A stretch of DNA of 64,000 nt. It comes from Pezicula radicicola (Eukaryota; Ascomycota; Leotiomycetes; Helotiales; Dermateaceae). Under the pieces are notes generated by a model. The model was not told where the DNA came from. It ran no database searches and worked only from the letters and a program-made list of their open reading frames with translations. A program made the translations under genes and the position numbers. Shown here piece after piece: positions 1-64,000 of this stretch. The stretch is taken from positions 84,501 through 148,500 of the forward strand of contig PDUO01000056.1 in assembly GCA_003008705.1 (NCBI GenBank), given 5' to 3'. The stretch's first letter is position 1. Every line of letters starts with the position of its first letter.

Positions 1-98
1 TGCGAGCTGTTTTCTAAGCGAGCCCCTTTTGTTACTCGTACCCTGACCCCTTTGTACTCGGTTGTGTCGATGTCTTTGTGAGAGCGTTATGCTGACAG

Positions 99-1223
99 AT
101 CCAGTGCGACGAGACCCAACCCAGTTGCAAGAGCTGCCGAAAGCACATTGTGCCTTGTATATACAAAGACCGAAAGAGTAGCGAACCCCCCAGCACGAAT
201 ACGTCAGACATAAGCAGTAGAAGTTTCCCGTTGCGCCAAGGATATACCGAGCCTGAAACTGGAGCTACAGTAACTCTCCTCCCATATGCGGGTCCTAGTC
301 TTCCTGAATTGAAGTCAAGGCGTCTGTTGGAACTGCGTCTTCTGCACAATTACACTACGAGGACTAGTACTACCATTCCAGCAACCCATAATCCGGACAT
401 ACAAGAGTTATGGACAGTTGAAGTTCCAAAACTTGCACTGCACAATGATGCGCTTCAGTACGGACTGTTGTCACTATCCGCTATGCATCTTGCAAGATTA
501 GAGGCCGGCGACGCAGTTCTCTTGTCCGAGCACCGCAAGTATCTTGATTTGGCACTTAGGGAACATCGAAAAGCCATTGACCATCTCAGTGTGGACACTG
601 CTGATGCAATATGCTTTACATCAGTATTTATACTCTACATGGCCTTTGCGTCATTAAACGACCGATGCCTGGATCCTTATACCCCACCAATGGAGTGGCT
701 CGATATGGCAAGTGGAGCATGCGGCATATTCAAAATTGCGTACCTCTTTCTCAGCAAAGTGCCTACAGATGCGAAGATATTGGTAATTATAAAAGGCGCA
801 CCAGACATGACTAATGCGGACGAGATTTTCCACGAAAAGAATCGAGAGGATCTTGGTTTTTTGTTGACGAGAGATCCTTCTGGCAGAGACATTCAAGAGC
901 CATGGGATGAGGAAATACAGGAAACCTATGAGAAAACAATTAGCTATATTGGCTCTATTCGACTTGCCGTTCTCACTGGCGAGCATCCGATGGCTCTTCT
1001 ACGCCGCCTTCTTGTATTTGCTTTATATATTCCTAAACATTTCACCAGGTTGGTCGAAGAACGCCAGCCACGGGCTCTAGTGGTGCTGGCTCATTATTTT
1101 GCTCTTGCAATGAAAGCGAGTGATATTTGGTGGATTGGAGATGTGCCTCACAGGGAGATTGAAGGGATCAGAATAGCGTTACCTCTTGAATGGCAGGAGT
1201 TAATGTGCTGGCCTCTTTTATGA
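99..1223 (+). CDS. Zn2Cys6 fungal transcription factor, 5'-truncated by the window edge
   Basis: Seen: translation from 99 gives the second half of a binuclear zinc cluster, QCDETQPSC then KSC then RKHIVPC. This is Cys-x6-Cys-x2-Cys-x6-Cys, matching cysteines 3-6 of the Zn2Cys6 family. It runs without a break into a 374-residue ORF ending at TGA 1221-1223. The cluster is preceded by a CTGACAG acceptor (92-98), so the exon with the first CxxC lies upstream of the window or across an intron. The body (LRLLHNYTT, WTVEVPKLAL, LLSLSAMHLA) resembles the effector region of fungal sterol-uptake-type regulators (UPC2-like). Family role: nuclear DNA-binding regulator. The target genes cannot be inferred. 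The first ATG-like codon of the longest ORF (150) is GTG and is not a real start. Confidence 0.85.
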   Translation: MQCDETQPSCKSCRKHIVPCIYKDRKSSEPPSTNTSDISSRSFPLRQGYTEPETGATVTLLPYAGPSLPELKSRRLLELRLLHNYTTRTSTTIPATHNPDIQELWTVEVPKLALHNDALQYGLLSLSAMHLARLEAGDAVLLSEHRKYLDLALREHRKAIDHLSVDTADAICFTSVFILYMAFASLNDRCLDPYTPPMEWLDMASGACGIFKIAYLFLSKVPTDAKILVIIKGAPDMTNADEIFHEKNREDLGFLLTRDPSGRDIQEPWDEEIQETYEKTISYIGSIRLAVLTGEHPMALLRRLLVFALYIPKHFTRLVEERQPRALVVLAHYFALAMKASDIWWIGDVPHREIEGIRIALPLEWQELMCWPLL

Positions 1224-2290
1224 TAGTTAGTAGGCTTGAATTGAAGATTTATAATATATATCATGGGCTTCTGGTACAGAGAATGATGCACTCTTGAATG
1301 ACAAAATTCGTTGCGGCACACACAACTGTCCAGTTACTACTCGAAAGACTCACTTTAGATTTCGACAAGTGAACCCGCAGGTATGGAATAGCCTACATGA
1401 GTAACGGGCATAATTAGAAAGTAATACAGAAACCTCAAGATATAAAACACAAGTGAATCTACACCATCCACTACCCACTATCCACCATCCACCAATCTAC
1501 CCACACAACATGAGCAACCACAACGAAGACCAATCCAACCTACAAACCAAACCAAACCAAACCAAACCCGACCTCTATCCCTCTCCTCTCCTCCCCTCCT
1601 CTCCTTCCCACTCTCTCTAAAAAGAAGCAACCTTCCTCTATTCTATTCTACACTTCCACACCAAAGAATCCCAAAACAAGAACCAAAAATGAAAAAAATC
1701 ATGAATAGGAAATTAGGGTTGTGGTTGTAGTTATAGTTAGCATCTCCAGAAGTGAAGTAATATAGAAGCCAGGTAGTAAAGTAATTTTTTTTTTGTATAA
1801 ATAATGATTTGATTATAGAGGAGGTCATTGATTGAACACTGTAGTTGGTACCTTCCGTACTTATGTTGGAAATAAGTAGACTGGTGTGAGGAATACTTGT
1901 TTTATTACCTCGAAGATAGGATAGCTTAGTTTTAAGATCATAAATCACAGATCATACCCTGGAGGAGGAAAATGTTTATCAAATTATAGTTGATTAGTAG
2001 GAGTTTCTGTAAGTTATTTGCGGATATGTAGTATGTAAATTATGTACAGTATAGTGTAGTGAGTACTCCATAGTAGGTTGAACATCAGCTTGAGATTGAG
2101 ATTGAGGTTCAGATTCAGATTCAGAATTAGTCTATATATCTAGACACAGGGCTAACTCCATTCGACTTGACTCGACAGAACAGTCTTTGGGTAAGTACTC
2201 TACAGTTACAAGAAGTGATTATTCCAAACCCCTTCCCCAGAACGCGGAACGCCACGAATGCCCTCCCTGCTTGTTGAACGTAGTGACAAT
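1224..2290. other. Convergent intergenic region, no gene recognised
   Basis: This lies between the 3' ends of the zinc-cluster gene (+) and the UBX gene (-). It holds pyrimidine-rich simple sequence around 1450-1620 and a short degenerate GATTGAGATT/CAGATTCAG run near 2090-2130. ORFs here are short and unrecognisable. The region presumably holds both 3' UTRs. Confidence 0.6.
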
Positions 2291-3889
2291 CTATTCATCA
2301 TCATCATCGTCGTCATCTTCGAGAATCGATTCGACAATGAGATTTCCACTCTTGCCGACCTTTTGCCCGATTGATCCTCCTTCCTCGATCGAATATACAA
2401 CTCTTGGTAATGTGGAGACGAGTCTGAAGTCGTATTTATGTTCGTACTCTTCTGGTTGGGTGGCCTTTTCTGTGCCTGTGCTTGCTTCGCCCTCCTTCAC
2501 AAGATCGTAGCATTCGACAAAGGCATACAGCTCTTCGATGCTCGCGTCGCCAGCGAATCTCCTCGTGATTCTTGCTGCCTCCGGCATTTTCAATGCTATC
2601 CGTACGACGTCCTTGGAATCCAGACTGGGCTCGGGAGCAATCTGTCTCGCCCTCCATAACCTCCACTGCTCGCGTTTTTCTTTTAATGCCTCTGCGGCCG
2701 CAGCTTCTTCCAGTGCCCTCTTCTCTTCCGCCGCAGCTGCAGCCTCCGCCTCCTTTCGTAACCTTGCGCGTTCCCTGTCTTGTGCTAATGAACGCTCGTA
2801 GGCTGAATTTTGCTCATCTCGTAATGATCTCTCAAACTGTTGAGCTGACCTTGTCGCACGCACAGCGGCCAATTGCTCGGAATGCGCGGCTATGCCAGAC
2901 TGAAGCTTCGCAATGTATGCAGCTGGAGGGGTCGGGCCTGTTATGCGTGATATAACAGACATTGAGGTCGAACCTTGTTGGGGAGTATGAGTGATTAGAG
3001 CTGTAAATGGGAATTTGGTGCACCGGAGTGCCGTCGAGACCTGGTATGCTTCGGAGTCTCGAACATCTCCTACCCAGAGGATAATGTTGTTTGCGGGGTC
3101 GTTCAGGAATGCTACAACTTCGGCAGAAAGGAGCGTTTCGCGAGTAAAGGAGGAGGTATCATCGTGTTCAGGAGAGGTCAAAATGATGGCCAAGAACTTG
3201 AGATCCTTCTTTGCCAGATCCAGAGCTTGTGCGTAACCTCCATCGTAGAAGGGAAGCGAGCTTTCCCCGTATTCCTCTTCAAATTCCCGCTTGAACCGCG
3301 CTGCTGAATCGCGCGGCTTCAACGGTTTGCGCCCTATTGTGTTTGTCCTTCTCGTCGTTCCAGTTGTCGGACTGGGTCGAAGTATGCGTGGTAGGAAAGG
3401 GAAAAGGTAGCTAAGTAGGCTGAAAGACGCCGAGAAGACCTTGTAAAGGATGCTGAAGGGAGTAAAGAGGAGGGAGAGGAGGAACGGAGGGCGGATAAGG
3501 GCTTGGTCGTCTGGTTGTGGGACTATTCGAGGCGCAGCGTCTGGGCGATTTTGTGATCGGGGGGAGCTCGCAGAACTGTTTAAAAGACTCTGCTGAAGGT
3601 TTTCTTGTCGCGCAGCTCGTGGAGGGGGTACGTTCTGCGCCGCAAGAGCCTCTGCAACAAGATCAGGGCCCTCGCCGTCGAAGAACTTGCTGATTGCAAT
3701 CTGAGTTGGCTTAGCAGGGACACAGTATCACGAATCCAGGATCTTCCGGCTAACCTCTACATTCCATTGCGATCTCTGCAAAAGTGGGATCGCAGCTGTC
3801 GGGTCTTGGTCTGTGACTTGGATGTATTGCTGCAATGCTTGCTGTTGCGACTCGGTGAGCTGGCTGATGTCGACCTGGGGGTTTGCCAT
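2291..3889 (-). CDS. UBX domain protein of the FAF2/UBXD8 type (Ubx2-like)
   Basis: Two exons: 3755-3889 and 2291-3700. The intron 3701-3754 has donor GTTAGC and acceptor CAG, and splicing is in frame for 514 residues. N-terminus (1-50): a UBA-like helix bundle, MANPQVDISQLTESQQQ. Residues ~110-150 are a hydrophobic hairpin (LLSLLFTPFSILY, LLSYLFPFLPRIL). Then comes a UAS/thioredoxin-like domain (FLAIILTSPEHDD, NNIILWVGDV), a long Ala/Glu/Arg coiled coil, and a C-terminal UBX beta-grasp (VVRIALKMP, RRFAGDASIEELYAFVE, LVSTLPRVVY). Family role: ER or lipid-droplet membrane adaptor that recruits Cdc48/p97 for degradation of membrane proteins. The tail is a run of Asp residues. The start ATG at 3889 gives a complete UBA and faces the upstream region shared with PAN3. 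Confidence 0.9.
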
Positions 3890-4726
3890 GGTGGTGCCCT
3901 GGGACAAAGAGCGAGTTATTGGCGCATAATCTGGAGAAAAGAAAGGGGCTTTGGGGGGTTTAGTTGTGCTTTGTAGATGTGTTTGAGACTAAGAATAAAG
4001 GGGACAAAGAAGGCATTCCTAAAGTCCAGACTGGAGGAGGTGTCATTAGCCTTGGCTTATCGAGAAGCTACTGTAGCTACTGTAAAGAAAGCTAGGTACT
4101 GTAATAGTACCGGTAGTAGTACGGCGTACGAGTAGCGACAGACAGCACAGGACAGCACAGTAGTACGAAGTAATCGTTAGCACCATGCGCCAAGAATACA
4201 AGCGGCCGACCCGCATAATACGTACTGTGTGGTGTCAACCCAGTCCCAGTCCCAGTCCAGCGAGCCCAGTAGCCCAGTAATTTAGTCCAGTAGTAACGTC
4301 AATCCCGAATCCGCGTCCTCGAAAGCTGTCCGTCGTCGCTCTCCCATCAGCCTCGTTCGCTCCAACCGTGGTGTTGTTGTGAGGCCACCAAATCCAAATC
4401 TAAAATCATTTCTATTCTATTTGCATCTACGCATACATATCATCTCGTCACCGTCCATCCTTCGATGGGCCAGCCCCGTGCAATTGCTACCACTGCTTGG
4501 GAAATGTCCGCCAGAGTCAAGTAAGTTGGCCGTCCTTGTTCGAGAGTGCCTCTCTGTCGACTCCAATCACCCCCCGATCTTTCTCTCTTCCCACGCGAAA
4601 AGGCGCATGGCCACTGCATGGCTTGTATAGCACATCTTTGAGGGACACAGGTTAATTCTACTGGCACCGTCACAGGCTTCGTAACGCGTTATCGGGGTGT
4701 GGCAGATAGTCGGACGCACGAATACA
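3890..4726. promoter_or_regulatory. Divergent promoter region between the UBX gene and PAN3
   Basis: The two start codons face away from each other across about 840 bp, so both promoters and 5' UTRs must lie here. Short direct repeats are visible: ACAGCACAG around 4142-4158, and CCCAGTCCCAGTCCCAGTCC near 4240. No convincing TATA box or protein-coding exon was found. Confidence 0.55.
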
Positions 4727-7700
4727 ATGGCGGCGACGAGATACTCTCCGCCGGAAGTGCGCAAGCCCATGAGCTCTCCGCGACCAAGAGGACGTGGTAT
4801 GTGGAATGCGATAGATATGATGTTCTGGGTGGGAGCGGTGCTGATGCATACCCAGAGAGCTCCAAAGACACCTTGTGCCGAAATGTCTTGATATACGGCC
4901 ATTGCCGCTACGAAGATCAAGGCTGTGCCTTTAATCATGATCCCAATAAACCTATTGCGTCACAACCAGAAGTGTAAGTGTATTTCCCCCTACGCGTTGT
5001 GACAAGTTGCAATTCCACGCCCAAGTCGCCAATATATAGTGGAATAACGAACACCATTCGAGCCCAACTAGACAATGGGAATATGTGGATCTGGTGCATT
5101 TTTCTTGGGTACATACTTTCGGAGTCCTGGATATACTCTGCTGAATGGGAAAGGACGAAGACATTTGCATGACAATGATGTCTCTTGAAGAAAGAGCCTT
5201 GGGATCTACAGTGGCCAAGCGTGCATTAAGACTATGTGGTGGTTCTTACATCTGGGGGTCATTTCAATACGCACTGAGAGTTGTAATACTCCATTGTTTC
5301 GCCAGAGGTCCTATACCATGATCATGGCAAGCCAGGACGTGATTGAAGTCCATCTGCATGGCTCGCCGTGAATGGGAACCAGCCTGCCGTTTGATGCCCG
5401 AGAGACAGTTGCAACATAGGAGGCAGGAACGGAGGGCGTGAAATATGTCATGCTATTTTCCACTTAAAAGTGGAAGGAACTCATAAAGGATAGTGAGGAT
5501 CCACAGAGTTCAAACGACTCTTAAACCCTTATGATTTGTTGTTCAGCACCACCAACGAAGCAATATGAGTTCCGGAAAGAAGAAGTCAAAGCCGCTTGTT
5601 GCGGGCATCGTGAACACCAGAACTCCGACAAAGAATCCAAGGGTACCATCTCCTCCGACTACCAACTATTATGGCCCAGATTTCCCATGTACGGGCTATA
5701 AGGACTCGCCTCCTCCTCCTCCTCTTTCAACATCGTTTGCAAGAGCTGTCTCCGGCGAGACGAAGAATAGCGGGGAACAGTCTCCGTTAGCCTCTTTTGC
5801 AGAAAGCCTGCCAGATGATGGTCCAAAAGCTACTACGCCTCCTCCACTGAATGATCGCTTCTCAAGAGTTGCTGCTGGCATAGAGGACAAGAGCGGGGAA
5901 GTTCCAACGTTGGATATTTCTATGGATAACATGCCAGATGGTGGTAAAAAAGATCCCATTACGCCTCCTCCAATCAATGATCACCTCTCGAGAGTTGTTT
6001 CTGGCGGAACGAAGAAGAGCAAAAAACTTCCTGCATGGGACCCCTTTTCGGACACCTTGGGAAATAATACTCTGAAAGACTGGTCCCCGTCTCTTCTGAC
6101 TAGTAAAACCAAGGAATATTATTCGGCAGCGACTCCGTCAAATAGTCCTCTAGATAATAGCCCAACAGACTCACCCTCGCCTCCGATTAATCCTGCCCTT
6201 TCAAGAGCTGTTTTGGGCCGGAGCGTTACTAACCCTGCTCGAAATACTAAGAAAATACCTCTTGCTAATGTTTCCACTGCTAGATCAAAGAAAGGGCTAA
6301 GTGTAGACTCCCCATCCTTTACACCGGCGACCTTGCCAGCACCCACTGGAAAAACAATACCATCTCAAGCCGTAAACGCTCCATCTTTCACACCTCGCAG
6401 CCAGGGCACTCCCACACCTGGTGCACAATCCATCACTCAGTCAGCAACCTTGAATCCCTCTCAGTTTAAGGAATTCAAACCTCAAAGCGACTACGCGAGC
6501 CATGTTTCCTCAAACGGCACAGGCTCTGAACCACAGATATCCTTTGATCTCTATAATAGTCATTCCGCCGTAACCCCTTATACTAACGACCCATATTTCG
6601 GTGACAATAGCCACGTAGCTAACAATGGTGCTGGTGGCTACTTTACTGGACCCAGTGGCTACGCTGCAAATGTTCAACCTGTAAGAACCCCTTATCACTT
6701 CATCTTCTTTGGTTACTTTGCCCGGAGAGCTCGAGACTCGGGAGTCCCTAGAGTCGATATCAGTTGCTGACGTCCATAGCTTCAACATCATCTCTATGCG
6801 CCAGTTGGCCCCCACCGAACAGATATCCAACCCTATCAACGCCATGCCCATGATTTCTTCATGGATGAGGGACTCCGGGAAGAACTGCAGAGAAAGTCGG
6901 AAGCGTCTCTCCAGGTGATGCCTAGTATGGACACACATTTCCTCCATATGGATTGCACTAATAATCTTAGATTCTTCAATCCAACTTCCAACTGTTGATG
7001 TCTACCATACTTTAGTTGCACTCGATACAAATCATCAGGACTCCAATCACCAGAAGTTATTAGTGCTTGGCGGTTATCCAAGCTGGGTCTACAAAGCCAT
7101 ATCTAGCAAGGATGGTAAGATATACTGCTTGCGCAGGTTGAAAGGTATGCCATGAAAACTTTGAACCCCAGCAGAGCGAAACCTAATTCACGTGCAGGTT
7201 TCAAATTAACGAATCCAAGCGCGATGCAAGCGGTCGTCGACTGGCAGCGAGTGAACAACGGAGCAGTTGTGAACGTTCATAAGACGTTCACTACAAGCGT
7301 CTTTGGCGATAGTTCCCTCATCTTCGTTACTGATTATCATCCTCTTTCAAAGACCTTGATCGAGCACCATTCTGCCGGCACGAGTCGATTCGGGTCGCAA
7401 CGGAGCCAGACGCTTGTGCCAGAACAGGATATATGGGGTTATGTCGTCCAAATTGCATCTGCAATGAAATCAATCCACCAAGCCAATTTGGCTGTCAGAT
7501 GTATGGACGCAAGCAAGATTCTTGTCACTAGCAAAAATCGTATTCGACTTAACGCTTGTTCTATGCTCGACGTAGTTCAGTTTAATCCTCAGCGGTCTTT
7601 GGCAGAGTTACAACAAGAGGACTTCACAAATTTCGGGGAGCTCATTCTGCGGGTCGCTACCAACACCCTCTCTTCACGAACGGCATGGACCGCAGCTCAG

Positions 7701-8243
7701 ACACAAGCACTGATAGACCAGATGGCGCGCAGTTACTCTATAGAGCTGGTCGACACTTGCAAGTACCTGTTGGGTAAACAGCCGAAAGACCTCAATGAAT
7801 TTCTTCGTGGGATTCATGGGCACACGATGGATGTATACAACAGCTTAATGCATGCCGAGGACACTTGTACGTCGGAGCTACGCCGCGAATTGGAGAACGG
7901 ACGAATCGCTAGGCTCCTGATGAAGCTTGGTACCATCAACGAACGGCCTGAATATGAAGGGCAGCTGGCCTGGTCTGAACTTGGGGGAAGATATCAACTT
8001 AAATTGTTCCGCGACTACGTCTTCCACCAAGTTGATAGCAATGGTAATGCAGTGGTAGACATGGGACACATTTTAACACAGCTCAACCGACTGGATGCAG
8101 GTTCGGACCAGAAAATCCGACTGGTATCCCGAGATGAGAGCGCGGAGTGGATTGTTACATACAAAGAATTAAAGAAAGAGGTCGAGGCTGCCTTTGGTGA
8201 ACTCACCAAGCAGGCGTCGAACAGAGGAGGCAGGGGATTTTAA
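4727..8243 (+). CDS. PAN3: PAN2-PAN3 deadenylase regulatory subunit PAN3
   Basis: Six exons fit the conserved protein: 4727-4796, 4856-4973, 6284-6680, 6780-6924, 6971-7144, 7198-8243. This gives 649 residues, a normal PAN3 length, with every junction in phase. Exon 2 carries a CCCH zinc finger (DTLCRNVLIYGHCRYEDQGC). Exon 3 has the PAM2-like NAPSFTPRSQ linker that binds poly(A)-binding protein. Exon 4 has HHLYAPVGPHR, and exons 5-6 hold the pseudokinase (YPSWVYK, SSLIFVTDYHPLSKTL) and the C-terminal knob that binds Pan2 (MGHILTQLNRLDAG). Role: recruits Pan2 nuclease to poly(A) tails for cytoplasmic mRNA deadenylation. Intron 2 (4974-6283) is unusually long and contains a repeat-bearing ORF in frame with exon 3, listed separately. 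Including it would lengthen the protein by over 200 residues. Confidence 0.93.
5565..6283 (+). other. Repeat-bearing ORF inside PAN3 intron 2, possible alternative exon
   Basis: An uninterrupted reading frame runs from ATG 5565 straight into PAN3 exon 3 in the PAN3 frame. It contains four diverged copies of a proline-rich unit, roughly PPPxNDxxSRAVSG, starting near 5708, 5838, 5962 and 6178. The copies differ more in DNA than in protein, as expected for translated sequence. Conserved PAN3 proteins as I know them lack it, and a good branch site plus CTGCTAG acceptor at 6283 would remove it. Possible reads: an alternative first exon starting MSSGKKKSKP, an internal exon entered at a weak GAAG acceptor at 5560, or sequence inserted into the intron. 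I do not recognise its origin. Confidence 0.5.
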
Positions 8244-9200
8244 AGAGATGCGCATTGAGTCTTGGATATTAGCAGCATGTGGGATGTGTGCTCCCTGAGA
8301 AGAGTCCCAGTGCTTGAGAAGCGACGCGTCGAAAGTAGAAAAGAAAGCAGAGATTTTTCTGCAAAACGAGTATGTCTTGAACGAGGAAGAAAGAGTATGA
8401 CTTGAGAGGGGAGCAGTAAGCCGCTAGTTTTCCAGTAGAAAATAAAAACATTCAAAAATAAATGACAAGTTTTGCAATAACTGTGTTGGTGGATCCAGGA
8501 CGGGGTGGGGGGAGGTTGCGCTTGCAATCTAGTTCCTAGAAATGAGTACTGTCGGCGATGATACATAGTAGGTGCTAATAATGACTGATACTGGTATATC
8601 CTATTTTTAAAAGTGCTGCTTCAGACTTGGAATGAATTGTGCTGGCGGTGGTGAAGTTGACTCAGACCGAAGACCGTGTGAATGTTCGTCCTTGAAGGAT
8701 GAACGCGGCGAGACACGTGATAGCGGGGTCATCAAATCACATGATGTCATAAAAACACCGAAAAAGGGTCGACTCAAGCAGGATGGACGGATGCGTAAAA
8801 TTTTGCAGAACATCTCAGCTGTGACTGGGCGTCATTCTGGGAAAAAGTGGTGCTGAGTTTCCTTGGATTGCCGCCATCACCGTTGGCAATTTTGCAAAAA
8901 TTCAGTCTGACGTGGTGGGGTATCTTGCCTCAAGCCCTACTAGCGTAGTTTAGCGCCCCGCACTAACACCCGAGCGCCTACATATTGAAAATCTTCCCTC
9001 GAACTTCTTCCAAACCTCGTCCACACATACCTTGATTCGAGCAATCATACTGTGTAGTGAGTACCAACCCATCGCGCCTCATCTGCGCAATCCCATCTTC
9101 TCTGAACATCACTGACAGCTCCCTTGTGCAACAGCTCAACTTACCTTTCGAAAGAAAAACCAAAAACACACAAACCGTTACACATTCCAATACCGCAAAC
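8244..9200 (+). promoter_or_regulatory. PAN3 3' flank and TEF1 promoter/5' UTR
   Basis: About 950 bp lie between the PAN3 stop and the TEF1 start. Positions 8970-9200 are C/T/A-rich, like strong fungal promoters and leaders. A likely 5'-UTR intron runs 9057-9134: donor GTGAGT, branch CACTGAC near 9108, acceptor CAACAG. ORFs in this stretch are not recognisable as genes. Confidence 0.55.
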
Positions 9201-11255
<2,055 letters not shown>

Positions 11256-11831
11256 ATATTTGTGCGTATGGGAAGGAAAAGCATGGGGTCATGGTTGTTT
11301 TTGGGCATCGGTCAGTCATATCTGACTGGATGCCTCTTCTTTCATGCCTTCTTGTATCTCTGACATATGCCTCTTCTTCTACTTCTGTTTTCACAATCAC
11401 CGAAGGCTATTGTCTGCATGGATAATGGGATCGTCCCCTTCCCTTTGTCATTTGAATTTGGGTCTGGGCGAAGATCTTTCGTGCTTATAAGGTACATTGG
11501 CAATAGAGCGTTTCTAGAAAACTTTCATCCTACTCCTCTTTGATTGTGATGCTCGTCTTTAAATGCCTCTTCAATTCAACCCCATGTGACCTCGCCGCCA
11601 CCGCCAATTCTAGTTTACTCAATATCTTTGAACTATTAGGACCTTAGGTTAAGGTAACCTACTCGGTAATATCTTAATATCTAGGAATTTATTCCCTTCT
11701 ACTATAAGCTTATTTTACTGTAATTATATAAAACCTTATTCCTCCTAGACCTCTATAATTATCGGCTATATATACTATACCCTACTAGGTACTAGTATAT
11801 AAATTATACATTATATATATAGATGGTACTA
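11256..11831. other. TEF1 3' UTR and AT-rich downstream spacer
   Basis: 11256 to about 11500 is the TEF1 3' UTR, since it is the intact partner of the repeat at 13307-13559. From about 11640 the sequence becomes AT-rich and stop-ridden, with GGTTAAGGTAACCTA resembling the dispersed GTAAC repeat. No gene is recognised. Confidence 0.6.
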
Positions 11832-11846
11832 TAATTCTTCCGGGGC

Positions 11847-12176
11847 CTATGATGTATATACTGAAAGCCACCCAGTATATATCGCTTCCACTATGTATAC
11901 TATCTTACGAGCCATCAATATGTCGTCTTTGTCACTATCTTCCAAATCCACGTCTTTAATAATAACCATATCGAAAAAATGTCCAACTCGAGGCACATTA
12001 TCCTGCCGCATCAAATTGTAGTGATAGACCATTTGCTGGCGATCGTCCTGGGTAAATGCCCGCTCATGCTCGCTGCGTCTGCGTTTCATACCGCCTTGAG
12101 AGGAGGAAGCGCACCCCACATACAAGTGGTTATGGTGGTTATCGATTAGAGGCCGGATTATATAGATATTGTCCAT
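11847..12176 (-). CDS. Small unknown protein A (shared 5' module)
   Basis: A 109-residue ORF starting MDNIYIIRPL. I do not recognise a family. It is rich in basic and acidic stretches (KRRRSEHER, DVDLEDSDKDD). Its start codon and about 35 upstream bases (TTTTAACAACTACGAGTGAA) are almost the same as those of the neighbouring gene at 12938, so one is a duplicated or hijacked 5' end. The last ~138 bp (11832-11969) occur again at 29756-29893, inside a dead NLR gene. The gene is therefore part of a multicopy, mobile or duplicated sequence. It may not be functional. Confidence 0.4.
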   Translation of the reverse strand: MDNIYIIRPLIDNHHNHLYVGCASSSQGGMKRRRSEHERAFTQDDRQQMVYHYNLMRQDNVPRVGHFFDMVIIKDVDLEDSDKDDILMARKIVYIVEAIYTGWLSVYTS

Positions 12177-12361
12177 TTTAACAACTACGAGTGAAGATTG
12201 AGAATCGATTAAGGCCTAGATGATAATAGCAAATAAAGCAATGTCCATCGCCCTCCCCGCACCTAAAAGACTCAAGCAATCAAAAGGATATATTAAAGGA
12301 TATTAGTAGACTTTTCCGACAAAGCACTCTTTTTAGCTCTGTTCTTTGCCTCGCGCTTCTT

Positions 12362-12938
12362 TCAATCCTTCTCACGCTTCCTCGCGTTTCTCTCCTGTCG
12401 TTTTCTCTCTCGAGTAGTATCGTCCATGCTTGCCATGTGTTTCTCATACGATGTCATTCTACCCTGCTCCTTTGCTTTCCTGTTCCTCTCCACCTGGCTG
12501 TTATTTCTCTGATCCTGCCGCTTCCTGCGAGCATCATCATCCAACTTTGCCATTTCCCTGTCATACTTTGTCATCTCGCCTCTTATTCTAGCCTCTTCGT
12601 CTGCTGCTCTTGCGGCCATACACTCCTAGGATAATTAGTAACAGGACATGGTAAAGCAGAAATTGCCTATAATGTAACTTACCAGCTCGCTTTGTGTCAG
12701 TCCAGGAGAGTGAGTATAATTGGGCCAAAGTTGGCGGCTTTTCCTGATTCAGGAGATCTTTGAATTCGGATACTGTATGCTTACTGATCTCAAGGCACCA
12801 CTCCTCGGGCGTCCTCTCTAGTAAATAATCTCCCCATTGCTCTGTCATGTATGTGGCCATGACAGACTCGAACACTTCGCCCAGTCGGTCATAGTATAGG
12901 GCATATTCATTATCTGCCTCAATTTCAACGTTGTCCAT
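12362..12938 (-). pseudogene. Unknown protein B with charged coiled coil, probably frameshifted
   Basis: The upstream part (12938 to about 12680) reads MDNVEIEADNEYALYYDRLG and continues acidic and helical. A likely intron follows: donor GTAAGT at 12682, branch TTACTAATT, acceptor CCTAG near 12625. The downstream exon encodes a strongly charged coiled coil (EEARIRGEMTKYDREMAKLD, MTSYEKHMASMDDTTRERKR). The two parts do not join in frame with this intron; they are one base apart, so a frameshift or another splice is needed. A C-to-T/G-to-A decayed copy of the coiled coil lies at 17850-18172, showing the gene is a RIP-targeted repeat. No function is inferred. Confidence 0.45.
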
Positions 12939-13080
12939 TTTAACAACTGTGAGTGAAGATTGAGAATCGATTCAGTGAAGATGGTAGACGTAGAAGTAGA
13001 GGTGTATACGGAAGGTTGAAGATTGGAGGTTTAAGGCGGAAGGCCCAAAATGTCGACTACCATTTGGGAGGAAGGAGCGG

Positions 13081-13247
13081 TGTTGTGAAACAAGCACACG
13101 AATAGGAAACAATGAATGTACTTCAATTGGTTCTATTCTGTGGGTGCTATCGTCTCTGTGGAAGAAGAAGAAGAAGAAGAGAGAGAAAGAGCAAGAAGAG
13201 AAGCTCTAGTAGTGGCAGGCTAGTACTAGTGCACACGTGACCTAACA
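13081..13247. mobile_element. Solo LTR with 5-bp target duplication AGCGG
   Basis: 167 bp beginning TGTTGTGAAACAAG and ending CACGTGACCTAACA, the TG...CA ends of an LTR. It is flanked on both sides by AGCGG (13076-13080 and 13248-13252). The same family recurs at 29317-29489 and at the right end of 29914-30377, including the internal purine microsatellite (GAA)n. No internal retrotransposon sequence adjoins it, so it is the scar of LTR-LTR recombination. Confidence 0.9.
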
Positions 13248-13306
13248 AGCGGCCATCTTCCTCCCTGGCCACCACCTAGTTTTCTCCATACACTGTCAAT
13301 TACTGG

Positions 13307-13559
13307 AGAAGTAAATATTTGTGCGTATAGGAAGGGAAAGCTTAGGGTTATAGTTGTTTTTAGGTATTAGTTAGTTATATCTGACTGGATACCTCTTCTT
13401 TTATACCTTCTTATATCTCTAATATATAATACCTCTTCTTCTACTTCTGTTTTTATAATTACTGAAGGCTATTATCTATATAGATAATATAGGATTATCC
13501 CCTTCCCTTTATTATTTAAATTTAGGCCTAGGCGAAGATATTTTATACTTATAAGGTAC
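13307..13559 (+). repeat. RIP-altered copy of the TEF1 3' UTR
   Basis: Aligns end to end with 11248-11495, starting at the TEF1 stop codon (AGAAGTAAATATTTGTGCG in both) and ending at CTTATAAGGTAC. Nearly all differences are C-to-T or G-to-A, with the copy AT-enriched; for example GGGCATCGGTCAGTCATA became AGGTATTAGTTAGTTATA. The TEF1-linked version is unmutated in this sense. No TEF1 coding sequence precedes the copy. Confidence 0.9.
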
Positions 13560-14484
13560 GTAATTTGTTATGGTGTGCTGGTAAACTACACTGAGAGTGC
13601 TGGAAGTGTTGGTAACCTAGTTGATCTGAGTAACCTAGTTGAACCAAGAACACCGGCTATCGGTTTAGAGGTCGATCCTCAAGTTTTGATAAACACCCCC
13701 ACTAATGATAAAGGACTCATCGCCGTGAATAATCTTCTTTAGTCCAATATAAAATGGGATTTATTTGAGCAGTAAATTAATAGCTGAGATCGTTATTGAT
13801 AAGTACTTTTTTGATGTAGGTTTCATGAAGATATATTTTAGAGACAAGAGGTGGCCAAGTCAGATAAACAGCAACCTTGCAGCAACTACATCTTGGCGTG
13901 TACAAACCCCGGTACGAAGTACTGGATCGAACATTCTCCGGATACCGGGGAAACGCACAATTACCCCCGAACAAGTGTCAGAATTCGAGTGGGATTTTAG
14001 CCTTTGTCCTCTTATAGTTTGCGGGTGGGTAAAGGAAATACAAACTCCCTGTAATAGCCTTATATTAACCTTTACACTTCGGAAAAAGGCCCTAGAGTTA
14101 GATTATTTTTGTTCCACTTAGTATTACCAAATTATATATCACATATACTACAGTTATCTAGTTAGGAAATGGGCAAATAACTCCAACTAGACAAGCCGTA
14201 TCGCCTACGCCTTAGTCCTTATCTTCTTCCGTCGAACCCATTATAACCATAGATGCCGCACGCCAATTATAACTTAGAATCCGTATGTGCTATTAGTAGG
14301 GCCTATAAGCGCTCAACTCGAGTGATCCGTGATTCCTCCCTCGACCCAAATATTGAATGCTATTGCCGCCTACGTTAGGGAACGTTTAGTCTATATTGCT
14401 TGCACCTCCCATGCGAACTCACTAACTTCAGGCGACAGCCCGTGGTCCCCACTACTGCAATCAGAACAGATGATGGACATGATT
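13560..14484. other. Intergenic, repeat-bearing, no gene recognised
   Basis: 13601-13636 holds two GTAACCTAGTTGA-type units of the dispersed repeat. The remainder is moderately AT-rich. One ORF (13765-14121) begins with TTG and has no recognisable content. The 3' UTR of the membrane-protein gene should lie just above 14350. Confidence 0.5.
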
Positions 14485-16176
14485 TTATCTCAATTCTCTA
14501 CCTGCCTTCAGTATTTCAACCAAACTAGACGAATGATACTTCACCACTCCAATCTTCCTCTGTCTCATTAGCAGCCACAGTAATACACAGACCGTAGCAA
14601 GCGGCGGCACAGCGAACACAATACCAAAAGCCTTCCCACTTCCAATCTTCGTCGCCAAAACCACAGCCTCACCATTAACTGTTACAGTCGTCGAATTGAT
14701 CCGACTAGTCACAAGTGCAGCAGTAAGTCCAAGAACATCTTCCAGCGCATTCTTCGAGTTGTTGAATGCCCACGGCGGCGACCTGGATGTCTCAGCGGCG
14801 TGGTCGGCGTCGTCGGGGCGATGCGTAGCAGTGACAGTGGTAAGCTCGGCTAGAGATTCGAGAAGGCCATTCCGGTAGAGATTTTGATAGAGGTCCTGCC
14901 AGTTTCCGGCGGCCACGGTGGCTTGCAAGGCATACCCGATAGCATGACTAGAGCCTATGCTGCCGCCGCCTTCGCAAGGCTGGTCATCGGCGCTGAGATA
15001 CCTGCCATAAATGCTTTGACCAGTTGTTGTATTTTGACCTAACGATTGAAGGGATAGAGTCACTGTCCGATAAGCGTACACGTCGACGGCATCGACATCG
15101 CAAACCACCGTGAAAGTATCACTCGGGCCATGTGTAACTTCGAGGCCGACTGCAGATCCGAGCCAGTGAGTGAGAGCGGCTGTTGCTCCGATCACGATGG
15201 TGCCCTGTCCGACTATTGAGCCAGGACAGAATACGCTGTTCATGAGACCGTCCCTGGCGCCAATGGCGTACGTATAGTTTGCTGTGCAGCTACGATCCTC
15301 GCTAAAGACAGCGAGAGTATTTCTTCCAGAGACAACTGTTTCACCACCTGGACGACAAGAGATTGGATTGGACAGCATCACTGGGACGCAAGTGCTTGTC
15401 GATACCACATTAGACCCGTACATTGCCAGAAGATCGTTCAGAGATTGTCCCATGTTCATCAGTGATGTAGAGTATACTCCCACGTTGACGCCGATGGCAG
15501 AAGGTGCGACAGCTACACCAACATCGGCATATGCGAAAGCAGAAGGTGATTGAGTATTGATTGAGCCCATCAGTTTAACTGCGTACCTCACCGGGCAACT
15601 GACACTCCAGAACACGTGGAAGAGGCCATTCGAGGTGTTCCAAGTGTAGATTGGCGGCATCGCCCCATACCCGGGGCCTGCGCATTCATACGGCCGGCCG
15701 TCTGGGATGTTGACTGTATATGGTATCGTTCGTTTGTTTATTGTCGGCGTGAAACTTGAGACAATGGAAGTTGTAACGAGTGCAGCGACAAGGAGGGTAA
15801 TCTCAATATGCCAGTTCGAGAACTTTTCTTTGATACCAGATATACTCAATGAAGAGCGCCACATACTGTTTAGGCTCTTGACTATGCTTCCATTGACCGC
15901 GCCTTCGACTCGAGCGTCGACCTGACTTAGCCATAGTTTCCTTACTTGGCCCATCAGTATTGCCGTGATGATGGACGCAATAATGGTCGAGACGGCGGCA
16001 TATGCTGTTTTATCCTTGGATGAGTAGCCACCAGATTCCGTCAACTGTGCAGGGACAAACGGTATAATAATGATAACTATCGACACAATGAGACCCAATA
16101 TAATCACCAATACAGGCTCAAGAGTCGAAGCTTGCGACCTTCCTAAACCCTCTTGAGCGGCAGCTAAAGTATCCAT
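14485..16176 (-). CDS. Fungal multi-span membrane protein of unknown function
   Basis: A single-exon ORF of 563 residues from ATG 16176 (MDTLAAAQEGLG). The longer ORF upstream would have to begin at a TTG. Membrane segments near residues 20-42 (LVIILGLIVSIVIIIIPFV), 55-78 (STIIASIITAIL) and 120-140 (ITLLVAALVTTSIVSSF), plus a C-terminal helix (FAVPPLATVCVLLWLLM). In between is a ~350-residue extracytoplasmic region with several Cys residues and N-glycosylation sequons (NYT, NTT, NST). This layout is common in uncharacterised ascomycete surface proteins. I cannot name a substrate or pathway. It is isolated between repeat blocks and appears intact. Confidence 0.75.
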   Translation of the reverse strand: MDTLAAAQEGLGRSQASTLEPVLVIILGLIVSIVIIIIPFVPAQLTESGGYSSKDKTAYAAVSTIIASIITAILMGQVRKLWLSQVDARVEGAVNGSIVKSLNSMWRSSLSISGIKEKFSNWHIEITLLVAALVTTSIVSSFTPTINKRTIPYTVNIPDGRPYECAGPGYGAMPPIYTWNTSNGLFHVFWSVSCPVRYAVKLMGSINTQSPSAFAYADVGVAVAPSAIGVNVGVYSTSLMNMGQSLNDLLAMYGSNVVSTSTCVPVMLSNPISCRPGGETVVSGRNTLAVFSEDRSCTANYTYAIGARDGLMNSVFCPGSIVGQGTIVIGATAALTHWLGSAVGLEVTHGPSDTFTVVCDVDAVDVYAYRTVTLSLQSLGQNTTTGQSIYGRYLSADDQPCEGGGSIGSSHAIGYALQATVAAGNWQDLYQNLYRNGLLESLAELTTVTATHRPDDADHAAETSRSPPWAFNNSKNALEDVLGLTAALVTSRINSTTVTVNGEAVVLATKIGSGKAFGIVFAVPPLATVCVLLWLLMRQRKIGVVKYHSSSLVEILKAGRELR

Positions 16177-16684
16177 ACCTGGGATTACCCATTGGTTGGT
16201 GATGTAAATCCTCAAATGATCCGCTCTTCTTATAAAGCCTTAATCTAGCCTTTCGAGCGGCAGCCGAAGTGCCCATCAGTAGGTGAATGCACATGCTCTT
16301 CTTATACATCGTGACTTCAGCCCTTCATTGAGTGGCTTGAGCAAAATTTCTGAATAGAGATGTGCTAAGAGAAACAAAAAGCAAGAGAAAATCGAAGAAT
16401 GATTCAATTGGCCTTTCAAGGTCTTGGTATTCTGCCCTACCGAAACACTAAAGCTAGATAGCGCGCCTCAACATCCTCCAATTGATCAGTTGGTTAACGA
16501 AGGTTACCGCAAACATTTTCTCAACGAGCTCAATCCATAGTAGCGCATAGGGCTCCTATCGAATCGAGTTAAACTAACATAATATTCGACTTAATTCGAT
16601 TTAACAGCTATTTTTTCCAGAAATCTAGAGCGAATATAGCCCGAATTCGATTCGATTCGCTATGTGTTATCATTCGCCAGCTTA
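16177..16684. other. Upstream of membrane protein, with partial duplication of its 5' end
   Basis: The start region of the gene at 16176 (GAGCGGCAGCTAAAGTATCC on the plus strand) is echoed at about 16255-16275 (GAGCGGCAGCCGAAGTGCCC), giving a second MGTSAAAR-like start. From 16550 to 16670 there are several TTCGA/TCGAAT words forming imperfect inverted repeats. No other gene is seen. Confidence 0.5.
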
Positions 16685-16890
16685 AAAGTTTATATTAAGA
16701 GGGTAGAGAGGAATAAGAGGAAGTTTGTTACGGCAGTTAGTGGGCTTGAGGCATTTGCGCTGGAGAATAAGATGGCGAAGGATTAGGGGAAAAGGTTGCT
16801 ATTTGGGCGAGTGTTACGAGGGTTGCTACTAGTAGTGAGTTTTGTTCTATCCTCGTTTCTGGTACAGAGAAGGAGGTTAGGATGGAGGGA
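16685..16890 (+). pseudogene. Fragment of Tma22/DENR (SUI1-domain) gene
   Basis: Translation from 16685 gives KVYIKRVERNKRKFVTAVSG followed by LEAFALENK, the typical SUI1-domain opening of fungal Tma22/density-regulated proteins. After a frame change it continues WASVTRVATSSEF. An in-frame TAG and the frameshift, with no upstream zinc-ribbon half, show a short dead fragment. Tma22 normally acts with Tma20 in ribosome recycling and re-initiation. Both ends fade into AT-rich RIP-like sequence. Confidence 0.65.
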
Positions 16891-17849
16891 GCATAGAGGT
16901 TGGGATGTTACTGACTTGCAAATAGTAGGGGGGGGATCGTGGTATAAGGGGTCGCCCTTCTAAAAAAAAACCATCCTTTTTTAAATGCGTGTATTCTCTT
17001 GCCTTGTTAAGTATTCAATCGTCTTAAACAAGAACGGCCCCTTATGTTGGTGACTCTTTGCGGTTTCAACAATGTTAGCGGATCTCTCTCCTTAGGGCAA
17101 TCCTTCTTCCTTGTTGTCGCCCTCGTTAAAGTCCTTTACTTCTACTACTTTAGCTCCTTAATGGTTTACGGCAATGGGAACTAATATGGCCTCTAAAATC
17201 GAACTATATAGACATTATAATAGGCACTAATATAGGCTCCGAAGTCGAATTTTATAGGCACTTGTAATTGCTTTACTTTATTGTCTTATATACTGAATTA
17301 CCTCACCTAATTACCCCGCTTAAATGCCTCGCCTATTGTTGGAAATGGGACAATATATTGACGAATATATGGATCTGAAGTCAATGGACAATTGTTTGAT
17401 TTCTATAGGTACGAAAATGAGACTATATATATACTAAAGAGAGTGAATACTAAATCATGCACGAACAGCTTGCATAACATCCGAGAAACAGTCTAAATAT
17501 AAGAGAGTGGCCTAGAAACCAAGTGCAAGAATAATACCGCCGGGCTACTTACTCACTGGCTTGGATCCGTACTCGGCCTCGAAGTTGTATATAACCCGAT
17601 AGATACTTTTACGGTAGTTTACAATGTTAATACTATCGATGTATATACTTATCGGATAGTAACTCTATCCCTTTAATCATTAGGTTAAAATACAACAACT
17701 AGTTATAGTATTTACAGCAGGTATCTTAGCGCCGATAACCAGCCTTGCGAAGCCGACAGCAGCGTAGGCTCTAGTAATACTAGCTATATCACCTATGGAG
17801 ATCGCTGCCTAGAGACGATATCAAAGAGACTATATAAAACAGCGGAGAG
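16891..17849. other. AT-rich RIP-like sequence, no gene recognised
   Basis: Stop codons occur in all frames, and TA/AT words dominate. Short GGGGGGG and AAAAAAAAA runs lie near 16930 and 16965. No ORF was recognised. Confidence 0.5.
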
Positions 17850-18172
17850 TACAGTAGACCGATAAGGAGTATAATATAGTCAGAGAAGCTACAAGAGTAG
17901 TAAACAAAGAGGCTACAATAAGAGGCGAGATAATAAAGTATAACAAGGAAATAGTAAAGTTAGATAATACTACTTATAGGAAGTAGTAGGATTAGAGAAA
18001 TAATAACTAATTAGAGAGGAATAGGAAAGTAAAGGAGGAGGGTAGAATAATATCGTATAAGAAATATATAGTAAATATAGACAATACTACTTAAGAGAGA
18101 AACACGAAGAAGCGTAAGAAGGATCGAAAGAAGTACGAGGCAAAGAACGGAGCTAAAAAATAGGGCTTTATC
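17850..18172 (+). pseudogene. RIP-decayed copy of unknown protein B coiled coil
   Basis: Plus-strand translation gives EATIRGEIIKYNKEIVKLDN and later RIISYKKYIVNID. These match position by position the intact EARIRGEMTKYDREMAKLDD and RMTSYEKHMASMD encoded at 12362-12619. The substitutions are M-to-I, D-to-N, E-to-K, A-to-V and Q-to-stop, all explained by C-to-T or G-to-A. The copy is therefore a RIP-inactivated paralogue in the opposite orientation. Confidence 0.8.
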
Positions 18173-18230
18173 GAAAAAGTAATGGGTTACCAGTAATTTA
18201 CGTAGCGATGAACTACCGTCTAAACAGAAG

Positions 18231-18340
18231 TCCCTCCCCCTAAAGCAAGTGGGTTACTAAAATAAACTAGGTTACCTAAAACAAGTGGGTTACTAAAATC
18301 AACTAGGTTACCTAAAACAAGTAAGTTACCTAAATCAAAA
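18231..18340 (-). repeat. Cluster of GTAAC/ACTTGATTTAG minisatellite, reverse orientation
   Basis: Tandem, slightly varied units such as AACTAGGTTACCTAAAACAA and GTGGGTTACTAAAAT: the reverse complement of the 16-18-bp repeat also found at 18781-18921, 26179-26231, 34595-34639 and 37664-37785. Confidence 0.8.
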
Positions 18341-18345
18341 ACCCC

Positions 18346-18780
18346 AGATATTACAACAACTAAAATAAAATACACTAGTCTTTGGATTTACTCTCTCTAA
18401 AGCTCTCCGGAGCAATAACTCCCTAAACGCCGGACTTAGAGACTAAAGACTAGCCCTAGAATAGGTATAATAAAACATTTAATACTTCGGCGGAGATATA
18501 AATCAAGTAATAATATTTAGATAGAGTTTAGGTGTACTAAGTATAATATTATAAATTCTAGCCTATAGAGGAACGAAAGAAATACTATTTAACGGAGCAA
18601 TAATATAAAGTATAGTTCTAGAACCAACAATAACAAGTAATCTAACCCTCGATACATTCAACGCCGTAGTGTAACTCCTGTTATATTCTATTTACGATCT
18701 TGAATGACTTTTAGGCCACTTCTGTTCTATCAAAGCTCTACGTACTAAAGTACTTTCGTACCTAGGGAGGGATACGCAAT
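18346..18780. other. AT-rich decayed sequence between two repeat clusters
   Basis: Stop-ridden in all frames with RIP-like composition. A faint peptide (NERNTI, NIKYSSRTNNN) was not assignable. Confidence 0.4.
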
Positions 18781-18921
18781 CACTTGATTTAGGTAACTCT
18801 TGATTTAGGTAACTGACTTGATTTGGGCAATCTTGATTTGGGCAATCTTGATTTGGGCAATCTTGATTTGGGCAATCGACTTGATTTAAGTAACTTACTT
18901 GATTTAAGTAACTAGTTTACT
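18781..18921 (+). repeat. Cluster of GTAAC/ACTTGATTTAG minisatellite, forward orientation
   Basis: Eight or so units of 15-18 bp: CTTGATTTAGGTAACT twice, CTTGATTTGGGCAATC four times in perfect tandem, then CTTGATTTAAGTAACT twice. Variation is G/A and C/T. The cluster ends ten bases before the carboxylesterase fragment begins. Confidence 0.9.
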
Positions 18922-18930
18922 TTGATAGCA

Positions 18931-19944
18931 AACTGCACCGATTCCCAAAATCCAGATCCACAATCTTTAGAAACACTATAATGTCTACGAAATCTCCCAA
19001 TGGAAACATTATTAAACGTAACACTCACACAACAAGATTCAACCAGTAGTCAAAACGACGGGGACACCTACCTCCCAGTCATAGACGGCGATTTCCTACC
19101 AGTCTCAGCATCACAACTAGTAAGAGAGGGACGATTCCCAAAAATGCCCATAATAATGGGATGGATGCAAGACGACGCAACACTCTTCACACCCTCAACA
19201 ATCCAAACAGAAGCAGACACAATCGCCTTCCTAAACTTATACTACACGAGATTCACAAACGCAACAATCGAAAAAATGTTATTGTTATACCCAACAACTA
19301 ATTTCCAAGCAAATATCACGGCGAATTTATCAGCCGAGTTTTATCGTTCTGCTCAGATGTTTAGGGATATTCTTCTTACTTGTCCGGCTTTTTATTTTGG
19401 TCATGCTATGCCTTAGAAATGTGATTCAAATACCACAACTACGAACACGACCACTAACTCGACGACTCTATACACAAACACTAACAGCAACAAATGATTG
19501 CGCCGAAGTCTTCATCTACAACCACAATCAAACAATCCTAGACGCATATCTAGATTCAATTGGTGCCTTGGGTCTGGGCGTTATTCATACTTCAGATCTT
19601 TCATATATCTATGGAAATCTATCTCTATTTAATATCAGTTCCGCATTTAATCCGTCGGAGAGTGATTATCTTTTGGAAAGGCAAATGTCGAGATCTTGGT
19701 CTTCTTTTGCGAGCACTGGTAGACCATCTCTTGGGGCGAATTATACTACACTACCGGGATGGGAACTTCTTACGTGCCGGGTGATGCAATGATGGATGCT
19801 AGTATTTATGTTTCTGGCGGACCCGAGGAGGGAATGTCGGCTTTGGAAGGAACTGGTGCGTCAGAGGGTGTTGCGTGGCAGAAGCTAAGGGAGAGATGCG
19901 GATTCCTCAACAGCGAGGAAGTCATCAAGCAATTGGAATATTAG
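18931..19944 (+). pseudogene. C-terminal half of a type-B carboxylesterase, broken
   Basis: The frame opens at NCTDSQNPDPQSLETL with a TAA replacing Gln before CLRNLP, then METLLNVTLTQQ and FPKMPIIMGWMQDDATLF. After a frame change near 19400 come VFIYNHNQTILDAYLDSIG and the catalytic-His motif GVIHTSDLSYIYGNL. After another near 19770 comes the terminus YVSGGPEEG ... LRERCGFLN ... QLEY. The N-terminal half with the nucleophilic serine is absent; upstream is the repeat cluster. A low-complexity Thr/Asn stretch sits at the first break. Family role: secreted ester hydrolase. Clearly non-functional here: missing half, one nonsense codon, two frameshifts. Confidence 0.85.
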
Positions 19945-20073
19945 AAAGGAAGCTCTGGGGTTACCATTATATTGAATATGTAGTACGTAAATCATAATAG
20001 TCCTGTTCTGTACACCTGAAAGTGCCACTGGCGAAACTCCAATAAACGATGCCACCTGATATCATGTCATTTT

Positions 20074-23000
20074 TCATCCAAGAACTCCCTTCCTCAATGC
20101 CTCCAAGCTCATTTCATAACGCCCTGGACTATGATCAAGCAACATACTCCCACCGAACCTGACCTCTCCAAACCTCGCTTCCACGTCCCTTATATACTTC
20201 AATACACTCCTGGTGGCAGGCCGTCCCAAGCCTCTTCCTTCATTGGACCCTTCGCCTTTATCTACAAATGCATGTCGTTGTAAAACTGGACTCGCCTCAA
20301 CAACAAAGACTTCGCCAGGTGGAAATAGTTTACTGCTAAGCATACTCGCTCGCAGTGATTTGAGTGCGGAGTATGCCCATGTATCATCTTCGGGTTCGCT
20401 CTGCATTCCAGGAGGTCGGTTGCCATACCATCTGTCAGCGAAGGCACTCGTCAGTCCTGCAAATAGTCGAGTCCTAACTTCTCCTTTGGCGCCGGATGAA
20501 TCTGTCTTAAAGGCAAGGGCTACGGCTTGCAAATCATGAAGAAGTCCCAGAGACAAGTGGGGTATAACATCTTGGCCGTTGATGATAGTCGTGATAAGAC
20601 CCGCCGTTGCTACACGGAGTGACGGTGAAACGGTAGCTGGAGGACCATATGCATAAACATGAATCGGACGTCCGGGTGGAAGACGGACAACTGTTAGCGG
20701 TGCTGTACCAGCACCAGACGATGAGGGGAGGAGAAGTTGAGGCCGCTGCTGATACTCTGATGCCGTTACAAATGCTGTTCCGGTAGCTGCAGGTTCAGAG
20801 ATGAGAATTGCCAAGAGTGCAGTGACGCCTCCACCAAGAGAGTGGCCACACAAAACTAAACCATACTCTGGAAATTCCTCGAGGGCAGCGGTGATCGTGA
20901 CCAGAACACGACTTGACAAAAGACGACGAGCAGATGCATGAATTCCTTTATGAACTTTGTAGGCCTTCCCACGCCATGTGAGCTCATCATAATCGCAAGT
21001 CATATCGGCAAGAACATCATCGAATCCAAGAGTCCCACGACATGTCAACACGATAGCTTTAGAGTCATGATCTATAGAAACAAAATGTACCATAGGAACA
21101 CCAGTGTTAGTGTTGCCAGTCGAATCGGTACCGCCCTGTGGGTCGACAAAAGATGAAAGAAGAATTGTGTCAGCGGGAAGCTGAGTGTGATTTGAGAACG
21201 AATGGTGTTCGTGGTGATGGATAGTGTCAATTTCTCTGGTCTGTGGATCTTTGGATGTGGTGATTCCCATGACCCGAAGGAAGCTGGCTCCATAGGAAGC
21301 GGACGCAAAACGAACGAATCTTGTGATATTCCGTACAATGTGGTGTTGTGGAAATAAGCCGTCAACAAAACCGGTGCGCATCAAAGACTCAATGGTTTTT
21401 GAATCGTCAAACGCACTTTTCCGGCGCTTAGTAGCAAGAACTAAATCTGTGGCGGAGTTGTTGGTCTGCAGGGTATATATACTGGGTTGGTAGGAGGTTG
21501 ACCTTCTATGATGATTCTTTTGGGGTGAGGGTGGCTGGCTTCCTGCGATGTTCTTCTCAGACCGAGCTCTAAGAATACTACTCTGTGTCTTGAGATGAGT
21601 CCGAAAAGTTGTCGGCGAGCCAGGCCGAGCCTCCGCAGAGTGAACCGAATAAGTATCTGTTTGGGAGACTAGGGAGTCTCTCCGTCGCTCGTGAACAGAA
21701 TAGTAACTTGTCCGGGACGGACTTCTCATGACTTCCTGTGATTGTTGCCCAATTCCTAGATCCCGGGAGGAGAAGTAGTTTGGATTACCTCGCTGGGGAG
21801 CTCGCGGTGCCTCGCGTGGAGGAATGATACTTGCTCCTGATCCTCGTTCTCGTTTCGGTACGGGTAAATGCGAGGGAATTGAGGATCTTGGAGCAGCTGA
21901 TGGTGAATTTGTACTAGTATTTGCTCCTCCCCAGGGTGGTCTTGGATGGGCGACCTGCTTCGCTGGCACCGGTGGAGGGTTCTCTGTGGCAGGTGAGTCC
22001 TTATTCCACAAATTCGCTAACGATGTCCCAGAACCTTTCCTGAGAGCGTTTCGGAAAGTACCTCTCTTTTCTAACTTTGCGGGTGGAGGAGGTTTACTTT
22101 CTGGTTTCACCTTCTTAGCCGTTTTGGAAGCTCCGAGCTTCTTCAACGGAGCATTATCACTGCTACTGATCGAAGATGACGAGCTCATGTTCTTCCTTGA
22201 TCGCTTTTGAAAGGGTACACTTTCCGAGGTTGCTCTACTACGGGTGGAGGATGCGGGAAACGTGAAAGATTTTTCTCCTGGAGAGTCGGATTGTGGTGAA
22301 GACGTAGGCGAGCGAACATTCTCCGTGTAGGTATTCATATCGCGAGATTGGAGCGGCGGTGGTGGTGAGGTAGCTTTTGGTGGTTCAGGTTGAGGCTGAA
22401 ATTCGGGTTGCGGTTCAGGTTCAGCAGGTCGAGTTTCAACAGGTTCATTTAAAGGCTTCTCATTTTCAGGAGGCAGAGTCGGAGAGACAACGAATCCGGG
22501 CTCCTGTGGCGAACGGGTCCCTATGGCAGCAGAACTCTCACCAACCTCGTCTTCGCTAATTTCGACAACCTCGTCGGCGTCTGCATCCTCTATTGATCCT
22601 TTGGCTTCGATGTTGGTTCCCCGTAGTCTATTCCGTACTATTCTGTATACAACGCGATATCTTGGGATGAGCAGACCAATCTTCTGCTCATTCGTCAAAA
22701 CTTCGCCTTCAAGGTCCACCGACCCTGTATGGTGTGCATTCTCCTCAATGATTTCAACTCCCGGCGGCGGAGACAGGTCCGGAGGCTGGGCGCCTGTAAT
22801 CTCAACAGTGACGGTCTTCGTGGTTGTTGAGGAAGTCGTGATAGACACCGAGGCATCTGCGGGTAAGGATTGCATAATCCTTTGCTTGAGGTTAATTTCA
22901 GGCATGTCATCGTCCGACTCTACCTCTTCTACCTGCTTCCCACCTCGCTCGATGGTTTGTAATACCTCTTCTTCACCACGAGTCGTCAAGAAAGACACAG

Positions 23001-23754
23001 AGTTTCTTGACTTCTCAACATCAGGGGCCGAGCGCTTCGGTTCCTTTCCGATCACATCGGCTCTCTTTCCATTGTTCAGTATGACCACATCCCAAACGAC
23101 CTCCTCCGACTTTTTTTCCGTGATCTCTAGGTCTGTCAGCTTGCGACACCATCGTTGTAATAATGCGAGACTGCATATCCCAAGCAATAGGTCAGCCACG
23201 CTGACCTTCTCCCCTTCTTGTCCGGTGGCGGGATTCCGAAACTCTCTCCGAATGAGAGTGATGATGCTGGAGATGGCCCTCGACGAATCCGTGGAACCTA
23301 GAATGGAATCGAGAGTCGTGAGAAGCTGCCCCGCAAGATCCGAGCCGGTGAAAAGTGCAGTCGTGGAAATATGGAAGCCAGTCGAGGCGGCAAAGGATAT
23401 ATTCGTGATGGTCGAATGCAAAGTGGCGATACTTCGTTCCAGTATGCCTTCCGCCTCCAGTCTCCCCAGTTCCCCTTTACTCCGTGCCGCTACATCTCGT
23501 CCAGCCTTGCTGAGAATACCCTCAATGACTACCCGACTCAACTCCAAGCCTGTTAAGGTTGTGACCCGTGCGCTATCGATAGCCAGTCCTCCAAAGAATG
23601 TGCCAACGCGGAGACCCAGAGACGATGTCCTGGTGACAAGACTCACCACACTTGCAATAGGGGATGGGAGAAGTGTGGTTCCAGCAGCGTGTTGAGGTTG
23701 ATTTGCGACAGGGATGGCCGTGCTCTGACTCTCCTCCCCTCCATCCTGTTCCAT
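20074..23754 (-). CDS. Class-3 lipase, sn1-specific diacylglycerol lipase type
   Basis: A single 1226-residue ORF. The first ~230 residues are Ala/Ser/Thr-rich with amphipathic segments (ITNISFAASTGFHISTTALF, VADLLLGICSLALLQRW) and likely associate with membrane. Residues ~330-800 are a long disordered Pro/Ser/Arg-rich linker with many possible phosphosites. The C-terminal ~400 residues form the alpha/beta-hydrolase: IVLTCRGTLGFDDVLADM (oxyanion strand), GHSLGG with nucleophile Ser ~972, NGQDVIPHLS (Asp ~1062) and LLDHSPGRYEM (His ~1208). Family role: hydrolysis of diacylglycerol or other acylglycerols at membranes. The start is the first ATG, and the upstream region is GC-rich then pyrimidine-rich. 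No decay is seen. Antisense ORFs of up to 390 codons are codon-bias shadows. Confidence 0.88.
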   Translation of the reverse strand: MEQDGGEESQSTAIPVANQPQHAAGTTLLPSPIASVVSLVTRTSSLGLRVGTFFGGLAIDSARVTTLTGLELSRVVIEGILSKAGRDVAARSKGELGRLEAEGILERSIATLHSTITNISFAASTGFHISTTALFTGSDLAGQLLTTLDSILGSTDSSRAISSIITLIRREFRNPATGQEGEKVSVADLLLGICSLALLQRWCRKLTDLEITEKKSEEVVWDVVILNNGKRADVIGKEPKRSAPDVEKSRNSVSFLTTRGEEEVLQTIERGGKQVEEVESDDDMPEINLKQRIMQSLPADASVSITTSSTTTKTVTVEITGAQPPDLSPPPGVEIIEENAHHTGSVDLEGEVLTNEQKIGLLIPRYRVVYRIVRNRLRGTNIEAKGSIEDADADEVVEISEDEVGESSAAIGTRSPQEPGFVVSPTLPPENEKPLNEPVETRPAEPEPQPEFQPQPEPPKATSPPPPLQSRDMNTYTENVRSPTSSPQSDSPGEKSFTFPASSTRSRATSESVPFQKRSRKNMSSSSSISSSDNAPLKKLGASKTAKKVKPESKPPPPAKLEKRGTFRNALRKGSGTSLANLWNKDSPATENPPPVPAKQVAHPRPPWGGANTSTNSPSAAPRSSIPSHLPVPKRERGSGASIIPPREAPRAPQRGNPNYFSSRDLGIGQQSQEVMRSPSRTSYYSVHERRRDSLVSQTDTYSVHSAEARPGSPTTFRTHLKTQSSILRARSEKNIAGSQPPSPQKNHHRRSTSYQPSIYTLQTNNSATDLVLATKRRKSAFDDSKTIESLMRTGFVDGLFPQHHIVRNITRFVRFASASYGASFLRVMGITTSKDPQTREIDTIHHHEHHSFSNHTQLPADTILLSSFVDPQGGTDSTGNTNTGVPMVHFVSIDHDSKAIVLTCRGTLGFDDVLADMTCDYDELTWRGKAYKVHKGIHASARRLLSSRVLVTITAALEEFPEYGLVLCGHSLGGGVTALLAILISEPAATGTAFVTASEYQQRPQLLLPSSSGAGTAPLTVVRLPPGRPIHVYAYGPPATVSPSLRVATAGLITTIINGQDVIPHLSLGLLHDLQAVALAFKTDSSGAKGEVRTRLFAGLTSAFADRWYGNRPPGMQSEPEDDTWAYSALKSLRASMLSSKLFPPGEVFVVEASPVLQRHAFVDKGEGSNEGRGLGRPATRSVLKYIRDVEARFGEVRFGGSMLLDHSPGRYEMSLEALRKGVLG

Positions 23755-24957
23755 AGCTACGTCTGTTGTAATATTTTCAAGGTGTCTATACGGTGATAAA
23801 CGCGCGGGTGAGAATGCGGTGGTTCCATTCGAGGCTTGAGGATGGGGTGTGGTCGTGGAGTGCTGGTGTGCGAAGAATAATCGTAGTCAGTGATGGGGTG
23901 GGTGGTGGTGGTGGTGGTGGTGGTGGTGGTGAAGTCGGGGGGTGGCCCAGACCAGGCAGTAGATTTTGTATAGAGTTGGAGTGGCAAGAGCAGGTTGCAG
24001 AATTGTTGAGGCATGTACATTATGGGTATGGGCTGTTGATAGTGGTGGAGAGGGTCGTAGCAGCAACTCTAAGGAGTCTATTGGTGAGTCGACGTGTCGC
24101 GTCGTGTTTTGTTCAGTGCGTCATGGTCATGCCTCGGCATGTGACAGAAGCTTATCTGATGCTTGTAAGATCAAGGACTGTGGGATGGCAGCCGCGTAAA
24201 GCATTGAGGAGTATATCTTCAGATGAAAACGCGATCAATAAGGGTGCAGAGGTTTTTAAAAAAGAAGTCGTCGGCGGCCACTTTCAATTGCACTGCAGCA
24301 GCAAGCACCGGGATATATAATTGGGATGATATTGCATGCAGCACATGTTTCCATGGGTTCCTCGGCCTCTCCCCTCTCTGTGGCTCTCTGGTCATCTGGA
24401 ACCCAAGCAATCACCGCTAAGATAATCAAACCCCATGGTCCCCCATCAACGTCATTTGGATTCATCTCATCTTGCACGAGCTCTCTATCGTGGGGAAGCT
24501 AAGGGTGAATCATTCTTTCGCCATCATTACTTGCGCTTGTGCTTTCTACAGCAGCAAGAAGGATGGATGAAAACCAACAGAGTGAGTTGTAAACAGAAGG
24601 GGGAGGAGAAAAGAAAAGGGGGAACTTTTCCTTCTATTCTTAGCATTATCGATCGGCCTCGGAAACAAGCGAGTGGCTAAGCCTTGCGCCTCCAGATGCA
24701 GGAACACGAGAAACCACGGCCACAAGAACTAAACCACCAGAACCAACTAACATCAGGCCTGTCCCTCCTGCTTCCATACATATTCATCATTGCCCCTTCC
24801 ATCCAACTCTTATTGACTCATCCATCTGTACAATCACCAACTCGAATTGAACCATATAAGATCACTTTCTTTAGGCTCTCTTGTGCCTTGTTGACATCCC
24901 CTAATAGCCCGGCAGCCGTGTCAACAAAGAAACGACAACAACAGTTACAACCCCCCC
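23755..24957. promoter_or_regulatory. Divergent promoter region of the lipase and GNA1 genes
   Basis: About 1.2 kb between two opposite start codons. It includes a (GGT)n microsatellite at 23901-23931 and pyrimidine-rich leader-like sequence from 24750 on the GNA1 side, ending in a poly-C tract. No coding exon is recognised. Confidence 0.5.
23901..23931 (+). repeat. (GGT)n microsatellite
   Basis: About ten consecutive GGT triplets about 150 bp upstream of the lipase start codon. Confidence 0.95.
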
Positions 24958-24972
24958 NNNNNNNNNNNNNNN
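24958..24972. other. Assembly gap of 15 N in a poly-C tract
   Basis: N residues flanked by seven and eight C residues. The gap replaces a homopolymer of uncertain length in the GNA1 leader, about 30 bp from the upstream candidate start codon. Confidence 0.98.
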
Positions 24973-25002
24973 CCCCCCCCCAACCCGAACTTCCTCATCG
25001 CA

Positions 25003-25750
25003 ATGCAAATCTTTACAACACCTGACATGGCAACCTCCGAAGAGCCAAAGCAAGAGTCTATTCTCAGCGAAAAAGCGCCTGAATTGGTCAACGGCACAAC
25101 CCCACAAATCAACGACTCCTCAATCGAACAGAAGCCAGAAGTTACTGTCAATGGCACAACGCCATCAGACTCAGCACCATCCGTTGAAGGTCTCTTCTCC
25201 TCTGAGCTCATCTCCCCAACAGTTGCAGCCTCGCTCCCAGAATCTTACACAATTCGAGCTATGCGCAAAGGCGATTACGCCCGTGGCTACCTCGATGTTT
25301 TGCGAGTTCTCACGACAGTAGGAGATATCACAGAGCAAGAGTGGGACGAGAGATACGAGTGGATGAACACCCAAGGAAAGGGCGGATATTATATGCTGGT
25401 TATCGATGATGGCAGCAGAGTTGTTGGTACTGGTGCGCTGATCGTAGAGCGGAAATTGTATGTTTCCCTTCCCAATCTCGTCTAAAGGAGAGGATCTGAT
25501 TTGAACTCACAGTATTCACCACCTGGGTCTCGTTGGCCACATTGAAGATATCGCTGTCGCTAGCGATCAACAAGGCAAGAAGCTGGGTCTCAAACTTATT
25601 CAGGCACTCGATTTTATCGCCGAACAAGTTGGATGTTACAAGACAATTTTGGATTGCAGCGAGGCGAATGAGGGATTCTATATCAAGTGTGGCTTCAAGA
25701 GGGCCGGATTGGAAATGGCACATTACTACGAGAAGCCCAAGGGCAACTAG
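25003..25750 (+). CDS. GNA1: Glucosamine 6-phosphate N-acetyltransferase
   Basis: Two exons: 25003-25457 and 25513-25750. Donor GTATGT and acceptor CACAG splice in phase through ERK-F-IHH. There are two candidate starts: ATG 25003 (MQIFTTPDM, 230 aa) and ATG 25027 (MATSEEPKQE, 222 aa); the second looks more natural. The GNAT fold is clear: YTIRAMRKGDYARGYLDVL, VGTGALIVERKF, GLVGHIEDIAV, then the acetyl-CoA loop QQGKKLGLKLI, and the end SEANEGFYIKCGF and YYEK. Role: acetyl-CoA plus glucosamine-6-P to N-acetylglucosamine-6-P on the way to UDP-GlcNAc for chitin and glycans, in the cytosol. The ~70-residue low-complexity N-terminal extension is longer than in yeast Gna1. Confidence 0.95.
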
Positions 25751-27106
25751 ATCCTGGCCGGCATAACAAGGGACACGGCGTTGATTTTTGACAGCACTGC
25801 TGTAGGTGTATTATAATGGCAATTGGGTGTGGTTTGCATATTGTCTGGCTGCTGCTAAGACGACTTGGAGTTTGAATTGGAGGCGGAATTGTTCTGCAGC
25901 AATTGTAGTCATGCATGGAAGCCTACCATGCATGCATTTGTTTTTCGAGATCCCTGGGCCGCTTTCTCAGTAGTGTGACTGAAGAAAAGCATATTGCATA
26001 GTTGAAGTGGGTTAATGTGCAGACGCTGGTACAAAGGCGAACCGCAACGAGCCCATTAGTATATCAAATCAACCAACCGATACAAGAAACTATCATCACT
26101 TTGGGTCCTGATTCGTGTACAATGCCAAAAATTGATATTTGAACTATGCCGCGTGAGTTCTGCCAGTATTTTTTAATTTGAGTTACTCACTTGATTTCGA
26201 CGTGAGTAACTGACTTGATTTAGATATCTAACAGGGCGGTGAGTCCAAAGCGCTACAACACGTACAGTATCACATATCAATTGTAGCGTTGGACACGTAT
26301 CAGGACCCATTACTTTGGACAATGCCGTATAAGATGCGAGAACCGCCAATCATAAGCGCGTCAAATCTAAATACACACGCTATTTCTAGGGCGCCACGAG
26401 TGTGGGGTTCGGACAGAAGTCTCCACAGAGGTAGTCTGCAGCATCGTAGAAGCCCAGGAATTCCCGATTCCGACAACGCTGCCTATGCTCCGAACATACT
26501 TATATACATGCTTTGCAGATCTCCAGCTGGTATAATCATTCCCTATTCTGGAAAGACGAATGGAGTATATTATTAGTTCCATTACTGTATTGTCTGTGCA
26601 AGCTTCGCCATTCAAAATGGTCCTTGCATTTTGGTCAACCTCAGAAGAGTGCGACCTGACCAATAACAGTTGTCAATAACAACGAAGCGAGTGTCCGTTT
26701 GGCGTATCTCGGCACAATGTTAGAAGGACGTACAGTACTGTACTAGTAATTGTCAAACATAGAAACTCTTCTCTTTCCGAACCCACGAGTAAATCCCATT
26801 CCTTTGACTCTATGCATAAGTGCTGATACTATCAGAGGGGAATTTAACGTTTACTTGGGGCGAGGAGACGTACTTCAGCTGTGCTTTTGCTTGCATTTTG
26901 ACAATATCCCAATATAAGTACCTAGCTTAGAAACTTCTCAATGGGAAAAATGACATTGGAGTATTATCGGGCAATCTACTTGGTACTTCTCTTCATCTAG
27001 CTTTCACTTATCTATCATCTCCTTAGTCTTCAATTTCATAAACTCCTATATTTCTAAGAAGAATCCTTCGTATAGACTCAATACGATCGATCCGAAAGAA
27101 AAAAAA
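25751..27106. other. Intergenic with dispersed-repeat cluster, no gene recognised
   Basis: Contains the 3' flank of GNA1, a palindromic CATGCATG region near 25910-25935 and a GTAAC repeat pair at 26179-26231. The 95-codon ORF at 26289-26576 has no recognisable content. 26940-27106 is AT/CT-rich and probably the promoter of the next gene. Confidence 0.5.
26179..26231 (+). repeat. GTAAC/ACTTGATTTAG repeat, small cluster
   Basis: Two to three units: GAGTTACTCACTTGATTT, then GAGTAACTGACTTGATTTAG, then a palindromic AGATATCT. Confidence 0.8.
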
Positions 27107-28215
27107 ATGACACTCGCAGAAAATCAAGAAATCATCTGGCGATATCCATCAGGTCTTCCTCGACTAGGTTATGATCTCCGAGAACGAAAATGGAAGATTT
27201 GTTTCTTTTGGGGTATGATACTTTTGGATTCTATGATCATACCTATAGTATTATATTTCGCACTTTGGCGTGGTACTAGTCTAAGTCATGATACAGGTTA
27301 GACATATTCCTATATCTCGATATTTGAGCATGAACTTATTAAGATCATTCCTTTCTAGTTTTCACTATTATTTCTGCTACTATTGGAGGAACGGCCGTCT
27401 TTAATGCTATTCAACGATCTTGGCATCTATGGAAGAAAACCTCAACTTGTCGCATCCCCGGAGCAAAAAGATTATTCGTTCGTACACAACCTCTCCTATA
27501 CCACCCTTCTTATATACTAACAAACACCAAAAAAAAAGTTCGATTCCTTCCACTGGATATTCCTCCTCTCCCTCCTCGTCGTAATAATCCTCCTCTCAAT
27601 CGGCGGAAACCCAGGCCAACCCCTAGCAAGGGTCCTCGCAACCGTAGCCCCTACATTCCTCCTAACCTTCAGCCTCCAACTCCTCTTCATCGACACACTC
27701 CGACTCCTGCAATACCGCGCACCATTTCGAATCTCCTCAGTTCCTCGAGGTGGTATCATTCGTCCGGCGATTTATTCGATTATTGAGGATGTCATTGCTG
27801 TTGATGGGGGTGGTGGAAGTGAGTTTAGAGAACGCTTAAATGCTCGGTATGAGGCTAGTTATCGTTTTAGGGAGATGTTGAGCTGGCTTAGTTTGTTGTG
27901 GGATGGGGTGGGGTTTTTGGTGGGGGGTTTTACTGTGGGGGTTGTTTTTGGTTTGGATCGTAATAGGGCTTATGTTGTAAGTGATGTGACTCTTTCTTTC
28001 TTTCTTTCCCTTTTCTCTTTATTACCAGTATTTATTATTGTGGTTTTTACTGACTAGATGGTCTATAGTTCGGTTGGTCGGTGCCGTTTATTTGGGCTTC
28101 TGTCTGGGCTGCTATTACTATTCGGATAGTGAAGGTTGATTTGGAGGAGGAGGAGAAGGCTTGGGATCGGATGAGGATGCTTCGTTTTCATGCTACACCT
28201 GTTTATTATGCATAG
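27107..28215 (+). CDS. Fungal integral membrane protein, unknown function
   Basis: Four exons in phase: 27107-27296, 27359-27477, 27539-27976, 28069-28215 (297 residues). Intron 2 has a textbook ACTAACA branch and an A-rich acceptor. The protein opens with a soluble WRYPSGLPRLGYDLRERKWK segment, then membrane helices (ICFFWGMILLDSMIIPIVLY; FTIISATIGGTAVF; FHWIFLLSLLVVIILLSIGG; VAPTFLLTFSLQLLFID). It continues with the conserved SSVPRGGIIRPAIYSIIED and GGGGSEFRERLN loop, and ends with two more helices and an acidic tail. This organisation is widespread in Leotiomycetes and other ascomycetes, but I know no assigned role. It appears intact. Confidence 0.8.
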
Positions 28216-29316
28216 GAAGAAGCATTTTTGAGTAATAAAAAGTTAATAGGTGAGAAAAGTGAGACTCGGTGGTAGCACCAGCGAATGTTATTTCACAGGC
28301 CTTCGGAACCTATTTCGGATCTCAAAGCCTAGAAGGTTGTGGAGATAACACAACAGTGCTGCTGTGTGATGCTGATGTCTGCTTTCATACCTGATCTCTA
28401 GCGAGCACCATTTATTTATGTGCAGAACTCATTCGTTCATTTTCGTGAGATACGCCTGACCCTTCGAAACCACGACACCTTATCTCTAGCACCTCGTCGC
28501 TCAAGTAAGGATTGAACATTTGAAACTTCAGACGGAAGTTGCCTTTGGAATGTAGGCCGCACAATTGCCAAAGCAGTGTAGAGCCCGTCTGGTGTCTCAC
28601 AATATGCCATAGGATCCGCTCCATACTCTACAAGCAGCTTGAGAATAGACAGACGTCCTCGCGACATTGCGGGCGAAGACTCATGTTCGGTTTCCCAATC
28701 TTCGGAGCTGGAGGAGGATTCCTGCAACAGGAAGCGCAGAGCACGCTCCTAGATAGTCATGGAGTTGAACTCCAGGTTTGGGCTTGCGCCATGTTGTAAC
28801 AGCACAGCGACGACTTCTGGGCTGGCTGGATATCGTTGTTCTGCTGGTAAGGGGTTGGTGGCGTAGTCCAGAAGGAAGGGGTCTACCGAGTTTCCCCTTG
28901 ATGACTTTATCACCCCAACCAAGCTTTTCGTTGACGTAAATAGAGAGACCGTACTGGACAGCCAGGGAGAGAAACGAGTCATGATGAGATACAGAGACAG
29001 CTTCCTCTCCAATACACCCTCAGTGTGATTGAGATGGAGTTAACTCGTCCTTAATAAGGATAGTCATTGCTCGGTCCAGCTCGTCCAGAAGCACTATGTT
29101 CCCCTTTTGGCTATGCAGATTAGCAAAGTGGGCATATCTCATTGCTGTTAAAGCTGTTTTCTGCAAGATCCTAGGAAGTCAGGAGCCAGCGACCCGCTTT
29201 AACCCTAACACTCTACGAGAAACAGCCAAGCTTCTTTGCCACCATCTGCCTTGGGAAAGCCATCTGCTTTTTGGATTGTCGTATATATAGCGTATCAAGG
29301 TATATTTCCTAGAGCC

Positions 29317-29489
29317 TGTTGGGTCACGTGTGTGCACTAGCCTGCCACTACTAGAGGGTCTTGCTCTTACTCTTTCAGCTTCTTCTTCTTCTTCTTCTTC
29401 TTCTTCCTTCCACAGAGACGATAGCACCCACAGAATAGAACCAATTGAAGTACATTCATTGTTCCTATTCGTGTGCTTGTTTCCCAACA
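29317..29489 (-). mobile_element. Solo LTR inserted in the NLR Walker A codons, TSD GAGCC
   Basis: 173 bp, TGTTGGGTCACGTG to TTTCCCAACA on the plus strand, flanked by GAGCC at 29312-29316 and 29490-29494. It is the same family as 13081-13247 in the opposite orientation, with an expanded TTC-type microsatellite. Removing the LTR and one GAGCC rejoins the NLR frame at GKAGS|RKYT. Confidence 0.92.
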
Positions 29490-29755
29490 GAGCCTGCCTT
29501 TCCATTCATCCAATACACACCACGACCAAACCGTAGCCAGTCAATGAAACTGTTCCATGTACGAGTTCCTGTTGGGGGATCATGAAACGCCCATTCGAAA
29601 TCCGTAGGTGACATAGCTACTCGCTTTGCTTGCTGCTTGTTCCGACGTCGTGCTAGTGCTTCTGCTTTGCCCATTGGGTTATATACGAGGTCGGTCAACG
29701 AACTATGAGTGCAGACACCTCTCTATTGTACCTGCTGATATGGGGAAAGTGACCG

Positions 29756-29893
29756 TAATTCTTCCGGGGCCTATGATGTATATGCTGAAAGCCACCTAGT
29801 ATATATCGCTTCCGCTATGTACACTATCTTGCGAGCCATCAATATGTCGTCTTTGTCACTATCTTCTAAATCCACGTCTTTAATAATAACCAT
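29756..29893 (+). repeat. 138-bp copy of the 3' part of unknown gene A
   Basis: Matches 11832-11969 with few differences, mostly A/G and C/T (TAATTCTTCCGGGGCC through AATAATAACCAT). It lies between two conserved NLR segments (MRDRH and the WAFHDPP part), so foreign sequence sits within the NLR gene here. Confidence 0.85.
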
Positions 29894-29913
29894 GCCGATC
29901 CCTCATCGTGGTG

Positions 29914-30377
29914 TGTTGTGAAACAAGCACACGGATAGAAACAATGAATGTACTTCAATTGGAGACGATTCGGTCCAGACCCACGAAGGGAGGACGCAGA
30001 GTGGCTTGATGCCTATGATCCATGACCAGGAGGAGGAGCTGATCGTGGTGCGGGGATCGATCTCTCTTTCACCAAAGAGTGGGAGAAGGTTTGTGTGCTT
30101 GAGTTCGTACAAGGAGGGCGATCGAATTGGCCTAGAGGCGCGCTTTCGAAGTTGCTCATTTTCGATTCTTAGAGGTCTTATTGTCTGATCAGAACGAGAG
30201 TGTTGCTACCATGTTGTGAAACAAGCACACGGATAGAAACAATGAATGTACTTCAATTGGTTCTATTCTGTGGGTGCTATCGTCTCTGAAGAAGAAGAAG
30301 AAGAAGAAGAGAGAGAAAGAGTAAGAAGAGAAGCTCTAGTAGTAGCAGGCTAGTACTGGTGTACACGTGACCCAACA
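29914..30377. mobile_element. Internally deleted LTR retroelement in the NLR gene
   Basis: The left end has only the first ~50 bp of the LTR (TGTTGTGAAACAAGC through ACTTCAATTGG). The interior is ~250 bp. The right end is a full 166-bp LTR (30212-30377) ending CCCAACA. The flanks are TGGTG (29909-29913) and TGATG (30378-30382), a target duplication with one G/A difference. Read on the minus strand, TGGTAGCAACACTC directly follows the LTR, where a tRNA primer site would lie. No gag or pol remains. Excising the element and one target copy restores NLR reading from EEFRFI to TMRDRH. Confidence 0.8.
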
Positions 30378-31166
30378 TGATGAAACGAAATTCCTCGAGC
30401 ACAGAAAATTCTGCTGTCTGCCGAGCATATCTATCTTCTCTCTAGGAGCCAAAGTCTTTGTCTACGTCTTCGTGCTTATCAGCGGCGCCTCCTAATGTCA
30501 TTGCGTCGATAATTGTGCCTTGCATTTTTGTCGTATTTACATAAACGGTAGCAGTACGATTGAGTATTTGGGAAATGGCAAGTGTTTGATCATCAAGCTG
30601 TCTTAACATGTATGCTTGTTGAGAGTCGAGTAGTGCAGTAATGATCCGTTGCGTGGTATGATCAAGTCTGTCAAAACGGTCTGTCATCTGCACGAATGCT
30701 AGATGGATATGCTCTCTACAAAATGATTCAAGTGTTATCATCCTTCTAGTCTGGTTTAAAATGGGAACTCGCCTCACGTCTACGAGAACATGCATCTCTA
30801 ATGATCGTTGGAAGGATTCTAGCCGAGATACCAATTCTGTGATTTCATCCTTATTCCAGACGGTCTTCGGGGCAATTAAAAGGCTTAGCCATAGTCGGTT
30901 CTTATCGCCTACCCTCAGACTCTCTATTTTCAAAGTAATTTCATTTGCTATAATGTTACACGCACGACAAAGTTCCTCGAGGGCAAAGGCCTTACAAGCT
31001 TAGTCGACATCCGAACCAGATCTGTTTGGACTCTAGGGAGTCTATCGTTCTCGCCGGGAAAATTGTAAATCTCGTGGGTTCGTAGGAAGAGTTTAGTTCC
31101 AAACTCTATGAACTGGACGATGGTTCCAGCAACAGTGAAGGCTATTAGCGGATCAAGAACAATCAT

Positions 31167-32022
31167 TATGATACAACGACTGTGATTAGCGACCAGCAAG
31201 AGATAACTATTGTAGCCTTAGGCCTTTGGGGACGATACAGTATTTAAAAGGGAGTAATCTTAAAACAGTGTTTTGAAGTGTAGATATTCAGCCTTGTAGT
31301 AGGCAACCGACCTTTCAGCTTACTTTCAGCACTCATTTCGACTCCTATGGTCATGTGTCCACACTTCTGAATGGCTTTAAATGCAATGTTTCTAGTGTAA
31401 TAAAAAGTTAGGTAATTACTTACCTGGGAGCAGTGGTTAGATGTTCGAATACACATGTTCTGGGAATAGCCATGTGACACTCAAGCTAACCTGGTACCCA
31501 GGTGCTGGTGGCATAACTAGGTAGGTAGGCTTATTTCGGCACTCCTTAGTCTGTAAGTACAGAATATAACACTGTTTCCAGCCATATGTTACTCCTAGGG
31601 ACCTTTTGGTATAATATTGTGGTCAGATTTATACACAACAGGGAATAATTTTTACTTTCAGCTCGTGCAGCTATCATTTACAATGCTTTGGTATAAGAAG
31701 TACAAAGCACACACTCTTTCTTAATTAGGCTTTAATATTACTTAGACAACGCATTGCAGATATAGTTAGCAATGTTTTCCATTTCTTGTGCAGTGGGGCT
31801 TGCAGGCAAAGGTAATCCTAAAAAGAGCCAGGTTACTTATTGTAGCTCCCATTCTAGCATAGATCACTGGAAAATGAAGAGCCAACGGTACCATTATAAT
31901 TCAAAACAATAGCAGCTTAATGCAACAACTGTATCCCAAACACAAACAGCAAATTATTCACTTACTCCTACAACCATATCCGAATTCCCATCCGAAGTTT
32001 GTGGATGACTTTCATTTCGATA
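31167..32022. other. Intergenic, no gene recognised
   Basis: Between the NLR N-terminus and the stop of the phosphatase gene. Stop codons occur in all frames, and no repeat family was recognised apart from a short CCTAGGTAGGTAGG-like run near 31520. Confidence 0.5.
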
Positions 32023-33744
32023 TCACCAACCCAGGTTCTTCACACATTCGGCTTGTAATGCTAGCTCGCGTGCACGACTATCTTCAGTCTCTACAGCTTG
32101 GCCCATATCATCAAACGTGTATGTTTTCCACTCGCAAGTCCTCCAGCTAGACTCTTCTAATGAGTTCATTTTTTAGCCAAGCTCAACAAGGTCCAGAAAT
32201 TGACAAAAAAAGAAACTTACTTTGCGGAACGAGATCACCAAGAACACTACTATGCGTAACAACGGCAATCTCTCTCTTCGTACCAATATCTGTAAACATA
32301 TGTCAGCTCTTTGCAACTTACCTAAGTTCCCTTATAATCCAGATAATTCATACATACCATCTTTAAGCCAGGTCAAAAAGTCCTCAACTCGTTCCTCAAA
32401 AGGTTCGGTATTCGACCGCCATCTTCCATCTTCCTTATTATTCCAACCGCTTACAACCTCTGATAAATCCATTCGGTGTCCAAAATGCTCAAACTTTTTT
32501 GCCAATAATGATGGCTCGAGACCAATACCAGGTGGGTTATCATCCATGGTCTGAAGATCTGGAAGTGCTCTTACTTTGATACCTCGGGTTACGAACGTTG
32601 GTGCGAAAACCTCGAGAGCAGTGGTTAATGCTCGTGTCATCGGAGAACAGACTATGTCTGTTAAATGATCATGACGATCAAAAATCTCTCTTAGTAATCT
32701 AACTTGTCGAACTCCTTTTGAAGTTAATTTAGGATCTCTTGTTACTCCGTCTTTTATGATCTATAAAAAATTTAGTTTAGCGGAAAATTAAATTTTTTCT
32801 TGGTTAAGATGTGTTACGTACGTGACCATGTCGGATGAAGTGAACAATGAGCCTCTCAGGTCTTTCAATTCCTTCCATCATCCATGCCTGTGCTGTATTA
32901 TCTGTTTTTCTTCCGCTATTGCTACTCTTGATTATTGATGGCGCGTTATTTAGTATTTGAGGAGTGCGAGGAGTCTGATTGGTGTCCTATCAAATGTGTT
33001 AGAATTTATATTTTCGCAAACAAGATATGTTAATGCACTTACAAGAATAGAAAGCAATCTCAAAGGAGTCCGCATAGCCCATGCTACCTCCAGAAATTGG
33101 TCTCTAAGAACATCACTAGGTCGATGACAGCAATCAGATCGCTTCGGAAGAATAGCTTGGTCCAGGAATTTCTGTAACAAAGAATTGTGCGATTCGTCCT
33201 TGCTGCACGAAAAATTGTTGTATAGATTCATGGACCGGTTGATTCCCTCGTTATCAAGATTTTGGCGGCACCATCTGGGATAGCTACAATAGCAAAAGTA
33301 TCCTGGAATTAGGAATGAGCGTGACTGAGCCTCGAGCCATGTCTCCAACTCTTGAGCAGTTTTGGAGTCCAGCGGTGCAGTGTCGTTTTCAGTTTCACTG
33401 CTAGTCTCACTGTTGTTCGACGTGCAGTGCTCCTCTTCGGACTGCTCAGTGAATTTCGAAGTGTCATCTTGCGCCTGGATGCACCCCATGCTTGGGACTT
33501 GAAGGTCGCTGTTGTGGAACGCTTCTGTTTGGAGGTGGCGAGTGGCTGTCGAAGGGACGTCTTCATCCTCTAAGCTCTTGATGACATTTCCTTGGAAATT
33601 TTGCAGCCTAAGCACCGCAGGTAGTAGTGGTGCAGTCGTTTGCTCAATGCCCTTTACCAGTTGTGTACCATATGTTTGGCAAGGACACACTTGTCCAGAA
33701 ATGTGTTCTTCAAGGCGTCTTTCATCGCTAGACAGCAACTCCAT
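32023..33744 (-). CDS. Histidine phosphatase (phosphoglycerate-mutase-like) with long N-terminal extension
   Basis: Five exons in phase: 33043-33744, 32822-32986, 32358-32760, 32221-32289, 32023-32156 (490 residues from ATG 33744; a longer frame would need a TTG start). The catalytic core is in exons 2-5: LIVHFIRHGH (the RHG nucleophile motif), TRDPKLTSKGVRQVRLL, VCSPMTRALTTALE, RALPDLQTMD and VVTHSSVLGDL (second catalytic His). It ends at the final GW, as in fungal PGAM-like proteins. Known substrates vary widely (sugar phosphates and others), so none is assigned. The first ~235 residues are a low-complexity, acidic, Cys-containing region (CPCQTYG, CYCSYPRWC) that I do not recognise and that is unusual for this family. 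Exon 1 may belong to a separate, fused gene model. Confidence 0.78.
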
Positions 33745-34594
33745 CTTGTTGTGTTGTAGGAGTATACCCAACGGGCAGGCTCTCGTCTTCAATGGAAAGG
33801 TTTGCCGTACACTTACGGGAGGTTGCGTGTTCTTGCCAAAGCAAGAGTTTTTCTAGCCGTTGAGAAATTTGTTCAGGTTGCGTGGGATTATTTCAACTTT
33901 TCAAGGAACTTAAATAACCCAGAAGACAATTTTGTTTTGGACTGCCACTAAATTAGTGCATAATCAAAAGTGAGATATCAAGACAGATGGATATCTCAGC
34001 TACTGAATAATGCAGCTTTTCAAATATTTTCAGAAGAAGACGTAAAAACACTTTACTGTAATAGTTAATTCAAAAGGAACTTGGCTAGAGTATAATTTCC
34101 ATGTCACTCTTTCATATCTTCAATTGTGCCCAAAAAGATGTCAGTCCATACAAAAATACTAGTTACCGTCTTAAATTAGGTAGTTTAGCTGGCAACGCCA
34201 AGAAATCTTACTTATGAATTATTGATACATAAAATTCCCTCAATTAATACTCTAACTTCGCTGATATTAACTGTATAGCTTCTGTTTAGACAAATTCTTT
34301 GTTGTATTTCTAATCACATAACCGAAAGGAAGTTTCAGTCATTTGTGTAGCTAAGTGAGAACATTCAAAGAACACACTACTAAAGCTTGACAGGCACATA
34401 TAAAGATTATCCTGAAGTTCTAGCTCTATGTCAGAGTTGTTAAACCATGGGCGGCGTGGTTTAGACTAATTTGATCACCACTCGCTTGTCTTTTGTTTTG
34501 AACTGGACGCCCCTATTTGCTAAGCGAGGTGTGCGTAATTTCAAGCACATGGTCCAACTTAACTTAACAAAAAAGTTAAAAGCTTCATTCGTTC

Positions 34595-34639
34595 TGAGTA
34601 ACCTACTTGATTTAGATAACTCACTTGATTGTGTAACTT
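34595..34639 (+). repeat. GTAAC/ACTTGATTTAG repeat cluster
   Basis: GAGTAACCTACTTGATTTAG followed by ATAACTCACTTGATTGTG and GTAAC: two and a half 18-bp units. Confidence 0.85.
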
Positions 34640-34727
34640 AATGGTTTGGGGAGTAAACCCCGTATGTGGATATGCTACTCGAACTTGAAAGATTATGAAA
34701 GTTTCAACGTGTGATGCGTTTTAGTCT

Positions 34728-34757
34728 GATTAATCAAGTTACTCAATTCAAGTAAGC
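34728..34757 (-). repeat. GTAAC/ACTTGATTTAG repeat, reverse unit
   Basis: TAATCAAGTTACTCAATTCA: a degraded reverse-complement unit about 90 bp from the forward cluster, giving an inverted pair. Confidence 0.6.
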
Positions 34758-34964
34758 TATTCGAGGCTGTGATGAAGAGCCTGTCGGTTGGTTATGACCT
34801 GAATTTCTAGGCCTATAAGTATCTCGAAGAGAGTCCTAAGTACAACCACAATGTAAAGCCGCAAAGTGAGGCCCTATTACATCCATCACATGCTATCTAA
34901 AACACTATCGGGCCTTTGAATACCCACTGAACCATCAGCTTGAATTATTGCCAAACCAATCATG

Positions 34965-37432
34965 TTAAAAAGTCCGGCAAGGGGCGTGTTTTGAAGTACC
35001 GTCAATCTTTTTAGTGTGGGTACACCGCGCTAAAGTTTTCTGGCTCTCTTTATCTCCTTTAGTCTCGGCGACTTTCTGAAGCAATTTACACGCATTTATA
35101 AACCGCGTTGGCTGAGAACGAGGGGAACCAGCTTCATCAGAAAACATATGAATTATTATGGAGTGGACATTGCTATCACCCCCAAGCTGATTTATTGGGT
35201 AATCCATGGGCGACTCCTCAATGCAAAGATTCTGGATCTGACGAAGAAGCTCAACGCAACGCTTGTTGAGCGCAGACGTGTCAAACACTAGAAATTCTTC
35301 CTCGGCCTGCAAGCTCCCCTTGAATATTGATAACATCTTTGTCGCTGTCATCTTTTGCTGCTGCGTATTTTGGCTTCGGCTGCCTTTTGTCTTGTCCGAG
35401 TTTCTTTCCAAGGATGTTTTGATCATCATTTCAAGCATGAGCCTGACGTCTCTGAATGCTCGGGTAGTCTTAGCAAGTTTGCTAGGTTTTCCAGGGGATG
35501 TTGCACAGAGTTCGACGTATTGAGACATTATTCGGAACTTGCGCATGCCACTTGCAGAGTGGGGGAATGTTTCGTTCTTGTGTCCAAAGCCATTTGGCTT
35601 TCGACTTCGATCTCGATCTTCGGAAAACGCAGTAAGGCTCACTCCAAGTGCGTAAGCAAGACGAATAAAGCAGTCATAAAGACGGTCTGGACGGCCTCCA
35701 ACAAAGATCAAAGGCGTGCCTTGCCATTCAATGACCTTGTCAAGGTCGGGCCATGTAACTGTTGATGGCAGGAGCTCGCTCTTGTGAGCGGCATTGTAAA
35801 GGTGCATGGTCGTCAATACTGCGCCTTGGCCCGCAGATATGCTACTGTTGAATGCATGAAACCTAGACAGGTGGTACTGCATAAGGAGGTCACAGAGCAT
35901 CGGATGGTGCCGAAAAAGGAAAAATGGACCCCAAGAATGCTTCTCTAGCTCTTGTGGATTAAAAGTGAAAGCTGAGTTTAACATTTCTTGCATAATGTCT
36001 TGTCGTACAGTGTTTTCGAGCTCTTCTGCAACTGAGGCAACAAACTTGTCATTAAGTTGGTACTAATTATTGACTGTATTCGTCTTGCCGAAAGAGAGTG
36101 ACTGGGTGTATGAGCCCGAAATCCACTTCTCCATCTCCTGTAGTTCTTTAATGCATCTTTTGATATCTTGGCCGAGGACTCTTTGAGCATCCATAAATAT
36201 TTCGACGGCAATGACAATCCAGGTTTGGAGCTTCCCGTCTTTGCGAAGCTTAGATATGCCTTTCAAAAGCTCATCTCCATAGAAATCTCCTTGTGTGTTT
36301 ACCTCCAAGACATTCAAGTGCGACAAGCATTGCAGCATGGTTTGTACAGAAGGGGGGAGTGTCTCGTTGAACTTGGGGTCTTTCCCGCTGTACATTGGCA
36401 AATGACTTCCAGTGTAGAAGGAGTTCATATGTTGAAAGGTTTCAGCGACAAAGAATTCTCGGGGGAAAAGCTGGAAGCCCTCTTTCTCATAAGCCCAACC
36501 GCTACCTCCTCGTGACATTTTAGTCCACTCGCTAGTCTTCGAATCGCAGGATCTAAGGAGAAAATCCAAGATGTTTTTATGTTTTTCGAACAGTGGAAGA
36601 TCCGAGACAAACACATCGTTAAGCTCCTTGATAAGACTGATTGCCGCGTTCATAGTCGTACCTGCTGTAGGTAAGTTGACTTTATTTTCCCGGTACTCAA
36701 TCTACGTCTGGTGAACAGATTGTCGAATATGTGCGATATCTGTGAAGAAGCAAAACGCTGCGAATGATAGGTCTTCGCTTGTGGGTTCAAGTTCGCAAAT
36801 AGCCTGGTTAAATCAGTTAGTTGGTCTAAGTTGCCTTACTTGAATTTAGTCGATCAATCGGTCTTGGCCACTCGATGGAAATGAGGGGGGGGCGGGGAAA
36901 TTACCCCTTTATCGACTGATTTGTGATTTGATTCTACCATCGCAGCAGCCCATTCTGCTGGATCCTCGACGTCAAGGCAGTCAAATGGGTTGACGAACTT
37001 GTTAGAAGCACGTGTGGGTTTTGTCGCGCTCTTTGCGCACTTCTGTTCCAACACATTGGCACTTCGACTTTCCTTTAGTATGGCTAAGACCTCTTCTAGA
37101 ACCGAAATGAAATGTTTATGGCCGTCATTGGCTTCCTTATCGCCATTCTGTGTATTTTTATCAGAGTTGTACCACTCCGCACAGTCTTTCCGAGCTTGGA
37201 TGACTTCCTCCAAAGTCTGAAGGATCGTGTTGGATACGGGATCGATGCTGGTACTAGTAATTCCCTCTGCTAATCTGATGAACTCTCGAATTGAGATGCG
37301 CCAGTGCGGAACCGCAAATATACCATTGGTTAGTCCAGTCTTCCGTGTGGTTGAGACCAGCCACGACGCTAACTTTCTGGAGCCAGCTTTGTACTTCTGG
37401 TACGTATTGAACAAAATAGGATCGATGGCCAT
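34965..37432 (-). pseudogene. DUF6604-domain protein gene with two in-frame TAG codons
   Basis: Exon 1 (36905-37432) starts MAIDPILFNTYQKYKAGSRK and has SWLVSTTRKTG, the hallmark YKxxxxxxxxWL opening of the fungal DUF6604 family. An intron 36804-36904 (GTAATT...CCAG) joins it in phase to a 613-codon exon (34965-36803), which stays in one frame but contains TAG at 36702-36704 and at 36063-36065. Both can come from TGG or CAG by one transition. Between and after the stops the sequence is well preserved (AAISLIKELNDVFVSDLPLF, GPFFLFRHHPMLCDLLMQYH, FVGGRPDRLYDCFIRLAYAL). Without the stops the product would be 788 residues. The family function is not established. Recent inactivation is likely; readthrough or sequencing error are alternatives. 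Confidence 0.8.
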
Positions 37433-38809
37433 TTTAATCTGTTGATCAATGTATGGTGTTCGTTGTTTTGTTGTAGAATCTTGCCTTGAGACTCGAAAAG
37501 GTGTTGAAAGTGGTTGTAGTTGAGAAGAGGAAATGGAAAATTGCGTGGTGTAGACAAGTAAGGCTGCCTTTAGACCTTCTTATTCACTACTTCTCTGTGC
37601 AGACTTTACGAACTAGGCGGCTTCGTCTTACTAGTGAATCACTGAAATCTGTTCAGTTTCTCAAAACAAGTCAGTTACCCATAATTGTGAATTGCTCAAT
37701 CGTCGAGTTGGATCAGTTACCTAAATCAGCTAGGCTAACCAAGTTAGCTCATTTACCTAAAACAAGTTATATAACTGAGTTACTTTTATCTACGTATCCG
37801 TTAAAACCCTTTTTTGTTGCTCGAACATATTCACTTGTCAAATAAATTCTATACGGCTATAAGCTAATGACACGAAAAAGCATTTGTATTGTATGGAGAT
37901 ATAAGCATAGGAATCTACGAGTATAACCCAAGCATTTAAGTACCCAGGTTCGGGATCTAGGTTTCTACTACATGATTACTACAAGCAGTGGTATAGCCCG
38001 TTTTCCACGTGCTTCCCCATGCTTGTACGCGTTTGCGTGTGCTTAAGTTTTTATTTGCTTATGTGTATTCATATCATATACCGGTATTTCCTTCTCCTCT
38101 CTACTTAATTCCACTTCTGATTTTGGATTTCCTTTTGTAGACTTTGGTACTCAACATTACAAGGCTCATTAACTTGTACTGGTAGAATTGTAAAATTGCA
38201 ACTCGTACATATTTCTAGTTTTGGGAAAAAAGAAACGTGCGCTAAAACAGAGTGTCGTCAATCCTAGAGGAGAAATATTAAAAAGAGGATTTCTAAGCAA
38301 TCTGTATTGCTATATAAGAAGATTCTAGACAGTACTGCACAACTCAGAGTCGAAGCGAGGATTGGACAAACCTGTAGAGAATAGCAAGAACGTTAGACGA
38401 CGGTAATCACAAGTATAACCACAGTTCGATTTATACCAAACCAACAAGACTTGCTATTAGATTCAATGTTTGAATAACTAATAATTACAGGGTCATCTTG
38501 AAGTGAACTGTTCGTTGAGGTTTAACTCTCCAGGACTAAGAGAGAAGCGAAGGTTCGTATCTAGTCCAATCAAACATCCGCAAACCTTTTCATTTGCTTA
38601 CTGCATATGCATGTACTATAAATCCGCGCTCTTGTAATCCCAAAAGGTTAACAACTCCGGGGATCGAGAGTTCCGCCAGCAGTGATTTAAGCGAGCGGTG
38701 GTCGTCCTGTCCAATCGTCATCTGATGTTGCCTTATCTATACCTCCCCAAGATAAGATTTAGATCTATCTTCAAAATCCTGTATTTTTAATTCGATATTG
38801 GAAATAACT
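37433..38809. other. Intergenic, repeat-bearing, no gene recognised
   Basis: 37664-37785 is a GTAAC repeat cluster. 37860-38800 is moderately AT-rich with stops in all frames, and no gene was recognised. Confidence 0.5.
37664..37785 (-). repeat. GTAAC/ACTTGATTTAG repeat cluster, degenerate
   Basis: Seven or so reverse-orientation units such as AACAAGTCAGTTACCC, GGATCAGTTACCTAAATCAG, TCATTTACCTAAAACAAG and ACTGAGTTAC over about 120 bp. Confidence 0.8.
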
Positions 38810-39048
38810 TGTGCACAAATTCTTCAAAATATCGCTAAGGCCATGGGTCCAACATCTCGATTGCTCATCGGAGAGATAGTCGTGCCTGTAATTGGATGGA
38901 TACTGTTATGATCGCCATCGGAGGAAAAGAGCGCTCTGAAAAAGACTATGTGAAATTGTTCGATGCAGTTGGCTTACAATTGGTAAAGATATGGCCAGCA
39001 GCCGTTGGAATACAAACGATACTAGAGGTAAAGTTGAAGATTGTATGA
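38810..39048 (+). pseudogene. C-terminal fragment of an O-methyltransferase
   Basis: Frame 1 reads CAQILQNIAKAMGPTSRLLI then GEIVVP. After a one-base shift the other frame continues NWMDTVMIAIGGKERSEKDY, VKLFDAVGLQLVKIW and TILEVKLKIV to a TGA at 39046-39048. This is the end of plant/fungal type O-methyltransferases (SAM-dependent, secondary metabolism). The SAM-binding N-terminal two-thirds is absent, so it is a relic fragment. Confidence 0.75.
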
Positions 39049-39246
39049 TTGAAATATAAGTATTTCCACCCTCTCCAAACAAAAGAAAACCACTCTTAGG
39101 TATTATTAGATTTAGTGGTACATTTGTGGCTTTGAAGATATTTTTGAAGCTCCACGCATCCTGAATTCTGCTCCCGCAACAGAAACTTCCAAGACTTCTT
39201 CACAACTGTAAGAAAAATAGTCGCCTGTCTGGTCCCGTAGTTTGCT

Positions 39247-40479
39247 TTAAGTTCCCCGGTGAAGATGACATCGCGTTTCTTCCAGACCAATTGTAAAAGG
39301 TGGACCAAAAGTCTTCTTGCAACGCCTGTTTTTATTTGTCCTTTCACTGCAACGCCGTTTTTTGAGTGGTGGGTCATCTTGGTCGTCTGGGTCTCGTGGG
39401 GGTCTCCCACCCTTTTTGCCACGACCCTTTCTGCCCTTTTTGTCTTTTGCGCTCTTTTTCTTTCTGCTGTTATTGTCTTCGTAATCCTGGTCTCCTGCAC
39501 CTTGACATGTGTTTTGGTCAGCTTCCCCACTTGAGCGTTTTCGTTTTGACCCAGTATTAGCATTGCTAGTTGACGATGTATCTCGACTTTTGGTTGGTTT
39601 ATCGTTTGGCTGAGATTTACAAGTTTTAGACTTGTCCTTTGATGATGTACCTCGACTTTTGCTTGCGCAAGCATGCCCAACTCTAGAATTGTCCACGTCT
39701 TCGTCTTCTTCCTCGTCTTTCTCTTCCTCTCCCACATCTTCTACATCTGGATCAAAAATATCACTGAAATGATATGAGCTACCTTCAGAATAATTTGGCT
39801 AAGAGTATTACTTACAAGAACTGTTCTGTGTACTGCTCCTCGTCCTCGCTGTTGTCACCAAACATCAGGAATACGATGCGGGAAAACTCATTGCGTAGAG
39901 GTTCAGGATAATCGCGAATAGCTTCCAATGCTATTCGACAAGCCCTATCCCGTGGAGCTTGAAAAATCCCGGTTGAGATTGTTGGGAATGCAATCGTAGT
40001 AGCACCCACACGGCTGGCCTCACTCAAACTATTATAGTACGCAGTGGCTAGTACACGGTCGGCATCTTCCTCATACTTGGCTTTCCTGTAATCCGGTCCA
40101 ACTGTATGGATGATATGTTCGCAGTTACTCATTTCATGGGAGCCACTTTTATAAAATATTGTTAGCAAACATACACGACTTAGGCAAAACCAACAACTTA
40201 CGTCGCATAAGCACGACCCTCCTGGCCACCGTCGGGGTATACACTTTCCAATTCATTCCGTAAATCATGGCCTGCAGCAGCATGGATCTGGCCGTCGATG
40301 CCGCCTCCACCTCTAAGCGCTGAGTTGGCAGCGTTAACAATTGCTTCGGCCACAAAAGTGCGGGCGTCGCCTCGAACTACCTCAATGCGGGTTGAACCCA
40401 AGGTTGTGCCAAAGAGAGTGGTTTCTTCCACAGTCGGGGGGATGAAGGATCTCGCAGCTTTAGCCTTTTTGGGTAGCAT
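39247..40479 (-). CDS. Macro (ADP-ribose-binding) domain protein with basic nuclear tail
   Basis: Three exons in phase: 40202-40479, 39816-40145, 39247-39763 (374 residues). The macro domain covers about residues 28-200: IEVVRGDARTFVAEAIVNAA then NSALRGGGGIDGQIHAAAG (ADP-ribose-binding loop 1), YATGSHEMSNCEHIIHTVGP and TTIAFPTISTGIFQAPRDRA (loop 2). Role of the family: binding or hydrolysis of ADP-ribose groups. The C-terminal ~170 residues switch from an acidic run (GEEEKDEEEDED) to Lys/Arg-rich stretches (RKKKSAKDKKGRKGRGKKGG) with nuclear-localisation character, so nuclear action is likely. The catalytic Asn and Gly loops look intact. The start MLPKKAKAARSF is the first ATG. Confidence 0.9.
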
Positions 40480-41469
40480 TATGGATCTTGAGACGAAAGT
40501 AGGATTGATATAATCGAGATGGGAGTTTCAGAGAAACTAGAAATAGAGACTTGGAAGAGCAAACCTCTTGTTTATATAGAGTAAATTGAATTAATTGGAT
40601 CCCCATCTCGTTGTCAGGGTCATCTCTGGAGAATGAGGTATTCGATAATGTTGGAATGACATGTCTCAACTTGCGAGAATTCAACTCGCTCGTGGACAAG
40701 ACCTCAATATCCTAATGGAATGGACGCTGGAAATTCAATAACATTGGGAAGGCAAAGCAGAAAGCTCACAACTGACAGTGTCCAACATCCAAGCGCTTGC
40801 TTGTGCATTGAAAGATATGGGATACGCTTAGACAAAATAAGCATAGCCAAACAATGCTCCTGGACTTGTTCAACTCAACTAGCGGTGAACTTGCACCAGA
40901 AGGTGGACAACCTCACTCTTGTACTGTTGTACCTAAGGTATGCAGCAAATTCGGTATGAAAATACAGGATAGCAGATGAAAGGAGCATTCGACTGCGCTT
41001 CCGATGCGGGTATGTGATATTTCAACTTCAAAATGGGTGTTATGCTGGTGTTGGTGTCGTTTATTTGTTTGTTGCGTGGTGGTGGTGGTGGTGTTGAGAT
41101 GAAGGTCGAATGAAGGTTGTTGTCAGGGGGCTCCTGGTGAGGTGTGCGCCACACTGAAAGCGCCGCGTCTCGCGTCTGTCCTTAGGCCATTATCACAGCA
41201 AAGCAAGCTGCTAGCATTACGTCTGACAGCAGCACATTGATCTGCTTGTAAATTTCCCACGTCCCTTCCAAATACTACCGTAGGTGTACGCTTTGTATAA
41301 TGAAGATATTCAAAACTGCTTCGCGTTTGTTTTCCTCTGGAAATGCAGGACCTCTTCTCGTATTCGCAAGGAACTCTTCTGGTAGTTACACTCTAAACAT
41401 TCAATCTTCGTTCTACACTTGGTTGGCAAGCATTGCCGCTTCTACTCAGGCGCTAATCACCCTCGACTC
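40480..41469. other. Intergenic, no gene recognised
   Basis: Promoter side of the macro-domain gene. A (GGT)n-like run lies at 41079-41093. The 71-codon ORF at 41300 runs into the minisatellite and is not convincing. Confidence 0.5.
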
Positions 41470-41582
41470 ACCTGAGTTGTCTGAGCAACCTGAGCAGTCC
41501 CTGAGCAGTCCCTGAGTAGTCCCTGAGCAGTCCCTGAGTAGTCCCTGAGTAGTCCCTGAGTAACCTGAGCAACCTGAGCAAT
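41470..41582 (+). repeat. 11-bp minisatellite CTGAG(C/T)AGTCC
   Basis: About ten near-perfect tandem units (CTGAGCAGTCC or CTGAGTAGTCC), bounded on both sides by CTGAGCAAC units. C/T variation is the only common difference. It lies 370 bp before the DUF3435 gene. Confidence 0.95.
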
Positions 41583-41949
41583 ATCTACTTAACTAATGAG
41601 GCTAGATGTTGGCTTACGGTGTGTATCATATCATTTTTGTCAAGTTTTAGCGATTATTCCTCGGAGCCTAAAGAGGCTCCTAAGGATCCTAAACAGAACC
41701 TCTATGAAAATAGATTATGTTATACCACGAGCCAGTGCTTATGGCAATCAGGAATTTCATTCAAAGAGAGAAGTTTACTGCTGTTCGTTATAAATCTTGT
41801 CTCTACTACTGTTTATGACTCAAGTTCCACCTCTCGAATACGACTACCAAACCATTTCCAATCTCCTATTTCAGACACTATATATATCTTCTTATTCTTG
41901 AAACTTATTGTGACTTCTTTATACTCTTACTATTGCTAGACTCTTCACG

Positions 41950-44810
41950 ATGCCAAAGGCTATATCACCAGAAGACTTTCTCAAGAAAGCCTGTGACAAA
42001 GGCTCCGAGAACAATAAACATATTGTTACCGGAGAAGAAGTCAAGAAAAAGCTCCAAGAATATACCTTGAAGAGATATAGGCGTATGATGGCGTTTTGGG
42101 AACAGTATATACCTATAATCCGAAATTGAGACTTTTGTAATACTAAATCTTCTTATTCAATAGTTGGTAAAGTAAGTAAATAGAACTATGTAAAAAAAAT
42201 CCATATAATATAGAAACGCTACAGGATTTTTCTATAGATGTTGCATATGGTATTGAAGGTACCTATAGTGATCCAATAGCATGCATGAATATAGTTGTCA
42301 TGTATATGAAGGATTTTTCCGGAGGCTTGAAAGACGCTGGCTACCCAGAACTTGGTTCAAAGTTGACGGGGTCTACTAGAAACGTAATAGATTCGTATAT
42401 ATTCAAATAGTATCAAAACACTAATTGGCTTCAGTTTATACAAGGACCTCTACTAGAAAACCTCAAAATGGTACGTCGAAAGCGAGAGAGAAGATACAGT
42501 ACAATGATTTACTTTATATACCTTGGAATATAGCTTTAGAAATACGATTGGTACTCATACTCAAGGCCTGGAATCAGGTTAGACCTTTAGGGTAAGATTC
42601 AGGCCAACGTCTTCTCATCAGTACGAGTAGGAGAGTATATTGAATCTGTTTGCCGACCAGGTACTGGCCGAGGCCTTCATTATCGAGTAAGTACTTTAGC
42701 TACTCAAAGAAGCCCATGCTGTAACTAATTGTTTTTACTTAGGATGTCATATTCGGACTGTTTCGAAACGAGTATAGACATGCAGAGTTTACTATACAAC
42801 TTGAACAGGACGCGAAAAATATGACTAATATACTATACAAAAGGTTTGACTTTAAAGATATTCAACCTGATCTTCAAAGCTAATGACTACTAGACCGCAG
42901 CACTCATTATATAAGGCTTTAGTACCTACGCTGCCGCCGCTATTTTAGAATCCAATCCTTATATACCTTACTATTTTTATCTCGAAGGGCGCCTATAGAC
43001 TATTTAAGACCATAGAGGCGCTTCTTGACTTGGAACTACCTACTAGGGATAAGATGTATAAGGTAGAGTGGGATCCAAGTATTCTTGATGAGCCTTTCTT
43101 TCAGAAAGGAAGTGGAGATATTGACACAGCTTCTGTATATAGTAGGTGTTTAAAGGACTTAGGTTTTCACGTGAACTATATCGTACCACCCATAAACTAT
43201 GATTTCAGGGCAGAAGGTATACATCTTATTGGTATAATCTACCTAAACTAGCTAGTAACACTGTTCTTAGTTCTTAGCTAATGTTTTATAGATGGACTAT
43301 ATTCATCCACTAAGAGAATGAAGCATAGTGGGTATATATCTGAGGCCACCCATCATGATCATTATACCCCTAACGACGCCGGTACTAACGGCCAAAGTAT
43401 GTATTCAGGCGCTCTAGTACACAGCCTTCCTAGCGATCTCTTTTGTAGCCTAACTATATCCTGTAACCCAGAACTATGGCAGTCTCTCCCAGTAGAAAAA
43501 CAGTACGAGCTCAAGAACAATATAGAGTTCAAGGCCCTCGAAGATTAATTGGAAATACTCTCTTTGTCCGATAAAGATGATTTAAGTATAAAAATTCGTC
43601 GAAGGGAATTGTATACATAGAAGAGGAAGCTCGTTACAGAAGAGCTCCATAAGTACCAGAAACTCTAGCCGAAAGGGCTTCTATCCAGGAAAGGTGAGTC
43701 TAACCCGATTGGGCACTACCGGACGTTATTTTCTCGTGTCCGTTCTTTGATACTAGAATACGACCGTCTAGTATATAGTATATTTATTGCCGCTCCTATT
43801 CATAGTGATATAGGGCGACAAGTCCTCTGTAATCTTATTATACTCTATCAATAAGATACCGAAGTAATAGCTCGCCCGGGCTTAGAACCGGAAAGATACT
43901 TCTACCCATTGATAGAATATAAGAAGAAGATCGATAGGTTCGTAGCTTACCCCTCATCATACTTCTTTTCCTCGCTAATATAAACTATGTTAATAGTAAA
44001 CCGGCTTCGTAAAGATGGCGGTATATATATGGTTATTATAAGAAGTACCTTAAAGTAAGCTGGGGTTTTACGGAGCTATACTTCTTCTACAGTGAATAGG
44101 TTGTAGGAAAGGAAGCCTAGGAAAACCACTACCAAGCCCACTTGGACAACCGTATACCTCTTCCGGTACAGTGTAATCCATTTACTTATAGCGGTATACT
44201 TACATTACCCGGATTATACCCTCACCATCTAGGTGATACTACACTACTAGTAACTAAAAGAATGAAGCAATTCCTCGATCCGACTATATAGAGAAATCAT
44301 CTATCTTCCAACTACTCTATGGTAGCCAAAAAGAGGGTACCAGGAGACCTGAATTTACTCGAATGTCTATATCTCTCCCTCCTATATCTTTCTCTCCTAT
44401 AATATAAGGACGATTTTAAATCCAGTTAGGACATGAACTTCTACCTTCAGGATGTTTATTATGTCTTGTTTATCAAGACCAAAAGGTCTAAGCTAGATAA
44501 TAAAGTGGCCACTATATTCCGCGAGGATAAGAGGGCTAGAAGTCTTATTAAGTACGAGACTAATACTAAAGGGTGTATAATATAAGTATATAAATTTATT
44601 GATGAGACAGAGGAACAATGGATACAAAGGAGGTATCGAACACCAAAGAGTATCTCCTCTATACCCTCTATCTATTCTTTGAAATCTCTATCAACTACTC
44701 CCTCAATAGCTCCGTCAACGCCCCCTTTACTCAATTCGAGGGCTTCAATGCTAGTGATAGATGTATACGGGGGTACGACTCATATACCAGTATTATAAAT
44801 ACCCAATAAC
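41950..44810 (+). pseudogene. Degenerate DUF3435/FluG-type tyrosine recombinase-like gene (Starship-captain family)
   Basis: From ATG 41950 the frame reads MPKAISPEDFLKKACDKGSE and LKRYRRMMAFWEQYIPIIRN to a stop. Further plus-strand blocks are DFSIDVAYGIEGTYSD, GEYIESVCRPGTGRGLHY, DVIFGLFRNEYRHAEFTIQL, VEWDPSILDEPFFQKGSGDI, DFRAEGIHLI, RMKHSGYISEATHHDHYTPN (C-terminal H...Y region) and LWQSLPVEKQYEL. They are split by stops, frameshifts and possible introns. The order fits fungal DUF3435 (FluG-domain) proteins, the family to which Starship captain recombinases belong. Family role: site-specific integration of large cargo elements. Here it is degraded, and it sits at the left edge of the AT-rich accessory block, reading into it. 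Confidence 0.72.
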
Positions 44811-45544
44811 GCCAATAATAATATTGACCTACTTCTTCTTTCTATACCAGATACCGTACCTATCGGAGACAATATAAGTCGCTCATCACTACGTCAAAGC
44901 TTTATTATTACCTCCTGTGAATCGAAATCAGTAACAGAGTCTTCCGAGGTATCTAATACAGTGTCGGAATATGATATGATTAAAGTAGAGGACCTTATAG
45001 GCCTCGACGAATAGTCTCAAGCCTTAGAGGCTAGTGAGTCCCTTAGATATATTACTATAGCTCCGAGTATATATCAATAACACCAATACTTTAGAGAACT
45101 AAGTTTAACTAAAACAAGAGCTTTTATTTCCCTAGTGGGCGACAGTAACTGGCTGGACCTTTCAACTATCAGAGACGTTCTACCCAGTGAGAAGTCAACG
45201 GTGGAGTTAACTAATATTCTGACCTATGAAAATATAGCTACTAAGAAAGGAGGGCCCAATTACTTTAATGAAGATTTTATGTTTATCGGCGACTCGTTAG
45301 ATCTAGGTAACTTAAGACTACTTATTCAAGCTTTATACCGTTTACTCATTATAAACTAGATCTACGGAATATTCTTGATCGCGAAGAGCTACCCGACTCT
45401 TATATTAGTGAAGCCTACAGTTGTCCTAGTAACGGCTCTATAGGAGGTATACCTACTTCTCGTCAAGATCTAGAATATCCGTAGCCTAGTGAATAAGCTG
45501 TTCAGGAAACTCGGCCAACCACTATGGACCCCGAGGATAACTAG
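44811..45544. other. Decayed coding-like sequence, not assigned
   Basis: Contains a 74-codon ORF (45135-45359, MGDSNWLDLSTIRDVLPSEK) and surrounding stop-ridden sequence of less extreme AT content. It may belong to the same decayed element as the chromodomain remnant downstream. Confidence 0.35.
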
Positions 45545-45719
45545 TTCGAAGTTGAGTGAGTTATAGATGATTAAGTTATCTCGGTTAGTCGAGGGAGGTA
45601 TAAGAAGATGATTACCTAATATTAGGTTAAGTGGAAAGGATATCCAGAAGATGATAATAGTTGGGTTGACGAGGTTGATATACATAAGGATCTCATTAAG
45701 GCCTACAGAGTAGTATAGG
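45545..45719 (+). pseudogene. RIP-decayed chromodomain
   Basis: The frame reads FEVE*VIDD*VISVSRGRYK then *VKWKGYPEDDNSWVDEVDI and HKDLIKAY. The core YxVKWKGYPxxxxSW is the chromodomain signature (methyl-lysine binding), as in chromovirus integrases and similar fungal repeat proteins. The stops are TGA, TAA and TAG at places where CGA, CAA and CAG are expected, all C-to-T changes. Confidence 0.8.
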
Positions 45720-46739
45720 CCTTAGCTTGAAGCTATCGCTACTCCTTGTCCCGGTAGACGGCTATCCAAACTTATATTCCTGGTATCCTATTGAATCCAT
45801 CCAATCAACCTAGGCTTTCCTTAAAGGTATGGATATCTAGGTTTGGTGATATACAATAAATATAATACAACTAGTTGTGTTTTTGATGATTCAATGGTAT
45901 GGAGGCTAAAAACGATCCTGGTTTTGTTGTATATCGTAAAAATCTAATATTTTATCAGGAGGCTTATTATCTTTAAACCCCTGTTCTCTATCGAAACCTT
46001 ACTTTTCCAATCACTATCTTTCTCTTGCGAAGCTACAGTACCTTGATTACTATGAATTATATAGTACTACTCCGATAATTAGCTTCGCTCGGGATACTAT
46101 ATAATTCCTTCGCTAAGTCCAGACTAGTCAACTTTCCCTTCGGATCTTGTTCAGTAGCTATATCTATAATTATGATATTACTTTAGAAATGACCTAACTA
46201 TGAATCTTCCTATTCTTAAGTAGCGACTTATAACCGGCGATAGTATTACGCAGCGCCGATAGAGGCTCCTTAACTGATGTATATGTATAAAGTGATCGTC
46301 TATCTCGTAAAACACTAATCAATAATGTATTCGGTGGCTGTATACGTCGGTCTCCTAGCCGGCTTTGGCTTCCTCAAACTTTAATCAGAGAGACAAGTTA
46401 CCCTTATAAAGCCCGGCTTGATGTGAGAGTAAACGACCCACTAGACTCGGTCGCAAGACACGTGTTTATAAGTTGCCGGGAGCAACGCGCCATGGTAAAA
46501 GGCCCCTTATCTAGGCAAAGAGTTCGCTAGTGAGAGCTGTAGTCTTCGGCGTTGTACACAAGTTGCTAGCTAGTTCTGAAGATGTAATTTAATCGCTCGG
46601 GTTCCCTATTAGTATTCTGTGGAGGACGGAAAGCTTGCTTGGTATCCTCTTCCTGCTCTGCTCGACCTCGCTAAGCTACTTCAGCATCTTCGAAGTATTG
46701 TCCCTGTTGTCACCAATGTTTATGATCTTCTAATTACCA
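45720..46739. other. No gene recognised
   Basis: AT-rich in parts. 45830-45960 has imperfect inverted words (GATATACAATA and TTGTATATCG). The C-terminal end of the kinase pseudogene may extend into the right side. Confidence 0.4.
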
Positions 46740-48496
46740 ACTAGTGGCAGTGGTATTAGGGTGAAAGTAAATTTCATGGTGATTCCAAAGGCCTATATAT
46801 CGATAGTATACCCTCGTTTACTATCGAGGAGATACTCTGGTTGTATATAGGTAGGTATCCCTCCGTCGTAAGATATTGATTCGACAGTATATCTAATAGA
46901 AAATCCAAAGTCGTAAATCTTAGCCTGATGGTCTTCGCTCAGGAGTATATTTTCGGCTTTGATATCGAGATAGAGGATTTTCTTGATATAAATGTATTAA
47001 TGTCTATCCATATCTGGTGTACCGTATCCTCCGATAGTTGTAACATCCCCCATCCGTCGACGAACTTCGAAAGGTCTTGTCCACCGTATTCTAACTTGAG
47101 GCGTAATTTCGGGGCATCGAAGAGCAGAAGTTTTGTGATAGATGGCTGCCGAAACATGAGATCAGGCAATAACGTTCCACCTATGTTACTTACATGATTT
47201 AAGCAGCTCATTATCGCCAGTTCATTTCTCCACGTGTCGGCGGACTCCTTGACTATAGGTTTTCGGTACACCTTGTCGCAACTATAGCTTCCTTGCGGGA
47301 AGCCTTGAAGACTAGCGTTTGTCTGGTTTTGCCAATAAGGATGTCTAGGGCACGAGATCCTCGCCAGGAAGAAGAGGGTGGTCGTGGCTCAGGATCCTCC
47401 GCTCTAACTACTACTCTTTGTCCTGCACAACCTGCCCAAGTCCTCTTCCTCACAGAGCGTGCCCTCGACATAGCGATGCTTGGTAACGGTAGTTGACGGG
47501 TTTTGTTTTTGGTTAGAACAACTGGGTCGGCTTCGTCTGAATGCTTCACGGGTAGGGGATTTATCGTCGGGAAAGGGGAGATGAACGACCAGTCGTCATA
47601 CATTTCTCGAGGAGCCTGCGATATAACCTTCATCTAGAAGTCCAATCCTTTGCCATGTATAAGTTGCCAACCACCGCGGCCAGGCCTAGCATCTTAACCT
47701 AGTAGTATATCATTATGAACTTGAGGTATGGTAAGGGAGCGTATACCAAAAGTAGAGGTTGAACTGTTAAACAGTATCAAGGCGTCGTGGTCAGGGTCTG
47801 GATATAGCTGGACGTGAACGAGGTTGATGTAACATTGGTCCTCGTCGGCGGGGATCGGGATGCTTGAGGACCACGTCATATCTAAGGACCCGCTAAGTGT
47901 AAATCTTTCTTTATCCCCGGATTGTTCAATTATAATGGCAGCTTAGCTCCGACTTCGCCTTCGCGTGGTGGGCTGTTCGTGGTAACCTGCGTCAGCGCAG
48001 TGCTGACTTCGTCTTCGGAAGAACTGTTGGAAGGCGATATTAGAGGTATGAAATATGCAATTAAGCAGACCATCCTGTCGTTCTCTTCTAAGCGGATAGC
48101 GTAGAGTGCTGATTCTGACTTTGGGAGAAGGATTGCTCGTAGGTTCGATTGGTCAAACCGGGACAAATCTGCTTCATTAACGGTTTCTATCGCCTTTAAC
48201 GCGATGCAGCTCCTCGCTCTAGGAGACATTGTTAGATCAACTGATCAACTGGTGCTAGCGATCGTAGAAGGTTTGACTTACAACTCGAAAAGAGGACATA
48301 GCAACATTGTTATCGACTCGTCCCAATTCTCGTGCAGAGTATGCCCAGAAGACAATACCTCGTAGTCCACTAATTCCACGGCTTTCCCCACTCGTCCTTC
48401 CCGCCCACCCCCTGCGCCAACATCACGTGTCTGTTCAGGCCATTCAGACCAATGCAGTCCTTCCCCAGCGCTCTGCAGTTGTATACGAACTCTGTA

Positions 48497-48654
48497 CAGA
48501 AGGGGGTAAGAAGAAATAAGCGTCACCCCACCTGGGCTCGCTTCCAACACTTTAGGGTCTCAAAGGTGCGCAATCCTAATACTAACGCCCTGAAACTACG
48601 TATATCCAGTCACGCAAGCCAGGGGTGACGCTTATTTCTTCCTACCCCCTTCCG
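48497..48654. mobile_element. MITE 1 with ~30-bp TIRs, TA target
   Basis: 158 bp. Terminal inverted repeats GGGGGTAAGAAGAAATAAGC and its mirror GCTTATTTCTTCCTACCCCC enclose ~85 bp without an ORF. TA lies at 48495-48496 and 48655-48656. The interior is related to MITE 2 (GGTGCGCA, CCCTGAAA, CAGTCACGC in the same order). Confidence 0.9.
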
Positions 48655-48656
48655 TA

Positions 48657-48815
48657 CGAAAGGGGGTGGACAGAAATAAGCGTCACCCTCCCTACCTCGC
48701 TTGTAGGCCTGCAGCGTGTCTTAGGTGCGCAGTTCTAATACTTCGGCCCTGAAAGTGCGTATATTCAGTCACGCTAGCCAAGGGGGTGACGCTTATTTCT
48801 GTCCACCCCCTTTCG
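48657..48815. mobile_element. MITE 2 with perfect ~32-bp TIRs, TA target
   Basis: 159 bp beginning CGAAAGGGGGTGGACAGAAA and ending with its exact mirror. TA lies at 48655-48656 (shared with MITE 1) and 48816-48817 (shared with the next element). The TIR core ATAAGCGTCACCC is shared with MITE 1 and, with one change (ATCAGCGTCACCC), with the mariner-like element. Confidence 0.92.
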
Positions 48816-48817
48816 TA

Positions 48818-50198
48818 CGGTAGGTCTCAAGAAATCAGCGTCACCCCCCCTGCTAGACCCACTCTATTCTGCCACTTAGCTATACTAAATAAGGGAAGGA
48901 AATGATGCTGCTATTAAGGTTAAATAAGTATATCTTCATTTAATAGGGAGTCTGGGCTCCCTTTCGAAGCCTGACTTTTTCAAGCCTTTGTGGTATAGAA
49001 TCTATATACTTATTAAAGTACTCTTCTGCTGAAATCTCATTATCCCATATATTAATAAGAGCATCTTGTAATTACTCTATACTCCATCCCCCATTTGGTC
49101 TCCTATTCCGTAGAAGTTGCTTAAGAACTCTCTATACATTCTCAATAGGGTTTAAATCAGGAGAAGAAGGGGGCCAATCAATAGAGAGAATATAGTATTC
49201 AACTCTTGCCTTATTACAAAGGCCTTGATTCTTTTCAGTATCCTTCTTGCCATGTACTGTACTCCCGTCCTCTACATAGAAGAAGCCTAAGCCTCTTCTT
49301 TCCTCGAATATCTCCTGAAGTAGGCCTCGAAGGATCTACTTCTCGTACTTCTGTTGTGTAAAGCCCTTCCCTTGTCCTTCTGTTGAAATAATATGTAGTT
49401 TACTCTTAAAATTATACCCAATTGCAGCCCAATAAGATACAGACCTCCGACCACTATGAAATGTAAATTGTATATAATCAAGTCGTCTCCTTTTACTTCG
49501 ATTTCGGAGGACCCTTCGGCGTCGGTGAATACTTGTATTTACTATCATTTCGTCTATATATATACCCTTCCTCCAATACTCAACAGGCCTATCCCAATTT
49601 ACCTACGAAAAGATCCATCTCTTGTACTTTATTTCCTTCGAAAGAAAAGGCTTGCTATCAGCTGAGTAGTAATGATAACCATGCTTTGTAAGGGCTGAAA
49701 TAAGTATATTATTACAGACATTAAGGCCATGTATTTGAGCGATCTCTTTCAGAGGTAGGGTTCGGTGATCGAAATATCCTGTCATCCACTTAATTATCTC
49801 ATCCACCTTCTCCTCAGATATAATCGGGGGCCTTCCAGGCCTTGATTTACCTGTTCTGCGATCGCTCGACGAGTAGAGCCACTCTCGGGCTGTTGTACGA
49901 GGTACCTTAGCCATATGTACTGCCATCACTTGGGAGTGGCCTTCCTCGAGGAAGCCGAAAAATCGAGACCGACGAGGGGTTTCGTGCTCTTTACGCGAGG
50001 TAATTCTCTTTGGGATCGTACGGACGCGTACCATTTCGATGATTCAATTCGAGTTTGTATTGATTTGATTCTGAATTGTTGAGTTGATTCGAAGTCGTGG
50101 GTAGTGGTGTTGAGAGAGAGAATGTGCTAGAAGCGGCGGCAGATTAACTTCACCGCCCGACCAGGGGGGTGACGCTGATTTCTTGAAACCACCCTTCG
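48818..50198 (-). mobile_element. Tc1/mariner-type transposon, full length, TA target
   Basis: 1381 bp with related ends CAAGAAATCAGCGTCACCCC (left) and its mirror (right, 50150-50185), TA at 48816-48817 and 50199-50200, and a minus-strand transposase reading frame. The ends show an indel relative to each other. It is the probable source family for the TIRs of the two adjacent MITEs. Confidence 0.9.
48940..50034 (-). pseudogene. Tc1/mariner-family DDE transposase with four in-frame TAGs
   Basis: One reading frame of about 364 codons. N-terminal helix-turn-helix part: TTAREWLYSSSDRRTGKSRP, then GRPPIISEEKVDEIIKWMTG and LKEIAQIHGL. Catalytic part: WRKGIYIDEMIV (first Asp), GFFYVEDGSTVHG (second Asp), and IDWPPSSPDLNPIENV, the classic third-residue motif. 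The stops lie after KRWIFS, KYEK, PIENV and GWSIE. All are TAG, and the one after PIENV replaces a normally conserved Trp (TGG), as G-to-A decay would. Start ATG 50034. Confidence 0.88.
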
Positions 50199-50340
50199 TA
50201 CCGACCCGTGTAGCGATCTTGCATAAATCTGTACGCTACAGCAGCCACAAGGAGGTTGACGATCTCCTGTAAAGTGAGGAGGCTTTGGAGCTCGGATAAG
50301 ACTCTTTTACAACAATTAGGGATGGTATACGCTTGGTGGT

Positions 50341-51699
50341 GGAGCTGTGGTAGAGGAGATCTGTTATACTGTGAAAAGAGACTCTTTATAAATCAGGCGT
50401 GAGGGCGACGATGTAAACGTGATATCCTAGTGAGAAGGGCTTAGGGTGTTCGGGAATGGCCACGGAATATAACTTATAAGAAATTATAGGAGATATCGAG
50501 GTATAGATAGATTTTAAGATTCTTGAAGTCAAAGTACCTATGATTTTTTCCGGTACATAGGGTTTTCCGCCACGCAGGGATGGACGTTACAATAAAAAGT
50601 ACTTATATTCAGAGTTAGTAATATATTATTTACACTATTCCTCTTAATACAGCGATCCATTAATCTCGAAATTCATCCAATTTCATTGGTCTGTCTCGGT
50701 ACATAGGGAGTCTCGCTACGCAGGGAGGGATATTAATACTAGCAAAACCTAATTTCATAACGTAAATAATCTTAGTATAAAATTATAGATAGCTTATTGG
50801 ATCCTATATTATATATTGACCGCCTTCGAAATCATACTCCCAAATATCTATAAGGAAAACCTTATCTAAAGACAACGTTGAAATATAATTAATAAAAGAA
50901 CTAAATTCATCAACGAATATTATTCTCTATAAATTTATACTCTTGATATAAGGTTCTACACCGATAAGAGCTCCCTATAGTTGTTCTATGGAGATTTCGA
51001 ACCTACTAAGCCTTAAAATTTCTAATTCAGAATTCACTCCTATTACTTTCGAAATAACATCTGAATCAAGAAATTCAGACTCATCATTATAGATAGAGAG
51101 CTCTCTGAGGTTGGTTATACAAAACAAGATATCATATATAGGATCCAAGTCCTGGTCTAGAGAATTAACTTTGACTTCTATAGAATATACTTAGTAAAGA
51201 AAAGTCGTTCTAAATTTAATCAAGCTATGACAACTAGAGACTATTATATTTTATATCCGGACCTTAAAGTAATTAACTTCCTGACTAGATGAGGCCTTTT
51301 GTATTACCTAAGTAATAGCTTTTATATAATGATGATACTGATTTCTTTCCGTTTCTAGACTATAGTTTATTATAATGGTGTTATACTTGGTAGAAGGATG
51401 AAGTCCTCTTTTAAGAATTTTATATAAATAGTACTAAGCTATTTCTTGAGGTATATCGAAATATAGAGGAATATGAACTAGGTCTAGTTGAATAAATATC
51501 TTTTGGATGAAATAATATTGTTCTTTCTTTGTAATATCTTTTATGGTTTATAAACTCTGGCTCTCTAGTTTAACTGGTAAGATATGAAAATACTTCTCGT
51601 CAAAAGTATACTTGCCATTGTTATAAATCTAGCGGTAACTCAATAAGAAGTTACGGGCGTCTTCAATAGGTAAATCTTTTATGACTCTGTAGATGAGTT
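50341..51699. other. AT-rich, holds left inverted repeat of a 6.4-kb block
   Basis: 50523-50592 is the left copy of a ~70-bp inverted repeat, and 50695-50736 is a third, direct, partial copy (CTCGGTACATAGGG ... CTACGCAGGGA). The rest is stop-rich and AT-rich. Nothing else is recognised. Confidence 0.5.
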
Positions 51700-53325
51700 C
51701 GGGTAATAAAGAGAGTAGAGAAGAATATATTATATACTATTTTAAAATGAGTAAGAATTGAAGCCAATTTCTAGATAGGATAAAGGGGAAATATAACTAT
51801 AAATTTTAATAGGTCGCCAGGAACTATATATAGTTCTAGATAGGAAGTATAGGGTATATAGATATCCAAACGGGTTCTCAACAGGGAGCTAAAATTGAAA
51901 CCTACCCTATTATATATATTCTTAAAAATGGAATTTAGAGTATTACATTTTACATACACTGTGAAAAGGACCTCGCAAACAGTCACAATAACAACATGGA
52001 CTTGAATAACTATAATAACTTGTAGTATTGACGTATATATACTTGGATAAAATCTGACAGAAACTCGATTTCACTTTATTTAATAAATCATCTATACTAG
52101 ATCATTATAGCCTGGCCGATACCAGTGCCCACTGACCGATTCCCCCCACCTTTTATATAAAATACCATTCTCCAAAAGTTTCTTTGAAGATAGAACTTAC
52201 CCTGAGTTCAGTAAACCTATCGATATTATAGTTATTCAAGCCAAACGCCAAGGGTCCATTGAGGCTTCCTAGTTAGTGTAATGATAGAGTACAAAATTAC
52301 CATGCCCGAGATCCAATCTGGTAGAATTCTACTTCTTTATACTATTCTACTCTCTGGTCCTGAATAAAGACTAGTACTACCATCCTCACAGCCCATTGAG
52401 CTAGGAGGTACTTCAACGGCTGTTCTAGTATCCACTGTAATGTCTTCGGGATATAATACAACGAAGATATATAAACCATCCTATATATACCTAAATAAAC
52501 GTATTAAAGTAAAATATTCACAATTATATCCACCGGAATCTTATCAAGGATATTATACCCATGGGTTAGTATATACCAGATACTCTTTCCTCCTATTGGC
52601 TATATCAAGTATATATAAAGTATAGAGATAGGGTATAACCCCTGGGGGCCGTATATCTCATAGGGCTGAGTAATAGTAGGTCCGATACTAGTAGGTCATA
52701 AGAGTAGAATCGGTAGGTCTAGAAATCATACTATTATAAGCTACTCCATTAGCTACTTTGAGTATACATAGGCCCAAGGGAAGTACTTCAGATGCCTTGT
52801 TGTACCGGTCCGTAAAATCTCCTCGAGCTCTCCCTCTACATCGTCAGGGTTAGATAGATAATATATCTTCTCTTCTATAGGACCATCAAGGAGGAAGGAG
52901 TTCATATATACACTGGAAACTTGGATAAAATACTGAAGTTGAGTCATTTTCATAGCCCAAGCCACTAATCGAAGTATAGGTAAGTAGTTGTCCAAAACAA
53001 CTTTTTATAGAGGAGCTTAAAAGCTGATGTTCGTAGCCGTATAGATGATAATTATAACTTCTTTTTTAATTTTATAAAGAGTTTCAGTAGTGATATTAAA
53101 GTACTCCTTTGTTATATCACCGGGAACAAGGATAACCTTTCCAGCCCTTATCCTATCCTTAATATATTGGTACTACTAAGGTATAGTATATTTCTATCGT
53201 TCCAATACTGTACTCTCGGATCCACGAATTAGAATATACAGCCGCTATACATCAAGTACAATGTAAAGCTTATATAGGAGACAGCCTCCTAAGCCTCCAG
53301 TCGCCCCGGTTAAGAAGGTAACTTA
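51700..53325 (-). pseudogene. RIP-decayed fatty-acyl-reductase-like (NAD_binding_4) gene
   Basis: Minus-strand reading: KVTFLTGATGGLGGCLLYKL (Rossmann GxxGxxG), RAGKVILVPGDITKEYF, VIIIIYTATNISF, NYLPILRLVAWAMKMTQLQY, FIQVSSVYMNSFLLDGPIEE, YFPWAYVYSK (the YxxxK catalytic pair), PTSIGPTITQPYEIYGPQG and HGYNILDKIPVDIIVNILL. These are the ordered landmarks of the male-sterility/fatty acyl-CoA reductase family (NADPH-dependent). Many stops are TAG or TAA where Arg/Gln/Trp is expected, and T-to-I, A-to-V and H-to-Y changes abound. The C-terminal part (below 52300) is less clear. Confidence 0.75.
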
Positions 53326-55448
53326 TTCTTTATAAAAATCATAGATTGATATTATATTTAATTACAGGAAATAATTTAAAATATTTAAAGTAATCAGAAA
53401 AGATATAATATATAGTATCTCCCTCTAGGTCTGAGTAAGCCTTCACTTTATCTTGGGCTATATACTATATCTCCGACTAAGTCCTACTCTTAACTAATAA
53501 TTAGCATCTACAAGAAAGTTTAGTTAATTAATTACTTTATCTATACTTTTATATTACTAGCTATTGAGTTACCAATATTAGTGAATCAAATGTATTCGCC
53601 TAACCGTTGGTACTAGTCTTTACCTCTAGTTTTCACCCCTAGTTCCTGCTTCTAGTCTATACCCCTAGTTGCCTATTGGTAGCTCTACCTCTCCTTGAAT
53701 ATCCTTAGACATTCGATATAAGTTATATCCATCAGAGTAGTAGGTTATTTTATTATTTTAAGGCCATTATTTTATACTTTTATTGCTTATACTAAGTCTT
53801 GTTTAATAAAACACCCTAACGAAAAGATGCTGAGTAAGTACCGAGATAATCTTACTCGTAGCCTTCTTTGATGACGGTTAGATAGCTATAATTTATTCCT
53901 CGTAAACTCCTCTTCATTTGTTTAATTTCGTATAAGTTAATCTAGTATACTATTAAATATCCAAGAGTTTCACTTATGGTAGAATTAAACGAAAAATTTC
54001 GGTTGGCTGCGGGTATGTTCGGGTAGAGGAGTGTATTATATACTTTGATCCGGAGGTTGAATAAGTTATAAAATTTAGGTAAATTTAATATTAGTTCCTG
54101 AATTGAAGAGATCTTGAGATGAGATAGTAGGCAAAGAATATAGTTATAGTACTTATACTAAAGCTTTTAAGGGATTAATAAAATAATTGGAATAATATAC
54201 CATTAGTTTCAGCTCCCCATCCATATCAGCGAATAAGGCTAGCTTCACGATACAGTATAGAAGCTTAAATTAATACTATCAATGTATATAACGAAAGTTA
54301 TTTAATTTATTGAATAATACTATAGGAGTTGAACTAGATAAAAATATTAGACCAATAGTAAAATATAGCTTAAGTATTCATCAAGAATAAAAGCCCCCCT
54401 CCCTACCCAACCTAGGAAAATCATAGCTAATCAGTCCCTCACTTCAATTTATAACTATTTATAGACTACACTTATATAAACCCATGTCTACTTGAACGAT
54501 TGGTTATCCTTATTCCTTATTTACAATCCTACTACCTTCATAAGACATCTCTTCCGAAGCTCCAGATCCTCTTTTAGCCTTGTCGTAGGATCTCTCAGCC
54601 TGAAATTACTTCACTAATTCTCCTAGATCGAAGTCGTATAGGTCAAATTCTATAGTAATCTTAGGCAGACCTTGGTAGCTACTTTAGGTAGATATATCAA
54701 TATAGCTCGGAAGGTCGTCATCGGAAGAATAGTCCTCGGTTACTATACTCGATTTCTTCCCTCGAGACCCCCCCTATTTTAGCCTTTGAAATATCCAACC
54801 GGTACTACAATACCGTTTCGTTCTTGCCTTCCTGTTAGATCTCCTCGGCCCTACCAATATTACTCCAAATCCAATAAATATCTTATATACTATAATAGGT
54901 AAAAGGTTGTTATTTAGTGATTTTTATACCCAACCATACTATAGAGGTAGTGGAAACATTTAAGCAACGAATAGTTAGAATTATTTTAAGATATCTTATA
55001 GTTTAAATAAGTCTTGATCGGTAAATGGAGTATCTTTTGGGTACCCAGGCGAAAGAGTTTTATATAAAGTTTGTACAGGTATATTGGAACCCGAATTAGC
55101 TACTATATTCCAAAGGATCCCCCTACAGGCCGTCTCCTTAGTCAGAAGAACTATAGTTTATAGAGGCGGCTCAAAGGTGTCGCTGTATATAGTCTCTACC
55201 CTATATCTCTGGCCCAAGTCTCTACCCTGTCTTTGCCGCCGGAGCATAAACTAACCTCCTATCTATTATTAGTTGACCATTAAATTATAGCTCTTTGGGG
55301 GGATCAAAAATAGAAACCCTTTTCAAGGCTATCCTATAGATATTAATATAGTAGAGAGGGATATACTTGATAGTCACTCTAACATCAATAACTTCTTCGC
55401 TTCAGTTTCTCCTTAAACCTTTTATATAGATATTCACTAATAACTACT
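53326..55448. other. AT-rich RIP-like sequence, no gene recognised
   Basis: Few GC-containing words, stops in all frames. CCCTAGTT-type words repeat near 53620-53680 (CTCTAGTTTTCACCCCTAG, CCCCTAGTTGCC). Nothing is assignable. Confidence 0.45.
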
Positions 55449-56475
55449 ATGGGGGCTCTTCTTTATACTTCTTCTGTTCTTGTAGGAAGCCTTATTGCTA
55501 TAGCACCGCTTTATAATAATATCATAGATATAACTAGAGGTAGCTTACTATATATTGATAAGCCATCATCTATATCAATAAGTATAGTTAAAGATTTCCA
55601 GCTTACCCTATTTCTCGAAAATTTAGAGACATCATTCTTCTAAACTGGTTTAACTAGTATTACAAGGTAGAATATAAGCGGGTATCTGGACAACACTATC
55701 GAGGTTATCAACAAAGTTACTACTATAAGTAGTCTTGCCCTAAATCTATGAATACTAATCTAATACCGTTATAGTAAGAAGAGGTTTATATTACAACTAT
55801 TATCGATCTTCTTGAATACTATAATACGCCACTAATCCCTCCTTATAATTATTCCTTCCCAATTAACTTTACTCAAGGGTTTTTTAAGCTGGCCAATATA
55901 ATTACTTCTATCGGCATTGGCTCAACTATCAGCCTTACTAAGCGTCTTGTAGTCATGGATCTATTACTTATATAGTCGGTATCATCAATCCTTATAGTTG
56001 AGTCCTGTTATGATACTTTCTTTAGGTATATTGAAGGGAAATCACCTAATCCGGTACCTTTTGATACTAGTATCAATGATATATAGGTATACAACCTGGC
56101 CCTCTCTTTTATCGTTCCTGGATCCTACCCCATTGAGATTCCATTATCTACTCTCCCTACCTTGAATGTTTCTAAGTTAATATATCTAAGACTAGTAAAT
56201 TCTACTGAGCTACCCCTTCGAGAGTTTAAGTAGGATCCTGTATAAATGACCTTTGTCGCAGAAGCTAGTAAGTAATTACTAGTTAGCTAGGTCAACCAGC
56301 TCAACGAACCGGTGTATACACGGCTGAATATTACTATAGAGGGGAAAGGGACGACAGCTATACCGCCAGGAATGAATGGGGTAGTATTTACCGTAGTGAC
56401 GATACAACAGCCGGATAATACTAATGACCTTACCCTTATAACGCTCACGGGACCTATAGTCTTAACCTTGTCTTG
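55449..56475 (+). pseudogene. RIP-decayed Rds1/ferritin-like secreted protein gene
   Basis: Starts with a secretion-signal-like MGALLYTSSVLVGSLIAIAP. After stops it continues FNFTQGFFKLANIITSIGIG, SILIVESCYDTFFRYIEGKS, VPFDTSINDI, VYNLALSFIVPGSYPIEIPL and a well-kept C-terminus: LNITIEGKGTTAIPPGMNGV, VFTVVTIQQPDNTNDLTL and LTGPIVLTLS. This resembles fungal stress-response Rds1-type proteins with a ferritin-like domain. At least five in-frame stops, all TAG or TAA. Family identification is from memory of its C-terminal pattern, hence moderate confidence. Confidence 0.55.
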
Positions 56476-57800
56476 AGTAAATATAATTAAATATATTCAT
56501 AGATTATTTAGTATCTCATTGGAAGTAAGTAGATTTATTTAATAGACCTTAGTACCTTAATTTTATTTAAAGAAAAATGTTTTAGATCATGCTAGTTTAG
56601 CCCACTAATTTTAAATAATAGTAGAGTTCGAAATCAGCTTTAGTTTAATGATTTTATTTTTGACCTATATTTTATACAACACTAACCCTATACGGCTAGC
56701 CTAGCTCTGGACCCCTGTATTAACTTGTTTTCCCGTGCTGTACGTAGCTGCCTAAGGATCTTACATCGCTGGTCATCTGTATTATTTCTAATAGATACCC
56801 TTCCTTGAAAAGGTTCAACTTTCTACTATTCCTTCACTCGATATGCAGTATAACGTCCATCCCTGTATAGCGAGAAACCCGCCGTACCGAGAAAAATAAT
56901 AGGTACTTTAACTTTGAGTAACTAAAATCCTATATATATATCAATATATTTTATAATTTTATATAAGTTATCTTCTATAGCAACTACTAAACACTATGAG
57001 CCAATGCTACTAGAAAATTATATTCGTGTCGTTACCCTTGCCACTGATTTATAGGTAGTCTTATTTTGTAATATAATAGACTTTCTTAAGAAAAGCTTGA
57101 TTATCTAGCTTTTATCTCCCCTATTATATATAAAAGAGTTACATTAAAGCTGTAAAGCCTTCTTATCAAGCTGGAAGTTATTATCGGCTTTGTAGTTATT
57201 GTATTATACTAGATCACTACCCTGGTAGGTACCTTAAATTAAGCGGCCCTACATTATATATAATTACTAAACCAAGTGACTGAATTTCGCTTATATAATC
57301 ATTACAAGTATAAGTTAGCTCCTCTACAACGTCTGGATATATACACTCAAAGGTAAGTTGAATAACTAGAAAATTATTTTTAGTATAAATATATAGAGAA
57401 AAGAACTATTATATATAAGGTATTCGCTATAGAGCTATAGATTAAGTATAGGACCTTAGACTAAGCTTTTAAAATAACTTATATTATTTTAATATTAAGA
57501 GAGACTTTTTAATACTAGGATATAATAATCCTATTAGTAGATTATTTATATACTCTTCTATTTCTACTAGGGTCTTATTCTTAACTATAGTATTTAAAGT
57601 ATATAATTTATCTTATAAAGTTATAGATTTAGTATATTTAAGTTTAAAAACTTACTTATACTTATATAATACCTTTGAAAATATAGTTCTAGCCTTTACT
57701 AGATTAGTTTAATATTCGAAGAGAAGGTCTAAGTTTAAGATTATATTTAGTACTAGGATATAAGTAGTAATATTATCTAAACTAATTATATTCTTATAAC
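56476..57800. other. AT-rich decayed sequence with right inverted repeat
   Basis: Includes the right inverted-repeat copy (56852-56922). From about 57000 the sequence is extremely AT-rich, and 57540-57800 may be the decayed C-terminal end of the TPR gene that follows on the minus strand. No further gene can be read. Confidence 0.45.
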
Positions 57801-58440
57801 CTTATAGTATCTATTAGTATATCTATTTAGCCTTAACTAGCTTATTCTAATTAGTATAAAGACTCTCTAGGTTATTAATTATATTAAGTATTAATATATA
57901 GTCTAAACCTTATATCTTCTCTTTATCTTATAGTATCTATTAGTATATCTACTTAGTCTTAACTAGCTTACTCTAGTTAGTATAAAGAGTTATTAGGTTA
58001 TTAACTATATTGAGTATTAATATATAGTCTAGACCCTATACCTTCTTATAGTCTTATAGTATCTACTAGTATATTTATTTAGTCTTAACTAACTTACTTT
58101 AATTAGTATAGAGGAGACCTAGATTATTAATTATAGAGAGTATTAATATATAGTCTAGACCTTATACCTTCTCTTTACTATATAGTATCTACTAGTATAT
58201 CTACTTAGTCTTAACTAGTTTACTCTAGTTCTTATAAAGGTTCCTTAGGTTATTAACTATAAAGAGTATTAATATATAGTCTAGACCCTATACCTTCTCT
58301 TTACCTTATAGTATCTACTAGTATATCTACTTAGCCTTAACTAGTTTACTCTAGTTCTTATAAAGGTTCCTTAGATTATTAACTATATTAAGTATTAATA
58401 TATAGTCTAGACCCTATATCTTCTCTTTATCTTATAGTAT
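57801..58440 (-). pseudogene. Five 126-bp tandem repeats: RIP-decayed TPR (kinesin-light-chain type) array
   Basis: Units begin at 57801, 57927, 58053, 58179 and 58305, with a partial sixth at 58431; the period is exactly 126 bp, or 42 codons. The minus strand of each unit reads GKEKV*GLDYILILFIVNNL then RNLYKN*SKLVKTK*IY**I. Reversing C-to-T and G-to-A changes gives the 42-residue kinesin-light-chain TPR pattern: GKEKALGPDH, VNNLGNLYKNQGKLAEAE. Such arrays form the C-terminal sensor of fungal NB-ARC/TPR NLR-like proteins. No NB-ARC part is recognisable on the upstream (higher-coordinate) side, where homology stops abruptly at about 58440. Confidence 0.85.
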
Positions 58441-61400
58441 TATAGGAGGGTAAATCTCTAGACTATATATATAGAAACGTAGAATATAGAGTAGAGGGTA
58501 GAATAAGATAATAAATAGATATAGAATATAATTATATAATATAGTTAAAATTATTAATATTATTAAAGGTAAAGTTAATATAAAAGAATATTAAATTATT
58601 ATATTTTCTAAGGCTTTCTACTTAGCTTTTATATAGTAATTTAAACTAAGTCTAATTATTTAATTAAAAATTAAACTTACCCTAGTATATTTATCCCCCC
58701 TTCCTTTAACTACTTACCCTCGAGTAGTTTTAGTTTTTCTTTAAATTCTAGAGGAAATTAAGTATAAAACTTAAGAATAAAATAAATAAATAAAAGAGTA
58801 ATAGTAGTAAGTTATAGTATTGAAATAGAGAGTAGTTTTATTAATAGTCTAATATAATCTATATAATATTTATTACTTATATAATAGTCTCCTAAAGTAA
58901 TTACTTTTTACTTCTTCCTCTAATTTCAATAACCTCTTCTTAATTAATTCTAGTAACTATTCTACTAATAATATTATTAATAAACTATTTAATAAAGGAA
59001 AGTATCTCCTTCTCTTTATCCTTAAAGAAAGTTAATTAAAAACTAGAGTATTTTAATACAACTATACTTCTTCGAAGTCGTTGACCTTATTACTAGTTCT
59101 AGTCTTAAATCTACCTTTTTCAAGAACTATATTTACTACCCTACTTTTAACTTTAAACTCCTAAACCTATATAAACTCTCTTCTTTCTTTAATAAATAAT
59201 CTTCTTCTTCCCTCTTTTATTATTATTATCTACTATAGATTAATTTTAAATTTAATCCTCTCTCTTTATTAATAACCTCTTCTAAGATTATTAACCTTAT
59301 CTAATATTAATAAACTATATACTAGTAAGAATTATTCCTTCTCTTCTATTATTTTCTTAAATAAACTAATACTATTTTATAACTCTAAGTTTATTATTAA
59401 GTACTTATATTTATAATAAGTTTTAATCTATAATAATCTTATCTTCTCCTTTAATAATAATAGTTAAGTATCTCTTCTCCTTTATCTTACCTAGTTAACT
59501 TTTAAAGCCTCTTAATTAAATCCTTATTACTAACTTATTTTAATAATATCCTTATCTTTATACTTATATATAATATAAAAGAGAAGTCTCTTATTCCTTT
59601 CCTTTCTTCTATACGTTTCTATATACTCTAGAGTAGACTAATATCACTAGTATATAATTTAGTATTTATTCTTTAGTTATCCTCGATAATCTCCTCCTTT
59701 TTTATCTTCGCTACTCCTTCTTTAGTTATAATATATATAAGTATATTACCTTTCCCTTATTCTTCGCGAGTATACCTACCTCTTAAGCCTCTTATAGCCT
59801 CTAAAAGACCTTTTAATACCTCTACTTAATTACTATCTATAGATAAATAGTTATAGTAAGTCTACTTAAAGTTTAAAGACTACTTAGTATAGTTAGCTTA
59901 AGACTATACTAACCTTAAACTTTAGTTTAAATCCTTTCTTTACTATTATTCTAATCTAATAATATCTCTTCTTTATTCTTACCCTTTAAGTCTTTTTTTT
60001 ATCTAATATTATTAAGAGAAGTATCTTTTCCTCCCCTTTTTATAGTATATATTAATATTAATTATAGTAATCTAAACTATTAATTTCTTATTTTATCCCT
60101 TAGTTTTAAACCTACCTATAAGCTTTCTCCCAGGGGTTAACTCTCTTCTAAGAAAGACTACCTCTTTAGAAAAGGGAGATTTATACTATTACTATACCCT
60201 AGAGCTACTATACTTTATCTAGATAGGTTGAATATTATATTAATATTAATTTAACCTAAGCTAAGCTCTTACTTTAGTCTTACTAGTATAGTAGTTACTT
60301 AATTATTAACTAATAGTTAGTTTCTAATTAGTAGTACCTCTTTATTTCTTATAGGAATTAGTTTATCTTATTCCTTCTAGGGCTCTTTTTAGACTTAACT
60401 CTTATCTTTATATAGTTCGAGTTAGTTTTAAATCTTTAATTTTTTCCCTAGGAAGTATCTCCTCCTCCCTTTTAGAATCTTATTAACTATATATATAGAC
60501 TATCTATATAGTATTCTACCTTATCTAAGTTATTCCTAATTTTAATATTAATTATTAATAATATTAATAATAATCTCAACCTATAGTACTATTATAAAGG
60601 GAGTATCTATTTAATCTTTTAGTTTAAACTATTTTAAATTAGTAAGACTCCTCTCCTTAACTTCCTTTATATCTTTTTATCTAGTTATTATCTTCTATTA
60701 TAACTTTTATTTATAACTTTTCTTTTATAGATTACTTCTTATAACTCTTCCTTTACTAACTTTTTAATTATATAGTTATTTAAACCTTTAAAATAGTATA
60801 GTTTAGAATTCTAAATAAACTCTATTCCCTCTTTTAGGATAAATTTTAATTATTTAATATTAACTTTTTTAGATTCAACTTCGACTTTAACTTTAATAAC
60901 TCCTAGATCTAGATTTTATAAGCTTTTAAACTTCTTAATTATTCTATCTACTTATAGATATTTAGTTTATATTTAAACTTCTTATATCTAACCTTATTAC
61001 TATATTAGTATTTAGATTCTATTTAATTTCTTATATTTAGTCTTCTAGCTCTAGTCTATCTTCTTTTTAAGACTTTAGTCTTATTATAGTATTATATAAC
61101 TTCTATAAGTACTTTTAAGATATATTAGTTTATTAGTTCTTATCTAGTAGTCTATTACTTCTTAATTAAATAAATAACCTTTATATCTTTTAGTCCTTCC
61201 TTGGACTAATCTTTAAGATTATTAAAGCTATATAGAGAAACCTCTAGACTCTCTTTACTTTTTTATACTAGGGTAAAGAGTTACTAACTTCTTATACTAC
61301 TATTCTCTTAGGTTATTTCCTAAACTCTTTTAAGTTCTTATAAGTCTAACCTTCTCTATTTTAGAGGGTTAGATACTTAGTATTATTTCTTAAAAACTAA

Positions 61401-61849
61401 AGCTATAGACTTAATATTACTCCCTTATATATAGAGTATCTAGGTAGTAGAGAAAAGACCCTTAATCTATATATAAGATATTAAATCTATATCTATTTCT
61501 AGCTATATAGAACGAGAGATCTAGAATAATTCATTATCTTAGAAAGAGGAATATTATACTTAGTAGATATTAACTTATAATATTTTTCCTTCTTGATAAT
61601 AAGAGGAGCTCTAGATATATAAAGGCTAGAAGCTCTAGTATCCTAGAGCTAAGAAATACTTCTACTTGCGGAGGTCTTCTAGACTCTTATTTAGTAGTCT
61701 TTATTATTAAAAACTATATATTAGACTCTTTATTTATCTATTAAAGTTAGTAGTTAAATAATTAGTTTAGTTATTAGTATTTTATTTTATATAGGTTTAT
61801 CTTCTTTAGAGATAGATTTATTATTATTAATATTATTATTATTATTATT
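58441..61849. other. Extremely AT-rich RIP island, contents not identifiable
   Basis: Long stretches are built almost only of A/T with TAG/CTA words. The plus strand is pyrimidine-rich in 58900-60100 (TTCTTCTTCCCTC-like runs). An (ATT)n microsatellite lies at 61818-61857. Coding remnants must exist, but I could not read a protein family on either strand. Confidence 0.5.
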
Positions 61850-62465
61850 ATTAATATTATCCTCCTTAGGAGAATAGAAGTACTACTTTTACTTAATAAA
61901 TAACTTTAGATAGTTTCTTATATAGGTTCTACTTAATTTTAGTTTATTATTATCTATTTCCTTGAGTTTATAATACCCTTTCTTATTATTAGTATAATAT
62001 ATTTTATATAGTTTAAACTATCTAAAATCTAATTTTCTAACTAATAATAAATTCTTTTCTAGAGTAGTATTATATATAAGTATAATATCTTTTACTTATA
62101 AAGGTTTTAATTATATTCTTTTTCTAATATTAAAGAATTCTTTTCCTTCTTATTATAACTAAGTCTTTTAATAAATAACTTTATTTATATCTTCTTTTTA
62201 ATATTAGAATTATTTAGTTTATATTTTAAGTAGTTTTAAATAGTCTATAACCTTATCTATAAAGATAGTTCACTAGGTAGAGAACTATATTTCAATAGAT
62301 AGAATAGGTTCTCTTTTATAAACTATATAGAAAGGAGTATATTTAGTAGGTTTATAAATAATAGTTTAGTCTATAAATAATACTATAGATAGGTTAATAG
62401 TCTAGTTACTACCGAGTTTTAATAGTATATTTTTCAAGGGCTAATAACCCTTTTCAATTATCCTA
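61850..62465 (-). pseudogene. RIP-decayed Ty3/gypsy integrase C-terminal region
   Basis: Minus-strand reading from about 62465: ALEKYTIKTR, KYTPFYIVYKREPILSI-like text broken by stops, then ILILKRRYK and a clear stretch VKDIILIYNTTLEKNLLLVR, KLDFR*FKLYKIYYTNNKKG, YYKLKEIDNNKLKLSRTYIR, NYLKLF. This follows the fungal gypsy pattern LVLLHDTTLE / KLDFRWxGPYRI / GxYxLxELDG after the RIP changes are reversed. The reverse transcriptase and RNase H should precede it at higher coordinates, but another element begins there. Confidence 0.75.
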
Positions 62466-62486
62466 TTACCTAGTATATAATATATA

Positions 62487-64000
62487 AAAACCTATACTAT
62501 TACGGTCCTTACCAGGAACCTTATATATAACTTCTCTATACGTGCCCTTGCTTGGTACTATTCTGTATTTAAACAACTACTCTATCCTTGTTCTTATTCT
62601 CCTTCTTCTTTTTCTCTTTAGTTTAGAATCCTTTATATAGATCCAATAATAGAATTCATTCTTATATATTTATTTACCACTAAAGCTCTTGTTCTATTTA
62701 CTATATCACTATATTATTCTAAACTTACCTCTATACCTAGGAAGGCCATGATAATCTCTAAACCGAATATATAGTTCTACCCCTAGAGTAGGTTAATAAC
62801 TGAGTTAGCTCTAAAGGCTAGACAGGTTAATGATTAAGTTAGTCTCATAGAACAGAAAGCTCGGAAACACTAAGTACTTAGCTTAGTTCAACTAGTTCAG
62901 AATATCTTCTAACTAGCCTTGATCTTAATTACTACCTGATAAGGAGTCCGTTATTAATTTTATCAGAAGAGTATACAATTAGCCCGGTATAGATACCCAC
63001 CAGCACTACGAAGCCAGACAGGACTTGACTTCAATAAACCCCCTAAATACCTTTCTGACCTTTTTATTAAGTTTACAGAAAGATACCTCCCAAGAATACC
63101 AAAGGTAAAGGCCTCGTAGCTTCTACCTATACAGATCCTTCTCTAGAAGAATCTTAGGATAAAACCCTCCAGGAAGATATCACCGCTCAATTAGAAGAAG
63201 AGCTTGATCCTAATACTCAGGATCAAAACTCACTAGCTATAGACCTTTTAGTTACTAATATAATTACCTAAATAAAAGAATAGATCCACCAGCTATAAAA
63301 CACTAATCACCAACTATAAGAATAACTCGACAATTCCTAGGGGAATACCAAAGACCCCTAAAACAATGGTATAGAGTAAGTATAGTCCTAAACTCAAGTA
63401 AGAGACCTACTCCGGTATTAGATATAAGGATGAAACTAGGACACAACTATCCGTCAGACCATTGAGGTAGATAATAACCCCGGACCCTCTGATTTAGACC
63501 ACTCAGGTTCAGATAATTCAGGAACTCCGTTTAGTAGACTATAACCTAGAATAGGCTTATCAAGGACTCCAGGAAGAAGCGGGTACTCTAAGAAGATAAT
63601 AGATCCCCCCTAATTAGACAACAACGTAGACCCTACGTTCAGGGCTTGGAAAATCTTATTAGAGGATAAGTTTAAAGAGAACAGAGATCACTTCCTTACC
63701 AAGAACTCACTTATAAGTTATATTTTCTGGTATACCAAGGGAGAGGCTTAGAAATACCTAGAGCTACTTTACTAAACTAGTAGAGTAGATAACTTCCAGA
63801 ATCACTAGGAAATAATTAACTACTTAGCTAGTATCTATACTAACCTAGATGAAAAAAGAGATACTGAGATTAAGTACTAAGATCTATATATACTCCCAGG
63901 GGAAACTTTCCAGGATTTTAGAACTAAGTTTCTCCAACTAGTAAGGATAGCCGAGATACCTATATCAATAAGGATCAATAATCTATACAATAAGTTAACC
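62487..64000 (+). mobile_element. Ty3/gypsy retrotransposon 5' part with gag, runs off the window
   Basis: From 63618 the plus strand reads LDNNVDPTFRAWKILLEDKF, KENRDHFLTKNSLISYIFWY, TKGEA*KYLELLY*TSRVDN, FQNH*EIINYLASIYTNLDE, LPGETFQDFRTKFLQLVRIA. This is the Ty3/gypsy Gag (retrotrans_gag) pattern with scattered TAG/TAA. Upstream, 62760-63600 is decayed gag N-terminal sequence. A TATTACGGTCCTTACCAGG start near 62485 may be the LTR 5' end (TG altered to TA), but the other LTR is outside the window, so this boundary is inference. Confidence 0.7.

Follow-up and report, generated by a model that had tools for sequence, protein, structure and literature searches.

Serial use of a renewable GTAC target probably underlies three abutting elements of the Tc1-like group in Pezicula radicicola

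Introduction

Where cut-and-paste transposons land, and whether they reuse a target, is usually deduced from single loci. Among the closest described systems is the Triticeae beta-amylase intron, in which, according to the available text of PMC1925063, Stowaway MITEs were repeatedly gained and lost at one TA, the occupants being divergent elements, one of which had inserted into a TA belonging to an older footprint. That a single TA can be used repeatedly is, on that account, already known. Clustered insertions, including independent ones at or very near the same position, are likewise described for the Stowaway-like DcSto MITEs of carrot (accessible part of PMC3695323), and MITE arrays in corals are likewise tandem (accessible part of PMC2872659). 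The Tc1/mariner excision footprint is quoted as 2 to 4 bp in the portion of PMC7913693 that is accessible.

The locus described here lies in the window, by which we refer to the whole 64,000-nt stretch of Pezicula radicicola DNA that was analyzed, located on contig C104 of a 61.04-Mb assembly of 152 contigs. As in the Triticeae Stowaway case, as far as that is set out in the available text of PMC1925063, divergent TA-bordered elements appear to have used one TA repeatedly.

Results and discussion

Architecture of the cluster and placement of its elements

A sequence-only reading of the window had described two MITEs and a mariner element set nose to tail with single TAs at every joint. This order was borne out, the single common TAs lying at 48495, 48655, 48816, and 50199, and inverted repeats are present at both ends of all three elements. 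The cluster comprises the following features:

48495..48496, unstranded: outer left TA, in the context G-TA-C
48497..48654, unstranded: MITE1, 158 bp, with terminal inverted repeats (TIRs) of approximately 34 nt
48655..48656, unstranded: TA common to MITE1 and MITE2 (CCG-TA-CGA)
48657..48815, unstranded: MITE2, 159 bp, the first 32 nt of both TIRs being identical
48816..48817, unstranded: TA common to MITE2 and the Tc1-like element
48818..50198, minus strand: Tc1-like element, 1381 bp, with a broken transposase and an unequal TIR pair
49603..50034, minus strand: N-terminal segment of the disrupted transposase, resembling HTH_Tnp_Tc3_2 at a sub-threshold 23.5 bits (cut-off 31.5)
50199..50200, unstranded: outer right TA, in the context G-TA-C

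Rfam and tRNA scans of the window returned no matches.

An intact transposase open reading frame of 367 codons from stop to stop, or 364 amino acids from the first ATG, is present at locus L054 on contig C90. Its product scores 34.2 bits against PF13358 DDE_3 (cut-off 28.6) and 21.9 bits against HTH_Tnp_Tc3_2, the latter being below the cut-off of 31.5. In an alignment of this query with 61 of the 120 listed homologs (62 sequences), the catalytic residues are D161 (62 of 62), D256 (62 of 62), and E298 (59 of 60); the named homologs belong mainly to Scytalidium, Hyaloscypha, and Rutstroemia. The Tc1 family proper is characterized by 34 residues between the second D and the E (DD34E). The L054 transposase departs from this spacing, with 41 residues in place of 34, and its alignment with Sleeping Beauty (PDB 5cr4), the sole solved structural relative found, displays extra residues in this same interval. 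A TA target-site duplication, a DDE/D transposase, and TIRs, which are traits of the IS630-Tc1-mariner group, are all present, and TA is found on both borders of 17 of the 18 elements in which both ends could be read, the left border of L002 being CA. In place of the label "mariner", the element is properly described as Tc1-like with a DD41E triad and not as a mariner in the narrow sense. The term DD41E was not encountered for a transposase among the papers listed by a search of literature that included few subscription journals.

Separate ancestry of the three elements

Searches of the genome yielded 26 match rows for MITE1, 25 for MITE2, and 37 for the Tc1-like element, with the window copies themselves and rows confined to TIRs counted in. 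The closest whole copy of MITE1 is situated on contig C79 (83% identity), while MITE2 shares 88% identity over 129 nt with a copy on C1, and the identity between the two MITEs is 78%. The Tc1-like element shares 95% identity with L053 on contig C87. Because each of the three has a closer relative elsewhere, they represent separate insertions and not duplicates of one another; three lineages came together at one site. Of the 62 substitutions that separate the window Tc1-like copy from L053, 56 are transitions, which would fit decay of the RIP type.

The TIRs of the MITEs and of the Tc1-like elements possess a common core, with different short variable blocks, and the family ends mostly read CGRAAGGGGGT. 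The relationship that this core had suggested between the MITEs and the Tc1-like element holds genome-wide, with 27 + 27 matches at up to one mismatch against 2 + 4 for the reversed core. Among 19 elements, mean TIR identity is 0.886 between the two ends of one element versus 0.796 across elements, and the former value was reached in 0 of 20,000 permutations. For 13 of the 19 left ends, no other end gave a better match than the element's own right end, the exceptions being L004, L006, L007, L015, L053, and the window's Tc1-like copy. For each MITE of the cluster the own right TIR is the best or equal-best match of the left TIR, that of MITE1 being closest to an element on C62 (L058) and to its own right end, and the two TIRs of the window Tc1-like copy share an identity of 0.74. 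A TIR-internal block of 3 to 5 nt was also seen to differ among elements and to tend to agree between the two ends of one element.

The sequence-only reading had looked to TIR divergence for the order of the three insertions. The TIRs could indeed be compared, but the order cannot be fixed from them: the unequal pair of the window Tc1-like copy is also present in L053, so that its mismatches are inherited and have no dating value, and the shared TAs leave no nesting from which an order could be read.

Preference for GTAC

Around the TA of the empty site, the context G..C was found for 15 of the 18 elements with both borders read, and C adjoins the TA on 43 of 46 border sides, compared to a background of 18%; in the window, 193 of 5577 TAs (3.5%) lie within GTAC. 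As L088 had been picked by a pattern that contains GTAC, the corresponding figures with that locus set aside are 14 of 17 sites and 41 of 44 border sides. Lost or degraded ends (left ends of L003 and L035; right ends of L008, L009, L016, L047, L068, and L075) are omitted from the border counts, as are L013, L014, L041, L045, and L046, together with partial Tc1 copies such as L060, L062, L063, and L070. With C as the first and G as the last base of the elements, an insertion into GTAC recreates this tetranucleotide at both borders; flush stacking is thereby explained, and a neighboring element need not be specially recognized.

The right flank and the origin of the cluster

Immediately to the right of the cluster lies a dispersed repeat, designated R:

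50199..50589, minus strand: repeat R, a long terminal inverted repeat of another DNA transposon, with its outer end at 50589 and its inner side, truncated, at the TA

R is multicopy, being covered by 29 of 39 match rows (one of which is the window itself), while the other 10 correspond to the neighboring repeat. Many rows begin within a few bases of 50589, which identifies this position as the outer end, and at C12:33371/39031 and C147:124503/125515 two copies form an inverted pair whose outer ends point outward, from which R is recognized as a long TIR of a different DNA transposon. A second copy of R, in opposite orientation and with 67% identity, occupies window positions 56851-57163, and a second short repeat arm (50593-50736), whose 39-nt start is common to R, recurs in inverted orientation on C90 and at other positions of C104. 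Window positions 57001-63000 are very low in GC (22-26%), with a strongly negative GC skew at 59-61 kb.

All 13 fetched copies of R carry TAC at the position of the window's TA, preceded by G in 11 and by A in L093 and L096, and all 13 run past the TA into a family tail that differs from the left flank of the window. The tails of six copies, when searched in the window, gave no match. Scores of the left flank against these six tails ranged from 10 to 14, the shuffle means being 11-12, and were equaled by 48 to 286 of 300 shuffles; tail-to-tail scores ranged from 12 to 71, with 5 of 15 pairs reaching only 12-15, a weak side of the tail test, and a common tail is suggested by the better-scoring pairs together with the alignment of the 13 copies. 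The cluster is thus located at the very point at which R breaks off and gives way to unrelated sequence. As the left flank has no match to the R tail, the present locus is not the product of simple serial insertion into one intact site.

We consider serial landing at a self-renewing GTAC, with one side later lost or replaced, to be the best account of these observations and a probable one. Three members of the Tc1-like group, belonging to three subfamilies, would have landed successively at one GTAC, a site that would originally have belonged to R, the terminal inverted repeat of an older DNA transposon. The transposase of this group is presumed to take a TA in GTAC context; insertion into G-TA-C would leave G-TA-C on both sides, such that the preferred target would never be exhausted and the next element could land flush against the previous one. 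While the insertions took place, or afterwards, the inner part of R would have disappeared or been replaced at the border with MITE1, in which case the present left flank was not part of the original target.

The principal alternative holds that two separately occupied sites, one carrying an element on the left and the other carrying one or more elements in R, were fused by recombination of these elements or by their use as a hybrid transposon, the outer TAs then deriving from two loci and the tandem arrangement deriving in part from the fusion. This possibility, which overlaps with the last step of the account preferred above, is a serious one, given that the natural continuation of the right flank is missing and that the break falls exactly at an element border; tandem hAT-derived MITEs have, moreover, been reported at inversion breakpoints in cod (accessible text of PMC12368964), and the unequal TIR pair of the window Tc1-like copy (identity 0.74) could be read in the same way. 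It is weakened by the agreement of each MITE's left TIR with its own right TIR and by the presence of the same unequal pair in the C87 sibling, as a result of which no element looks newly chimeric. Because fusion alone also offers no reason for flush TA sharing, we regard it as the distinctly less likely explanation.

Short motifs as candidate excision footprints

In the account preferred above, excision would leave TA, 6 to 7 nt of a TIR end, and TA, again ending in GTAC, and vacated sites could be hit anew, giving rise to successive units, here termed ladders. The motif GTACN{0,4}TTYCGTAC has 626 matches in the genome (300 + 326) against 97 (42 + 55) for its reversed form, an excess which is somewhat overstated because CATG, on which the reversed form is built, is less frequent in the window than GTAC (164 versus 208). 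Among the 100 matches listed, N equals 0 in 46, 1 in 34, 2 in 8, 3 in 6, and 4 in 6; 74 of these 100 read TA-CTTYCG-TA or TA-CCTTYCG-TA, corresponding to the last 6 or 7 nt of the family ends. The complementary form GTACGRAAN{0,3}TAC has 835 matches versus 253, and among the 100 matches listed, 16, 33, and 22 are of the family type with lengths (n) of 5, 6, and 7 nt, respectively. In 203,668 unique bases, which consist of the window and the loci and are biased to element flanks, seven matches (two of them overlapping) were found for n = 6 and one for n = 7, the Markov-2 expectation being 0.0 for each, while motifs with n = 3, 4, 5, 8, or 9 had none in these bases; the 2-nt class GTACGTAC occurred 6 times against 1.95 expected. 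Two candidates lie in the window, far from the cluster:

1848..1860, unstranded: 7-nt footprint candidate between two TAs
18750..18761, unstranded: 6-nt footprint candidate between two TAs

Ladders were detected as 18 matches at 14 places, the control giving 0 + 0. When all 14 were read, 9 were found to mix unit types and 5 to be uniform, and 3 contain one unit with G or T where the TIR has C. One copy of R (L092), the single footprint compared with paralogs, carries exactly 9 extra bases (7 nt plus TA) at the position of the window's own TA, and these are absent from the 12 other fetched copies. Footprint-like motifs also adjoin resident elements on two (L002 and L012) of 44 border sides, with L088 set aside, where approximately 0.1 would be expected by rough estimate, a finding that is suggestive only. 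We infer from these sequence patterns that the 6- to 7-nt motifs represent excision footprints, although the raised 2-nt class, the 5-nt motifs, and the ladder units that depart from the TIR speak against this reading.

It is improbable, in our judgment, that the motifs instead constitute a dispersed motif or microsatellite unit resembling a TIR end. The uniformity of 5 of the 14 ladders would accord with such an origin, as would the fact that L092 alone was compared with an empty relative; the motif, however, occurs in both TIR variants (CGAAAG and CGGAAG), the single base at N = 1 is C, as in the TIR, in 28 of 34 cases among the matches listed, 9 of the 14 ladders are mixed, and the motif in L092 is an exact addition.

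Several further observations were made on these motifs. At L098 (1-201), a three-step ladder directly adjoins what appears by eye to be a degraded relic of a family MITE. L088 (1-451) and L116 (1-301), both selected by the junction pattern, contain MITEs of other families with the same outer CGAAAGGGGGT of the TIR, adjoining footprint-like steps. GTAC pairs inside Tc1 copies were considered as footprints and rejected, as they correspond to ordinary substitutions. GTAC spacings of 5, 7, 8, and 9 are raised in the set biased to element flanks, and when the window is taken by itself a spacing of 8 is seen 4 times (0.45 expected), one of these being the family motif; nothing is built on spacing here.

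With the GTAC preference, the footprint-motif excess, and the ladders, the repeated targeting of one TA that had been proposed from this locus acquires genome-wide support which lay beyond the view of the initial reading.

Rarity of abutted elements and the remaining alternatives

The abutted junction CCYTTYCGTACGRAARGGG has, at 0 mismatches on both strands of the genome, the MITE1/MITE2 joint as its sole match. At up to 3 mismatches, 61 + 64 genome-wide matches were obtained versus 67 + 55 for the reversed control, which represents no excess, and abutted pairs are thus not common. Complete elements are thus rarely stacked flush, even if the target is rebuilt. That the MITE1/MITE2 junction has no other exact copy also argues against a composite unit, extending from the left end of MITE1 to the right end of the Tc1-like element, which moved in whole; both of its outer ends are TIR ends with TA, as such a unit would require, but they carry different TIR types, and we consider this explanation very unlikely. 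Local tandem duplication or slippage of one MITE, to which the similar length and TIRs of the two might point, can be dismissed with near certainty in view of their 78% identity, the closer relatives that both have elsewhere, and their differing variable TIR blocks.

The sequence-only reading had placed the cluster at an in-frame TA of a kinase gene, the frame of which would be restored upon removal of the three elements. A relevant feature is located on the left:

46700..48229 (approximate), minus strand: kinase-like pseudogene, its motifs recognized by eye

The motifs lie in about 46700-47300, with an N-terminal part extending to about 48229; Pfam searches of six open reading frame pieces of the locus detected no kinase domain at E values of up to 1. 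The left flank (47700-48496) has one relative, with 68% identity over window positions 48145-47749, and the similarity to this single kinase paralog ends at 48145. The flank is 5′ of the pseudogene, and stop codons lie between the pseudogene and the cluster TA. The flanks, when joined without the three elements, are open in one frame, but because TA-to-TA removal always allows some open frame, this argument carries no weight. The kinase-frame test was therefore rejected: on the right lies a dispersed inverted repeat that continues in a way of its own, the TA leading in 13 of 13 fetched R copies into the tail and not into the left flank of the window, and on the left the region beside the TA bears stops and no similarity to the paralog. 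Serial insertion into a kinase reading frame is, despite the pseudogene and the one open frame, almost certainly not what occurred.

Comparison with known systems

On a broader scale, it is conceivable that a fungal DD41E branch of the Tc1-like group cuts 6 to 7 nt inside its own ends and targets a GTAC that is rebuilt by both insertion and excision, with sites revisited repeatedly and these visits logged as footprint ladders and, rarely, as abutted elements; we judge the case for this proposal to be evenly balanced. Should it be true, the target would be renewed by insertion plus excision and stacked scars would make visits to a site countable and orderable from sequence, and both footprint length and catalytic spacing would vary more widely in the Tc1 group than is known at present.

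The family resembles Tc1/mariner elements, as represented by Sleeping Beauty (PDB 5cr4), in its DDE_3 domain, TA duplication, and TIRs, and differs in the 41-residue D-E spacing and in putative scars of 6 to 7 nt compared to the 2 to 4 bp quoted in the accessible portion of PMC7913693. Among the papers listed by a literature search with few subscription journals within reach, titles and abstract openings mentioned no long or stacked Tc1/mariner footprints. The Stowaway TIR CTGCCTCCRT, as given in the accessible part of PMC3695323, is not matched by the Pezicula ends, which mostly read CGRAAGGGGGT, and the account of carrot DcSto in that same part includes neither serial TA sharing nor footprint ladders. 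The coral arrays are of the piggyBac type, with highly similar units ascribed to replication slippage (accessible part of PMC2872659), whereas the Pezicula units are diverged and separately derived. In the Triticeae Stowaway case, as far as the available text of PMC1925063 extends, one site was followed across species and compared with TIR footprints of 1 to 4 bp; the Pezicula family is distinguished from it by abutted elements, a GTAC target, putative footprints of 6 to 7 nt, and ladders across one genome. The 6- to 7-nt scar, the genome-wide ladders, the renewal of GTAC, and the DD41E spacing may be new, in addition to a reuse of one TA for which the Triticeae elements provide the precedent.
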